IMG/VR virus record: IMGVR_UViG_3300015371_000076
Span: 1-44,962 of that record
Reading direction: 5' to 3' (one strand)
From: a virus
DNA length: 44,962 nucleotides
Positions 1-44,962 of the stretch are shown one piece after another. The position numbers and the translations under genes are program-made. The notes beneath the pieces were generated by a model. The model was not told the origin of the DNA. It made no database searches and saw only the letters and a program-made list of their open reading frames with translations. Position 1 is the first letter of the stretch. Each line of letters opens with the position of its first letter.

Positions 1-697
1 CAACAGTTTCTAACATCGATTGTAGGGCTTGTGATGCTGTAACATACTTCTGGTTTATAGCTAGAATCCTGGTCATAACTGGGGAAGCGTCTAGCAGGTT
101 TATCGTATCGTCTGACATGTTTAATGTTTCTTGAATGGTTTCGTCACCTACAACATATGTTGACGAATCTGATAGTAGAGACTTGAATAGATTGTTTGTC
201 TGCATTTCTACATCGTTTATGAATGGATCTGGTGAGAAGTCTGTGGATGGCGAAGGGTTGGCTATCTTCTGTATGTTTACTATACGGTCATCTAATACAG
301 CACCAGCGCCTACGCCTGAGAACTGGTATTGTATCTGGTTTCCACCTGGTCTAAGCGTTTTTACTTTCTTTGTGCGGCCATATATCAGGTTTAGATAGTC
401 CTGGTTTGGATATTTCTTTGCTTTAATTATTACAATGTTAGCTCGACGTGTTACATCAAAGTCTAGGCTTTTGTCTGTATCGTCTATAAGTATATCGAAG
501 CTTCCGGCGCTTGCAACTCCTGGCGGCGATACACGGCATTGAACTGCTAAGGCTCCTGATGTTGGAGGGTTAAACGAATCATATGAATAACGTTGCTCTA
601 GGTTTGTTAGATCCCAGAATTCTATAGAGCATCTAGCAGGTTCTATATAGTCGGATAGGTTTGTATACTGTGGAATTCCTGATATGTATTGACTCAT
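1..697 (-). CDS. Distal tail protein, partial (C-terminus beyond window)
   Basis: The frame is open from an ATG at 697 to the window edge, giving 232 residues that begin MSQYISGIPQYTNLSDYIEP. The start overlaps the stop of the tape-measure gene by one base, so the two are translationally linked. In tailed viruses the gene directly after the tape measure usually encodes a distal tail or baseplate-hub component, and the beta-rich middle (GRTKKVKTLRPGGNQIQYQF) fits this. No specific family motif is recognised, so the role rests on position. The C-terminus is missing. Confidence 0.7.
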   Translation of the reverse strand, partial: MSQYISGIPQYTNLSDYIEPARCSIEFWDLTNLEQRYSYDSFNPPTSGALAVQCRVSPPGVASAGSFDILIDDTDKSLDFDVTRRANIVIIKAKKYPNQDYLNLIYGRTKKVKTLRPGGNQIQYQFSGVGAGAVLDDRIVNIQKIANPSPSTDFSPDPFINDVEMQTNNLFKSLLSDSSTYVVGDETIQETLNMSDDTINLLDASPVMTRILAINQKYVTASQALQSMLETV

Positions 698-3600
698 TAG
701 GCTATTGACCCCAAATCTATCTCTAGGATCTTTCTGTTGATTGCCTTTACCAGTTCTCTACCATCTAGTTTGATAATTGTTGGCTCTTTAACCTCTACTG
801 ATATCCTTCTGTTTGATATGTTTGCTGGTAATGCAGCAATAGACGCGCCGCCTGCTGCTGTTGAAAGCGAGCCTATTACTGGCACTACATGAACGATCTG
901 GGTTACGTGTTGTATAATGTTAACGTTGATAGTAACTGTCTTTGATGTTGGGATAGAGTTAATGGCGTTTTTCAATGCATTAACCTGACTTATAGCGCTA
1001 TTAACCGAGCTTGTAATACGGTTAAACATCCCTACTACTGCGTTAAGGCTACTGACCATGTTGCTAACATTACCTCTAACGTTATTAGCTAGTGCATTCA
1101 TAGAACCAGCAGCATTTTGCGCACCCTTAGCGAAATTACTAGTAATTGCAGCAGCAAAGGCAGTTGTCGCAGCTATCATATTCTTTATGTTTCCATTTAC
1201 GTTAGTGGCTAATGCGTTTATAGAACCCGCAGCGTTTTGAGCGCCTTTGTTAAAGTTAGTAGTCATAGCAGCCGCAACGGCAACTGTTCCTGTGATTATT
1301 GTTTGAAAGTCTGTATTTGCTAATGTAACTAATTGGTTTAGTATTCCCGCTGCGTTTTGTGCCCCCTTGTTGAAATTAGTAGTCATTGCCACAGCTACGG
1401 CAGTTGTTGCTGTAACAATCGCTTGCATGTCTGCATTTGCTAGAGTTACAAGCTGGTTGAGGACTCCGGCAGCGTTTTGTGTTGCTGTATTGAATGCTGT
1501 TGTAAATCCGCTAGGGATTGTTGATGTAACTATTCCAATAATTCCAGCCATGTCTGTGCCAACAAGGGCTTCTAACTGGTTCATTACACCAGCCGCGTTT
1601 TGTGTCGCTGTGTTAAAGGCACTGGTAAAGCCTGCTGGAACGGTTGAGCTAACAATTCCGACTATCCCAGTCATTACGGTAGCAGCTTGGGCCTCTAACT
1701 GGTTCAACATCCCTGCTGCATCCTGTGCCGCTCTTGTGAATCCCTGATTGAATCCTGCTGCTACTTGTGCAACTGACTGTATGATACCAACAAATACGTT
1801 AGCAGCAGCTTGACCCATTGCGACAATTGCAGCTTGTGCGGCTTTTGCTGCTTGTGCTATAGCATCAAATTGTTTCGGGTCAGCGCCGCCTGGAACCTGA
1901 ATAGGGGATACGCCGCCGCCTGGTGCTGCCTTAGCCTGTTGGAACGGATTAAGCTTCTGGAAAAACTTTTCTACTTCCCCTAGACCTGAGAAGAATTGAT
2001 CTGCTATCTTCTTGCCTATTCCTGTGATCTGACTAGGAATAGCCATGATTGGATCTACTACAAACTTCTTTACAGAGCTAGTAACTACTGTCCATCCTGT
2101 TACTACTACGTTAACTATTCTCTGACCTATTCCAGCAATAGCTGCAGGAATATTTTTGATTGGATTAGACATAAACGTGGCTACTGATGTTGCTATCTGA
2201 GTCCATCCAGTTACTACTGTGTTAACAATAGCCTGACCAACTCCTGAAATTAATGCCGGAATATTCTTGATCGGATCTGACATGAATGTCTTAACGGATG
2301 TTGTTATCTGAGTCCATCCAGTTACAAAGGCATTAACTATTTGTTGGCCTATTGAACCTAGGAGATTTGGAACGTTTAGTATTGGGGCTACGATAAACGT
2401 GTTAACCGAGTTTTGAAATTGAGTGAAACCAGTTGCTAAGGCATTAACTATTTGTTGGCCTAGGCCTGATAGCCTGGTTGGTATTTGTGTGAATAGGGTA
2501 ACAGCGGGAGTTATTATATTATTGGAAATTAGTGTAAGTAAGGGTTGTAAGCCGTTAGCTATCACTGCTGCTAGTTCACCAGCTTTTGCTGCTGTTGCTG
2601 GAAAATTCTTCTGTAATTCTGCGGGTATTTGTGTAAAGACTTTACCAACTTGAATAAGCCAGTTGCCAGCAGACTTTTGACCTTCCGTTGTAAACAGACT
2701 AGCTATAGTATTGAAAGCTGTTTGTAATACACCAGGGGCTTGTTTACCAAATTCCTGTATTCCTGCTGCTAGTTGCTGACCAAACTTTGTAGCTGCTGGG
2801 ACTACGACGTTAGCCGTCCATGCGTCAAGAGCCGCGCCTATCTTTGCAAGTTCTCCTGGTGCATTTTTGATAAAGAATGTAATACCAGATATCATTGTCG
2901 CACCTAACTGATCTGCAAAATTCTTAACAGGCCCAGTTACGAATTGAGCAAGACTATTTCCAAAATCTCTAAGGTTGAATACTGCTACGTCTATCGCTCG
3001 CTTGAAGTCACCTTGAAATGCTAGCTGTGCGGCTATTGTAAAGCCTCTAAAGTTTTCTGCTAATGGGGCAAACTCAGGGTGAAACCTTCTAATGTTCTTT
3101 ACTGCTTCGTCTACTGCTGGTCTAAAATCGTCTATGAACGATCTTTTTACTTCTTGACCTATTCCCTGTAGGCCCTGAATTACGCCACCAATGGCAGTTC
3201 TTATAGCCCCTACAAAATCACCGCTTAATAACTGATTTTTGAATATCTCAAACCCTTTTGAAATAAAGTCTATGGCAGTGGTTACGTCCTGTTTAACCTT
3301 ATTCATTGCAGGGGTTACGGCCTGAGCAAAAGTATTAAACCCGTCAGTTATTGATTTTAACGACCTGTTAATCAGGCCGTCAGCATCTTTTACACTATTA
3401 CCTGCCAAACCAAACTTAGCTCCAATCCCTTCGATTAGGTTTAGTAGTGGCCTAAGCACAGGAAAGGCGTCACCGATTGCCTTACCTACTGCGTTTAATG
3501 CATCCCTAAATCCAAATGCATTAGTTGCGATTGCTGTTAGAACAATAGAAGCCGCTGTTAATGCTATAGTAAATGGGTTGAGTAATATACCTTTGAGTGA

Positions 3601-4629
3601 TGTTCCTAGTCCTCCCGCTGCTGTGCTTGCTTCCTGTAAACCTGTTGCCGCTGTTTTTGTTCCTGTTCCTAGTTTACCAAAATGACCTTCAAGTGTTGTA
3701 AATATTCCCGCTACTCCGGATCCCACTGAAATAACTTCTGGTAAGATGTTAGTTGCAAAGTCTGCAACTCTTTCATTAAGATTGGATTGCTTTAGTCTAA
3801 GGGCTTCCTCTGCGTTAACTACTTTCTCATGGGCTAGTTGGACGGCTTTAAGAGCGTCCTGATATTCCTTCGAGCCTGTTTTACCCTCCCTGATTATCTT
3901 GTTAAGATTTTCTTGTGCCTTTGTTTCTGCGGCCTTTGCTGCTGCTACTCTCGCATGAGCTGCATCTAGTCTAGCCAATGCCGCAGCATATTCAGCAGTT
4001 CCTGTTTTTCCCTCGGCCTGTAATTTGTTAACAGCTTCTTGCGCTTTCTGTTCTGATGCTAATGCCGTGCCTACTGCTGCATGTGCTGTTTGGAGTTTTG
4101 CTTGCGCTGCTGCTAATTCAGCAGATCCGGCTGTTCCGGCTTTTACTAGAGCGTTTAATTTATCTCTAGCCTTTTGTTCTGCTGCTTGTGCCTGAGTTAG
4201 TTTAGTGCTGGCTCTATCTACTCCTAACTGAGCTTTTTCTAGGTTGGTATAACTTGCAACTAATCCAATAATACCACCAACTACCCCAGCTACGCCTGAC
4301 GCTAGACTAGAGAGTGTTTTTGCAAATGATGCATGAGATTTTTCCGCTCTTTGTGCTGCTGATCCTGATTGGTCTACGGATTTACCAGCTTGGTTAGCGG
4401 AGTTTGCTTCGCTCTGAAAAGCGCCGCCAGCCTGGTTAGATGAACCCGCTAACTGCTGCGCAGAATTAGCCGCTGTCCCTTCTTTACTTCCTAGATTTCC
4501 TAGCTGACCAGCTACGCTTGACGATGTTCCACCAAGTTGATTTAATGCAGAGTTGGCCTGCTGTGCTGCTGAAGTAATAGACTCGCCCCCAGTAGCAACA
4601 AAATTAACTGTAACAGTAGCGCTAGACAT
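697..4629 (-). CDS. Tail tape measure protein
   Basis: A 1310-residue protein, the largest in the window, starting at an ATG (MSSATVTVNFVATGGESI). The N-terminus is Ala/Gln/Ser-rich. A hydrophobic stretch follows near residues 108-127, then an Ala/Lys/Glu coiled coil (about 128-280) made of three roughly 39-residue units containing KxGTxGSxE-like turns. A second hydrophobic segment lies near 345-370. The middle (about 730-880) holds 37-residue units around VTGWTQI, and the C-terminal part (about 970-1175) holds 40-41-residue units around KGAQNAAG. Length, helix-rich repeats, hydrophobic segments and position after the tail chaperone are diagnostic of a tape measure, which sets tail length and is ejected on infection. 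At about 1.5 angstrom per residue the tail would be just under 200 nm. Confidence 0.93.
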   Translation of the reverse strand: MSSATVTVNFVATGGESITSAAQQANSALNQLGGTSSSVAGQLGNLGSKEGTAANSAQQLAGSSNQAGGAFQSEANSANQAGKSVDQSGSAAQRAEKSHASFAKTLSSLASGVAGVVGGIIGLVASYTNLEKAQLGVDRASTKLTQAQAAEQKARDKLNALVKAGTAGSAELAAAQAKLQTAHAAVGTALASEQKAQEAVNKLQAEGKTGTAEYAAALARLDAAHARVAAAKAAETKAQENLNKIIREGKTGSKEYQDALKAVQLAHEKVVNAEEALRLKQSNLNERVADFATNILPEVISVGSGVAGIFTTLEGHFGKLGTGTKTAATGLQEASTAAGGLGTSLKGILLNPFTIALTAASIVLTAIATNAFGFRDALNAVGKAIGDAFPVLRPLLNLIEGIGAKFGLAGNSVKDADGLINRSLKSITDGFNTFAQAVTPAMNKVKQDVTTAIDFISKGFEIFKNQLLSGDFVGAIRTAIGGVIQGLQGIGQEVKRSFIDDFRPAVDEAVKNIRRFHPEFAPLAENFRGFTIAAQLAFQGDFKRAIDVAVFNLRDFGNSLAQFVTGPVKNFADQLGATMISGITFFIKNAPGELAKIGAALDAWTANVVVPAATKFGQQLAAGIQEFGKQAPGVLQTAFNTIASLFTTEGQKSAGNWLIQVGKVFTQIPAELQKNFPATAAKAGELAAVIANGLQPLLTLISNNIITPAVTLFTQIPTRLSGLGQQIVNALATGFTQFQNSVNTFIVAPILNVPNLLGSIGQQIVNAFVTGWTQITTSVKTFMSDPIKNIPALISGVGQAIVNTVVTGWTQIATSVATFMSNPIKNIPAAIAGIGQRIVNVVVTGWTVVTSSVKKFVVDPIMAIPSQITGIGKKIADQFFSGLGEVEKFFQKLNPFQQAKAAPGGGVSPIQVPGGADPKQFDAIAQAAKAAQAAIVAMGQAAANVFVGIIQSVAQVAAGFNQGFTRAAQDAAGMLNQLEAQAATVMTGIVGIVSSTVPAGFTSAFNTATQNAAGVMNQLEALVGTDMAGIIGIVTSTIPSGFTTAFNTATQNAAGVLNQLVTLANADMQAIVTATTAVAVAMTTNFNKGAQNAAGILNQLVTLANTDFQTIITGTVAVAAAMTTNFNKGAQNAAGSINALATNVNGNIKNMIAATTAFAAAITSNFAKGAQNAAGSMNALANNVRGNVSNMVSSLNAVVGMFNRITSSVNSAISQVNALKNAINSIPTSKTVTINVNIIQHVTQIVHVVPVIGSLSTAAGGASIAALPANISNRRISVEVKEPTIIKLDGRELVKAINRKILEIDLGSIA
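1100..1760 (-). repeat. Tandem 40-41-residue repeats in tape measure C-terminal part
   Basis: The block coding for GAQNAAG recurs near positions 1111, 1231, 1351, 1471, 1594 and 1717, a period of 120 to 123 bases. Units are in frame and diverged, so they are old but still length-adjustable by recombination. Confidence 0.85.
2030..2480 (-). repeat. Tandem 37-residue repeats in tape measure middle part
   Basis: The string gtccatcc recurs at 2090, 2201 and 2312, exactly 111 bases apart, with a weaker unit near 2424. It encodes VTGWTQI-containing units followed by DPIKNIPA. Two different repeat periods in one tape measure suggest independent length growth. Confidence 0.85.
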
Positions 4630-4636
4630 TACTTGG

Positions 4637-4990
4637 TTATCCTGTAATATTTCTTATTTCCTGCAATGCCGTATTAACTAAAGCCTGTGTTGCCTGTGGT
4701 ATTCCTGGTTTCATATATGGTTGTGCTGACATTCTAGACGTTCCTAACTCTACAAATGCCGCATATTCTGCCTCTGCTACTACCTCAACTTCCTCAGCAG
4801 ATGCTTGACCAGCACTAATACTAGATCTTAGATGGCCTGTTCTAACTGGAACAGTTGCAGTTGCAGATGATACTAACGCATTTGCACCAGCGGTTAAAGC
4901 CTTCTGTGGAACATCACTTGTAAGTGCCTGACTAACCCTTGATAATAGCTGGGTGACTTGTGATACGTCTACTCTTATGGTATACGGCAT
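4637..4990 (-). CDS. HK97-gp10-like neck/tail completion protein
   Basis: A 117-residue protein with the gp10-like signature in order: TVPVRTGHLRSSI near 51-63, EYAAFVELGTSRM near 78-90 and QPYMKPG near 92-98. Members join head and tail or terminate the tail tube. It starts at an ATG 9 bases after the end of the frameshifted chaperone and ends 7 bases before the tape measure. That position is unusual, because family members normally lie upstream of the tail tube gene. Family assignment is firm from the motifs; the exact assembly step is inferred. Confidence 0.85.
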   Translation of the reverse strand: MPYTIRVDVSQVTQLLSRVSQALTSDVPQKALTAGANALVSSATATVPVRTGHLRSSISAGQASAEEVEVVAEAEYAAFVELGTSRMSAQPYMKPGIPQATQALVNTALQEIRNITG

Positions 4991-4999
4991 TGTGTTGAT

Positions 5000-5757
5000 T
5001 TACCTGCTAGCCTTTCTAACTGCGGCGTCCTGTTTCTGTTTTTCTTTCTCGTAGTCCATCCGTTCTCTATCGTTTTTATATCTCATCATTATCATCAATC
5101 CCTCTGGCTCGTCGGCGTATGGCTCCCGCTGTTCTATTTCCCATCTATGACGTTGTAGTTGAGTAAAGTAAAGATATGAATTAATCCACCAGAGTTCTTC
5201 TTCTGTTGGATTTGTTATGACTGTGTGTGCATAGAACCAAGTTTTAATTTTTCTGGATGTAAAGGGACGGGATGTAGTATCCTGTATACTGCTGCATCAC
5301 CCACCATCCTAGCCTCGCCTGGTGGAACCATATCCGCTTCATTCTCAGTCATATCAAAGAAGGTTTGTAACATTTGAAGATAATAATCGGTTAGTAGGTC
5401 AGTGCTTTTTGTCGTGTCTTTTTCTGCGTCAGCCTTTGTTTTCAGGTTTGTTAGCTCACGCCATTTCTTTATTCCTACGTTTTTGAATGTATAATCCTTA
5501 CCGTTTATTGTGAATAATTTACCAGGGCTTAGTTTGTCGGCTATCTCGATTGTTCGCTTTTGCTCATCGTCAATAACATCTCCCCAAAACTGGTTATACT
5601 TACCCTCCATTCGTTCACGTATTAGTTCTAGGGTTCTCTTGTCTACGTTAACCGTAAGTGTCTCTGGTTCTGTTGTTGTCGTTGTTGTTGTATTGTTTGT
5701 TGTTACTGTTGTAGGTTGTTCTTTAACGTCATTAATACTAGCGTCTTCGTCAGACAA
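5000..5757 (-). CDS. Tail assembly chaperone, long form by -1 frameshift (gpGT-like)
   Basis: Reading 166 codons of the shorter chaperone gene, then slipping back one base at the heptamer C CCT TTA (5266 to 5260), opens a further 86 codons ending in TAA at 5002-5000. The product is 252 residues. The extension has no plausible start of its own, and reads TSRKIKTWFYAHTVITNPTE, then an EELWWINSYLYF segment and a charged C-terminal tail. This is the lambda G/GT arrangement, found between tail tube and tape measure genes in most long-tailed viruses; the chaperones coat the tape measure during tube polymerisation. Zero-frame register at the heptamer is correct (codons 165 and 166). Slippage itself has not been measured. 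Confidence 0.78.
5215..5757 (-). CDS. Tail assembly chaperone, short form (gpG-like)
   Basis: A 180-residue protein from a TTG start (MSDEDASINDVKEQ). Residues 14-36 are a Thr/Asn-rich linker (TTVTTNNTTTTTTTEP). The folded part includes KLFTINGKDYTFKNVGIKKW and DYYLQMLQTFFDM. It sits directly between the tail tube and tape-measure modules, where the G chaperone is expected, and its end overlaps the second frame used by the long form. Function is assigned from position and the frameshift architecture, since sequence conservation in this family is low. Confidence 0.8.
   Translation of the reverse strand: MSDEDASINDVKEQPTTVTTNNTTTTTTTEPETLTVNVDKRTLELIRERMEGKYNQFWGDVIDDEQKRTIEIADKLSPGKLFTINGKDYTFKNVGIKKWRELTNLKTKADAEKDTTKSTDLLTDYYLQMLQTFFDMTENEADMVPPGEARMVGDAAVYRILHPVPLHPEKLKLGSMHTQS
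5260..5266 (-). other. Programmed -1 ribosomal frameshift site (CCCTTTA)
   Basis: On the minus strand the heptamer CCCTTTA is in the zero-frame register X XXY YYZ (C|CCT|TTA) 45 bases before the zero-frame stop. The -1 frame is open through it and for 86 codons after it. This matches the canonical slippery pattern of tail chaperone genes. Confidence 0.75.
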
Positions 5758-5780
5758 TAAATAACAAAAGGTAAGTGGAA

Positions 5781-5822
5781 TAAAAAAGGGTTTGGTTGTT
5801 TGGTTTGGTTTGGTTTGGTCGG
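5781..5822 (-). terminator. T-tract terminator with CCAAA repeats after tail tube gene
   Basis: Downstream of the tail tube stop, the minus-strand transcript carries several CCAAA units and then a run of six U residues (plus-strand 5782-5787). The template strand has five GG tracts spaced by T-rich loops. A near-identical arrangement follows the capsid gene at 10541-10563, which supports a shared end-of-transcript role. The T run could also be a TATA-like box for the 5757 gene. Confidence 0.45.
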
Positions 5823-5823
5823 C

Positions 5824-6762
5824 TTACGTTCCGGTAAACGTTACGCCGCCAGTTGCTTGAAATTCGTATTCCTCCATCCATATCTCGTCTGAATCTCCTG
5901 ATATTGGCTTGCTATATGTATCGAAGTTACAGGCGTTGAATGTTATCTTATTTGTTCCACCGCTAACTATTGTATAGGCTATGTTTCTTGCTGTAAAGCC
6001 TCTGAGATCTCCTACCAATGTCCCACCTATCGTAACCGTGTTAAACGATCCCTTTATCTCTCGTTTGATAGGCTTTGACAACTTGTATGTTGTCAAGCCA
6101 TTGAAAGACGGTCTTGCTATAGTCCATGAAACATCAAATTTGAATGAAGTTGTATCATATTTTGTTCCGTTAATGTCTAGTGGATCCGCTCCTGATGTAA
6201 TACCAGACCAGGGAGTTAGTGAAGGTGCTGCCGCGTATGTTGCTGCTGGTGAGAATGTTGGTGTCGCTGTCCAATCGGTAACGTCCTTTGCGTGAAAGGG
6301 CATTGTTACCTTAAAGCCTGATTCTCGTTCTATTGTTCCGCTACATCCATCAAAACGGACGCCTTTGTATACTTTCCATTTCTCTGTTCCGTTGATAAGT
6401 GCTGTGAATAGAATTGATATGCTGACTCCGTTTGTTCCGTTTGGTGCTACCATTGTAGGATCTGCCGGAGTTGTTGACGGTGATACAGGGGTTAGAATTC
6501 CTCGCTTCATTAGTTTAAAGTCTGATGGCTGAAATACAATCTCACTACTGATTTCCTCGTTTAACTGAATCTTCTTTTGAACATCGTATGAACCTAGTGG
6601 TTTAACCTGATTATTATTCTCGGTTATATCTTCGCCTAGCGATTCTACGAAACCGCATGATACGAATGTTGGGCCTGCTAATGGAAGAGTCCCATCTGTT
6701 GTTTCTTCTGTAAACTGTGGCTGCTTGACAATATCGGCAGCTCCAGTTGGAATATAGCTCAT
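5824..6762 (-). CDS. Major tail (tube) protein
   Basis: A 312-residue beta-rich protein from an ATG, MSYIPTGAADIVKQPQFTEE. It contains VKPLGSYDVQKKIQLNEEIS, a two-domain tube-like pattern and a C-terminal EYEFQATGGVTFTG strand. It lies immediately upstream of the G/GT chaperone and tape measure, the standard place for the tube subunit. The C-terminal half (from about 160) may be a decoration domain. No sheath gene is visible beside it, which favours a non-contractile tail. Confidence 0.82.
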   Translation of the reverse strand: MSYIPTGAADIVKQPQFTEETTDGTLPLAGPTFVSCGFVESLGEDITENNNQVKPLGSYDVQKKIQLNEEISSEIVFQPSDFKLMKRGILTPVSPSTTPADPTMVAPNGTNGVSISILFTALINGTEKWKVYKGVRFDGCSGTIERESGFKVTMPFHAKDVTDWTATPTFSPAATYAAAPSLTPWSGITSGADPLDINGTKYDTTSFKFDVSWTIARPSFNGLTTYKLSKPIKREIKGSFNTVTIGGTLVGDLRGFTARNIAYTIVSGGTNKITFNACNFDTYSKPISGDSDEIWMEEYEFQATGGVTFTGT

Positions 6763-6804
6763 TTAATAATGCGGGGTGTTTTTTAGACATGAGAACTAAG
6801 AAAA
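6763..6804. promoter_or_regulatory. Divergent promoter between tail tube and neck genes
   Basis: A 42-base spacer separates divergently transcribed structural genes. It carries a T-rich box (6778-6786) about 23 bases before the plus-strand ATG and the string gagaacta just before that ATG, which also precedes the plus-strand gene at 23897. Exact start sites cannot be fixed by eye. Confidence 0.4.
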
Positions 6805-7257
6805 ATGGCATATTCTACCGAAGACGAGGTTAGGGCTTTGTTAGGCAATCTTAGACAACAAATATCCCAAACCACTATACTATCAGCTATAGATTCCGCT
6901 GACTCACAGATTAACAGAATGACATTCAAGACTTGGAGTAGCGCAGATCAGGATTATCCAGCAGTAAAGAAGGCCTCACGTTTCCTAGCTGCGGCCGAAT
7001 GTCTGATAAACATCAATGGCACAGAGCCAACACAACAGCGGCTTTGGGATGAGGCCATGCTTATTATTCAGAACATAACAAAGTTTGATACGTCTAACGT
7101 AACTGGTGACTATGTTAGCTCATCTCAACCTGTTACATATCCGTCTAATCCACAGGGCACTATCTGGGCTAGTTCAAGGTTTCCTATGCTTAGAAGGACA
7201 AAACATGAGAATGAGTCGTTTAATGATGGGTTTTATTGGGTTAATGGTCAGCCTTAG
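6805..7257 (+). CDS. Head-tail connector / adaptor protein
   Basis: A 150-residue protein starting MAYSTEDEVRALLG, with helices around ISQTTILSAIDSADSQINRM and YPAVKKASRFLAAAECLININ. This is the pattern of small all-helical gp6/gp15-type adaptors (DEVRALL..., then a helical hairpin). It is followed two bases later by a putative tail-terminator gene, the usual pairing. It is on the plus strand, opposite to the head and tail genes it serves. Confidence 0.7.
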   Translation: MAYSTEDEVRALLGNLRQQISQTTILSAIDSADSQINRMTFKTWSSADQDYPAVKKASRFLAAAECLININGTEPTQQRLWDEAMLIIQNITKFDTSNVTGDYVSSSQPVTYPSNPQGTIWASSRFPMLRRTKHENESFNDGFYWVNGQP

Positions 7258-7259
7258 CA

Positions 7260-7769
7260 TTGGTTATCCTATATCCAGATGAGCTAGTCTACAACTACAT
7301 AAGACCGTTATACGAGCCTTATCGTTTGGCCTTGTCAGATCCTACTGTTCTACCTGCTGAGGCCGATATACTATGGAATGAGTTTGCTGGTGGGGTTAAG
7401 GATACTGCGTTTATTGTTTCTGAAGATTTCCAACAACCACACAGGTTTAACCTAGGCAATTCTGCTGTGCAATGGAATACATCTTGTAGCATATACATTA
7501 TGACTATATGGACTCAGGAAGGTAAGCCGCCGTATCTAAAACAGTTTGCTAACTTTCTGGAAAAATATCTAGTTGTTAGGGGGGCCGTTCCTGCTACCCT
7601 AAAAAGTCAGGGTATTGACGATCTGACAGTTACACAGTTTTCTACAACTCAGGGCTTACAGAACTTTCATGGTGCTGGAACCTTTTCAAACATTCAGAAT
7701 CCAGAAACCGATTGGTGGGTATTGTCAGTAAACATTAGGACTAAATATTTAGAGCCTACTAATACATGA
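7260..7769 (+). CDS. Probable tail terminator / head-tail joining protein
   Basis: A 169-residue protein from a TTG start two bases after the adaptor stop, so the two form an operon. It is a mixed alpha/beta protein with VQWNTSCSIYIMTIWTQ, YLKQFANFLEKYLVVRG and a C-terminal WWVLSVNIRTKYLEP strand, resembling tail-terminator proteins in size and strand order. Assignment is from position and general fold pattern, not a firm motif. Confidence 0.55.
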   Translation: MVILYPDELVYNYIRPLYEPYRLALSDPTVLPAEADILWNEFAGGVKDTAFIVSEDFQQPHRFNLGNSAVQWNTSCSIYIMTIWTQEGKPPYLKQFANFLEKYLVVRGAVPATLKSQGIDDLTVTQFSTTQGLQNFHGAGTFSNIQNPETDWWVLSVNIRTKYLEPTNT

Positions 7770-7775
7770 TAGATA

Positions 7776-8330
7776 ATGAAATATCCTGTTAGTGTTGTTA
7801 TGGTATTGCTTCTAGTTGTTGCCGCTCTACCTCATGCCTATGCGCTAAGAGTAAACACGACCGCAAATCTACAAGTTCCGCTAAGCGTAAAGGTAACGGG
7901 CAGCGAGGCAGGGGGAGAGAATGGTTCTGGTTCTGGCTCGACAACTCCGGCTTTAGATGCGACAACACTTGGGGGGCTTGTATCGGTTGCTGCCGGTCTT
8001 GCATATCGCTGGAAGAAATCAGATAAGCATGAGAACAAATTTGATAACAGAACAGTAACAGCAGCGGAAACAGTAATGACCCAAGCAGAGTCTTTAAAGC
8101 AAACAGATAAGGGTATTGAGGAATTGTTAGGTGGGTTATCAACGGCAATTAACCTAATTCCTGGTGTGCCTGACCAGGCTAAAAAGATAATAGAAGATCA
8201 GTTAAATGGTTGGAGAACTGATAACCAGAAATATTACGAAAACAATCCTGCTAAATCTACGGATTTATCACCGGATCCTGTTGTTAAGAAATTAGGGGAA
8301 GTTCAAAAGATAAGTGAGAAAAGCGATTAG
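7776..8330 (+). CDS. Secreted or membrane-anchored protein of unknown function
   Basis: 184 residues. The N-terminus (MKYPVSVVMVLLLVVAALPHAYA) is a clear signal peptide or anchor. A Gly/Ser linker follows, then a second hydrophobic stretch (TTLGGLVSVAAGLAYRWKK, about 63-81) and a soluble, charged helical C-terminus containing AETVMTQAESLKQTDKGIEE. It ends 3 bases before the convergent stop of the next minus-strand gene. It could be a virion-membrane interaction or lysis-control protein; nothing specific is recognised. Confidence 0.6.
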   Translation: MKYPVSVVMVLLLVVAALPHAYALRVNTTANLQVPLSVKVTGSEAGGENGSGSGSTTPALDATTLGGLVSVAAGLAYRWKKSDKHENKFDNRTVTAAETVMTQAESLKQTDKGIEELLGGLSTAINLIPGVPDQAKKIIEDQLNGWRTDNQKYYENNPAKSTDLSPDPVVKKLGEVQKISEKSD

Positions 8331-8333
8331 CTG

Positions 8334-8777
8334 CTAGGCTGGTTGGTCTTTCTTTAGCCCTGGTATATCCTCTTTCTTTACAGGAAGATCTGGTTTCGGT
8401 TGTTCGATTGAACCCATCTTTGCTCTAAGGTCTGGTGTTAACGGTGTTTGTAGGGTAAGTGTTGAAACGTTTCTGTTTACCAAGTCGGTTGTTGTATATG
8501 CTAGGCCAAATGCTGTTATGAAGACCATCAATTGACTCCCACCTGTTGAAACCTGTGGCAGTATTGTTGGTAATAACAAGACTGAACCTACTGCTACCGG
8601 AATTATACCTAACAGTCCAGTTATGATATAATTCCAACTAAACGGCCTAGGGTCTACGCCAGCGCTTATATCGCCTTGTCTCTTTGATAGGTATGGTATT
8701 AACGTTCTTGCTGCGCCTGCTAGAATAACGGCTACTAAAACCGTTGCCTCAAATGCTCCTGGATCTATTGCTGCCAT
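8334..8777 (-). CDS. Small three-helix membrane protein
   Basis: 147 residues with three predicted transmembrane segments: about 9-30 (FEATVLVAVILAGAARTLI), about 50-72 (YIITGLLGIIPVAVGSVLLL) and about 80-96 (LMVFITAFGLAYTTTDL). The tail is Pro/Lys-rich and cytoplasmic-looking. Size and topology are compatible with a holin, but no holin family motif is seen. It is the last gene of a leftward run of small membrane proteins. Confidence 0.6.
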   Translation of the reverse strand: MAAIDPGAFEATVLVAVILAGAARTLIPYLSKRQGDISAGVDPRPFSWNYIITGLLGIIPVAVGSVLLLPTILPQVSTGGSQLMVFITAFGLAYTTTDLVNRNVSTLTLQTPLTPDLRAKMGSIEQPKPDLPVKKEDIPGLKKDQPA

Positions 8778-8791
8778 ATATTTTGATACTA

Positions 8792-9259
8792 CTACCTGGT
8801 ATGATTAAGCAACTTATCAAGTTTATCAAGTTTGGCGTTTATTCCTGTAAATGATTGATTTAGACTAGATATTATGGCCTTATTGTCAGCAGATGATTGA
8901 TTTAGATCAGATAGTATTGCCTTATTTTGCTGGGTATCTTCCTGTGTTGCAAAGCCTCCATGCTGGGATATTACTGCAAACTGGTGTAATAGTTGCTGTC
9001 TCTGTTGGCCTGATAGATTGCCCTGTGCTTCTAGTATCTTATGTATGGAATTGGTTTGATCTACCAAGGTTTTAGTGTTAGCAGTATTTACCGCTCTATT
9101 ATATGAGATATCAACGGTAAGGAAGGCTAGCCAGATGCTTATGAACAAGACTATTGCAAGTATTACTTGCGCTGTTGTTAGCTGCGGCCACTTGATTATT
9201 ATCTTATCCATTGCCGTTAGTGCTATCCTCACTATATTTGTCTCTGTCCCTTTCTGCAT
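8792..9259 (-). CDS. Single-pass membrane protein with coiled coil
   Basis: 155 residues. One transmembrane helix (about 30-50, VILAIVLFISIWLAFLTV) is followed by a long polar helix with Gln/Asn-rich heptads and repeated LNQS motifs (LSDLNQSSADNKAIISSLNQS). Its start lies inside the end of the preceding gene (56-base overlap), so the two are probably co-translated and may interact through their coiled coils. Function unknown. Confidence 0.55.
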   Translation of the reverse strand: MQKGTETNIVRIALTAMDKIIIKWPQLTTAQVILAIVLFISIWLAFLTVDISYNRAVNTANTKTLVDQTNSIHKILEAQGNLSGQQRQQLLHQFAVISQHGGFATQEDTQQNKAILSDLNQSSADNKAIISSLNQSFTGINAKLDKLDKLLNHTR

Positions 9260-9587
9260 TGCTTACCCTTGTTCTCTCTAGAGACTTTATTCTATACTCG
9301 TTTAACATTACCTTCTGAGACAATTGTTCTATTCTGTGATTTACGTCATTGAATGATTTACGCATTTCTTCATCACGCTTACCTAATATTGCTTCAAGCC
9401 TATCGAAGTTTTTTTGCATTTCTTCTTTTACCTCAACAACATTAGCCCTTAGTCCTTCAATCTTTATAGTGCCTGTTAATGTTCCCTCGGCCGTTTTACC
9501 GAACCCCTTCATTGAAAACAGTAGTAGAGGGACACCAATGCCTACAACAAGTGTAATTATGAATCCGGTTGGGTCTATCTCTACCAT
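9204..9587 (-). CDS. Single-pass membrane protein with coiled coil
   Basis: 127 residues. The N-terminus has one membrane helix (about 8-26, FIITLVVGIGVPLLLFSM). It is followed by a coiled coil (VVEVKEEMQKNFDRLEAILG through IEQLSQKVMLNEYRIKSLE) and a charged, probably disordered end. It has the same layout as the next gene, which it overlaps, suggesting a partner pair. Function unknown. Confidence 0.6.
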   Translation of the reverse strand: MVEIDPTGFIITLVVGIGVPLLLFSMKGFGKTAEGTLTGTIKIEGLRANVVEVKEEMQKNFDRLEAILGKRDEEMRKSFNDVNHRIEQLSQKVMLNEYRIKSLERTRVSNAERDRDKYSEDSTNGNG

Positions 9588-9662
9588 CTATTATAGACTC
9601 ACAACCATTCCCCATATCCAGATGTTAAAAGAAACATTACTAACAACCACTGACTAACAAGG

Positions 9663-9929
9663 TTAATGTAGTCTTGACATATTTTTAAGAATGAGGTAAA
9701 TATTTTCTAGGGTTTGGTGATTTTCCTTGCTTATATTGAGAGTTGCATTGCTCATTAGAGCCTCATTCATGTGATGCAATACCTTTGAGTTATCGTGTGT
9801 TAATTCTTCGTTTTTCGATGTGATAAATCCTTGAAATGAAAGAAAGTTAACTGCTAGAATTAGGTATACTCCTGTTGCTATAACCATCGTATAAAAAAAT
9901 ATGGTGCGTTCTATTGTCCATTGTCCCAT
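9663..9929 (-). CDS. Small membrane protein with helical tail
   Basis: 88 residues. One hydrophobic helix (about 10-33, FFYTMVIATGVYLILAVNFL) is followed by a polar helix containing HMNEALMSNATLNISKENHQ. It shares the anchor-plus-helix layout of its downstream neighbours. Unrecognised. Confidence 0.5.
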   Translation of the reverse strand: MGQWTIERTIFFYTMVIATGVYLILAVNFLSFQGFITSKNEELTHDNSKVLHHMNEALMSNATLNISKENHQTLENIYLILKNMSRLH

Positions 9930-9942
9930 TTAGTTTCTCTAG

Positions 9943-10509
9943 TTATCGTTTCACTTTCTCTTGTATTTGTAAAGTTATTTTGCCATTTTGATGCAAGTCT
10001 TCAAACTCACCGTTTAACCAATCTTTGTATGATTCTACGGTTATTTTTGTTCCCCCCTCTGGCATAACGTAATAGGAAGTTCTGCTGCCTGGCTTTGATG
10101 TGATATCGTTACAGAGTTTATGCAATTCTTCGGCCTTTTCCTTGGTGAAGGGTATGAAATAAGCCGTGTCTGTGTTCTTGCTTACCAGTTTTTGGCCGTA
10201 AGTGTTGTCTTCTGTGATAAAACGTTCATAGATGGGGTCAAATTTGCCATAAATACCTACGTTTGTTTGAGTTGTTTTTACATGTGAGCCGATAGGATTT
10301 GTTCCTTCCCATGTATGATGGTAAACAATGTATTCTTCGCCTGGTGCTACTGCAACGCGAATCATACTGGTAATGCGTTCCTTCTTGTTTGGGTCGTTCT
10401 GTATCTGTTTTAGTGCGTGTTGATAGGCCTTATCTTCCTCGTTTTCTTCGTAGACCAGGCCTAACTTCTCGTATTCTAATCGCTGTGCTGCTGAATCGTT
10501 ATAAAGCAT
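9943..10509 (-). CDS. Hypothetical protein downstream of capsid gene
   Basis: 188 residues, soluble, charged, starting MLYNDSAAQRLEYEKLGLVY. The centre (RVAVAPGEEYIVYHHTWEG) is beta-rich and the end helical. It lies 58 bases after the capsid gene, separated by a T-tract element, so it is probably expressed separately and less strongly. Possibly a minor capsid or assembly factor by position only. Confidence 0.6.
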   Translation of the reverse strand: MLYNDSAAQRLEYEKLGLVYEENEEDKAYQHALKQIQNDPNKKERITSMIRVAVAPGEEYIVYHHTWEGTNPIGSHVKTTQTNVGIYGKFDPIYERFITEDNTYGQKLVSKNTDTAYFIPFTKEKAEELHKLCNDITSKPGSRTSYYVMPEGGTKITVESYKDWLNGEFEDLHQNGKITLQIQEKVKR

Positions 10510-10540
10510 TTGAATAATAACTTTGACGTAAAAGAAAGTA

Positions 10541-10563
10541 AAAAGGTTTGGGTTTGGGTTTGG
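10541..10563 (-). terminator. Telomere-like G-tract / T-tract terminator after capsid gene
   Basis: Plus-strand 10545-10563 has four G tracts separated by TTT (GG, GGG, GGG, GG). The minus-strand transcript of the capsid gene therefore ends in three CCAAA-type units and a five-U run. The template strand could fold into a G-quadruplex. The same design follows the tail tube gene at 5781-5822. Confidence 0.45.
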
Positions 10564-10567
10564 CCGA

Positions 10568-11788
10568 TTAAAGGCCTGTGAGTTCTCTACCCCATCCCGT
10601 TCTTGTGCTTGGGGTTACGATATCAAACCATTCTTTTTGAATGAATATGGTTTGGTCTGGATTGTATGTGTTTATCTGCTGTGTCTTGCGTGGCCCTTCT
10701 ATGTCTACCAGGAAGCGGTGATCGAATACGTATGCTTTGTTAGCTGCAATGTCTTCATTAATTACCCACTGGTTAGCCCAAGTTATGCCTGGTGGATTTG
10801 CTACTATCTGGTTTAATCGCGCTGTGCTAGCTGCGTCGTTATTGAATAGACCTTTAACCCAAGTGTTTGAGTAAAAGTCAATGAATTGTTGTTGGTTTGT
10901 TATGATAGTATCGATGTTTGCTAGTTTGTCTGAATTGGTCGCTACATAGGCAGCGTTCAAGTCGTTGTATGGCCTGTTTGTTGATTGGAGATTTCCAGCG
11001 GTATAAGCTGCCCAGTCCGCACCTGCTAAATCTGTCAGGTTAGGTAACTTTGCTAATATACGGTTATAGCGTGCTGCTGTAAAGTCGAGAGCTATCTTTT
11101 CGAGTATCAAGGCCTGAATATCCATAGTAAACTGTCTCATGTAATATTCTTCTGTGAATGCCATACCCGCACCTGCTTTCTTTAGCGTGACGTTGGTTTG
11201 AGTAAAGCTTCCATAGCCTGACGTGTCTATTGCTTCGTTCTCTTTGTATCCAACTCTGACTGTTTGGGTCGTGTTGTTATACTCAGGGTAGACGATGTTG
11301 ATTGTATCGCTGACTGTTAGTTTCTCTGGTATATTCAATAGGTTGTATTTTTGTGCTACTAATTGCTGTCTATTTAGTAGGGCTTGTGATACTTGTGTAA
11401 CTGTTATCTGTGGGAATTCAGTGCTTGTAATTACTGCCGCGCCTCTAGCTTTGTATTGGTCGTAATACCGTAATGCCTGGTCTTGGAATTCAGGCATTAT
11501 GTAGTCATAAGTTGCCTGGTCAGTATTCTTTTGGCCGCTAGCGTTCTGTGCCTTTAATTTCTTGTATGTTTCGTAGTTGGCTACCTTCGGCCAATTATTC
11601 CAGTGTTCACTTGCAATCTTGTCTACACTCTCAGATGTTACATGTATATACCCAGTTTTTGGGTTATACATTGCGTTCTGAACTTTACCCTGGTCTTGGT
11701 ATTTTCTAACCTCTTTTGAAACTAGAGATTGAATGTATTCAGGATTGTTGTTAGTTGCATAGCCGTAATTAGGTGCTGTGTAACTCAT
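10568..11788 (-). CDS. Major capsid protein (HK97 fold)
   Basis: 406 residues from an ATG that overlaps the stop of the decoration gene (TAATG). The pattern fits an HK97-fold subunit: a polar helical N-arm, a beta-hairpin E-loop region (TVSDTINIVYPEYNNTTQTV), a long spine helix (FTEEYYMRQFTMDIQALILE) and a C-terminal A-domain with TIFIQKEWFDIV and RTGWGRELTGL. It follows the protease-scaffold and decoration genes, as in lambda. No cleavage site can be pinned by eye. A strong terminator-like element follows the stop. Confidence 0.85.
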   Translation of the reverse strand: MSYTAPNYGYATNNNPEYIQSLVSKEVRKYQDQGKVQNAMYNPKTGYIHVTSESVDKIASEHWNNWPKVANYETYKKLKAQNASGQKNTDQATYDYIMPEFQDQALRYYDQYKARGAAVITSTEFPQITVTQVSQALLNRQQLVAQKYNLLNIPEKLTVSDTINIVYPEYNNTTQTVRVGYKENEAIDTSGYGSFTQTNVTLKKAGAGMAFTEEYYMRQFTMDIQALILEKIALDFTAARYNRILAKLPNLTDLAGADWAAYTAGNLQSTNRPYNDLNAAYVATNSDKLANIDTIITNQQQFIDFYSNTWVKGLFNNDAASTARLNQIVANPPGITWANQWVINEDIAANKAYVFDHRFLVDIEGPRKTQQINTYNPDQTIFIQKEWFDIVTPSTRTGWGRELTGL

Positions 11789-12321
11789 TAGGCTGTCACC
11801 ACTGGTTGTTTCTCGGTTACGTCAATCACTATGATATCACCATCGGCTGCTGCCGGAAGTGCTGCATCCATGTCATGATGCTGGGTTATGTTTAGCACAT
11901 ATGTCCCGATAATCAAATCGAAATCGGTTGATGCTCCATAATCCTTTACCTTATCAAGTGGGTTAGTTGCTGTTGCAATTACTGCCGATCCTGGTGGAAT
12001 TGCACCATCGGCCACTCTAAGGATTCTACCTGATACTATAACAGAACACGTTGGATCTGTATCCGCTGCGCCTCTAGTAGTGGTTACTACTCCTGTAATA
12101 TTGTTAGTCGATTGTGATAGAATTGTTGTGTTGCCACAGAAACCGTATCTTCCTGGTGCTCCTGCGCCTGCTGCCTTAGTCCATCTATGATTTGTATTAT
12201 CCCATGTCAAGAGATCGCCATAGAGCATACCGCTGCCGCCTGTTGTGGCTTTTGGTTGTGCTCCAAGTTGCTTAAATCCAAAACCTGGTTCTGCTAAACT
12301 GTAACCTGCTGGGACTCCCAT
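11788..12321 (-). CDS. Capsid decoration / stabilisation protein
   Basis: 177 residues, beta-rich and Gly/Ala/Thr-rich, MGVPAGYSLAEPGFGFKQLG. It has the TTGGSGMLYGDLLTWDN strand-turn and SGRILRVADGAIPPGSAVIA, resembling gpD/DUF2190-type decoration proteins. It lies between the protease-scaffold gene and the capsid gene, the lambda-like position for such a protein, with stop/start overlaps on both sides. It presumably forms surface spikes that stiffen the shell. Confidence 0.65.
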   Translation of the reverse strand: MGVPAGYSLAEPGFGFKQLGAQPKATTGGSGMLYGDLLTWDNTNHRWTKAAGAGAPGRYGFCGNTTILSQSTNNITGVVTTTRGAADTDPTCSVIVSGRILRVADGAIPPGSAVIATATNPLDKVKDYGASTDFDLIIGTYVLNITQHHDMDAALPAAADGDIIVIDVTEKQPVVTA

Positions 12322-13745
12322 TAGATAGAGCCTCCGTTTTCAAACATATCCATTAATTCAATAAATTTTCTGTTGTTATCAGAACTAACAGATGAGGCAT
12401 TATTTTGCTTAAAGTCTGGCACATCGTGATTGTTTGTATCTGGAACAGCTACAATAGCCGCTGATTTAGCCACTGGTGTTTGTGTGACTTGTTTGCCGAA
12501 TTTGTCAGCCAGATATTGCTCTAGTTCTTGTTCTGACATTACAGAAGAATATCTTAATGCGGTATCAACTTCTTTCTCGAAAGCATCTTTTGATTTGAAT
12601 CTATCAGCATATCTTGCTACCTTTGAGGCTGCGAAGTAGCGTTGCTCTGTTTGCTTTCTGATCTCGTTGTCTTTCTTTAGTGCTGCAAATTCCTTTTGCA
12701 CATCACGCAATGCATCTTGTAATGTTAGATACATCTTTTGTAATTCGGGAACAGATGTTGGTAGGTCTTTGTTAATTGGGGCCTGTGCTTCTTTTGGCTC
12801 TTCCTTGTTAGGTGGGCCGTTTGACGCCGGAACCTCGCCTCTTTGCTGACCTGGTTTATTGTCTGTGCCTGGTTCTTGTTCTTGTTTTGATGGAATATTG
12901 TTAACTGGTTGATTGGTATTAGTTGATGTTGTCGTAGTTACTGGTGTCCATGCATAAGTTATCCCACCAGTTGGAGGGTTTGAACTTACCTGTTGCGAGT
13001 TACTTTGAATCGGTTGACTCGCTGTATTATCTGACATTATGTTTGAAGTTGTCGAATTTGTAATGTGAGAACTACTAAGAGCCTTGATTGCTCCCTCAAC
13101 ACAGAAACCAGCAGTTGAGGCATTTTGTAGCTTTATCTTACAGTTGTTTATATCACCAAAGCAAGAACCTCTTACCTTCATTCGTTCACCATAAGCTGGC
13201 ACGTCAACAAAGGCCCAATGTGAGATAATCCAGTGTTTGAATGAATTTGCTCGGTCTTCTTCTGGAAAGTCGCTAGGGAAGGTTATAACTTGCGGTGATA
13301 TGTATTTAGGATAATCGGCAGAGGCGTTCTTTAGGGCTAGCTTGGCCTTGGGATCCGTGATTTGAAGCCAAACCCGCCAATCCCTGTTCTCACCAATACT
13401 AGGTTTATCCAATCTAACCGCTCTAGCGATCGAAAACGCTTCCTGATTCTGTAATAACTCAACTAATGAGCTACCAGGAAATTCAGGATGGACGTAATTA
13501 CCCTCCTGTTTTTGGTCTACTGGGTTGGTTGGATCCTTGGGCTTTATTACGCCTGGTCTACCCAAGCCTGATGTTATGTTTTTGTCAATATCTTCGACTC
13601 TCCAACCATTGGCATTGAAACTATCGTCTATAGCGGTATAAACTAGAAATAAATCGTCTGTGCTTGGTTCATAATGTTTACTCTGAAACTCGAACAATCT
13701 GCTTGCAATTGTAATAGTTCTATATTCAGTGACAAGAACTAACAA
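12321..13745 (-). CDS. Prohead protease fused to scaffold
   Basis: 474 residues from a TTG start. Residues 10-190 look like a capsid maturation serine protease. FLVYTAIDDSFNANGW opens the fold, H86 (NYVHPEF) and S150 (YISPQVITF) are candidate catalytic residues, and HWAFVDVPAY near 175-185 matches the usual final strand of the family. Residues 230-330 are a disordered Pro/Asn/Gln linker. Residues about 335-430 form a coiled coil (LQDALRDVQKEFAALKKDNE) typical of internal scaffolds. It should assemble inside the procapsid and digest itself. Catalytic assignments are inferred from spacing. Confidence 0.7.
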   Translation of the reverse strand: MLVLVTEYRTITIASRLFEFQSKHYEPSTDDLFLVYTAIDDSFNANGWRVEDIDKNITSGLGRPGVIKPKDPTNPVDQKQEGNYVHPEFPGSSLVELLQNQEAFSIARAVRLDKPSIGENRDWRVWLQITDPKAKLALKNASADYPKYISPQVITFPSDFPEEDRANSFKHWIISHWAFVDVPAYGERMKVRGSCFGDINNCKIKLQNASTAGFCVEGAIKALSSSHITNSTTSNIMSDNTASQPIQSNSQQVSSNPPTGGITYAWTPVTTTTSTNTNQPVNNIPSKQEQEPGTDNKPGQQRGEVPASNGPPNKEEPKEAQAPINKDLPTSVPELQKMYLTLQDALRDVQKEFAALKKDNEIRKQTEQRYFAASKVARYADRFKSKDAFEKEVDTALRYSSVMSEQELEQYLADKFGKQVTQTPVAKSAAIVAVPDTNNHDVPDFKQNNASSVSSDNNRKFIELMDMFENGGSI

Positions 13746-13750
13746 AACCT

Positions 13751-13966
13751 ATGAGTAATTCTAGCACACCGATATCTTTGCTGTGGACGTTGATCATAAT
13801 CATTGTTGTTATAGTGATTATTGTGATACTGCTAAAATTCCTGTTTGCTGTGTTTGCTGTTGTTCCGCTAGGTTATGAATTAGAAGAGACTACTACTCAT
13901 TTGCAACAATCTTACAATAGCCTATCGACACTGGCACAGCATTCGAGCCTATACTTTCAATATTGA
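13751..13966 (+). CDS. Possible small membrane protein on opposite strand
   Basis: A 71-residue frame from an ATG, with a strongly hydrophobic helix (about 8-40, LLWTLIIIIVVIVIIVILLK) and a polar tail. Most of it fills the otherwise empty 147-base gap upstream of the protease gene. Its last 74 bases run antisense through the end of the fibre gene. The hydrophobic stretch may be a chance effect of AT-rich leader sequence, so it is a weak call. Confidence 0.35.
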   Translation: MSNSSTPISLLWTLIIIIVVIVIIVILLKFLFAVFAVVPLGYELEETTTHLQQSYNSLSTLAQHSSLYFQY

Positions 13967-15455
13967 AATGTAGGAATAGCGGCGTGGTTGTTGCTGGTGT
14001 TCCTGCTGTTCCCGCTGGTGTTTTAACCGATCCGTCTAACGTTGCTTTTATCTTTCCTGCTACGTTATCAAATTCTAATTGCAAGTCATGAATTGATGTA
14101 TTTTTAGCTGTTCCAGTATCTATGAATGTGCCTGCTGTGCCGCCGCCGTTATACGTTACCTGAAAGTTTGCGTGGATATCTGAATAGCCAAACAATAGAC
14201 CAGTTCTACTACTACCGATAGGATCGTCTCCCCCAGCGTTCAAATCCATTGTTGATTCAGAGCTAAGGCCCATCCAGACACGGCTGTTTGTAGTATTGCC
14301 TATCTTGAAACGGAAATTGACAACAGGATTATAGTCTCTACGTGTTATTGATACTAGTGTTTTGAATCCGGCAACTGATGCGTCGGTGTTATCTGTTGTA
14401 AATGTTGTAAAGTTGTCTGTTGCACTTGATTGATCGCCTGTTATAGCATTACCATAGCCGGCAGCGCCTCCAAGCATACCTGTTCCTGATGTAGCGCCTC
14501 CCCAGAATGCACCCCATTTCGTAACGTCAGGTAAGAATGAAGTAGAACCACCAGAAGCGGGTAGATTAGCCCAAGTTGGTATTCCACCAACCATCGTCAA
14601 GACCTGGTTAGCCGCTCCGTTTGCTATTCCTGAGAAAGCACCAGTGCCAGAACCCTTAACCAAACCAGTTATGCTTGTAACTCCTGTTCCTCCATTGGCT
14701 ACGGAAAGCGTTCCTGTAACCTGTGAGGTTAAGCTAACTGTTCCGGCTAATGACCCTAATGTGATAGAACCCAAGTTAACATCTAGGTTAATCTTGGAAT
14801 TGGCTACATCGTCTATAACTGATATGTTGCTGGATGCTGCCAGTAATTTCTTGAATTCAAAGTTTACACCTGTTTTCTGTTTGAATACTCCAATACCCGC
14901 TGTTCCAACGTTTGAAGCAGTATTGGTTTCGCCTCCCCCTGCTACCAGCGAAGGATCGGCCCACTCTAGATCTGTGCCTGCTGAATTTGTTCTTAGGAGT
15001 TGTAGAGCCGCGCCTCTACCGAATCTGTTGTATTTTGTTCCATTGTTTTTTAATAGGTCGCCTAGTGTGTTTGTAGTGCTATGGCTGACTGTGTTAAGGT
15101 CTACTTGAACGGTTTTGTTTGTTACTGTTTCTGTTGTTGATGCACTCCAAGTATTGCCTACAAGTGTGTCTAGGTCTATTAATGTCCCACCTGTTTTCTG
15201 AATCTTTAGATGGTTATCTGCTGGGTCAACCAGTAGATGGCGAACAGTTGCTAGAGTTGGGGCCGCTGGTAATGTAGCAGGGGCCTTTATCTCTAGGTGA
15301 TCGATAAACTGCCAGGGATTGAGTATTCTAACTTGTCGACCTGAAACAACCTTACCGTTAAAGATCTGCATGAGTTGCAGCAGATCGTCAGAACCGTATT
15401 TTGTCGAAGTGCCAGGGTTAGAAATTGCAACCTCTTTAAAGTCTGTAAATGACAT
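13893..15455 (-). CDS. Tail fibre / receptor-binding protein A
   Basis: 520 residues. The start is placed at the ATG at 15455 (MSFTDFKEVAISNPG) because two downstream paralogues begin the same way and because this removes overlap with the previous gene. Residues 1-70 are the shared anchor (TDFKEV, KYGSDDLLQLMQIFNGKVV, NPWQF). The shaft contains GDLLKNNGTKYNRFGRG and a glycine-rich TLGSLAGTVSLTSQVTGT region. The last 150 residues form a lectin-like beta-sandwich (NFRFKIGNTTNSRVWMGLSS). It probably binds host surface glycans or S-layer. Confidence 0.75.
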   Translation of the reverse strand: MSFTDFKEVAISNPGTSTKYGSDDLLQLMQIFNGKVVSGRQVRILNPWQFIDHLEIKAPATLPAAPTLATVRHLLVDPADNHLKIQKTGGTLIDLDTLVGNTWSASTTETVTNKTVQVDLNTVSHSTTNTLGDLLKNNGTKYNRFGRGAALQLLRTNSAGTDLEWADPSLVAGGGETNTASNVGTAGIGVFKQKTGVNFEFKKLLAASSNISVIDDVANSKINLDVNLGSITLGSLAGTVSLTSQVTGTLSVANGGTGVTSITGLVKGSGTGAFSGIANGAANQVLTMVGGIPTWANLPASGGSTSFLPDVTKWGAFWGGATSGTGMLGGAAGYGNAITGDQSSATDNFTTFTTDNTDASVAGFKTLVSITRRDYNPVVNFRFKIGNTTNSRVWMGLSSESTMDLNAGGDDPIGSSRTGLLFGYSDIHANFQVTYNGGGTAGTFIDTGTAKNTSIHDLQLEFDNVAGKIKATLDGSVKTPAGTAGTPATTTPLFLHFNIESIGSNAVPVSIGYCKIVANE

Positions 15456-15457
15456 AA

Positions 15458-16765
15458 CTAGGTAAACACCAACCACGCGTATGATAAGTTATTAGTCCCT
15501 GTTGCTGGTGCATATTGATAAGTTAGAATTAGGTTAGTTGCATCTGCTGTTACATAGAATTCAGAACCAGCGCCATAGCTATCACCAAGGTTTTGATCTA
15601 CTGAGGCAGCTTTTGAGGCCCAAGTTACTGAATACTTGGTAGGTGTTACACCAGCGCCGTGAGCAATGTTAAACACCTTGGTTGTTCCGTCACCGGATTT
15701 TACTGCTACGCCTCCAAAAACGTTGGGAATTGTTTTAGTAGCCCAAGCGATATCTGTTCCACCTGAGTTTGTGGTTAGAACCTGGTTAGCCGTTCCCCTT
15801 GGTATTCTAATATATTTAACTGCGGTTGTATCGTATGCAAGAATATCCCCTTGTGCGTTCGTGGTTGAATGTTTTAGAGTGTTTGTATCGATGTTATAGG
15901 TCTTACCGCTCGGTGTTGTTGGTGTTTGAGTATTGGATAAAGTCCCACCTAGAAGCGAAATATCAAGGTTGGCCTGAGCTACATCGATATCTACCTCTTT
16001 GTTTACCGTATCGTTGGTTATCGTGACTTTGTTAGAGCCAGCATTAATGTTTTTGAATTGTAAATCAACTCCAACCTTAGCGTTGAATACACCAACTCCC
16101 CCAACTCCCTGATTGCTTGCTGTATTGGCCTCACCCGTTCCGCTTCCTGGTGGGGTTTGTGGATCCCATCTACTAGCGCTAGAATTCCATGTTGGCACTT
16201 GACCGTTTGTAGCTCCTGAGAGAGTTGAGGCATTGGCTATATCATGCAGAACGGATCCGGTCTTGCTTACTTTTGACCAACCAATTGCTGCTGCGCTGGC
16301 TACATTAGCATCAACAATTTTCTGATATACTAAGTCGGTCGCTGATGCTGTTAGAACTGTATCTTGCGCGCCTCTAGCAAATCTAACGTATTTTGTTGCG
16401 TTGTTTTTGAGTAAATCACCCAGAACATTGCTTCCTGATGCTGTATAGGCTAGAACATTAGTTTCAAGTGAGAATTGTTGTAAGTCTGTTAGTGTTCCGG
16501 CTGAATCCTGGCTCTTTAAATGAAAATCATTGGGGTCTAGGAACACATTAACATAGTTAGTTGAGGTTGGCGCTGTTGGCACAACAGGCGCGGCCATTAT
16601 CTCTATTCTATCTGAGAATCGCCAGGGGTTTTTGATATTAGGTCTACGGTTGGCAACAACCTTAGCGTTAAAAATTTGAACTATTTCCTTTAGCTGGTCA
16701 GAACCGTAGTGAGTCGCATCCCCTGGATCAACGTTAGGAACCTCTTTAAAATCGGTATACGACAT
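15458..16765 (-). CDS. Tail fibre / receptor-binding protein B
   Basis: 435 residues, ATG start. It carries the common anchor (MSYTDFKEVPNVDPG, HYGSDQLKEIVQIFNAKVV, NPWRF). Two shaft modules of the GDLLKNNATKYVRFARG and GDILAYDTTAVKYIRIPRG type are followed by VLTTNSGGTDIAWA. The C-terminal module (GDGTTKVFNIAHGAGVTPTK, then APATGTNNLSYAWLVF) is a beta-sandwich different from the lectin-like ends of proteins A and C. The anchor is therefore conserved while the tip is swapped. Confidence 0.75.
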   Translation of the reverse strand: MSYTDFKEVPNVDPGDATHYGSDQLKEIVQIFNAKVVANRRPNIKNPWRFSDRIEIMAAPVVPTAPTSTNYVNVFLDPNDFHLKSQDSAGTLTDLQQFSLETNVLAYTASGSNVLGDLLKNNATKYVRFARGAQDTVLTASATDLVYQKIVDANVASAAAIGWSKVSKTGSVLHDIANASTLSGATNGQVPTWNSSASRWDPQTPPGSGTGEANTASNQGVGGVGVFNAKVGVDLQFKNINAGSNKVTITNDTVNKEVDIDVAQANLDISLLGGTLSNTQTPTTPSGKTYNIDTNTLKHSTTNAQGDILAYDTTAVKYIRIPRGTANQVLTTNSGGTDIAWATKTIPNVFGGVAVKSGDGTTKVFNIAHGAGVTPTKYSVTWASKAASVDQNLGDSYGAGSEFYVTADATNLILTYQYAPATGTNNLSYAWLVFT

Positions 16766-16769
16766 GTTA

Positions 16770-17114
16770 TTACGTCTTAGGTTTCTCCGCTTGTGGTATT
16801 GTGAACTTACATTTAACTAGGGATTCTGCTAGCTTACCTGTTGTTATGGTTAATGCTGTATTGCTGTTTACAACCTGGTCGTATAGTTGCTGGTATTGAT
16901 TATACAAATCTTGGAAGGTTTGAAATAGGTTATCTTTGATTTGTTCTAGCTTAGCCTTTTCGTCTTTTAGTTTGGCTATCTCTATATCTAATTTGGTTAT
17001 CTTTGCGCGTTCATCGTCTAGCTCTTTCCAAGCCTGTTGTAGCTCGTTTGTTTTGTCTAGGTATAATGCTCGCTCGGTATCAAATTGGTCTTGTTGTTGA
17101 TTCTGGTTAGTCAT
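16770..17114 (-). CDS. Coiled-coil protein in fibre operon
   Basis: 114 residues. Residues 15-75 are an almost continuous heptad coiled coil (KLDIEIAKLKDEKAKLEQIK), preceded by a Gln/Asn-rich start. It overlaps the end of fibre C by 8 bases and ends 4 bases before fibre B. It could trimerise or chaperone the fibres; no family is recognised. Confidence 0.6.
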   Translation of the reverse strand: MTNQNQQQDQFDTERALYLDKTNELQQAWKELDDERAKITKLDIEIAKLKDEKAKLEQIKDNLFQTFQDLYNQYQQLYDQVVNSNTALTITTGKLAESLVKCKFTIPQAEKPKT

Positions 17115-18081
17115 ATATTTCGATCCAAGCTCCCTCTGTTGTTATAGTTTTTGCTACTGCTGCGGTCGTAACTACAACCTCATTGAAGAATAGGTTGGAA
17201 GATGTTGCTGGTAGATCGGTAGTTAGGGTTTGGGTTACTGCGTCGAATAGAACGGTTACATTGCCTGATGCTGTCCAGTTTATTTCGATGGTATGCATGT
17301 TAGCGTCCTTGGCTATTGGGCCTGAAACGTTATCAACAGTTACCGAACCAGTGCCATCGTTATGCCATATTGACCAGTTAGTTGAACCTGTTCCTGTTTC
17401 TACAAAGCCTACAATGACACCATGATCTGTTGTTGCTAGTGGTTGGGTTGCTGCTGCTGTTGGTAAGGTTGTTGCGCTGGTGAGGCCAAACAAAAACTTT
17501 GAAGCAGTTGTTGTATCTACCTTAGCCCTGGTTTGCACCCTACCAGCGAATAGACGTCTACCAACTCCTACGCCGACAGTTGGGCTTACCAAGCCAGCAA
17601 TGTTACCAGCTACCGCTCCGCTAGTGATATTAGATAGAATGCCGTCAGTAGTATCAAATGTATTTGACACTGTTCCCGTCCCTGTTAGTGTATGGCTTGT
17701 CAGGATTCCTCCTAAGCTATTTGCTGTTGTCAGAGTTGTTCCTGACACTGGGATCCACCAACCGCTTCTCTGAATCATTGGCGAAACCATCCCAGTAGCG
17801 CCAATATCTAGAATCTGACCAATACTATTTTTTAATGCTGGTCTATGGGTTGTTGAATCGATATAGAATGATTGGTAGTTTGTTGCTGGTGCGGCGGGGG
17901 CAGTAACTTCTTTCATATCAAAGGATGCATCAAAGCGCCAGGGGTTGGTTATATGTGGCCTTCTGCTTGATACTATCTTACCGTTGAATATCTGCATGAT
18001 ATCTAACAAGTCTTGCGATCCGTATTTTGTTGCCGTGCCAGGCACAGCGCCAGAAACTTCTCTAAAATCTATAAATGACAA
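17107..18081 (-). CDS. Tail fibre / receptor-binding protein C
   Basis: 324 residues from a TTG start (MSFIDFREVSGAVPGTATKY). The anchor domain matches fibres A and B (LLDIMQIFNGKIV, NPWRFDASF). The shaft is short, and residues about 125-324 form a lectin-like beta-sandwich (FAGRVQTRAKVDTTTASKFL, then NMHTIEINWTASGNVTVLFD). This is the shortest member of the fibre family: anchor plus tip with little between. Confidence 0.72.
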   Translation of the reverse strand: MSFIDFREVSGAVPGTATKYGSQDLLDIMQIFNGKIVSSRRPHITNPWRFDASFDMKEVTAPAAPATNYQSFYIDSTTHRPALKNSIGQILDIGATGMVSPMIQRSGWWIPVSGTTLTTANSLGGILTSHTLTGTGTVSNTFDTTDGILSNITSGAVAGNIAGLVSPTVGVGVGRRLFAGRVQTRAKVDTTTASKFLFGLTSATTLPTAAATQPLATTDHGVIVGFVETGTGSTNWSIWHNDGTGSVTVDNVSGPIAKDANMHTIEINWTASGNVTVLFDAVTQTLTTDLPATSSNLFFNEVVVTTAAVAKTITTEGAWIEIYD

Positions 18082-18088
18082 TCTTTAG

Positions 18089-19684
18089 TTAACCCCTTCT
18101 CCTGTTGTTATTGTAAACACTGTCTGCTAATTTAACTAAATCAAGTATTCTAACTAACTTCTTTACTCTGTTAACGCGTATTATCTTGCTGTATTGTTTT
18201 ACGTCTATCCTTACATGGTCTGAGACATGAACGGTTTCAAACAGGAAGCGGTGGATATGTTGTGTTACGGTTGTTAGTGTTCGCAGCTCTTGGGCTAGAA
18301 CTGATAGGGTTGGTCTTGCTGGTGGTTTGGGTTGAACGCCTGGTGGGACTCTAGTAACCTGGTCTTGTATTGTTACGGTTTCAGTGAGTGATCTAAACTT
18401 ATGAGCTAGTCTTGTTAAAGTTGAAACTGCTGATATTGTATCTGAGAGTGAACGCACTAAGCCGCGTAGCCTGGTTGGTGTTGGTGTTGCTATGGATACT
18501 GACTCTGGTGTTAGTGCACGATTCTTTGATGCTTGTCGCGCTGGTGTGCTTGATACTGATATCGATTCTGATAGTTGACGTATCTTTGCCCTTACAATCG
18601 TAGCTGAATCGGATATTGTGACTGTTTCGGTTAGAGTGCGAACGATGTTCTGTGCTCCGCTCTTTGCTCTATCTACTGCGTCAGATATTGTTATGGTTTG
18701 AGTTATTGTTCTGATCTTTGCTGCTAACCTAGCAACAGTTGAACTTACTGTTATTGTCTCGGTTAGTGCTTTAACAGCGCCTTTTATCCTTGCTAGTGAA
18801 TCAGTGATTGTTACTGTTTCAGTTAGGGATCTGTTTACGCCTTTTATCCTTGCAATAGTTGAGCTAGCGGTTATGGTTTCGGTTAATGAACGAATTTTGT
18901 TTGTGAGTCTGCTTACCGAGTCTGAAACTATAACTGTTTCTGTTATGGATCTTGGTATTCCTTTGATTCTTGTAACTGAATCCGATACTGCGATAGTTTC
19001 TGCTAATGATCTTGTTAGATTGTTTAGTCTGTCAGCGGTTGAGGAAATGGTTACTGTCTGAGTTATGGCCTTGACAGCGCCTTTTATCCTGGCTAGTGAG
19101 TCTGTTATGGTTACTGTTTCGGTTAGAGATCTTGGGATTCCTTTGATTCTTGCTACTGTTGAACTAACTGCTACTGTTTCGGTGAGTGATCTGGCTTTTG
19201 TTGCTAATCTAGCGACTGTTGACGATATTGTAACCGTTTCTGTGAGTGATCTAACCTTTGTAACAAGACGCGCTACTGAATCGGTTATTGCTATGGTTTC
19301 GGTAAGGGCTTTAACCGCTCCCTTGATTCTGGCTACTGTTGAGCTTATCGCAACGGTTTCGGTTAGGGATCTAAACTTTGATGCTAGCCTGGTTGGAGTT
19401 GATGAGATGGTTACTGTCTCTGTTGCAGTTCTGATTTTGCCCCTAGTGATTGCAACAGTTGAGCTAATGGTTACAGTTTCAGCGGCTAACGCTCTGATCT
19501 TTGCAGCTAGTCTATCAACACTGTCGAATATCTCAATTGTCTCTAGACCTAAGATTAATCTGGATTCTAGTTTTTTAGGTAAAAGTAATGGTGATTGTAT
19601 TGGTGGTTGTGCGTTGTTAAGGTTTATTGCGATATTTACCGATGGTGTAAAGTAGACCGCTACTATATCCGTCGGTAACGTCAT
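18089..19684 (-). CDS. Repeat-built fibre/adhesin with twenty 20-residue repeats
   Basis: 531 residues, ATG start. Residues 45-446 are about twenty copies of a 20-residue unit with consensus RSLTETVTISSTVARLATKA, alternating between a TISST/ITDS strand and an ARIKG or ARLATK turn. Each unit has one strong beta strand, suggesting a solenoid or fibrous shaft. The first 44 residues would anchor it; the basic C-terminal 85 residues (HIHRFLFETVHVSDHV onward) form a distinct cap. The same unit occurs in the genes at 20215-21504 and 21951-23060. Virion fibre is the best guess; a surface adhesin is possible. Confidence 0.7.
   Translation of the reverse strand: MTLPTDIVAVYFTPSVNIAINLNNAQPPIQSPLLLPKKLESRLILGLETIEIFDSVDRLAAKIRALAAETVTISSTVAITRGKIRTATETVTISSTPTRLASKFRSLTETVAISSTVARIKGAVKALTETIAITDSVARLVTKVRSLTETVTISSTVARLATKARSLTETVAVSSTVARIKGIPRSLTETVTITDSLARIKGAVKAITQTVTISSTADRLNNLTRSLAETIAVSDSVTRIKGIPRSITETVIVSDSVSRLTNKIRSLTETITASSTIARIKGVNRSLTETVTITDSLARIKGAVKALTETITVSSTVARLAAKIRTITQTITISDAVDRAKSGAQNIVRTLTETVTISDSATIVRAKIRQLSESISVSSTPARQASKNRALTPESVSIATPTPTRLRGLVRSLSDTISAVSTLTRLAHKFRSLTETVTIQDQVTRVPPGVQPKPPARPTLSVLAQELRTLTTVTQHIHRFLFETVHVSDHVRIDVKQYSKIIRVNRVKKLVRILDLVKLADSVYNNNRRRG
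18347..19552 (-). repeat. About twenty in-frame 60-base repeats
   Basis: DNA encoding the ETVTIS-type repeat. Period is 60 bases for most copies, with three longer units (21, 22 and 24 codons). Some non-adjacent pairs, such as the two RIKGAVK-coding copies near 18775 and 19075, look more alike than neighbours do, as expected from recombination. Confidence 0.9.
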
Positions 19685-19698
19685 TAGTTATTTACTCA

Positions 19699-20175
19699 CT
19701 ATTCAGCCCATAAGACGTTTACTTGGAATTTCTGTGATACAACTGATGATTGAATAAGAACTGCGAACATGCCGCCGCTTCCTAGCGTTGTGTGTGTTTG
19801 TATTACTTCGTCATCGTCACGTGGTATCCACTGGAATTGTTGTCTACCGTTTACGACCTGTGTGTATATTATATCTCCTAGTGTTGCTGTTGTAAATGCC
19901 GCTGTTCCGTTTTTCACAGTGACAGTTGCCCCACTAGTTCTATCTTCCTGTTTTAGCCTAACTGCTGTGCCTGCTGTTCCAGTAGCGCCTCCCGCTGTCT
20001 TTCTAACTAATCTAACACGGAAGTCGTTATCAACTCCTGCTGTTCCTGTTCCATCACCCAACCTAACCTCGACTCGTTTAACCTTGATAATAACAGCGGA
20101 TAATTCTACAAAAGTGTCCTCAGTATTTACCACTGTGTTAGAAGTTGCGTTTGTCGTTACGCTATATACAACCAT
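19699..20175 (-). CDS. Beta-rich virion structural protein
   Basis: 158 residues, ATG start. Successive strands (TFVELSAVIIKVKRVEVRLG, DNDFRVRLVRKTAGG, MFAVLIQSSVVSQKFQVNVL) indicate a compact jelly-roll-like fold without signal peptide. Placed between fibre genes with 14 bases to the next, it is probably a fibre tip, adaptor or decoration subunit. No family is recognised. Confidence 0.55.
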   Translation of the reverse strand: MVVYSVTTNATSNTVVNTEDTFVELSAVIIKVKRVEVRLGDGTGTAGVDNDFRVRLVRKTAGGATGTAGTAVRLKQEDRTSGATVTVKNGTAAFTTATLGDIIYTQVVNGRQQFQWIPRDDDEVIQTHTTLGSGGMFAVLIQSSVVSQKFQVNVLWAE

Positions 20176-20214
20176 ATTTTAATAACTCATAATACAGGGT
20201 GACAAATATGTATA

Positions 20215-21504
20215 TCATAAGTAAGTCGGAAATGCTCCGCTTAGTCTTGTTTTAGCTGCTAATCTAGTTGCTGAATCGGTTATTGCTATGGTTTCTGTTA
20301 GCGTCTTGGTTACGTTTTTAGTGGTTACAGTAGTATAGAACATATCAATAAAAGACCAGATTAACGATGTTCCTGTTCCACCTGTTACAAGTTGAATAGT
20401 CATATCGTCTGTTGCTGCTACTGAATCAGTATTGGTTGAGTCACTAAATATTCCTACTGTTGACGCTGTTATAGTAGCAACTTGGTTTCCGTTTACGCCG
20501 CTCTTCCTGAGTTTTACAGTAGAGCTAGCAGATACAGTATTGGTTGTTACGTTTATTGTTAACTCTTTGCATGTATAGGCATCCTTAGCTAGACATTTGG
20601 CATCGGCCTCGGTTGTTGTAGGTGATCCATCACCAGATGCAGCAAAGTAGTTTGTGATTGATATTGCTTGGGTTGTCAATTCAGGCCATCCGTTGCAATG
20701 AACACCATAACTATTTGTTGCATCAACAAAATCCATTGCAATATGTTGAATTGTTGTGCTTGTAGTTGCGCTCATAACATACGTTGAGTTGAAATCGTCA
20801 CCTGCTGCTACCGTATCGGTATTTGTTGTATCCTCATACCATCCTGCTGCGGCAGAACTTGTAATAGTCATGGCTCCATTGGCTCCATTTAATCTTGATT
20901 TACATGTTGCAGTAATGGAGTTTGCAGATAAACGAATACATAGGTTTTTGAATGTTCCTGATACTCTGATACGTGTTTTGGCGTTGGCTTCTGTCGTGTT
21001 TGCTGTGCTAAGGTCTCCAATTATAGGATTGTAACGATTTGTATTCATACTACCTGTTGATACTCCAAAAGTAGAATCAATACACCTTACTGCTGTAGTC
21101 GAAGTGGCATCAAATGTTACTGCCATTACAGTTACGGTTATTGATTTAGCTGCTGAGTTAGTAGGTAGTTGGTATGTCATTTTATCACCAGCAACTATAG
21201 TATCGGTATGAGTTGTATCCTCAAATACTCCTGTTCCACCTACTGATATAGTTGCAACTGAGTTACCATTAACTGCATTCTTTCTAAGCTGAAATGCTAG
21301 TGTTGTTGCATATGTATTAGTTTTAACCCTGATTGATAGGTTTGAAAATGTTCCGGCAGTTCTATGTATAACCTGATAACTTGCCTCTACCGTGGATGTG
21401 GCTGATGCATTGAATGGCCCATTGCCTACAGGATGGAATTGTGTGCTAGCGCTAGATATTGCTTGACCTACAACTAAACCCTGAACATATCTAGTCTTTC
21501 CCAT
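20215..21504 (-). CDS. Three-domain virion adhesin with terminal ETVTIS-type repeat
   Basis: 429 residues, ATG start. Three tandem beta-sandwich domains of about 120 residues each carry a TEA(N/D)AK or similar start, a GTFSNLSIRVKTNT-like strand, LRKNAVNGN and a final ED(T/S)TNTDTVAAGD motif. Such repeated domains are common in virion structural proteins. The last 35 residues (NVTKTLTETIAITDSATRLA) are one copy of the 20-residue repeat that builds the neighbouring fibre, so it may co-assemble with that fibre or result from recombination with it. Confidence 0.65.
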   Translation of the reverse strand: MGKTRYVQGLVVGQAISSASTQFHPVGNGPFNASATSTVEASYQVIHRTAGTFSNLSIRVKTNTYATTLAFQLRKNAVNGNSVATISVGGTGVFEDTTHTDTIVAGDKMTYQLPTNSAAKSITVTVMAVTFDATSTTAVRCIDSTFGVSTGSMNTNRYNPIIGDLSTANTTEANAKTRIRVSGTFKNLCIRLSANSITATCKSRLNGANGAMTITSSAAAGWYEDTTNTDTVAAGDDFNSTYVMSATTSTTIQHIAMDFVDATNSYGVHCNGWPELTTQAISITNYFAASGDGSPTTTEADAKCLAKDAYTCKELTINVTTNTVSASSTVKLRKSGVNGNQVATITASTVGIFSDSTNTDSVAATDDMTIQLVTGGTGTSLIWSFIDMFYTTVTTKNVTKTLTETIAITDSATRLAAKTRLSGAFPTYL

Positions 21505-21506
21505 TA

Positions 21507-21932
21507 TTACTCAGTCGTTACTATTTGATTTTCTTTTAGAACGATGTTGTAAATATGTTCATCATAAGCATGAATATTAGAGGTTAATTCTGACCATTCA
21601 TTATGTATATCCGTGTTAAACTCTATAACCCGTAAATGTATTTCCTGTGCTTTTTTACGATTCATACTTCCACTTCTGAATCGTGATATATTCTTGTTAG
21701 AGCCATCTATATTTCGCTGCTTGGCTATCTCTAGAACGTCCATTACATGTTTTGATTTGTCGTCATGTCCTACTTTTTTCTTGTCTGATTTTAGATGTTC
21801 ATGCTTGGGACAGATATAATTTGCAAGCAGGAATTTGTTATTGCGTTCTGCTTCTATTTGTGATTCGGGATCAGCCTCTAGCTCAAAAATACATCCACAT
21901 TCAGCCGTCCATCGTGTAATACTTGGGGCCAT
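21507..21932 (-). CDS. Hypothetical protein with possible zinc site
   Basis: 141 residues. The N-terminal part has CGC near 13-15 and CPKHEH near 41-46, which could bind one zinc. The rest is a helical, charged segment (HVMDVLEIAKQRN; IHLRVIEFNTDIHNEWSEL). It lies between fibre genes, 2 bases upstream of the three-domain adhesin, and may be an assembly or regulatory factor rather than a virion part. Confidence 0.5.
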   Translation of the reverse strand: MAPSITRWTAECGCIFELEADPESQIEAERNNKFLLANYICPKHEHLKSDKKKVGHDDKSKHVMDVLEIAKQRNIDGSNKNISRFRSGSMNRKKAQEIHLRVIEFNTDIHNEWSELTSNIHAYDEHIYNIVLKENQIVTTE

Positions 21933-21950
21933 CGTTATTTATTCAGTCAA

Positions 21951-23060
21951 CTAGTTAAGCAGCGTCCTTGTCTTTGAGCTTTTCTTTACTACTGTGCTGT
22001 TTATTGATACATTTTCTGTTATTGTCTTTCTAATTCTGTTAGGATGTTGTATGTAAGTTGGTGCTGGTGTGTTTATTGTTACTGTGCTGGTTAGTGGTTT
22101 GACCGCTCCCTTGATTCTGGTTGGAGTTGTTGCACCGATTGTAACGGTTTCTGTTAGGGCTTTGTTAACGTTATGAGCCTTGATAAATGAGGGTGAACCT
22201 GGATCTGTTGATATTGCTACTGTTTCGGTTAATGCTCGCTTCTTTGCTGCTAGTGTTGCTGGCGTTGAGCTTATTGTTATGGTTTCTGTTGCCGTTCTCT
22301 TAGAGCCTTTTAGTCTTGTTGGAGTTGTAGCGCCTACCGTCACAGTCTCGGTTAGAGATTTAGTTATGTTCTGGTTAGCCGACTGTAATGTTATATTTTC
22401 TGGTGTTTCGAGAAATGAAGCATGGTTTGATACTATTGCTCCGGCTGTCGTGTTAACCGTCGTTCCATCATAGAAGTAAGAGAATGTCACTGATGTTGTA
22501 TTATTAAGCCAGGCATCTACCCAAGCTTCTAATATTATAACATCACCGGCTGCTGTTGATGCTACTGCCGATCCTGTAAATGTTCCATGTTCTACTGATT
22601 CGCTGGTGGTTGGTGTTCCCAAGTTACCAATGTCTGTATATACTCCTGTTGCCGAATTACCATCTAGTATATTACCGACTTTGACACCTGTTGACGGCCG
22701 CCAGACATAACAACAGATAGGAATAAACTTGGGTGCTGTGTCGTTTGTTGGGTAGTCGTCTGTGTTGGTTGTTACACTAAGTTTAACTGCAAAATTATAA
22801 GTCCATGTATTGGCCGCTATTGATGTTTGATTGATAGCCGTTGATACAAATCTAGTCACATAGCATGTATTGTTAGCCTGTGACTGTGTTGTATTAACAT
22901 GTGTTAGTGATGCTTGTGATGTTCCGATAGACGTAGACATTGAACGGTTGTTTGTCGTTGTATCGAAATTGAAAAATGCTGTCTTGCTGGATTGCTCGCC
23001 TGTTGGTAATGTTCCTGAGATTCCGCTAAGTGCGTTATGAAGATAAAAACGCGTGGCCAT
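21951..23060 (-). CDS. Fibre/adhesin with beta-sandwich head and ETVTIS-type repeats
   Basis: 369 residues, ATG start. Residues 1-225 form a beta-rich domain (ATRFYLHNALSGISGTLPTG, VSFSYFYDGTTV). From about 229 to the end come six diverged copies of the 20-residue repeat (SLTETVTVGATTPTRLKGSK, ALTETVTIGATTPTRIKGAV). The repeat is C-terminal here, as in the 20215 gene, whereas the 18089 gene is nearly all repeat. Probable virion fibre component. Confidence 0.65.
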   Translation of the reverse strand: MATRFYLHNALSGISGTLPTGEQSSKTAFFNFDTTTNNRSMSTSIGTSQASLTHVNTTQSQANNTCYVTRFVSTAINQTSIAANTWTYNFAVKLSVTTNTDDYPTNDTAPKFIPICCYVWRPSTGVKVGNILDGNSATGVYTDIGNLGTPTTSESVEHGTFTGSAVASTAAGDVIILEAWVDAWLNNTTSVTFSYFYDGTTVNTTAGAIVSNHASFLETPENITLQSANQNITKSLTETVTVGATTPTRLKGSKRTATETITISSTPATLAAKKRALTETVAISTDPGSPSFIKAHNVNKALTETVTIGATTPTRIKGAVKPLTSTVTINTPAPTYIQHPNRIRKTITENVSINSTVVKKSSKTRTLLN

Positions 23061-23075
23061 CTAATAGAGCCACGA

Positions 23076-23543
23076 TTAGCTTAGGTTATTTGTCCACGAA
23101 ATCTTTAGTGTATCGTTAGCTGCTAACGTTCCTGACCCAGTAGCGAAGTTAGCAATGTGAGGCATTGTTCCAGCGCTTGAAGCATTGAATAAGGCACTGG
23201 CAAGAACCGACGTGAATGAACCAGTAGCCGTAAATGTGTGCTCGATTAATGTGCTGTTACTAGCTGCGGTGTGTGTCTTAGTTCCTGCATCTGCCCTAGC
23301 TAAACCGTTAGTCGTAATCTCTCCGGTTAATGTTGTGTTACCTGTTGCTGGTGTGATAGTTGATTCGGTTGATGCAATATAACCAGCGCCACGCGTTCCC
23401 GCTGCCGTGTTTGTGTAAACTTGGGCGTGCATCCAATCTTTCCCCGCATCTGTGAGCAAATTTTTCTGGAATAATGCTATTACTTTCTGTTCGCCTGTTC
23501 TACGTCTTGTTATAACTGCTGAGCAAAAGCCTGACGATATCAT
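23076..23543 (-). CDS. Virion structural protein
   Basis: 155 residues, ATG start. LLTDAGKDWMHAQVYTNTAA near 28-47 and NGLARADAG near 84-92 resemble a widespread small tail-associated protein that starts with a (V/L)TDAGxDW motif. The rest is beta-rich with a TFTATGSFTSVLASALF strand. Its start overlaps the stop of the zinc protein by 4 bases. Confidence 0.6.
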   Translation of the reverse strand: MISSGFCSAVITRRRTGEQKVIALFQKNLLTDAGKDWMHAQVYTNTAAGTRGAGYIASTESTITPATGNTTLTGEITTNGLARADAGTKTHTAASNSTLIEHTFTATGSFTSVLASALFNASSAGTMPHIANFATGSGTLAANDTLKISWTNNLS

Positions 23544-23842
23544 ACTAGTTCTTTATCCTCCGCTACTTGCTTAATTGAAGTTCTTTTGGTAACAGATCCC
23601 ATAGTCTTACTATCACATTCGTCACACCTTAATGAAATATTCTTTGAACCTGTTCGCTCATCTATTGGGTGAAACGGTAAGTGATCAAATAATATTTTTG
23701 TTCCGCATGTAGTGCAAAGTGTTTCACCAAATTCGTAATGAATGTCTGGAAATTCTTTTCCGTGCTTATTCCATTCGGCAACACTCTCTGAGTGAAAGTC
23801 GTGCTTATCGCAATGAAATGCTCCGCCTTCTACCATAGCCAT
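23540..23842 (-). CDS. Zinc-finger protein
   Basis: 100 residues. It contains CDKHDFHS near 11-18, CTTCG near 43-47 and CDECD near 73-77, enough for two zinc sites. It heads the fibre operon, sits back to back with a plus-strand gene, and overlaps the following gene by 4 bases. It may regulate late genes; this is inferred from position only. Confidence 0.55.
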   Translation of the reverse strand: MAMVEGGAFHCDKHDFHSESVAEWNKHGKEFPDIHYEFGETLCTTCGTKILFDHLPFHPIDERTGSKNISLRCDECDSKTMGSVTKRTSIKQVAEDKELV

Positions 23843-23865
23843 AATGTTATAGTTATCGAAAGCTG

Positions 23866-23874
23866 TTTATTAAA
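23866..23874 (+). promoter_or_regulatory. TATA-like box for leaderless gene
   Basis: The box tttattaaa is centred 27 bases upstream of the ATG at 23897, the standard archaeal spacing for a leaderless transcript. The string gagaacta lies between the box and the ATG, as before the plus-strand gene at 6805. Confidence 0.45.
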
Positions 23875-23896
23875 TGTGAGAACTAAACTAAGTAGT

Positions 23897-24112
23897 ATGT
23901 CTCAACTACAAATAGACGATAGACGAGGAAGGGAAAATAGCCTTAGGTTAGTGCTTACTGATGGTGGGTTTAAGCTGAACCAATATGGCAACGAGATAAT
24001 TGATGCAACAGAGATAAACAAATACGGTTTAATCAGTATCAAGACTAATAGGCTAGAGGAAGTTCCAAGTCCAAATGAACATTACAAGATTTACAAAATA
24101 AAGGAGTATTGA
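23897..24112 (+). CDS. Small hypothetical protein, plus strand
   Basis: 71 residues. An upstream in-frame start at 23792 exists, but the ATG at 23897 is chosen because a TATA-like box lies 27 bases before it and the longer version runs antisense through the neighbouring start. The sequence MSQLQIDDRRGRENSLRLVL, with LDGG-like turn and KYGLISIKTNRLEEV, suggests a small beta-rich protein. It converges on the portal gene with a 10-base gap. Confidence 0.6.
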   Translation: MSQLQIDDRRGRENSLRLVLTDGGFKLNQYGNEIIDATEINKYGLISIKTNRLEEVPSPNEHYKIYKIKEY

Positions 24113-24122
24113 ATCAATTAGA

Positions 24123-26171
24123 TCAGATCTCTTCCAGCTTTTTTAGTATCCTAGGCAATAGTGCTTCCATCATTGTTTGTCTCTGCTTGTCTTCTTTGCG
24201 TTCTTGTTCCAGCCTACGTTTGACAACGGAAGGAACGAATTCTATTTCTTCGGCTATGTCGACTGGTATTGGATCTTGTAGTTCTACTGATGCAGCTTTC
24301 GGTGATACATGCAAGTCCTGTTTTAGATTCTTTGTAATGTCTTGGGCATCAAAGCCAGTTGATGGGCCGCCGCCAGTGTTTGGACTTGTTGATCCTGGTG
24401 TTGGATTGGTATCCATCTGGCTCTGTCTTATATCTACAATCTTCTGTCTAAGTCCAAATTGCGCTTCTTGGAAGGCTTGTTTATCTAATTGACGTTGCTG
24501 GAAGTCTGGTATGTCTTCGTCTAGGCCTACTCCCTTCAATACTCTTTCGCCGCCTATTGGGCCAGCGCCATTATTGAATAGAATCATGTAAGCCTTGACT
24601 TTATCTAGGAATACATCTAGGCTAACTGGGTCGAATACTACCTTTATCTTCCATTTTAGTCTGCTTACCTTGATTTCTCCGGTCTTTGGATCGATTGCTC
24701 CGTCGAATAGGCCGAAAGCTTGTGGTTGTTTCGGTTGTGGTTGTGAGTTATTCTTGTTGTCTGGATTCGTTGGTTGTGCTGTATGCTGTAATGTTGTCTT
24801 TTTAGCTGGTGTGTTGGTTGTTGGATCGTTCTGGAAGGTTTGGGTAACGTTAACCTTGGGTGCTGGTGGCGGCGGGATTGTTGGTTGAACCTTTAATTGT
24901 TCTTCTGGTGGAACAAATCCTTCTCCTGGCTCGTCAATGATGCCTTTCTGGTCGTTTGATATCAGTGTTTCAAGGATTGAATCTATCCATTGCTCTTGAA
25001 TTATGTCAGATAACCAGTTTTGATATGGTTGTAGCACGAATACGTTCCATGCTTCCATTAATTCCTGTGATGTAGCACGGTTCATAACATCGGGATTGTA
25101 TAGTAACTCTGGCATTTGCAATTGCCTGATTATCTCTAGATTGTTTTGTGACCGCTCTGTTGTCATTTCTTGTAGGGATACGTTTAGAACGATAGGATCG
25201 ATGCTGACTTGCTGGTTTGTTACGATAGCATTACCAGCGCCATTAGCTACATCATTCTGCATTTGGTTCATTACTGTTTGGTTGACGTTATTTGGCATCT
25301 TTATCAAGAGCATTGGACTCCATAAACGGAAGTTTGTCTCTGGTAAGTTGCGCTGGTTAATGACTCGGTTGGTTTCTGAAAGCGATATTATCTTCTCAAA
25401 CAGTGAATAGCCGTATTGGTATGTGCCTGGTGACATGTGATAATTCCTAAGCGCGATATAGAAGATATCCTCGGCCTTCAGTATGCTTTGTGGGAATTTA
25501 TAATCAAGGTATTCCAATCCAATAAGCTGCCATGAGCGTTTATCAACAAACCTACGACCTAGTGACATTGCTGGTAGTATCTTCAAGGCTGTTGGTAGGT
25601 TGGTTTGTGGATCTCGCTCTATGATTGCCGCGTCTGACCCGAATACAGCAGCTTGAACGAATAAGGCTTTGAAGTTATTTGTTGCCTTTACGTCTTTGTT
25701 GATAATGTCTATCTCGCGTTTGAATGATTTGATCTTCTCGTTTGACTTTAAGGCGTCTAATGTTGCTTTGCGTTCCTCGTCGTTGTCGAATTCATCATTA
25801 ACGTCTATGACTGTTCGGAAGTGATCGCCTAGTATGCTTTGAGCTAGAACCTCGACGGCCATTGATGTGATACCATCCTCACGCCATGATTCGTGGAAAC
25901 GTATCAATTCCTCAAAACTGTATGTGGGTTTGAATGCGCTTGAGACATTAGGGCCTAGAACGCGTCTAATGTCTTTATCTTCCTCTGCTGGTAGGTCTTT
26001 ACCATTACCACTACCGCTATCTATAAGCTGTGAGAAAAAGGCTGATCTTGTTGCTAGTAGACCAGCATTACGCATTGATATAGTTGAATAAGTAATATCT
26101 GGAATTGGTTTCTTCTCGGTTTCTAGACGCTTAACAAATGCGTCTTCATTCTTCTTGTTTGCACTAACCAC
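24123..26171 (-). CDS. Portal protein
   Basis: 682 residues from a GTG start. FKPTYSFEELIRFHESWRED, DGITSMAVEVLAQSILGDHF and FGSDAAIIERDPQTNLPTAL give the N-terminal portal domain (about 90-250). YHMSPGTYQYGYSLFEKIIS and YNPDVMNRATSQELMEAWNV (about 255-400) give the stem/clip part, and a long Pro/Gln/Asn-rich region follows. The C-terminal coiled coil (RRLEQERKEDKQRQTMMEAL) is typical of the crown. It is the dodecameric ring through which terminase pumps DNA. Size is at the large end for the family. Confidence 0.82.
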   Translation of the reverse strand: MVSANKKNEDAFVKRLETEKKPIPDITYSTISMRNAGLLATRSAFFSQLIDSGSGNGKDLPAEEDKDIRRVLGPNVSSAFKPTYSFEELIRFHESWREDGITSMAVEVLAQSILGDHFRTVIDVNDEFDNDEERKATLDALKSNEKIKSFKREIDIINKDVKATNNFKALFVQAAVFGSDAAIIERDPQTNLPTALKILPAMSLGRRFVDKRSWQLIGLEYLDYKFPQSILKAEDIFYIALRNYHMSPGTYQYGYSLFEKIISLSETNRVINQRNLPETNFRLWSPMLLIKMPNNVNQTVMNQMQNDVANGAGNAIVTNQQVSIDPIVLNVSLQEMTTERSQNNLEIIRQLQMPELLYNPDVMNRATSQELMEAWNVFVLQPYQNWLSDIIQEQWIDSILETLISNDQKGIIDEPGEGFVPPEEQLKVQPTIPPPPAPKVNVTQTFQNDPTTNTPAKKTTLQHTAQPTNPDNKNNSQPQPKQPQAFGLFDGAIDPKTGEIKVSRLKWKIKVVFDPVSLDVFLDKVKAYMILFNNGAGPIGGERVLKGVGLDEDIPDFQQRQLDKQAFQEAQFGLRQKIVDIRQSQMDTNPTPGSTSPNTGGGPSTGFDAQDITKNLKQDLHVSPKAASVELQDPIPVDIAEEIEFVPSVVKRRLEQERKEDKQRQTMMEALLPRILKKLEEI

Positions 26172-26217
26172 AGATGCTTATATTAGTTAGACTATACTGA
26201 GAACTAAAAGCTTAGCC

Positions 26218-26472
26218 TTAGTCGTTATCTTTGCCGCTGCCGCTATCTCTATCTCTATTCTCCCTTAGCTTCTTTAGCAGTAATGGTATGACTGTGGTTG
26301 ATGCTGTGGATGTGCCTGTTCCCGATCCTTGTGCCTTTAGGTCTATATCGGCTATTGCTGCGTTAACTACTGGATTTGTATGTATTCCGGTCTTTGATAT
26401 TTCAGCTAATTCTTGCTTCTTGTTTCTAATGATTTGTAGTCGTGGCTTGCGCCTTAGAACTGTTGCTACCAT
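26218..26472 (-). CDS. Small basic protein upstream of portal
   Basis: 84 residues: MVATVLRRKPRLQIIRNKKQ, then a Gly/Ser/Thr linker and a second charged helix (LLLKKLRENRDRDSGSGKDN). A TATA-like box near 26489-26495 would give a short leader. Unrecognised; possibly a packaging accessory by position. Confidence 0.5.
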   Translation of the reverse strand: MVATVLRRKPRLQIIRNKKQELAEISKTGIHTNPVVNAAIADIDLKAQGSGTGTSTASTTVIPLLLKKLRENRDRDSGSGKDND

Positions 26473-26575
26473 ATCCTAACTTACAAATAATATACGCTAA
26501 AACAAAAAGAAAAGGATTTCTCAGTTCAATTGCGTCTTGTAGTTCTAAACAGACCATTGTTTGTTTGTTTATTAA

Positions 26576-27385
26576 TTATTCCATTAGTCTGATAGTCCAA
26601 AAGTCGTCTGATAGGTCGTTGTTAAGCAAGTATTCATACAACATTGTAAAGTTGCCTTTGCTACCCCAATTGCTGCCCCATGAATTACGCAACAGAAACC
26701 TACCTGTCGAATCGTCATAGCCAATGCATAGAACTGCGTGGCCCCCTAGCAACTGTTCGCCATTTGTCGGCATTGGCACATTTCCGGTTTCTGCTACATT
26801 TCTAGACTCAAATGAATCGTATACTGAAAAGCCTACGACAAACGGATAACCACTAGCTAAACAACCTTTCATTTGTTCTAGTGTTTGGTCTACTCTCATG
26901 TATTGTAGTGACTGATGTAGCTTTGCGTCGCTGTATGCCTTTATCCTAGGTTTGTTGGCAAACTTGGATATATCATAGGGCCATATTGTCTCATGCGGAA
27001 CACCTTTGATGTTAACGGCCTTGATACCATCTCTAATCATTGCACCAGCATCCTCTTTAACTGAATGCTCCATAACGCGTTCGGCGTAGTAAATGAATAA
27101 GCGTGAAGGTGTGAATACTTCCTCGTTCTGTTTCTTTAGCAGGAATTCAACTGCGGCAGCTATTGCGTTGCCAGTGCATGAGCCTAATTGACCTTGATCA
27201 TATACTTCTGTTGGCATATTGTCGGATAGGTCTATTGATGCTGGTAATGTGTCTAGTGTTTGTTGCTTTACTTGTAGTCTAAAATCTCGGTGATCTGGTA
27301 AATCGGGTTTCCATCCATAGCCTTTAATCTTCATTTCTGGTAATGGTCTAACTGCTTGTTTTGGTTTAACTTTGTATCTAACCAT
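26576..27385 (-). CDS. Papain-like (C1A) cysteine protease
   Basis: 269 residues, ATG start. The catalytic set is complete: Q64 and C70 in YDQGQLGSCTGNA, H216 in LLGGHAVLCIGYDD and N234 in LRNSWGSNWG. The N-terminal 50 residues (WKPDLPDHRDFRLQ) correspond to the usual lead-in. There is no signal peptide, so it acts in the cytoplasm, in the virion, or outside after lysis. Viral copies are unusual. A host without peptidoglycan but with an S-layer would make a protease a sensible lysis or entry enzyme. Alternatives are capsid processing or attack on host proteins. Confidence 0.9.
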   Translation of the reverse strand: MVRYKVKPKQAVRPLPEMKIKGYGWKPDLPDHRDFRLQVKQQTLDTLPASIDLSDNMPTEVYDQGQLGSCTGNAIAAAVEFLLKKQNEEVFTPSRLFIYYAERVMEHSVKEDAGAMIRDGIKAVNIKGVPHETIWPYDISKFANKPRIKAYSDAKLHQSLQYMRVDQTLEQMKGCLASGYPFVVGFSVYDSFESRNVAETGNVPMPTNGEQLLGGHAVLCIGYDDSTGRFLLRNSWGSNWGSKGNFTMLYEYLLNNDLSDDFWTIRLME

Positions 27386-27740
27386 CTAAATCTAGTAATA
27401 TGTTACCGTTTTCGTCTTCATTAGTCTTTGCAAAGGTTACTGGGTTTAAGTGATGTGGTATGTTGTCTATTACATCCGGATCCCACTTGAACCAGCTTAA
27501 AGCGCAATGACCGAATATATAATGACAATATCCTGTTGATGGATTCTCACATAATGTTAGTAAGTTGGTTGGGTCTAGTTCTTTGCTTCTGTCGATATGA
27601 ATTGGTATGATATGATGGACGGCTAATCTGGTTTTAGAGCCGCACGCCTGACATGTTGGTTGTTTCTTTAGGTGTTCTGCTTTGACTTTAGCCCAACCAC
27701 TCTGGCGTTTTAGTAATAGTTTACGTGGGACTTTGATCAT
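27378..27740 (-). CDS. HNH endonuclease
   Basis: 120 residues. C30-x2-C33 (CQAC) and C64 with the following Cys/His residues can hold a structural zinc. The HNH core is VHHIIPIHIDR (H42, H43) with DPTNLLTLC (N59) and later histidines near 73-78. HNH proteins close to terminase genes often assist DNA packaging, but a homing or host-DNA nuclease cannot be excluded. It overlaps the protease gene by 8 bases. Confidence 0.85.
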   Translation of the reverse strand: MIKVPRKLLLKRQSGWAKVKAEHLKKQPTCQACGSKTRLAVHHIIPIHIDRSKELDPTNLLTLCENPSTGYCHYIFGHCALSWFKWDPDVIDNIPHHLNPVTFAKTNEDENGNILLDLDG

Positions 27741-27751
27741 ATGTTAGTTAG

Positions 27752-27919
27752 TTAGTTTAGAACTGCCTCAACGTTTAGCACGATATAGCCTTCTTCGCCT
27801 GATGCACCCAATGAACCAGCATACTCTTGCGCTTGTTGTCTCATGCGGAATACCTTAGTCTTGTCTGTTAGCTTTCGATTAGCATTAACTACAATTGAGA
27901 AGTTGCCTATGTTAGTCAT
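27752..27919 (-). CDS. Small hypothetical protein (55 residues)
   Basis: A short frame from the ATG at 27919 to TAA at 27754: MTNIGNFSIVVNANRKLTDK, then KVFRMRQQAQEYAGSLGASG and a final beta strand EEGYIVLNVEAVLN. The ATG overlaps the stop of the upstream gene (ATGA), and the next gene follows 12 bases later, so it fills a gap in a tight operon. Coding-like codon use supports it; function unknown. Confidence 0.6.
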   Translation of the reverse strand: MTNIGNFSIVVNANRKLTDKTKVFRMRQQAQEYAGSLGASGEEGYIVLNVEAVLN

Positions 27920-28281
27920 GATGATGATGATGATGATGTATCGTGTTTATGGTGATCGTGGCCTTTACCAGTGCCATCACCGAAGAATGACATGCTCTCG
28001 CCTTCTCTTTGTGGATACGGTGAATTGTCTGGTATTCGTTTGCCGTCACACGTTGACCAGCAATACTTATCCATCTTTTCAAAGCCTAGCTCTCGACCGC
28101 AGCGTTTGCAGTAATAGACCGTTCGACGTAGTGTAACTGTGTCTAGTGTTGGTTGATACTTGTCAAATGGACACATACACAGATAGCCGACTGTTAACGG
28201 CGGCCTTGTTGGTGGATAATCATGAGCGTCTTGCCTTGTTCCGTTATTGTTGTCGTTATTATCATTGGTATAATCAGTCAT
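27916..28281 (-). CDS. Zinc-binding protein
   Basis: 121 residues. An Asn/Asp-rich start is followed by CMCPFDKYQP (near 35-44), CKRCG (near 59-63) and a later pair of Cys residues in YCWSTCDG, enough for one or two zinc sites. The end is His-rich (HDHHKHD), with a six-serine tail coded by a microsatellite. It overlaps the upstream zinc protein by 8 bases. Possibly a nucleic-acid-binding regulator. Confidence 0.6.
   Translation of the reverse strand: MTDYTNDNNDNNNGTRQDAHDYPPTRPPLTVGYLCMCPFDKYQPTLDTVTLRRTVYYCKRCGRELGFEKMDKYCWSTCDGKRIPDNSPYPQREGESMSFFGDGTGKGHDHHKHDTSSSSSS
27918..27938. repeat. Seven-copy ATG/CAT microsatellite across a stop-start junction
   Basis: Seven perfect copies of atg on the plus strand. 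On the minus strand they encode the six-serine end of one protein, its TGA stop and the ATG of the next gene. Slippage by whole units would only change the number of serines. Confidence 0.9.
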
Positions 28282-28726
28282 CTCTCACTATCTTTCCTCC
28301 AACTGTTATACGGGTTCTCACTATATGCATACCCATCCCTTTATACATTAAATCGTCGCCTTTATCTATATCGAATTTCTCTGGTTTGGGCTTAGGTGAT
28401 TGACGGAAGTGAGTAATGAATAGATTGTTAGCGTTATCGCCTTTCGTTGTTAACTCTTCCTCGCGCTTGATGTTGTGTTTAGCTGCTGTGTCCTTGATTT
28501 GACCGCACTTACCGCATTGGAATAACTTACCTCTTGTTATGTGCTCACCTTTAACGTCGAAATATGGTATTAGTCTACAATCGCAGTATTCGCAGATGTA
28601 GATATCGTTATCTGGGTCTGTGGCTTTGCGTAAATCAATAACCTTACGCTTGGATTGCTGCTGTTTGTCGGTCTTGGTATTAGAATAGTTGGGTGTTGTT
28701 GGCCTAGTCAAAACCAACCACAGCAA
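28274..28726 (-). CDS. Zinc-ribbon protein
   Basis: 150 residues if started at the TTG at 28726; the first 15 residues lie inside an inverted repeat, and no better start is seen. CEYCD near 45-49 and CGKCG near 71-75, with ITRGKLF between, form a zinc ribbon. The C-terminal part is basic and beta-rich (GMHIVRTRITVGGKIV). Likely nucleic-acid-binding. Confidence 0.6.
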   Translation of the reverse strand: MLWLVLTRPTTPNYSNTKTDKQQQSKRKVIDLRKATDPDNDIYICEYCDCRLIPYFDVKGEHITRGKLFQCGKCGQIKDTAAKHNIKREEELTTKGDNANNLFITHFRQSPKPKPEKFDIDKGDDLMYKGMGMHIVRTRITVGGKIVRDD

Positions 28727-28793
28727 CTATAATTGGTTTGGGTGTGGCTGCTGTGATTGTAAAACCTAGACCAACTAACCAATACCCAACTAT
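28685..28793. repeat. 109-base imperfect inverted repeat
   Basis: The ends are perfect: ATAGTTGGGT at 28685-28694 and its complement at 28784-28793. Inside, ttgg-ctag and ccacagca-like segments also pair with their complements, giving a long interrupted hairpin. It covers the start region of the zinc-ribbon gene and the gap before it. Confidence 0.6.
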
Positions 28794-28835
28794 CACCTAT
28801 CTGCACCTTCCACCATGCTAATTCTATAACAATAA

Positions 28836-29195
28836 CTATTTAGGGATTTTCGTGTAATTGCTGTTCTGTTCTGACTGTGCTGGTTCTAATTCCGGCTTAC
28901 GTTTGATATCCCTAATGCTTTGCGATAGCTGGTGTTTGCAACAAGGGCATTTAATACCTGGTCTTATTGGCTTTGCTGTGATATACACACATACTTTGCA
29001 TTTAGCTAATCCCTTTCGCCTTAATTCGGTTGTATAACGTGTTGCTCGTTTAGGTCTACCGTGTTGGTCTTTCTCCGGCTTTGTTGTCCTGTATCTGTTT
29101 ACATGACTACTCCAAAACGTTGTCGGTTGTTTGAATAATACAGGAATTGCGAAATCTAACCTAAAACATTTCTCTTTGCAAGTGCCTGGCCTCAT
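28836..29195 (-). CDS. Zinc-ribbon protein
   Basis: 119 residues, ATG start (MRPGTCKEKCFRLDFAIPVL). CKVC near 66-69 and CPCC near 84-87, with a beta turn between, form a ribbon. KCPCCKHQL matches the KCPLCGFRL and RCPDCNYML motifs of the small ribbons at 40.6-41.0 kb, so it belongs to the same viral family with an extra basic N-terminal part (TTKPEKDQHGRPKRATRYTT). Confidence 0.6.
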   Translation of the reverse strand: MRPGTCKEKCFRLDFAIPVLFKQPTTFWSSHVNRYRTTKPEKDQHGRPKRATRYTTELRRKGLAKCKVCVYITAKPIRPGIKCPCCKHQLSQSIRDIKRKPELEPAQSEQNSNYTKIPK

Positions 29196-29230
29196 GGTAT
29201 GGATAAACCCTAGTCTTGACGGCCTGGTGA

Positions 29231-29422
29231 TTAATATCGTTTAGGGTTGTTGTATCTATGCCAGTATCTACCTTTTAGCCGGATCTGATAGCCGCATTCA
29301 GGGCAAATAGGTCTACCTGCGTGATTGGTTACAACTTCGCCATTTGCTGGGTTACGATATTCACCGCAGAACGCACAATACAATTTGCCTTGTTGATAGT
29401 TGCCTCCAACATACTTACCCAT
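29231..29422 (-). CDS. Small zinc-ribbon protein
   Basis: 63 residues. CAFCGEYRN near 16-24 and CPECGYQIRLKG near 39-50 form one classic ribbon; the C-terminus is basic (RYWHRYNNPKRY). The start ATG overlaps the stop of the methyltransferase gene (TAATG), so expression is coupled to it. Confidence 0.7.
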   Translation of the reverse strand: MGKYVGGNYQQGKLYCAFCGEYRNPANGEVVTNHAGRPICPECGYQIRLKGRYWHRYNNPKRY

Positions 29423-30174
29423 TATTTTTCTTGAATAGTCAATGATAGCCTGTTGTTAATCTTTTCTATCAGCAATGGGTTAGCTTCAATACCAAGGAAT
29501 TCTCTACCTGCTTCTAACGCTACAACTCCGGTCGTGCCTGTGCCACAAAATGGATCTAGAATGCGGCCATGTTCGGGAGTTGTGTTAATTGCTGTTCGCC
29601 ATATTAGATCATCTGGAAAGCCTGACTCGAATACGCCTGGTTCTGGTTCTCTGTATGGTGCTGTTATAACGTCTGACTTGTTGTTTAGGGATTCTAGTAT
29701 CGGGTCAAAATAATACTGTTTTACATCCTTGACAAACCAGTAAACAAACTCATGTTCTTTTCTAAAGCGTCGTGCGTCTGGTTGTTCTATCGGTTTTGTA
29801 GTCAAGTGGTAATGATACGGCCTATGCCATATGATTTCGCTGCGTAGCTGCCAACCATGCTCTACTACCATATCATATACCAGGCGTTGAGGGATTAGCG
29901 CTAACACACCATCATCGTTGTGAACATCACCCATATTCACCCATATTGAACCTGTTTGTTTTACTACTCTAGGAAGTTGTAACAGTATTTGCTCTAACTC
30001 TTCTAGTTGCTGATAGTTGTATGGTGGTTCTGGTGAAGTGAATACTGTATCTATTGATTCAGCTTTTACTGACTGTAGCTCAAATAGTGCATTGCCTGGT
30101 AATATCTTGAATCTAGGGTTAGGATTAGGATTAGAGTTGACTGCTGCCGTGTGGCCTTGGTTTGTCTGTTGCAT
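29422..30174 (-). CDS. DNA methyltransferase (N4-cytosine/N6-adenine type)
   Basis: About 250 residues with the ATG start at 30174; a TTG at 30261 would add 29 residues but overlap the upstream gene by 131 bases. In the longer numbering, motif IV is TSPEPPYNY at 75-83 and comes first. SAM motif I, LDPFCGTGTTGVVALEAG, comes near the C-terminus, followed by the FLGIEANP loop. This order marks the beta-type family. An extra Glu in the usual SPPY core, giving EPPY, is odd and may alter activity. It probably protects viral DNA from host restriction or marks it for packaging. Confidence 0.85.
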   Translation of the reverse strand: MQQTNQGHTAAVNSNPNPNPRFKILPGNALFELQSVKAESIDTVFTSPEPPYNYQQLEELEQILLQLPRVVKQTGSIWVNMGDVHNDDGVLALIPQRLVYDMVVEHGWQLRSEIIWHRPYHYHLTTKPIEQPDARRFRKEHEFVYWFVKDVKQYYFDPILESLNNKSDVITAPYREPEPGVFESGFPDDLIWRTAINTTPEHGRILDPFCGTGTTGVVALEAGREFLGIEANPLLIEKINNRLSLTIQEK

Positions 30175-30736
30175 CTTGTTTGCGTCTTTCCTCATCTGCG
30201 CTAAATACGTTCTGTGGTTTGTTTGCTGGATCTGTTGATACGTTGCCAGTATCCCAATCAATTACTACCTTAGCATTCTTCTTGATGTTCTCTGTTGCTT
30301 GGAATACTGGTGCTTGTGTTGGTGGTTTGTTTGGGTTGTTGCCTTTAGCGTTATCGAAGGCTTGCTGGTTCTTGTCTTTTGGTGGATTCTTGTTCTTACG
30401 GTTCTGGTCTATATGCTGCCTTACCATTTCGTCATAAACTGTTGGATCTGTTGATCTGCTGATCTTTGATTTAACAACGTCTTTAATGGCTTGAATTACA
30501 TCATCGTCTTGATTGGTATCATCAAAGTTGCGACCATCTAATTCGATTGAACCACCAGCATGAAAGAATGATTCGGTTAATCCGCTGCTTGGTGGGGCAT
30601 CTATCTTTAGTCGTTTGCCTATGCCTGTTGCTGGGTCATACTCGATAACACCAGGCATTTCGTTGCCATATACATCTAGAAACTTGGTGCGTATCTGAAT
30701 GTCTAGCGTATCCTCATGTTTCTTGAATGTTCCCAT
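30131..30736 (-). CDS. Hypothetical protein downstream of terminase
   Basis: 201 residues, ATG start (MGTFKKHEDTLDIQIRTKFL). The first 80 residues are beta-rich (FHAGGSIELDGRNFDD). The rest is polar, Lys/Asn/Pro-rich and probably disordered (DQNRKNKNPPKDKNQQAFDN). It starts 14 bases after the terminase stop. It may be a small virion or packaging factor; no family recognised. Confidence 0.6.
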   Translation of the reverse strand: MGTFKKHEDTLDIQIRTKFLDVYGNEMPGVIEYDPATGIGKRLKIDAPPSSGLTESFFHAGGSIELDGRNFDDTNQDDDVIQAIKDVVKSKISRSTDPTVYDEMVRQHIDQNRKNKNPPKDKNQQAFDNAKGNNPNKPPTQAPVFQATENIKKNAKVVIDWDTGNVSTDPANKPQNVFSADEERRKQDATDKPRPHGSSQL

Positions 30737-30750
30737 TGCTTTTTGCTATC

Positions 30751-32286
30751 TCACCTAGATATTGTATTACCGTAAGTATTATCTCTATCTGGATTCATAT
30801 CGTAGTATTCGCATGATAACCGGAGTGCGTCGAATAAGTCCCATGTTTGGCTGGATGTTTTGTCTTTTAGCAGCTTGCGTCCTTCAACTCGTGCTGTTCT
30901 TAAATCACTCATTAGATCCTCGAACTGATCAGGGTTTACAGCTAATAGCCCTTTGTCTGACAGTTCTTTCACTTTCTCTAACATGCTTTCTCCTTTCACT
31001 GAGAAGGGAATCGGTATTACTGTCATAGTGCCCTCTGCTTGCCAGTATTTGTTTTCCTTTTTCATGGCAGCCAACTCTTGCTCATAGAACTGGGATTCGC
31101 CTATTGCTATCTTTAAACTGCGAATAAAAGCTGGGTTAGCTGCATCAACATACACCTGATTGCCGTATTGGTTTAGCTGGTAATGGAAGATTAGGTTAGT
31201 TGCTAGGTTTATCATTTCTTCGCTTACTGGACGGTTGAATTGCTTAGCGTAGATAACGCGTATGTATCCGTCGACCTTCTCAGTTACAACAAAGGCTGTA
31301 TTGCTTGACCCATAGCCCACATCGATACCCATTGATTTGTGTGTTGCATAATTAACGGTTTCAAAGTCCAGCAATTTACGTCCATTTGCTTCAATGCTAT
31401 CAAGGGTAGAAAGCGGAAATAGATTGCCTGTATCAAAGTCGTATAATCCCATGTATTCTCGTTTGAAGTATCCTTTCTTTTGTTCTTGCTCGATTTCTCC
31501 CGCGTCGTAGATTTTGTTAAGGCCACGTTGATACAAATACTCTAGTTTCTTATATCCGTGTTCTTGCTCGTCTTGTTTCTCTATGGTTTCGTATATTCCT
31601 CCACGTTTGTTAGGAGTTGATACAAGGATAATCCAAGGTTGGCTTTTTATCCTATAACCCTCAGCAGCAGCGCGAGCCTCGTGTTGTTGGTGCACTGGGA
31701 AGAAATCAGCCTCGTCTAGCATTATCCAGAATACTTTAGCATAGCCTCTTAGCGACATGGCATTACTGGGGAAAGCTTGTATGGTTACGCCGTTAATTAT
31801 TACCGTGTCTTTGTTGCTCTGGAAGGTTGTGAACTTGGGTTGTAGAATTCCTTTTATGCGAAGGATTTCTTCTTGGGCTAGTTCGACTCTTGGGCCTGTA
31901 ATGATACACGCTCGGTAGCCGTTCCAGTGGTTATCGAATACACAGAGCCACGTAAGATACCGTAAGAAGAATTCAGTAAGTCCCAATCCTCTTGATTTTT
32001 TGACCCATAGATTTTTGTAAACTTTGAGGTATTTGTATAGTTCTTGCTCGTAGTCGTAGATTGGGTGTGGTTTGCCGTTTTTCTCAGGCAATCCCACAAT
32101 ATGGTTAAAGCAACATTGGTGAGCGGTTCTATCGAACTCGATCTCATGCTGTATAATATCGTCAATCCAGAATGGTTTATTATGAAATATTGTTAGGTTG
32201 GGATCGTTAGCCGAATATTCTCTGGCTTGTTGCTCCTTGATCTTCCTCTGTTGTTCCGCTAGGTCTTTGTGCTTCGGTAACGTCAT
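30751..32286 (-). CDS. terL: Terminase large subunit
   Basis: 511 residues. The ATPase domain has Walker A-like KKSRGLGLTE at 96-105, Walker B VFWIMLDEADF at 185-195 and the coupling motif LVSTPNKRGG at 221-230. The RNase H-like nuclease has D322 (GIDVGYG), D381 (VYVDAANP) and D483/D486 (TWDLFDAL). It powers DNA translocation and cuts the concatemer. The start (MTLPKHKDLAEQQRKIKEQQ) overlaps the small-subunit gene by 80 bases. Full length for the family and all key residues are present. Confidence 0.95.
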   Translation of the reverse strand: MTLPKHKDLAEQQRKIKEQQAREYSANDPNLTIFHNKPFWIDDIIQHEIEFDRTAHQCCFNHIVGLPEKNGKPHPIYDYEQELYKYLKVYKNLWVKKSRGLGLTEFFLRYLTWLCVFDNHWNGYRACIITGPRVELAQEEILRIKGILQPKFTTFQSNKDTVIINGVTIQAFPSNAMSLRGYAKVFWIMLDEADFFPVHQQHEARAAAEGYRIKSQPWIILVSTPNKRGGIYETIEKQDEQEHGYKKLEYLYQRGLNKIYDAGEIEQEQKKGYFKREYMGLYDFDTGNLFPLSTLDSIEANGRKLLDFETVNYATHKSMGIDVGYGSSNTAFVVTEKVDGYIRVIYAKQFNRPVSEEMINLATNLIFHYQLNQYGNQVYVDAANPAFIRSLKIAIGESQFYEQELAAMKKENKYWQAEGTMTVIPIPFSVKGESMLEKVKELSDKGLLAVNPDQFEDLMSDLRTARVEGRKLLKDKTSSQTWDLFDALRLSCEYYDMNPDRDNTYGNTISR

Positions 32287-32617
32287 TGCTGGTAACTTTG
32301 ACTCCTGCTATTATTGGTAAGTGCTCGATTAAATCTGTTAGCAGCACGGTTAATTCTCTGGCTTCTTTAAGGCTGTTAATCCTATCTATTGGATTTTCAA
32401 TTAGCTTGAAATCGTTCCAGAAATGTTCTTGCATGGTTTTTACTTCGTCTATACGTTCCATATAGGTGAGTATAAACTCGTATTGGTCTTGTTGCAGCTT
32501 TTTGAAGACTTGCAAAGCTCCTTGTTTGGTTTTGCCGCGTATGTGGCTAATCCAATCCTCTGAGATTTGTAGATGCAGCTTTTCGTATACTGCTTTTTGT
32601 GTTTCGCCTACTGTCAT
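32207..32617 (-). CDS. Probable terminase small subunit
   Basis: 136 residues from the ATG at 32617, helical throughout: GETQKAVYEKLHLQISEDWI, QQDQYEFILTYMERIDEVKT, INSLKEARELTVLLTDLIEH. It lies directly upstream of and overlaps terL, the normal position. Coding character continues 30 codons upstream of this ATG in the same frame (IREYTKQQRQDVTNLVLFCK) to a stop at 32710, without a standard start codon. The DNA-binding N-terminus may therefore begin at a non-standard codon. Confidence 0.6.
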   Translation of the reverse strand: MTVGETQKAVYEKLHLQISEDWISHIRGKTKQGALQVFKKLQQDQYEFILTYMERIDEVKTMQEHFWNDFKLIENPIDRINSLKEARELTVLLTDLIEHLPIIAGVKVTSNDVTEAQRPSGTTEEDQGATSQRIFG

Positions 32618-32711
32618 TCTGGATAGTTTGCAGAATAGGACTAGGTTAGTTACGTCTTGTCGTTGTTGTTTTGTGTATTCTCGGATTGCCAGTTTTGGTT
32701 TACCTACCTAT

Positions 32712-33824
32712 TTACCTCATGCTTTGCTCGCTTAGCTTGGGGCCTAAATCGGTTGAGAATTCAGCGCCTTGTTTTATTCTAACGTTTGACATCCAGATCG
32801 AGAAGAATAGCGATAAATGCGGCATCATTTCAATTACTTTGTTGAAAAATGGAGGCATATTTTCTTTCCTGGCTCCTACGTGCTCGCGTGTTATTGATCG
32901 CCAGCGGCCGTAATAGTCTTGCACCTTTGATGCTGTTGCCCCTGTATGCTTGAACCATTCATCGGCTACTTTTATGATGTTAAACCAATGTAGGTGATCC
33001 ATCCTCCACTTTCGATCCAATACTGGCTCGAATAATTCGGTGACTGTATCCCAAGCATCGGCCATCTTATTAATTTGCTCGTCTGTTAGCATTTGTGTGC
33101 CTGTTCCCAAGTGAAAAGTGCCTTCTGATTCTACAATTTTAGCTACTTTTGCTAGAACTTTGCTATGGCGTTCGATTGCCTCAACCAATCTGGTTCTAGC
33201 TGGTTTTGTTTCTGGATATGTTATTTTGTTCTTGGTTTCGTCATTACCGGATTCGTATACATCTGTTTGTTTAGAGTTGGCAATGGGTATGTTATTTGCT
33301 ACGATTTTCTTTTCGTATGAATCTACGAAATCCATGCCAACTTCCCAAACTTTTTGGTGATCGTCTCTCTCGATAACTCCAACTTCTGACACTAGATCAT
33401 AGGCTTCTTTCAGCTTTGATTTGAATAATGATAGTCTTACAGAAGAATCTTCTTTACGTTTTCGGGAGGAGTCCAGAGATCCACTAGAACTTAAATCTAT
33501 AGTGCGTTTATATTTTGCATATTGTGGGCCGCTGAATGCATCATACACATATTCATATTGATTTTGTGTAAATCCTCTGGCTTTGCAATGTTTGATAATA
33601 TATTCGCATATGCAACTAATCTGATAATCTGGTTGTTCATATGATAACCTGAAATATTCCTCTAGGTCAGCGCCTATTTGCTGGAAGTTACTAATGATGG
33701 TTTTGTCGTTCTTATCGTTCTCGTCAAAGCATTTTTTAATTGTCAGATATCGCTTGTCTATATTTTCTTGAATAATTCTTTGCGATTCTAGCAGTTTTTC
33801 CTTATGTTGTTGATGTTCTAACAC
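32712..33824 (-). CDS. Hypothetical protein upstream of terminase
   Basis: 370 residues from a GTG start (MLEHQQHKEKLLESQRIIQE). Mostly helical and charged, with two segments separated by a Ser-rich basic linker (SSSGSLDSSRKRKEDSS, about 111-127). The C-terminal half has WDTVTELFEPVLDRKWRMDH and VQDYYGRWRSITREHVGAR. Cysteines in YQISCICEYIIKHCK could bind metal. It ends 95 bases before the small terminase ATG. No family recognised. Confidence 0.6.
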   Translation of the reverse strand: MLEHQQHKEKLLESQRIIQENIDKRYLTIKKCFDENDKNDKTIISNFQQIGADLEEYFRLSYEQPDYQISCICEYIIKHCKARGFTQNQYEYVYDAFSGPQYAKYKRTIDLSSSGSLDSSRKRKEDSSVRLSLFKSKLKEAYDLVSEVGVIERDDHQKVWEVGMDFVDSYEKKIVANNIPIANSKQTDVYESGNDETKNKITYPETKPARTRLVEAIERHSKVLAKVAKIVESEGTFHLGTGTQMLTDEQINKMADAWDTVTELFEPVLDRKWRMDHLHWFNIIKVADEWFKHTGATASKVQDYYGRWRSITREHVGARKENMPPFFNKVIEMMPHLSLFFSIWMSNVRIKQGAEFSTDLGPKLSEQSMR

Positions 33825-33910
33825 TAGAAACCGTATAATATCTGCTGTTTACTGATTTTTATTAGTTGGTGTCATAGTGCTAGTTTTGTTAGTTAGTTTA
33901 GCTGGTTACT

Positions 33911-34102
33911 TTATTCTAGCGATCTATGGCGTGATGCACAGCGTTTTGAACAGAATTTTGTTATTTTCCATTGTTTGTATGTGATGCGTGGCGGCTTTTG
34001 AAACACTTTATGACATGTTAGGCATATTCTGGATACTCGTAGTTTTGGTTTAGCCCTTATTTTCTTGGGCTTGTGCCTGGTTGTTTTGTTGGATTCCGGC
34101 AA
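33911..34102 (-). CDS. Small basic zinc-binding protein
   Basis: 63 residues, very basic start (TTRHKPKKIRAKPKLRVSR). CLTC near 27-30 and CSKRC near 51-55 could hold one zinc. Its start overlaps the end of the upstream gene by 53 bases. Likely nucleic-acid-binding. Confidence 0.6.
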   Translation of the reverse strand: MPESNKTTRHKPKKIRAKPKLRVSRICLTCHKVFQKPPRITYKQWKITKFCSKRCASRHRSLE

Positions 34103-34325
34103 AGTCTAGTGATATAGAGATCCGGTTTCTTTTATAGTCGTTGTATGAAAAGTTGTATCGTTGGCTTAGCCTAGTTAACGCGTCCCTAAATTTTCTTCCT
34201 GCTTTGTAATTACTGATATAAATGAAATCGTTTAGGTCGCTTTCACTTGTTGGTCTGATCAGGATAGATTTCTTCGTTGAGTGCATTAATTGAGTTGTAT
34301 CTGGTGGACTCGCTGGCTGACTCAT
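34050..34325 (-). CDS. Hypothetical protein
   Basis: The ATG at 34325 gives 91 residues (MSQPASPPDTTQLMHSTKKS); a start at 34352 adds 9, and one at 34286 removes 13. The conserved-looking part is ILIRPTSESDLNDFIYISNY to FRDALTRLSQRYNFSYNDYK, an alpha/beta pattern followed by a Gln-rich tail. Unknown. It partly overlaps another possible small gene at 34243-34377, so the N-terminus is uncertain. Confidence 0.5.
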   Translation of the reverse strand: MSQPASPPDTTQLMHSTKKSILIRPTSESDLNDFIYISNYKAGRKFRDALTRLSQRYNFSYNDYKRNRISISLDFAGIQQNNQAQAQENKG

Positions 34326-34377
34326 TACGTAGGAAGTAAACAATATCCTCATAGATATGGTCTTCGCAGCTATTCAT
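34243..34377 (-). CDS. Possible small acidic protein
   Basis: A 44-residue frame MNSCEDHIYEDIVYFLRNES, then ESTRYNSINALNEEIYPDQT. Its ATG lies about 35 bases after a good TATA-like box (34409-34416). It overlaps the start region of the 34050 gene in another frame, so at most one start arrangement may be real. Weak call. Confidence 0.35.
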   Translation of the reverse strand: MNSCEDHIYEDIVYFLRNESASESTRYNSINALNEEIYPDQTNK

Positions 34378-34408
34378 GATAGGCTGACAATACATACTTG
34401 TATCAGTG

Positions 34409-34416
34409 TTTATATA
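34409..34416 (-). promoter_or_regulatory. TATA-like box
   Basis: The minus-strand box TATATAAA is followed by a short AT-rich spacer, with an ATG at 34377. It is one of the best TATA matches in the window and probably drives the 34.3 to 33.9 kb genes. Confidence 0.45.
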
Positions 34417-34448
34417 GCGATCATGATATTTAGCATTACTTAATATAG

Positions 34449-34613
34449 TTACGGTAGATCTGCTTTATCTAGTGTAAGATCTTTAATTTCTTGCTCTAAC
34501 TCTAATATTCGTTCTTGCAGCTTTGCTATAATTTTCTTCTGATTATCGTGTAATTCCTGTAACTTCTGAAATTGTTCAATTTCTATACAGCGTTCATGAC
34601 CTTCTTGCGACAA
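34449..34613 (-). CDS. Small coiled-coil protein (54 residues)
   Basis: A TTG start at 34613 and TAA at 34451 give SQEGHERCIEIEQFQKLQEL followed by a heptad coiled coil (IIAKLQERILELEQEIKDL). The frame stays open upstream for seven more codons through a T7 run, with no ATG. It ends the copper-oxidase gene block. Helix-only protein, perhaps an oligomeric regulator; no family claimed. Confidence 0.5.
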   Translation of the reverse strand: MSQEGHERCIEIEQFQKLQELHDNQKKIIAKLQERILELEQEIKDLTLDKADLP

Positions 34614-34617
34614 TTTG

Positions 34618-34624
34618 AAAAAAA
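34618..34624 (-). terminator. T7 tract after sequon-rich protein gene
   Basis: Seven T residues on the minus strand begin 17 bases after the stop at 34641. Archaeal RNA polymerase can terminate at such tracts without a hairpin. Termination would have to be partial for the next small gene to be read from the same transcript. Confidence 0.35.
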
Positions 34625-34640
34625 GAGGGATTATTTAGTT

Positions 34641-35369
34641 CTAGCCTGTTTTATTGCCAGTAACGTTACTACCAGTATTGCTATTGCTGTTATTGCCAGT
34701 GTTGGTATTGTTAATCGGATTTGGGTTAATTATCGGATAAGGTGGGTTTGGAGGCGTTGTATTGCCTGTTTGGTTCTGCTGTTGTTGTGCACATGAGCAT
34801 GTTGGAATTGGAGGTTGTGGCACTGGTGGATCTACGACTGTGACATTACCAGGAGTTGTTGTTACTGTTTGGTTATCTGGTGCTATTACCGTGACGTTGC
34901 CTTTAGTCGTTGTTACGTTTTCACTTGGAGGCGCTACAACTACCGTATCATTGTTGACATGTGTTACATTGCCGTTTTGAACTTCTGTGACATTACCTTT
35001 TTGGTCAATGATTGTTACGTTGCCATTTTGTGTTGAATTGCCTTTAGTGTTTGTAGTGTTGTTGTTGTTCTTGGTTTGGTTATCGCCTGGTGTTATAATC
35101 GTGCCATTTTTCCCACCTTCTGGGCCTGGTGGAACGACAATAACAGGGCCTTGAGTTGGTTCACCTGACTTTGTTACAGTTATAACAATATGTTTGTCAT
35201 CTTGCACTGTTTGAATATTAGCAAATCCTCCTGTAATGCTTGAAGTTGTTGTGGTTGGTTGTGTCTGTGTTTGGTTCTGTGCTATTACTGCCGTGTTTGT
35301 TGCTATTGCTGAAAATGCCATTGTTACGAATGCTATTGTTGCGATTATTCCCGCTATGATTGCTTTCAT
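34641..35369 (-). CDS. Secreted, sequon-rich repeat protein
   Basis: 242 residues with the start set at the ATG at 35369 (a TTG at 35381 adds 4). MKAIIAGIIATIAFVTMAFS is a signal peptide. The mature chain is low-complexity, with about twenty N-x-S/T sequons and five GNVT units (GNVTEVQNGNVTHV, GNVTVIAPDNQTVTTTPGNV). A Pro-rich segment with CSC and an Asn/Thr/Gly tail follow. In archaea such sequons are N-glycosylated, so this is probably a heavily glycosylated surface or virion-coat protein. It follows the copper oxidase and the Ig-like protein. Confidence 0.65.
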   Translation of the reverse strand: MKAIIAGIIATIAFVTMAFSAIATNTAVIAQNQTQTQPTTTTSSITGGFANIQTVQDDKHIVITVTKSGEPTQGPVIVVPPGPEGGKNGTIITPGDNQTKNNNNTTNTKGNSTQNGNVTIIDQKGNVTEVQNGNVTHVNNDTVVVAPPSENVTTTKGNVTVIAPDNQTVTTTPGNVTVVDPPVPQPPIPTCSCAQQQQNQTGNTTPPNPPYPIINPNPINNTNTGNNSNSNTGSNVTGNKTG

Positions 35370-35410
35370 TTGTTGGGTCAATATTGGTTATGGTTGTATG
35401 TTAAAAAAGG

Positions 35411-36049
35411 TTATCGGCAGCTTGAACCGCTGCAATGGCCTTTACTATCTTTAGAACTGCCGCCGCCGCTACTACCGCTTCCAGAACCACTTGATTTAAC
35501 ACTACTATCAGTTACAACAAAACCTGTTGATACTCCTTTTTCCTGACCGTCTGGGCTTGTAGCGTTAACCAGGGCTAAAAACTGACCAGGCTTTGCGTGA
35601 GTGCCAATGTTTGCAGTTAGGTCTATCTCACCTTTTTTGTCAGTTTTTCCACCTAACAACACTTTTTCCTTTGATGTTACATAGTCAATTATCATGCTTC
35701 TGATGGTTACGTTTGATAGGCCTGTTCCGTTTTCCATTGCTGCTTTGACGTGAATTACTTCTGGTTTGCCTACTGATATGCTGGGTTTGTCAGGAATTGC
35801 TGTTACAACTAGTGATTTTGCTACTGTGCTGTTGGTTGGTGCTTCGGTTGAGCCTACTGATTGCAAGTGCTCGTTTTCATTTGGCAAAACTGCATTGCCA
35901 CTAGTGCCAGGGCCTATATCACCTTTAGGCATTATTGCGCTGTCGCTTGTCGATGCTGCTTTTACTATTCTACCTATACTATAGCCGACAATTAGATTAG
36001 TTGCCAGGATTGCAATTATTCCAATTGCTAATAGATATTTTGCCTTCAT
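35411..36049 (-). CDS. Secreted Ig-like domain protein
   Basis: 212 residues. MKAKYLLAIGIIAILATNLI is a signal peptide or N-terminal anchor. Residues about 80-175 form one Ig-like beta-sandwich (SLVVTAIPDKPSISVGKPEV, then GKTDKKGEIDLTANIGTHAK). The end is a Ser/Gly-rich tail with three clustered Cys residues (GHCSGSSCR). It starts 12 bases after the copper oxidase stop, so the two are co-transcribed and probably act together outside the membrane. Function unknown. Confidence 0.6.
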   Translation of the reverse strand: MKAKYLLAIGIIAILATNLIVGYSIGRIVKAASTSDSAIMPKGDIGPGTSGNAVLPNENEHLQSVGSTEAPTNSTVAKSLVVTAIPDKPSISVGKPEVIHVKAAMENGTGLSNVTIRSMIIDYVTSKEKVLLGGKTDKKGEIDLTANIGTHAKPGQFLALVNATSPDGQEKGVSTGFVVTDSSVKSSGSGSGSSGGGSSKDSKGHCSGSSCR

Positions 36050-36061
36050 TCTGTGCCTTTA

Positions 36062-37177
36062 CTACTTGACACTAAATAAACTTGACCATCCTCGCGCGCC
36101 GACTTGCTCGAAGTGAGCGTGTGCCATGTAGTTACCAGGGAAGTCGAATTGTGTCTCAATAAGGCCTCTGTCGCCTTGACCGAGAACGAGCATGTCGCTG
36201 GTAAGCATTGGGCTTTTACTTGTTGCACTTGGGTAATATTGGAATACTTGACCGTGCAAATGAAAGGAGTTTTCTTCAAAGTCCAACATGTTATACATAT
36301 AGATCCTGACAGGTTCATGTAGCTTTATTGGTATTGGATGATGCATGTAATAATTTGCTATGCCGTTGACAGTGTATACGGCGTTATCGTGCTCGTTGTT
36401 TATTTTCTCAAATATGTCTCTTGCATTTGAGTCATTACCAGACATCATTGCGTTAGCCTCTGCAACTGTTGGAAATCTTGGAAATATTGGCTGTTTTATG
36501 TTTAAATCGTAACCATTCAAATACATTACAATTTCGTGAGCCTGTGGCCTAGCTGCGTTTGCTGGTGGGTCGATAATTAAACCACCATATAAGCCTCTGT
36601 TGATATGCTGCGATACTGGGGGCATATGACAATGATAGGGAAATATGCCTACTGGGTTAGCCGTAAAAACATAGGTAAAAGATTTGCCTGGTGAGATAAA
36701 GCCTGAATCACCTGAAACAATCGGGACGCCATCCATACTACCAGGGTGAATTGAATGCATGTGGAAAGAGTGAGGCATCGTTCCCTTGTTTATTACTTTT
36801 ATCTGGATGTGATCTCCTGCTGTCATTCGTAGCGTTGGGCCTGGTATTGACGCGTTAAACGTCCAACCAGGGAACATTATTGATTGTTGAGTGTCTTCTG
36901 GTAAAGTTATCGGGATTTTGTGATTTTCTTCGATAATCAGTGTGTATTGCCTTAGAGTTGTTCCATTAGGGAAAAAGGTCACATGGCCGCAGTTAAAGGT
37001 TGTTGGAAATTCGGCCATTGTTGGTGGTTTAGCCGTGTCTGTTGCACAGTTTTTTTGTTTGTCGTATGCTACTCGCTGATCTACTGTTATGGCTTTTGTC
37101 GCTATTGGTGTTATTGCTAGTGCTGATAGGAGTAGAATTGTTATTGTAAAAAGAATCGTTTTGCTTAAATTTAACAC
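36062..37177 (-). CDS. Secreted two-domain multicopper oxidase
   Basis: 371 residues from a GTG start, with signal peptide (TILFTITILLLSALAITPIA). Four HxH pairs can build a trinuclear copper centre: H139/H141 (HSFHMHSIHPG), H182/H184 (YHCHM), H306/H308 (FHLHG) and H353/H355 (MAHAHF). Type 1 ligands are H136, C183 and H191, all in domain 1, with L196 where Met is common. This fits two-domain oxidases of ammonia-oxidising archaea rather than a classical nitrite reductase, which lacks the full set of HxH pairs. It acts outside the membrane, perhaps in copper handling. Viral copies of an AOA-specific oxidase have been reported from soil metagenomes. Confidence 0.88.
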   Translation of the reverse strand: MLNLSKTILFTITILLLSALAITPIATKAITVDQRVAYDKQKNCATDTAKPPTMAEFPTTFNCGHVTFFPNGTTLRQYTLIIEENHKIPITLPEDTQQSIMFPGWTFNASIPGPTLRMTAGDHIQIKVINKGTMPHSFHMHSIHPGSMDGVPIVSGDSGFISPGKSFTYVFTANPVGIFPYHCHMPPVSQHINRGLYGGLIIDPPANAARPQAHEIVMYLNGYDLNIKQPIFPRFPTVAEANAMMSGNDSNARDIFEKINNEHDNAVYTVNGIANYYMHHPIPIKLHEPVRIYMYNMLDFEENSFHLHGQVFQYYPSATSKSPMLTSDMLVLGQGDRGLIETQFDFPGNYMAHAHFEQVGARGWSSLFSVK

Positions 37178-37199
37178 GAATAAGTTTGGTTTGTTAATG

Positions 37200-37209
37200 C
37201 TATAAAAAA
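37200..37209 (-). promoter_or_regulatory. TATA-like box for the multicopper oxidase
   Basis: The minus strand reads CTTTTTTATAG centred about 26 bases upstream of the GTG at 37177, the spacing of a leaderless archaeal promoter. The copper-oxidase block therefore has its own promoter. The same T tract could also end the upstream transcript. Confidence 0.45.
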
Positions 37210-37235
37210 GTTAAGGTGAATGATTAGTTAGTTAG

Positions 37236-38063
37236 CTAGACTCCTGACATTGATTCTGTTCGTTTTCTGATAATAGCCTCGTTAGTAATTGCTTCCTCAA
37301 ATTGCTCTATTAGTAGGCTAGCCCATCCAATTGATACTTCAATAGACCTGAAATGACCATCTGGTATTCTTTTGACTAATAAGCGTAAATGATCTCTTGA
37401 TTGTTCTACCAGTTTTCGTTGTGTTGATTTGCCTATATCCTCGTCATCTCGTTTACTTCTTTGTTCCTCTGTTAGCTCGCCCGATAGTAATTTGACGATT
37501 TTACCTAATGCTGATTGGATTTCATTTGATTCGTCTATTGCCTTACGTGCATCTAGCGTATGCTGTGGTATTGTTTGTTCGGTTGTGGTTGTTGACGATG
37601 GTATTGGTTTTGCGTATGTCCCTGGTTTAGTCTCTGTTTCGACAACAGGGGAAGAATTAGGGACTTTCGTTCTACTAGTAGAACGGAAACTATGTTTACC
37701 TGATGCATTTCTTGAATTCTGCATATCCTTGAACTGTTCAAATTCTGGGCTTTGTAAAGCCCTGTAGAAATTTGCTCTTTTACATATTTTCGATTTAGAA
37801 ATTTCTTTCCATAACTCTCTAGCTACCTTTGAAACAGGGTCGCAATATCTAGCGTATTCTTTTGCACGTTTTACTATTATTGACCTAGCGGTTGTATCGC
37901 TTGCGTCTTTATTTTGCTTTAATTCCTCTACTAATACAAGGGCTATGAGGCGTTTTCTGTCCTGATTTTCTTCTGGTGTTAGCTGAATTATTTTCTGTTT
38001 TTGTCTTTGTTTTGGTTGTTTTGTCATCTGTTTACGCTTCCTCTTGGTAGTATTATTACTCAT
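37236..38063 (-). CDS. Hypothetical basic protein
   Basis: 275 residues, ATG start, with a strongly basic N-terminus (TTKRKRKQMTKQPKQRQKQK). A helical domain follows (about 35-115, KRLIALVLVEELKQNKDASD, VSKVARELWKEISKSKICKR), then a Ser/Thr/Pro linker and a second helical domain (about 185-270, VEVSIGWASLL-like). It overlaps the upstream gene by 4 bases. Possibly nucleic-acid-binding; unrecognised. Confidence 0.6.
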   Translation of the reverse strand: MSNNTTKRKRKQMTKQPKQRQKQKIIQLTPEENQDRKRLIALVLVEELKQNKDASDTTARSIIVKRAKEYARYCDPVSKVARELWKEISKSKICKRANFYRALQSPEFEQFKDMQNSRNASGKHSFRSTSRTKVPNSSPVVETETKPGTYAKPIPSSTTTTEQTIPQHTLDARKAIDESNEIQSALGKIVKLLSGELTEEQRSKRDDEDIGKSTQRKLVEQSRDHLRLLVKRIPDGHFRSIEVSIGWASLLIEQFEEAITNEAIIRKRTESMSGV

Positions 38064-38911
38064 GCGTTGCTAGTATTAGTGCTGCCTCCATCCTCTTGAA
38101 GCTTCTTATAGGCTTTTTCTTGAACTACTGCCTCGCGTTCTATCGTTGCTTTGATTGACTCTATCTGTCGTTTCTTCTTTTCTTCTCTACGTCTAAGCGT
38201 TTCCTCGGTTGTTAGTAAGTGGAATCTATGTGCTATGTTACCCATTGGGTCACGGTATCCTGGCGTTGTTACAATTTTTTCGTATACGCCATTGTGTTCA
38301 TATATTTTGTTTGCTACTTCAATCGTTCCACGTGTGGAATTAATTACTCTCCTGCGATTGCCTTCTTTTATGTCTGCTTCAAATGGTAGTAATGCTCTAA
38401 CAATTTCGGATTTTGTTAGCTCTCGCTGATATCTGGTAATTGTATTTGCATTGTCTCTATCCCATTTCTCTGCAAAGGCTGATACACTAAATTCTATCTC
38501 TGCTGATTTTATTACCTCTGTTAATTCTTCTGCTGTAAAGCCTTCGTGATCTTTTTGGCCTCTAATATTGTATAGCCTGAATGCTTCCATCAAGCGTTTC
38601 GGTTCTGATAGATTTATTACACGTTCATCCATCCACATTTTCTCGAATTGTAGGACTTTGTTTCTGTTGTATTCCTCTATCTTGTCCTGACGTTCTTTGA
38701 ATTTCTTATTTTTCTTGCTGTGCACATACAAACGACCGTCACTTTTTACGTGATCTTTGCAACGATAGTCTTTTTTATTCGATAGTCGTTTAGTCCATGT
38801 ATCGGTTGGCTTTGGTGGATTGCTGTAAAATAGAAGGGTGTCTCGACCTTCTACTCTACATTTTCCACAGTATACGGCTTCACTAAAGCCGCCGTTATCG
38901 ACGTTTTCCAT
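38060..38911 (-). CDS. Hypothetical zinc-binding protein
   Basis: 283 residues, ATG start just 26 bases after a TATA-like box, so probably leaderless. CGKC near 15-18 and CKDH near 51-54 may form one zinc site; a basic helical region follows. The middle (AEIEFSVSAFAEKWDRDNAN) and the TIEVANKIYEHNGVYEKIVT strand suggest a folded core before a long charged C-terminal helix (RREEKKKRQIESIKATIERE). Function unknown; it may be a replication or transcription factor. Confidence 0.6.
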   Translation of the reverse strand: MENVDNGGFSEAVYCGKCRVEGRDTLLFYSNPPKPTDTWTKRLSNKKDYRCKDHVKSDGRLYVHSKKNKKFKERQDKIEEYNRNKVLQFEKMWMDERVINLSEPKRLMEAFRLYNIRGQKDHEGFTAEELTEVIKSAEIEFSVSAFAEKWDRDNANTITRYQRELTKSEIVRALLPFEADIKEGNRRRVINSTRGTIEVANKIYEHNGVYEKIVTTPGYRDPMGNIAHRFHLLTTEETLRRREEKKKRQIESIKATIEREAVVQEKAYKKLQEDGGSTNTSNA

Positions 38912-38933
38912 TGCTCTCTTAACAGTATGGTTG

Positions 38934-38942
38934 TTTATATTG
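38934..38942 (-). promoter_or_regulatory. TATA-like box, leaderless start
   Basis: The minus-strand box ATATAAAC is centred 26 bases upstream of the ATG at 38911. This is the clearest leaderless promoter in the window and marks a transcript start inside the right-hand gene array. Confidence 0.5.
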
Positions 38943-38977
38943 ATATCTATCCTTTCTAAACTTGTATCTCTTAATCT

Positions 38978-39262
38978 CTAATAAAACCATCGATTAACTT
39001 CGTTCTGAGTCCTTAGCACTAGCCTTTCAGTGCCTAGTGTTTGTGCTTCCATACATTCAGGGCAATAGGCGAATATTGCGCTTTTGGGCCTATGTTGTGG
39101 GTTTTCATCCTCCCGCTTGCATTTGAAACATAATCCAAGCCTTACACATCTAGCGTATTCTGAGTCCTTGTCTATGTCTTCTGTTGGCCTAGCGTTTGGT
39201 GATTTTGGGATTGCTATGCCCCTGAAGTAGATATCTTTTGCTTTAGAAAAATTGGGATTCAT
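38978..39262 (-). CDS. Zinc-binding protein
   Basis: 94 residues. CVRLGLCFKCKRED near 39-52 and CPEC near 68-71 supply two Cys pairs of a ribbon. The start ATG overlaps the preceding stop by four bases. Unknown role; possibly part of a zinc-ribbon regulator set. Confidence 0.6.
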   Translation of the reverse strand: MNPNFSKAKDIYFRGIAIPKSPNARPTEDIDKDSEYARCVRLGLCFKCKREDENPQHRPKSAIFAYCPECMEAQTLGTERLVLRTQNEVNRWFY

Positions 39263-39522
39263 GAATAATCGTCATGCATCCCCTGGTTTTCTTCCCATGT
39301 TCTCATACTCTCATCCTCATACAATTGTTCTTGTTGGTGATCGTCATTATCTGTTTGTTTTGAAATACCTAAAACTTCATAATATTTCTCTCTGCATTTT
39401 TTGAATATTTGGTAAGGCTCACTCTCTTGCTTGTCGTTTAACTCGCAAAGTCTGTCAGAAAGCCATGAATCGTATTTGTTGATCTTCTTTAGCATACTCC
39501 AAGGGTCGAAATCAAAACTCAT
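39259..39522 (-). CDS. Hypothetical helical protein
   Basis: 87 residues from the ATG at 39522 (a TTG at 39537 would add 5). MSFDFDPWSMLKKINKYDSW, then EPYQIFKKCREKYYEVLGIS and an acidic Gln/Asp-rich end. It overlaps neighbours on both sides by 4-11 bases. Unrecognised. Confidence 0.55.
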   Translation of the reverse strand: MSFDFDPWSMLKKINKYDSWLSDRLCELNDKQESEPYQIFKKCREKYYEVLGISKQTDNDDHQQEQLYEDESMRTWEENQGMHDDYS

Positions 39523-39697
39523 CTTTGTTATCACCAAGGTTTGATAAGTCAGCCATTTCTAAAAAGCCGTTATCACCGTTCCAAACCCCTGTTAGTAGGT
39601 TTCTCCGGCAATCGCATAATCTGCATTCTTGGAATTGTGGGCCTTGTAGTAAATAGTCATGGTCTGTATGTTCATGGCCGCAGTTAATGCATTTCAT
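39512..39697 (-). CDS. Small zinc-binding protein
   Basis: 61 residues. CINCGHEHTDHDY near 3-15 and ECRLCDCRR near 24-32 bind one zinc. The CxxC-x-H-x3-H start resembles the CKRCLHPQWTH start of the gene at 40324, so the two are probably paralogues. ATG follows directly after the stop of the upstream gene. Confidence 0.65.
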   Translation of the reverse strand: MKCINCGHEHTDHDYLLQGPQFQECRLCDCRRNLLTGVWNGDNGFLEMADLSNLGDNKDEF

Positions 39698-39838
39698 TTA
39701 GTGGCTTACCTTTGAGCACTTTATACATGTGTCTGGTAGTCCTGATGTGTATTGCCTAGCCTCAACAAATCTAACAGTGCCACAAATCCGGCAATCGATC
39801 CTGGCAATACCAGGAGGCAAACCTTTATTTTCGTTCAA
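39698..39838 (-). CDS. Small zinc-ribbon protein (46 residues)
   Basis: TTG start at 39838, overlapping the previous stop (TTGA), and TAA at 39700 just before the next ATG. The protein starts MNENKGLPPGIARID, continues to CRICGTVRFVEARQ and ends at CIKC, a minimal CxxC-CxxC ribbon. Exact fit between two genes makes it convincing despite its size. Confidence 0.68.
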   Translation of the reverse strand: MNENKGLPPGIARIDCRICGTVRFVEARQYTSGLPDTCIKCSKVSH

Positions 39839-40128
39839 AGCCTAATAACCTCTGGTGCTCTAGTTTGTTCCTCTTGGCATACTTGGAATTCGAGGGCATC
39901 AACTTTTTTTCGTAGGTTGTTTATCTGTTCTGTTCTATTCCTGAATATTCGCCATAAACAATCGTTGTTTGTCTCTTCTGGCTTGCGTTCTACCTCAATC
40001 ATGGCCCAAAACTCATCGTCTACCAGTATGTGATGTTTCACACTGCCAGAGTTGTCGTATTCTAACCCCGCTTTTGGCCTGCCGCCCCTATGCCTACCTT
40101 TCCTTTTTGTTCCTAATAACATACTCAT
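39835..40128 (-). CDS. Putative DNA-binding protein
   Basis: 97 residues, ATG start. The N-terminus KRKGRHRGGRPKAG is AT-hook-like (GGRPK core). A middle HHILVDDEFWAMIEVE strand-helix unit and a C-terminal coiled coil (EQINNLRKKVDALEFQVCQE) suggest a dimeric regulator. It is the first gene downstream of the AT-rich spacer at 40129-40310. Confidence 0.55.
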   Translation of the reverse strand: MSMLLGTKRKGRHRGGRPKAGLEYDNSGSVKHHILVDDEFWAMIEVERKPEETNNDCLWRIFRNRTEQINNLRKKVDALEFQVCQEEQTRAPEVIRL

Positions 40129-40310
40129 TAAAACTAATTAATTAATTAATCATATTAATATGTTTGTATATTGTTCTCTAGGGATTTTTCCACCGGAAAG
40201 GTAGGCCCTGTAAGTGGGGGCACGTTGGTGGGGGCCACTCGAGTTTTTTTCAAAAGTATTGTATAGATAATATCTAGTTAATGTGATTAATTAGTTAAGC
40301 TGTTTTATTT
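40129..40310. other. Non-coding spacer with AT-rich tract and GC-rich hairpin
   Basis: The longest non-coding stretch in the window. It has tandem AATT units (40136-40151), then two copies of gtgggggc (40214-40221, 40228-40235) inside a small AGTGG/CCACT stem, followed by a T7 run at 40244-40250. It could hold the promoter of the 40128 gene, a short RNA on the plus strand, or an origin. No open frame is convincing. Confidence 0.55.
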
Positions 40311-40328
40311 CTTAACAAAAAAGTTAAG
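40311..40328 (-). terminator. Hairpin terminator with U6 loop
   Basis: CTTAAC and GTTAAG (six bp) flank a six-T loop on the minus strand, overlapping the stop codon of the 40324 gene. A similar CCTTAACTTTTTT follows the gene at 37236. Probable end of the transcript that comes from the right. Confidence 0.5.
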
Positions 40329-40509
40329 GTTGAACAAAGGCCTGGCAACTGCAATGTAGCACGTTGTCTTTCCATTCTATGGTTATACCGTCTGGTGTTT
40401 CGGTTTCAGTATAGTTGTTGGGATCTGGGTGAATAACTGCTAGGCATTCACCAATACCGTCGAACATTGAATGAGTCCATTGAGGATGTAGGCAGCGTTT
40501 ACAATTCAT
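40324..40509 (-). CDS. Small zinc-binding protein
   Basis: 61 residues. CKRCLHPQWTHS near 3-14 and a CSC near the end (VLHCSCQAF) form one site. Its start resembles the gene at 39512. It overlaps the upstream gene by 11 bases and ends in a hairpin terminator. Confidence 0.65.
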   Translation of the reverse strand: MNCKRCLHPQWTHSMFDGIGECLAVIHPDPNNYTETETPDGITIEWKDNVLHCSCQAFVQP

Positions 40510-40819
40510 CGTGGTATTGGTATTCTGTTAGGCATTCGGTGCAAATAAACCGCACGCCGTTATCACTGCTTTCCTCTTTGCAACAGGGACATTTTAGCCG
40601 TTTGCGTTCGGTATAATGATGAACCCAGTTTTGTAGGCCTTCCATGTCATAAACCCAAGGCCCACAATTTCCGTCTTGCTTTATTTTTTTCTCGGAATTG
40701 GGGTGAGGTTGGTTTATGGCTTTTAAGGCGGAGTCTAAAACCGCATAATGGGCATTTAATTCCGCTAACACTTCCTCGCTTAAACCAGATTTGGCATTTA
40801 CTACATCTTTTTTTTCCAT
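40499..40819 (-). CDS. Zinc-ribbon protein, N-terminus uncertain
   Basis: 106 residues if started at the ATG at 40819. The ribbon is CPCC near 77-80 and CTEC near 93-96. The first 58 residues (LSEEVLAELNAHYAVLDSAL) overlap in another frame with the ribbon gene at 40647-40835. A second ATG at 40645 lies one base after that gene's stop and would give 48 residues with the ribbon only. Both versions are plausible. Confidence 0.6.
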   Translation of the reverse strand: MEKKDVVNAKSGLSEEVLAELNAHYAVLDSALKAINQPHPNSEKKIKQDGNCGPWVYDMEGLQNWVHHYTERKRLKCPCCKEESSDNGVRFICTECLTEYQYHDEL

Positions 40820-40835
40820 GTTTATAATATTCCAT
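40647..40835 (-). CDS. Small zinc-ribbon protein
   Basis: 62 residues, MEYYKHGKKRCSKCQIWFKR then GIKCPLCGFRLRLKSH. The CxxC-CPxCxxxLR pattern equals that of the neighbours at 40841-41032 and 29231-29422, which argues strongly that it is real although it overlaps another frame. The tail is basic. Confidence 0.65.
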   Translation of the reverse strand: MEYYKHGKKRCSKCQIWFKRGSVSGIKCPLCGFRLRLKSHKPTSPQFREKNKARRKLWALGL

Positions 40836-40840
40836 TTTGG

Positions 40841-41032
40841 TTAGATCCTGTTAAACTCTTTTGAATGTCTTCTGTTTTGCAGCAATGCACCTGACCTTAG
40901 CATATAGTTGCAATCAGGACAGCGAACGGCTAACTGCTTGGGCTTGTCAACTTTACGCCATTCACCGCACCTACCGCACCAGCGAAAGCCGTTACTATAA
41001 CGCGCTTGTGGGAATTGAGGGAAAGGGGTCAT
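40841..41032 (-). CDS. Small zinc-ribbon protein
   Basis: 63 residues, FRWCGRCGEWRKVDKPKQL then RCPDCNYMLRSG. One ribbon with basic flanks, same family as 40647-40835. It begins inside the end of the upstream gene (38-base overlap). Confidence 0.68.
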   Translation of the reverse strand: MTPFPQFPQARYSNGFRWCGRCGEWRKVDKPKQLAVRCPDCNYMLRSGALLQNRRHSKEFNRI

Positions 41033-41696
41033 GGCTTGATATTATGTTTTCTTTTGCTAGTGGGATAGAGCATTCTGGTGCTGTCTCGTTGTATGGTATT
41101 CGCTCGGTTTCGTATTCTTCGCTGAATTTCAACATCAAAGCTGGATTGATATACCAAACTGCTTTGCTTTTCATGACAATTGCTATACATGAACATCGTT
41201 TATCTCCGTTAGTGCTTGATGTGTTATATTGTTGCACAGCGTCTAACAGAACGCTTTTTCTCACCGTTTGCCACATGCCTTTATACATTGAAGCTCGCTC
41301 GAATAAGTTTGTCGGATTGTTTAGGTAGTTGCGATTGTATAACACGAAATACCAGAAGCGCCTATCCCATGACAAGCCCAATGGGTCAATCACATGATAG
41401 TCTTGCGCTACTACATAACAGACTGTTCCCTGATTGCCTCTAATCGTTCGATAGATTTGATTGCCTACGTATGGTTTGTCTTTGTGCAAATAGTTGAGGT
41501 AGTATACGGCTTCTGTGAGTGAGTCTATCGTTTCACGCGTTGACCAGTTGGTATGCGGGGCATCCTGGTCAGATCGGTATTGTCTATAACAGTAGGCACA
41601 CATCCACACACCGAAATTAATTTCGTGGACGCCTACATTCTTTCTGCATTTAGTGCAAGTGCGACTACGATAAGGATCGAAATAGTTTTCGCTCAT
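40995..41696 (-). CDS. Hypothetical protein with N-terminal zinc ribbon
   Basis: 233 residues. CTKC near 14-17 and CAYCYRQY near 33-40 form a ribbon. It is followed by a helical/beta domain (STRETIDSLTEAVYYLNYLH, WDRRFWYFVLYNRNYLNNPT, VRKSVLLDAVQQYNTSS) and a hydrophilic end. Size suggests a real enzyme or regulator fused to a ribbon, but no family is recognised. Overlaps the next upstream gene by 32 bases. Confidence 0.6.
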   Translation of the reverse strand: MSENYFDPYRSRTCTKCRKNVGVHEINFGVWMCAYCYRQYRSDQDAPHTNWSTRETIDSLTEAVYYLNYLHKDKPYVGNQIYRTIRGNQGTVCYVVAQDYHVIDPLGLSWDRRFWYFVLYNRNYLNNPTNLFERASMYKGMWQTVRKSVLLDAVQQYNTSSTNGDKRCSCIAIVMKSKAVWYINPALMLKFSEEYETERIPYNETAPECSIPLAKENIISSHDPFPSIPTSAL

Positions 41697-41988
41697 TTAT
41701 TTTTATTATCTCCTTGAATGCTTGGAATATGTCGAATGCTATGTTTAGGCCGACTTTGATAGTTTTGCATGATGTTGCTGATTCAGGCGCTTGGTTTAGT
41801 GAGTATGTCCCACCGTCGAATTCGTAGAATGTAACGCTGTTCTGGCTATAGTCTATCTCGTTGTCTTCGGTTAGATAAATGCGGTGTCCAAATACTGTAA
41901 CCTCACCGTCTACTATCTGGACTATACTGCAATTATCAGCGCCTACGTAGTTAGACGCGCGCATTGTTAAGTTCTGGTCTAATTCCAA
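41665..41988 (-). CDS. Hypothetical protein
   Basis: 107 residues, ATG start. Beta-rich N-terminal half (CSIVQIVDGEVTVFGHRIYL, SVTFYEFDGGTYSLN) and a helical end (VGLNIAFDIFQAFKEIIKIN). Overlaps both neighbours by 32-38 bases in an operon of overlapping genes. Unrecognised. Confidence 0.55.
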   Translation of the reverse strand: MELDQNLTMRASNYVGADNCSIVQIVDGEVTVFGHRIYLTEDNEIDYSQNSVTFYEFDGGTYSLNQAPESATSCKTIKVGLNIAFDIFQAFKEIIKINERKLFRSLS

Positions 41989-42283
41989 GTCCTGCTAACT
42001 CCTGTTCTAATGCTTTGTATATGTTATGACCTTTTTCTGTTAGGAAATATGTTGTATAGTTTCGGTTAGAGTCTAGTTTGTTGACGGTATAGACGGCCTC
42101 TATCTCTAGCAGCGTATCAATTACATGGTTAAGATAGTAATAGTTTAGCTCGCAGCGGTATATTATATCACGGCCCTTAACCCCGTCTTCTGCGCTCTCG
42201 TCTATGCATTTTAGCACCAAATACTGAATTAGTTTTAGGTCACGTCTACCGCTTACAAACCTTCTATGCTTTCTTTTTGTCAT
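41951..42283 (-). CDS. Winged-helix transcription regulator
   Basis: 110 residues. LKLIQYLVLKCIDESAEDG, then KGRDIIYRCELNYYYLNHVI (recognition region) and a wing with YTTYFLTEKGHNIYKALEQE. This is the archaeal single-domain winged helix (ArnR1-like) pattern, ending in the common LTEKG-like motif. The N-terminus is basic (TKRKHRRFVSGRRD). Likely controls viral or host promoters. Confidence 0.75.
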   Translation of the reverse strand: MTKRKHRRFVSGRRDLKLIQYLVLKCIDESAEDGVKGRDIIYRCELNYYYLNHVIDTLLEIEAVYTVNKLDSNRNYTTYFLTEKGHNIYKALEQELAGLGIRPELNNARV

Positions 42284-42289
42284 ATGGAT

Positions 42290-42643
42290 CTAATCTAATC
42301 CCAATTCTTCTGCAATTAATTCGTCACTAGTGTCTTTCAGTTGAAAGAACGCGAATCGATAAAGCTCGATATTATTAACGAGCTTTTTGATCTCATCTGT
42401 CCTATGCTTGTCGTAGAATATTCTACGTCTTGACGAGTGGCCCTTATATCCGTCGATTTCGACAGCAATAATTCTCGTGTCACTGCATCCACAGACATCG
42501 ATAAAATAAGGTGGCGAATTGTCATCCCTGTAAATAGCGACTTCATCATCGGTATCTCCGAAAACCGTAAACCCCCTATCTCGCAGAACGTTGGCCACTT
42601 TCCTTTTATATCTAAGGTGTCGTTCGCTTTCATTGCCAACCAA
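42290..42643 (-). CDS. PD-(D/E)XK-like nuclease family protein
   Basis: 117 residues from a TTG start. RYKRKVANVLRDRGFTVFGD, then YFIDVCGC, IIAVEIDGYKGHSSRRR and YDKHRTDEIKK match the order seen in small nucleases of the Vsr/DUF559 kind: Asp, then E-x-DG, H and an Arg/Asp helix. Candidate catalytic residues are D50, E62 and D64. It may cut or bind DNA; a degraded regulatory version is possible. Confidence 0.55.
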   Translation of the reverse strand: MVGNESERHLRYKRKVANVLRDRGFTVFGDTDDEVAIYRDDNSPPYFIDVCGCSDTRIIAVEIDGYKGHSSRRRIFYDKHRTDEIKKLVNNIELYRFAFFQLKDTSDELIAEELGLD

Positions 42644-42646
42644 CCA

Positions 42647-42772
42647 CTACGCCTCAACAAACTCCTGCCTATACTCGCTTTCCATCTCGTCAAAGTAATG
42701 AATTGTAAAACGATGGTGCATTAAGTCGGTTCTCCACTCGAACGTTTCTTTACACCATGGACATCTACTCAT
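42647..42772 (-). CDS. C2H2-type zinc-finger protein (41 residues)
   Basis: A short frame from the ATG at 42772 (overlapping the stop of the next gene upstream, ATGA) to TAG at 42649. MSRCPWCKETFEWRTDLMHH then RFTIHYFDEM gives CxxC, a 12-residue spacer with a hydrophobic core, and two His, as in a classical finger. Viral fingers of this size are common DNA-binding proteins in archaeal viruses. Confidence 0.7.
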   Translation of the reverse strand: MSRCPWCKETFEWRTDLMHHRFTIHYFDEMESEYRQEFVEA

Positions 42773-42897
42773 TTGCATTTATGCGCCTTATTAGAATCTA
42801 AATTACTATAGCGAACGGCTAGTGGGTGTATCTGCACCTTGACCGCTTGACCGCAGCTACCGCATTTAGTTTGGTGTTCTCTCACTTTTGTTGTCAT
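42769..42897 (-). CDS. Small zinc-binding protein (42 residues)
   Basis: ATG at 42897 overlaps the previous stop (ATGA), and its own TGA overlaps the next ATG. MTTKVREHQTKCGSCGQAVK continues to AHKCKC-like end (HKCK), giving CGSC plus a C-terminal Cys/His. Real by its exact fit in the overlap chain. Confidence 0.6.
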   Translation of the reverse strand: MTTKVREHQTKCGSCGQAVKVQIHPLAVRYSNLDSNKAHKCK

Positions 42898-43202
42898 TCT
42901 ATTATCCAACTTTCAACAATATTATCACTATTTAGGGTTAGCTTAACCCGATGTTTGACGTTTCTAGCAGCTAGAAAAAATTTAGCTAGTAGGTTTGCTG
43001 GAAATTCTATAGGCTCGGTTTCGTTGCTATCTCGTTGCATTTCCGTTGCTTTCTCGAAACGTAAGTTTCTTTTGACTATATCCTCTAATTCGCTGATACG
43101 TTCTTTTTGAATTTCGTATTGTGCTAGTAGGGCTTTGTATTCTTCCGTGTTGTAAACATCTGTTACTTTTTTATTCTGGTTTGACGTATTACCTTCGGTC
43201 AT
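42894..43202 (-). CDS. Coiled-coil hypothetical protein
   Basis: 102 residues. The coiled coil YKALLAQYEIQKERISELED is followed by a basic helix and a beta end (VKLTLNSDNIVESWIIE). The stop overlaps the next ATG by 4 bases. Unrecognised. Confidence 0.55.
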   Translation of the reverse strand: MTEGNTSNQNKKVTDVYNTEEYKALLAQYEIQKERISELEDIVKRNLRFEKATEMQRDSNETEPIEFPANLLAKFFLAARNVKHRVKLTLNSDNIVESWIIE

Positions 43203-43237
43203 ATTTCTCTCACTGCTATGGCTAGGTAAGCGGCCGC

Positions 43238-43879
43238 TTACGCCTCTTTTTCCACGTCGTTCGGATTTGTTGTTACGCCAACTCTAGGCCGTCTAATCCG
43301 TTTATGATTGTTTTTGGGTTTGTCATTGTCGGTATTGGTTTCGTTGGCAATATTTTCTGTATCCTTTCGTAACTTGTTAGATGCTTCCCTAATGGCGTCA
43401 GATTGAAACATCCGTCTGATATTTTCTTTTTCTTTCAATTCGCGTAACTCGCGCTCTACTTCAAGCAATGAAGCGCCTAATGGGTTAGGGGTTACGCCTG
43501 TTACATGTGCTTTGCACTTATTGCATAAATTTCCCCACTCTACATGGTAAGAGTTTTTGTTTACAACGCTTTTCTTTTCTAGTTTGTATTCGATTAGGTG
43601 AAAGTCATAGCCATAGCGGTCGTTCAAGTCCTGGCTAGTCGGTATCTTTCTTTCTGCTATATCGTATCTGTGGTATTTACCACATCTGGAACACATTTTG
43701 TTTTTTCTGAGGTAAAAATACTCATCCCAAACCTGGTCTCGTAGTTTCTCGGCGTCAGTTCTGTTATCAATTGTAGTTTGCTCGGTTTCTGGAAGATGCT
43801 CGTTTGCTGTTTTTCTACGGCCTTTCATAAGGCCCTCTAATTCTCTATTGATTCTATCGAGATTTTCAAAGTCCATCAT
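43238..43879 (-). CDS. Zinc-binding hypothetical protein
   Basis: 213 residues. CSRCGKYHRYDI near 63-74 and CNKC near 119-122 make a split ribbon around a 45-residue insert. An acidic coiled coil (VERELRELKEKENIRRMFQS) and a very basic tail (NNHKRIRRPRVGVTTNPND) follow. Basic tail plus zinc suggests nucleic-acid binding. Overlaps the upstream gene by 14 bases. Confidence 0.6.
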   Translation of the reverse strand: MMDFENLDRINRELEGLMKGRRKTANEHLPETEQTTIDNRTDAEKLRDQVWDEYFYLRKNKMCSRCGKYHRYDIAERKIPTSQDLNDRYGYDFHLIEYKLEKKSVVNKNSYHVEWGNLCNKCKAHVTGVTPNPLGASLLEVERELRELKEKENIRRMFQSDAIREASNKLRKDTENIANETNTDNDKPKNNHKRIRRPRVGVTTNPNDVEKEA

Positions 43880-44231
43880 TTTCTGTGTTCCCCTTCCATC
43901 CCTCAGTTTTTGCTCTCGTAATATCTGCCAAGTTAGATATTGCTTGTGTCAGGTATTTGATGGCCTCAGTTAGATTTCTTGACGCTAGAATATTTTCGTC
44001 ATGTGCCAGAGTGATTTGTTTATTGCGCTCTTCTTGGGCTTCTCTAGCTGTCTGGTTTGTTACTGCCGTTGATGCTATCTTGGGCGTCTGTGTTAACGAT
44101 GTGCCCTGTGAAGCCTTAACGTGTCTGTGTTGCGTTCCATCTAGGTTGGTTACAATCCATTTACCATCTGCACCAGTTTCCATCATAACTTCTTGACCGT
44201 TTTCACAATACTTGCATGGTCTTTGCATCAT
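43866..44231 (-). CDS. Zinc-binding hypothetical protein
   Basis: 121 residues. CKYC near 6-9 starts a small domain (GADGKWIVTNLDGTQHRHVK), with His residues that may finish the metal site. It is followed by an Ala/Thr/Gln-rich helix (ASRNLTEAIKYLTQAISNLA). It begins right after the ribbon-helix-helix gene and is probably co-expressed with it. Confidence 0.6.
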   Translation of the reverse strand: MMQRPCKYCENGQEVMMETGADGKWIVTNLDGTQHRHVKASQGTSLTQTPKIASTAVTNQTAREAQEERNKQITLAHDENILASRNLTEAIKYLTQAISNLADITRAKTEGWKGNTENDGL

Positions 44232-44390
44232 TTACTTTAGCCCCTCCAAGTAATTGGCTAATGCGTTTATCACGGTTTCAGTCATATTTGAGCCGTGATC
44301 TATTGCATAGTGTCTGGTTTTGATGTATAGTTTTGTTGGTAATTCGAGCGTCACTTTCGTTCGGTTTACTTTCTTTTGATTTGACATCAT
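44232..44390 (-). CDS. Ribbon-helix-helix (CopG/Arc-like) regulator
   Basis: 52 residues if the first of two adjacent ATGs is used. NRTKVTLELPTKLYIKTRHY gives the beta strand and first helix, and GSNMTETVINALANYLEGLK gives the second helix with the MTETVINAL pattern of the family. It is the first leftward gene after a divergent promoter. A TATA-like box 24 bases upstream fits a leaderless transcript. It probably represses this same promoter. Confidence 0.8.
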   Translation of the reverse strand: MMSNQKKVNRTKVTLELPTKLYIKTRHYAIDHGSNMTETVINALANYLEGLK

Positions 44391-44400
44391 ACACTAATAC

Positions 44401-44470
44401 ATAGTTAGACAATATAAGGATTACCATAAATACATAAATATGGGCCAGTGTATAGTATAGTTAGAGAAAT
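44401..44470. promoter_or_regulatory. Divergent promoter with direct-repeat operator candidates
   Basis: A 9-base direct repeat atagttaga occurs at 44401-44409 and 44457-44465. TATA-like boxes face both ways (minus-strand CTTATATT at 44411-44418, plus-strand cataaata at 44433-44440). The repeat pair lies where a ribbon-helix-helix repressor could block both transcripts. Candidate early/lytic control switch. Confidence 0.5.
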
Positions 44471-44683
44471 ATGACCGAATTCAAAAAGTTTGACGAAGGG
44501 AAAGCAGTAGCGTATTTACAGGACGGCCAATTTATGGGATTGGTTGAGAGAGAGGGTGCAAGTGAGATAAAGGGTTCAGCAAAGGACGCTGGGTATCTGG
44601 TTGAGGACTATGGCGATTGGTTTAACGTCGTGTATAAACCAATAAAGAAAATAGCAAGAAAGGAGATAATACAATATGGGTAA
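44471..44683 (+). CDS. Small hypothetical protein, rightward
   Basis: 70 residues, ATG start. MTEFKKFDEGKAVAYLQDGQ, GLVEREGASEIKGSAKDAGY and LVEDYGDWFNVVYKPIKKIA give a compact alpha/beta protein with basic end. First gene of a rightward operon. Unrecognised. Confidence 0.6.
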   Translation: MTEFKKFDEGKAVAYLQDGQFMGLVEREGASEIKGSAKDAGYLVEDYGDWFNVVYKPIKKIARKEIIQYG

Positions 44684-44882
44684 AGCTGCAGGTGGGGCAG
44701 TAATATTCCTAGGCGTAATAACCATGTTTTTTGGTTTGTTGTTCGCCTATGTTGGCATGGTCACTTGGGCTATAGTAGCAGGGCAATATTTTATGATGGC
44801 CTTGTTTCTATTCATAATTACAGGCTTCTTGTTCTGGAAGGGTAGAAAGATGGCAAAAGCCAAAAAGGTGTATAATTTTTGA
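44676..44882 (+). CDS. Two-helix small membrane protein
   Basis: 68 residues, overlapping the previous gene by 8 bases. Two hydrophobic helices (about 8-32 VIFLGVITMFFGLLFAYVG, and 38-55 YFMMALFLFIITGFLFW) and a basic tail (KGRKMAKAKKVYN). Unknown; could be a holin-like or host-membrane protein. Confidence 0.55.
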   Translation: MGKAAGGAVIFLGVITMFFGLLFAYVGMVTWAIVAGQYFMMALFLFIITGFLFWKGRKMAKAKKVYNF

Positions 44883-44962
44883 AATGGAGCGATCCTATAT
44901 TTATTGATTGCCATGTCTGCAAGAAACCTGTAAAAGTTTTCCTAGAAGAATATAGTTTTAAG
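44879..44962 (+). CDS. Zinc-binding protein, partial (runs off window)
   Basis: TTG start overlapping the previous stop (TTGA). Open to the window edge: KWSDPIFIDCHVCKKPVKV and onward, with CHVC as a first zinc pair. The C-terminus is outside the window. Confidence 0.55.
   Translation, partial: MKWSDPIFIDCHVCKKPVKVFLEEYSFK

Follow-up and report, generated by a model that had tools for sequence, protein, structure and literature searches.

What is a multicopper oxidase (MCO) doing among the genes of a virus, and to which of the enzymes of ammonia-oxidising archaea (AOA) does it correspond? The window analysed here, i.e. the whole 44,962-nt stretch of IMG/VR record IMGVR_UViG_3300015371_000076, includes at nucleotides 36062..37177 of the minus strand an ORF with a GTG start and a TAG stop that encodes a secreted two-domain MCO, assigned below to group II of the AOA MCO1-type family. 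MCO1 is an auxiliary gene repeatedly reported for soil AOA viruses: it has been described in AOA viruses of two soils, together with structure comparisons and virome read counts (PMC9859776, PMC11849493), and MCOs are known on integrated elements (PMC6563490). The report mentioned in the earlier note is real, and since virus-borne MCO1 of soil AOA is already published the finding is not new in kind. The published contigs 053596 (PMC9859776), 08162653 and 08248335 (PMC11849493) are, like the window, from tailed AOA viruses with an MCO1-type gene, for which the same role was proposed; they were compared by text only, which leaves their assignment to group I or II unstated, and the window could even be closely related or identical to one of them. 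Added here are the group II clade, its separation from ZIP permeases, a second IMG/VR virus and a correction concerning the axial leucine.

Viral context and putative promoter of the MCO gene

The contig includes genes for a terminase large subunit (TerL), a portal-like protein, a tape measure protein and tail proteins, in agreement with the description of an MCO lying amid virus genes. The nearest relatives of TerL (30751..32286, minus strand) are found in AOA proviruses including Pro-Nvie1, with up to 43% identity, and its sole match among 50,697 phage records was Pro-Nvie1 of Nitrososphaera viennensis. The portal protein (24123..26171, minus strand) was recognised by its resemblance to the Phage_portal protein of G005, a second MCO-carrying virus discussed below. 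Judged from the relationships of TerL and from the presence of AmoA in genomes that carry group II genes, the window is a head-tail virus of soil AOA, and the MCO, a host-type metabolic gene inside an AOA virus genome, is an auxiliary metabolic gene. No IMG/VR relatives of the virus were confirmed through TerL. No integrase was recognised among the window ORFs scanned, and neither tRNA genes nor Rfam families were found in the window. A papain-family cysteine protease (PF00112, 2e-14; 26576-27385) adjoins the portal gene and is perhaps a head maturation protease. Three adjacent proteins encoded between nucleotides 13893 and 18081 have a common N-terminal motif (FTDFKEV ... YGSD ... MQIFNGKVV), as might be expected of paralogous virion proteins of the fibre type.

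The gene behind the MCO (35411..36049, minus strand) starts 12 nt after the MCO stop, and because of this short gap it is probably co-transcribed with the MCO. It encodes a 212-amino-acid secreted or membrane-anchored protein that matches weakly parts of two AOA proteins, and its structure model was too poor for use (pLDDT 43.8). The third gene of this surface-protein cluster (34641..35366, minus strand), read from an ATG at 35366 and preceded by its own CTTTTTTAAC box, codes for an Asn/Thr-rich secreted protein with no relative in a search of solved structures. On the far side of the MCO there are 7.7 kb of compact orphan ORFs with traces of zinc-ribbon and winged-helix proteins, the two largest of which were without matches when 250 host-class genomes were searched; this is more in keeping with a viral early region than with a chromosome. 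There is no break in base composition between the MCO and the viral flanks, and the GC and GC3 of the MCO gene are those of the virus.

A TATA-like box, TTTTTTATA (37202..37210, minus strand), starts 33 nt upstream of the MCO GTG, a location appropriate for a leaderless start. TATA-like hexamers at -34..-23 are found at 0.85% of the window positions, and the MCO is the only one among 57 tabulated window starts with TTTATA at -45 to -20. The host group II genes L020, which likewise begins with GTG, and L073 have a ATTTTTATAT box at a similar distance, so that the leaderless promoter proposed earlier from the window holds up when host genes are considered. The published copper-limitation promoter motif was considered and set aside: its 3 matches in the window, versus 2.3 expected, are at chance level, and none is near the gene.

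Copper sites and predicted structure of the viral MCO

The 371-amino-acid product, translated from the GTG, begins with a plain Sec-type signal peptide, MLNLSKTILFTITILLLSALAITPIATKA, that was read by eye from the translation and covers approximately residues 1-29, ending in TKA (37091..37177, minus strand). Pfam analysis identified the Cu-oxidase_3 (7e-22) and Cu-oxidase_2 (1e-17) domains, and according to both Pfam and the structure model the protein consists of just two cupredoxin domains and ends right after the second. An AlphaFold model built with 24 aligned sequences had a pLDDT of 75.5, with the signal peptide, one loop and the linker as its weakest parts. The nearest solved structures are those of the two-domain MCOs 3gdc (2e-62) and 7rab (5e-60), and the model matches their fold with TM scores of 0.84-0.89 when normalised by target length. 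These bacterial enzymes share the ligand pattern and the conserved Leu of the viral protein, but they lack the AOA-specific linker and cysteine pair described below.

Copper ligands were assigned by alignment, and their roles at the T1 and T2/T3 sites are presumably those generally known for MCOs and NirK. The T1 ligands are H136, C183 and H191, with L196 at the axial position, and the trinuclear T2/T3 ligands are H139, H141, H182, H184, H306, H308, H353 and H355. The domain-1 motifs run from HSFHMH (H136, H139, H141) to HCHMPPVSQHINRGL (H182, C183, H184, H191, L196), and those of domain 2 from HLH (H306, H308) to HAH (H353, H355); the coordinates deduced from residue numbers are 36590..36772 and 36113..36262, respectively, on the minus strand. 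All 11 His and Cys ligands are intact, as the earlier note had seen, and the protein has the two cupredoxin domains, four HxH-type motifs and T1 Cys that define a two-domain MCO. As A354 occupies the position of the would-be T1 Cys in domain 2, the single T1 site is in domain 1. Beyond the ligands, 77 of 94 family-conserved positions are unchanged. Several of the 17 altered ones are near the last HxH (F352A, E358Q, F359V), and these replacements make altered kinetics or activity possible.

Two known enzyme types can be set aside at this point. NirK has T1 and T2 copper only and lacks the complete trinuclear His set, while eight of eight trinuclear His are present in the viral protein, so the assignment as NirK was rejected. 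The N. maritimus MCO4a type (PDB 9cck) has a two-domain core like that of the viral enzyme (TMq 0.63, with 28-29% identity in the structural alignment), but it includes an additional C-terminal cupredoxin domain; this extra blue copper domain being absent from the viral protein, its assignment as MCO4 was also rejected.

The replacement of the axial Met by Leu (L196), which had been singled out as a distinctive trait, proved to be a family character. Leu is present in the viral MCO and in 54 of the 54 MCO1-type relatives examined, and had already been described for the host MCO1 of N. viennensis, NVIE_000600 (PMC7785015). The exchange was therefore rejected as a viral change.

Two groups of MCO1-type oxidases

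The family was analysed by surveying 300 host-class genomes and by building two trees, an initial one with 88 proteins and a more careful one with 55. In the first tree a starred branch sets 77 rows of the MCO1 type apart from the 11 other AOA MCOs, and the viral MCO groups with the MCO1 type, apart from the MCO4-type and other AOA enzymes; the phylogeny suggested in the earlier note thus leaves the gene inside the AOA-type oxidases. The MCO1-type oxidases form two sister clades, the core MCO1 (group I) and group II, the latter with a support of 100/100. With the 55 proteins, the best tree and 200 of the 200 bootstrap trees counted placed the viral MCO with group II. It sits on a long terminal branch of 1.48 changes per site, and the closest host copies found are about 50% identical to it. 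Placement on the stem between groups I and II gave a p-AU of 0.43 and was not rejected.

Group II is characterised by a conserved C44/C63 pair, a longer interdomain linker and, at several positions, fixed residues unlike those of group I; the cysteine pair, the long linker and other residues exclusive to group II are all present in the viral MCO. Besides this protein the group includes L036, the MCO of G005, and genes of about 21 of the 300 host-class genomes; its hosts are soil AOA, AmoA having been found in 21 of the 22 group II-bearing genomes tested. Both N. viennensis MCO1 copies fall in group I, and the one at 49 kb is the gene that we take to be NVIE_000600. The core enzymes of this type resemble the viral MCO: they are secreted and have two domains, the first of which holds the T1 site, together with an axial Leu and eight T2/T3 His. 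They differ in forming a separate 100/100 clade, in lacking the C44/C63 pair, in their shorter linker and in having a ZIP permease gene as neighbour at 30 of 31 distinct loci. The viral gene was consequently rejected as a core MCO1, as it is outside that clade in all 200 bootstrap trees and has no recognised ZIP neighbour, with the qualification given by the p-AU of the stem position.

Five of the 28 host group II copies (L021, L051, L053, L072 and L080) have lost trinuclear or T1 ligands, e.g. by Y139, Q141 or Y182, and are apparent non-oxidase paralogs. Other features were observed in the neighbourhood of host group II genes. In genome G290 (L158:36-2700) the remnant of a terminase C-terminus, broken by an in-frame stop, is found some 1 kb away from a group II MCO; the corresponding site is chromosomal in L020, and the remnant could be a provirus scar beside the MCO. 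A secreted protein with a very long poly-His tract at its end, possibly metal-binding, is encoded about 3.3 kb from another copy (L138:19778-20002), and a thioredoxin-NHL protein is found near group II MCOs in three host genomes (L126:2694-4199, L073:4774-6213 and L147).

ZIP permeases and the copper-uptake model

Host MCO1 is induced by copper limitation and has been proposed to be a Cu(I) oxidiser, and the resulting model of copper uptake leans on the pairing of MCO1 with a ZIP permease (PMC7785015). The copper role of viral MCO1 has so far been argued from this copper response of the core host enzyme. The pairing was examined by tblastn with the ZIP protein neighbouring a group I gene, counting matches within 4.5 kb of the MCO. 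Of the 31 distinct group I loci, 30 had a ZIP permease beside the MCO, whereas the 21 distinct group II loci had none. These numbers were obtained from raw counts of 32 of 36 (group I) and 0 of 27 (group II) after duplicate records had been removed by hand and the mislabelled loci L079 and L127 moved to group II. The sole group I locus without ZIP is the N. viennensis copy by Pro-Nvie1, where the partner is reduced to an N-terminal 135-amino-acid ORF. This second MCO1 of N. viennensis adjoins the Pro-Nvie1 provirus (L163:1-5500, L002:1-2976).

Neither ZIP nor CopC/D or plastocyanin genes were recognised among the window proteins scanned, and no ZIP was recognised beside the viral MCO. Because core MCO1 is accompanied by ZIP and group II is not, the copper-uptake analogy is not simply transferable to the viral MCO. 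The case for an effect of the gene on copper supply is weakened, as it was argued from the ZIP-paired core enzyme and the viral MCO is a member of the sister clade that lacks ZIP. Both viral copies studied here are in the ZIP-less branch, which changes the host enzyme that is relevant to what the virus gains, and if the published viral copies are also in group II the inference from host to viral MCO1 needs a new test.

A second virus and probable independent captures

A search of IMG/VR with a pattern that matches almost all of the fetched group I and II genes detected one other contig with an MCO, the 92.7-kb G005 (loci L036, L133-L137); MCO carriage is rare within IMG/VR, and a close viral relative suited to a dN/dS comparison was not found. 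Alignments that included an AOA MCO gave matches; peptide patterns made from a single protein had none in IMG/VR and GTDB, and one other alignment (A1) had none either. G005 and the window virus have in common the terminase (33% identity) and several tail proteins. The G005 MCO belongs to group II, keeps all copper ligands and is located between viral genes. It is nested with genes of genome G198 (100/98), and its closest host relative (L073) has a plastocyanin-type cupredoxin directly behind it. A 758-amino-acid DNA methylase of the same virus (L137:10114-12390) is broken near its N-terminus by a CLSEDTEVFTKDG stretch that resembles the start of an intein.

A single clade of the two viral MCOs was rejected (p-AU 0.005), with the caution that long branches are involved, and a clade of both with two host genes was not (p-AU 0.22). 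The position of the MCO relative to the terminase and portal genes also differs between the two viruses. At least two captures are the simplest reading of these results, and the trees suggest as much. Probable repeated capture and full retention of the ligands, which some host copies lose, suggest that the activity itself is retained by the viruses.

Possible functions

The gene very probably belongs to an AOA virus and encodes a group II MCO that is functional. CueO and Fet3p are oxidases of known metal-oxidising chemistry that serve as an analogy. This chemistry and the proposal for host MCO1 (PMC7785015) make oxidation of copper or another metal the likeliest activity by family, and we give about even chances to Cu(I) or metal oxidation as the main role of the viral enzyme. 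Substrate data for AOA MCO1-type enzymes were not found. The MCO would be expressed from its own promoter during infection or lysogeny, exported through Sec and loaded with four Cu in the pseudoperiplasm or at the cell surface. The T1 site would take single electrons from a small reductant, most likely Cu(I) or another reduced metal, and the trinuclear site would reduce O2 to water. Such a cuprous or metal oxidase could hold copper as Cu(II) and thereby protect or feed the copper-dependent ammonia-oxidation chain during virus replication; direct coupling to ZIP import is not assumed, as group II has no partner permease. This explanation taken as a whole, an exported group II oxidase of an AOA virus that protects or feeds ammonia oxidation, is the best available, and the probability that it is right is about equal to that of its being wrong.

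Among the alternatives a surface role has the most local support, as the MCO heads a row of secreted-protein genes in both viruses, although we regard it as rather unlikely. CotA, a spore-coat laccase, is the model for this role. The MCO and the secreted proteins behind it would act together to modify the virion or the surface of the cell by oxidative cross-linking, e.g. altering adhesion or excluding other viruses. The 212-amino-acid and Asn/Thr-rich proteins of the window would be the partners, and in G005 the MCO is followed by several genes in the same direction for small secreted proteins, including two collagen-like ones. The MCO neighbours of the two viruses show no mutual similarity, however. 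AOA MCOs have been tied to modification of the cell coat in biofilms, but the strongly expressed ones were MCO3 and MCO4, not MCO1 (PMC12448741). It would be a bolder and unlikely proposal that soil AOA viruses repeatedly took the ZIP-independent side branch of MCO1 for surface or virion oxidation rather than copper uptake, in one transcription unit with virus-specific secreted proteins.

A function within ammonia oxidation itself, by oxidising hydroxylamine or NO or reducing nitrite, appears improbable. The viral MCO belongs to the superfamily of NirK and of N. maritimus MCO4a (PDB 9cck), which was reported to make HNO from NH2OH (PMC12448741). The complete trinuclear site is not that of a NirK, the C-terminal cupredoxin domain is missing, the axial residue is Leu versus Met in 5 of 7 other AOA MCOs, and the restriction of group II to about 21 of 300 host-class genomes indicates that it does not catalyse a core step.

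We think it equally improbable that the MCO is host DNA caught by the virus that drifts with no benefit to it, even though the long branch, the 17 changed conserved positions and the loss of ligands in host copies are compatible with drift. Although the host copies found are no more than about 50% identical to it, the MCO keeps an open frame, its ligands, signal peptide and promoter; its base composition is viral, and neither of the two viral copies, which probably stem from separate captures, is damaged. Finally, an assembly chimera of a host MCO and a viral contig is extremely unlikely: in the assembled contig the MCO, the gene downstream and the flanks have strand, tight spacing and composition in common, the two large upstream proteins are unmatched in 250 host-class genomes while host group II genes sit among chromosomal genes, and a second viral contig carries a member of the family between viral genes.
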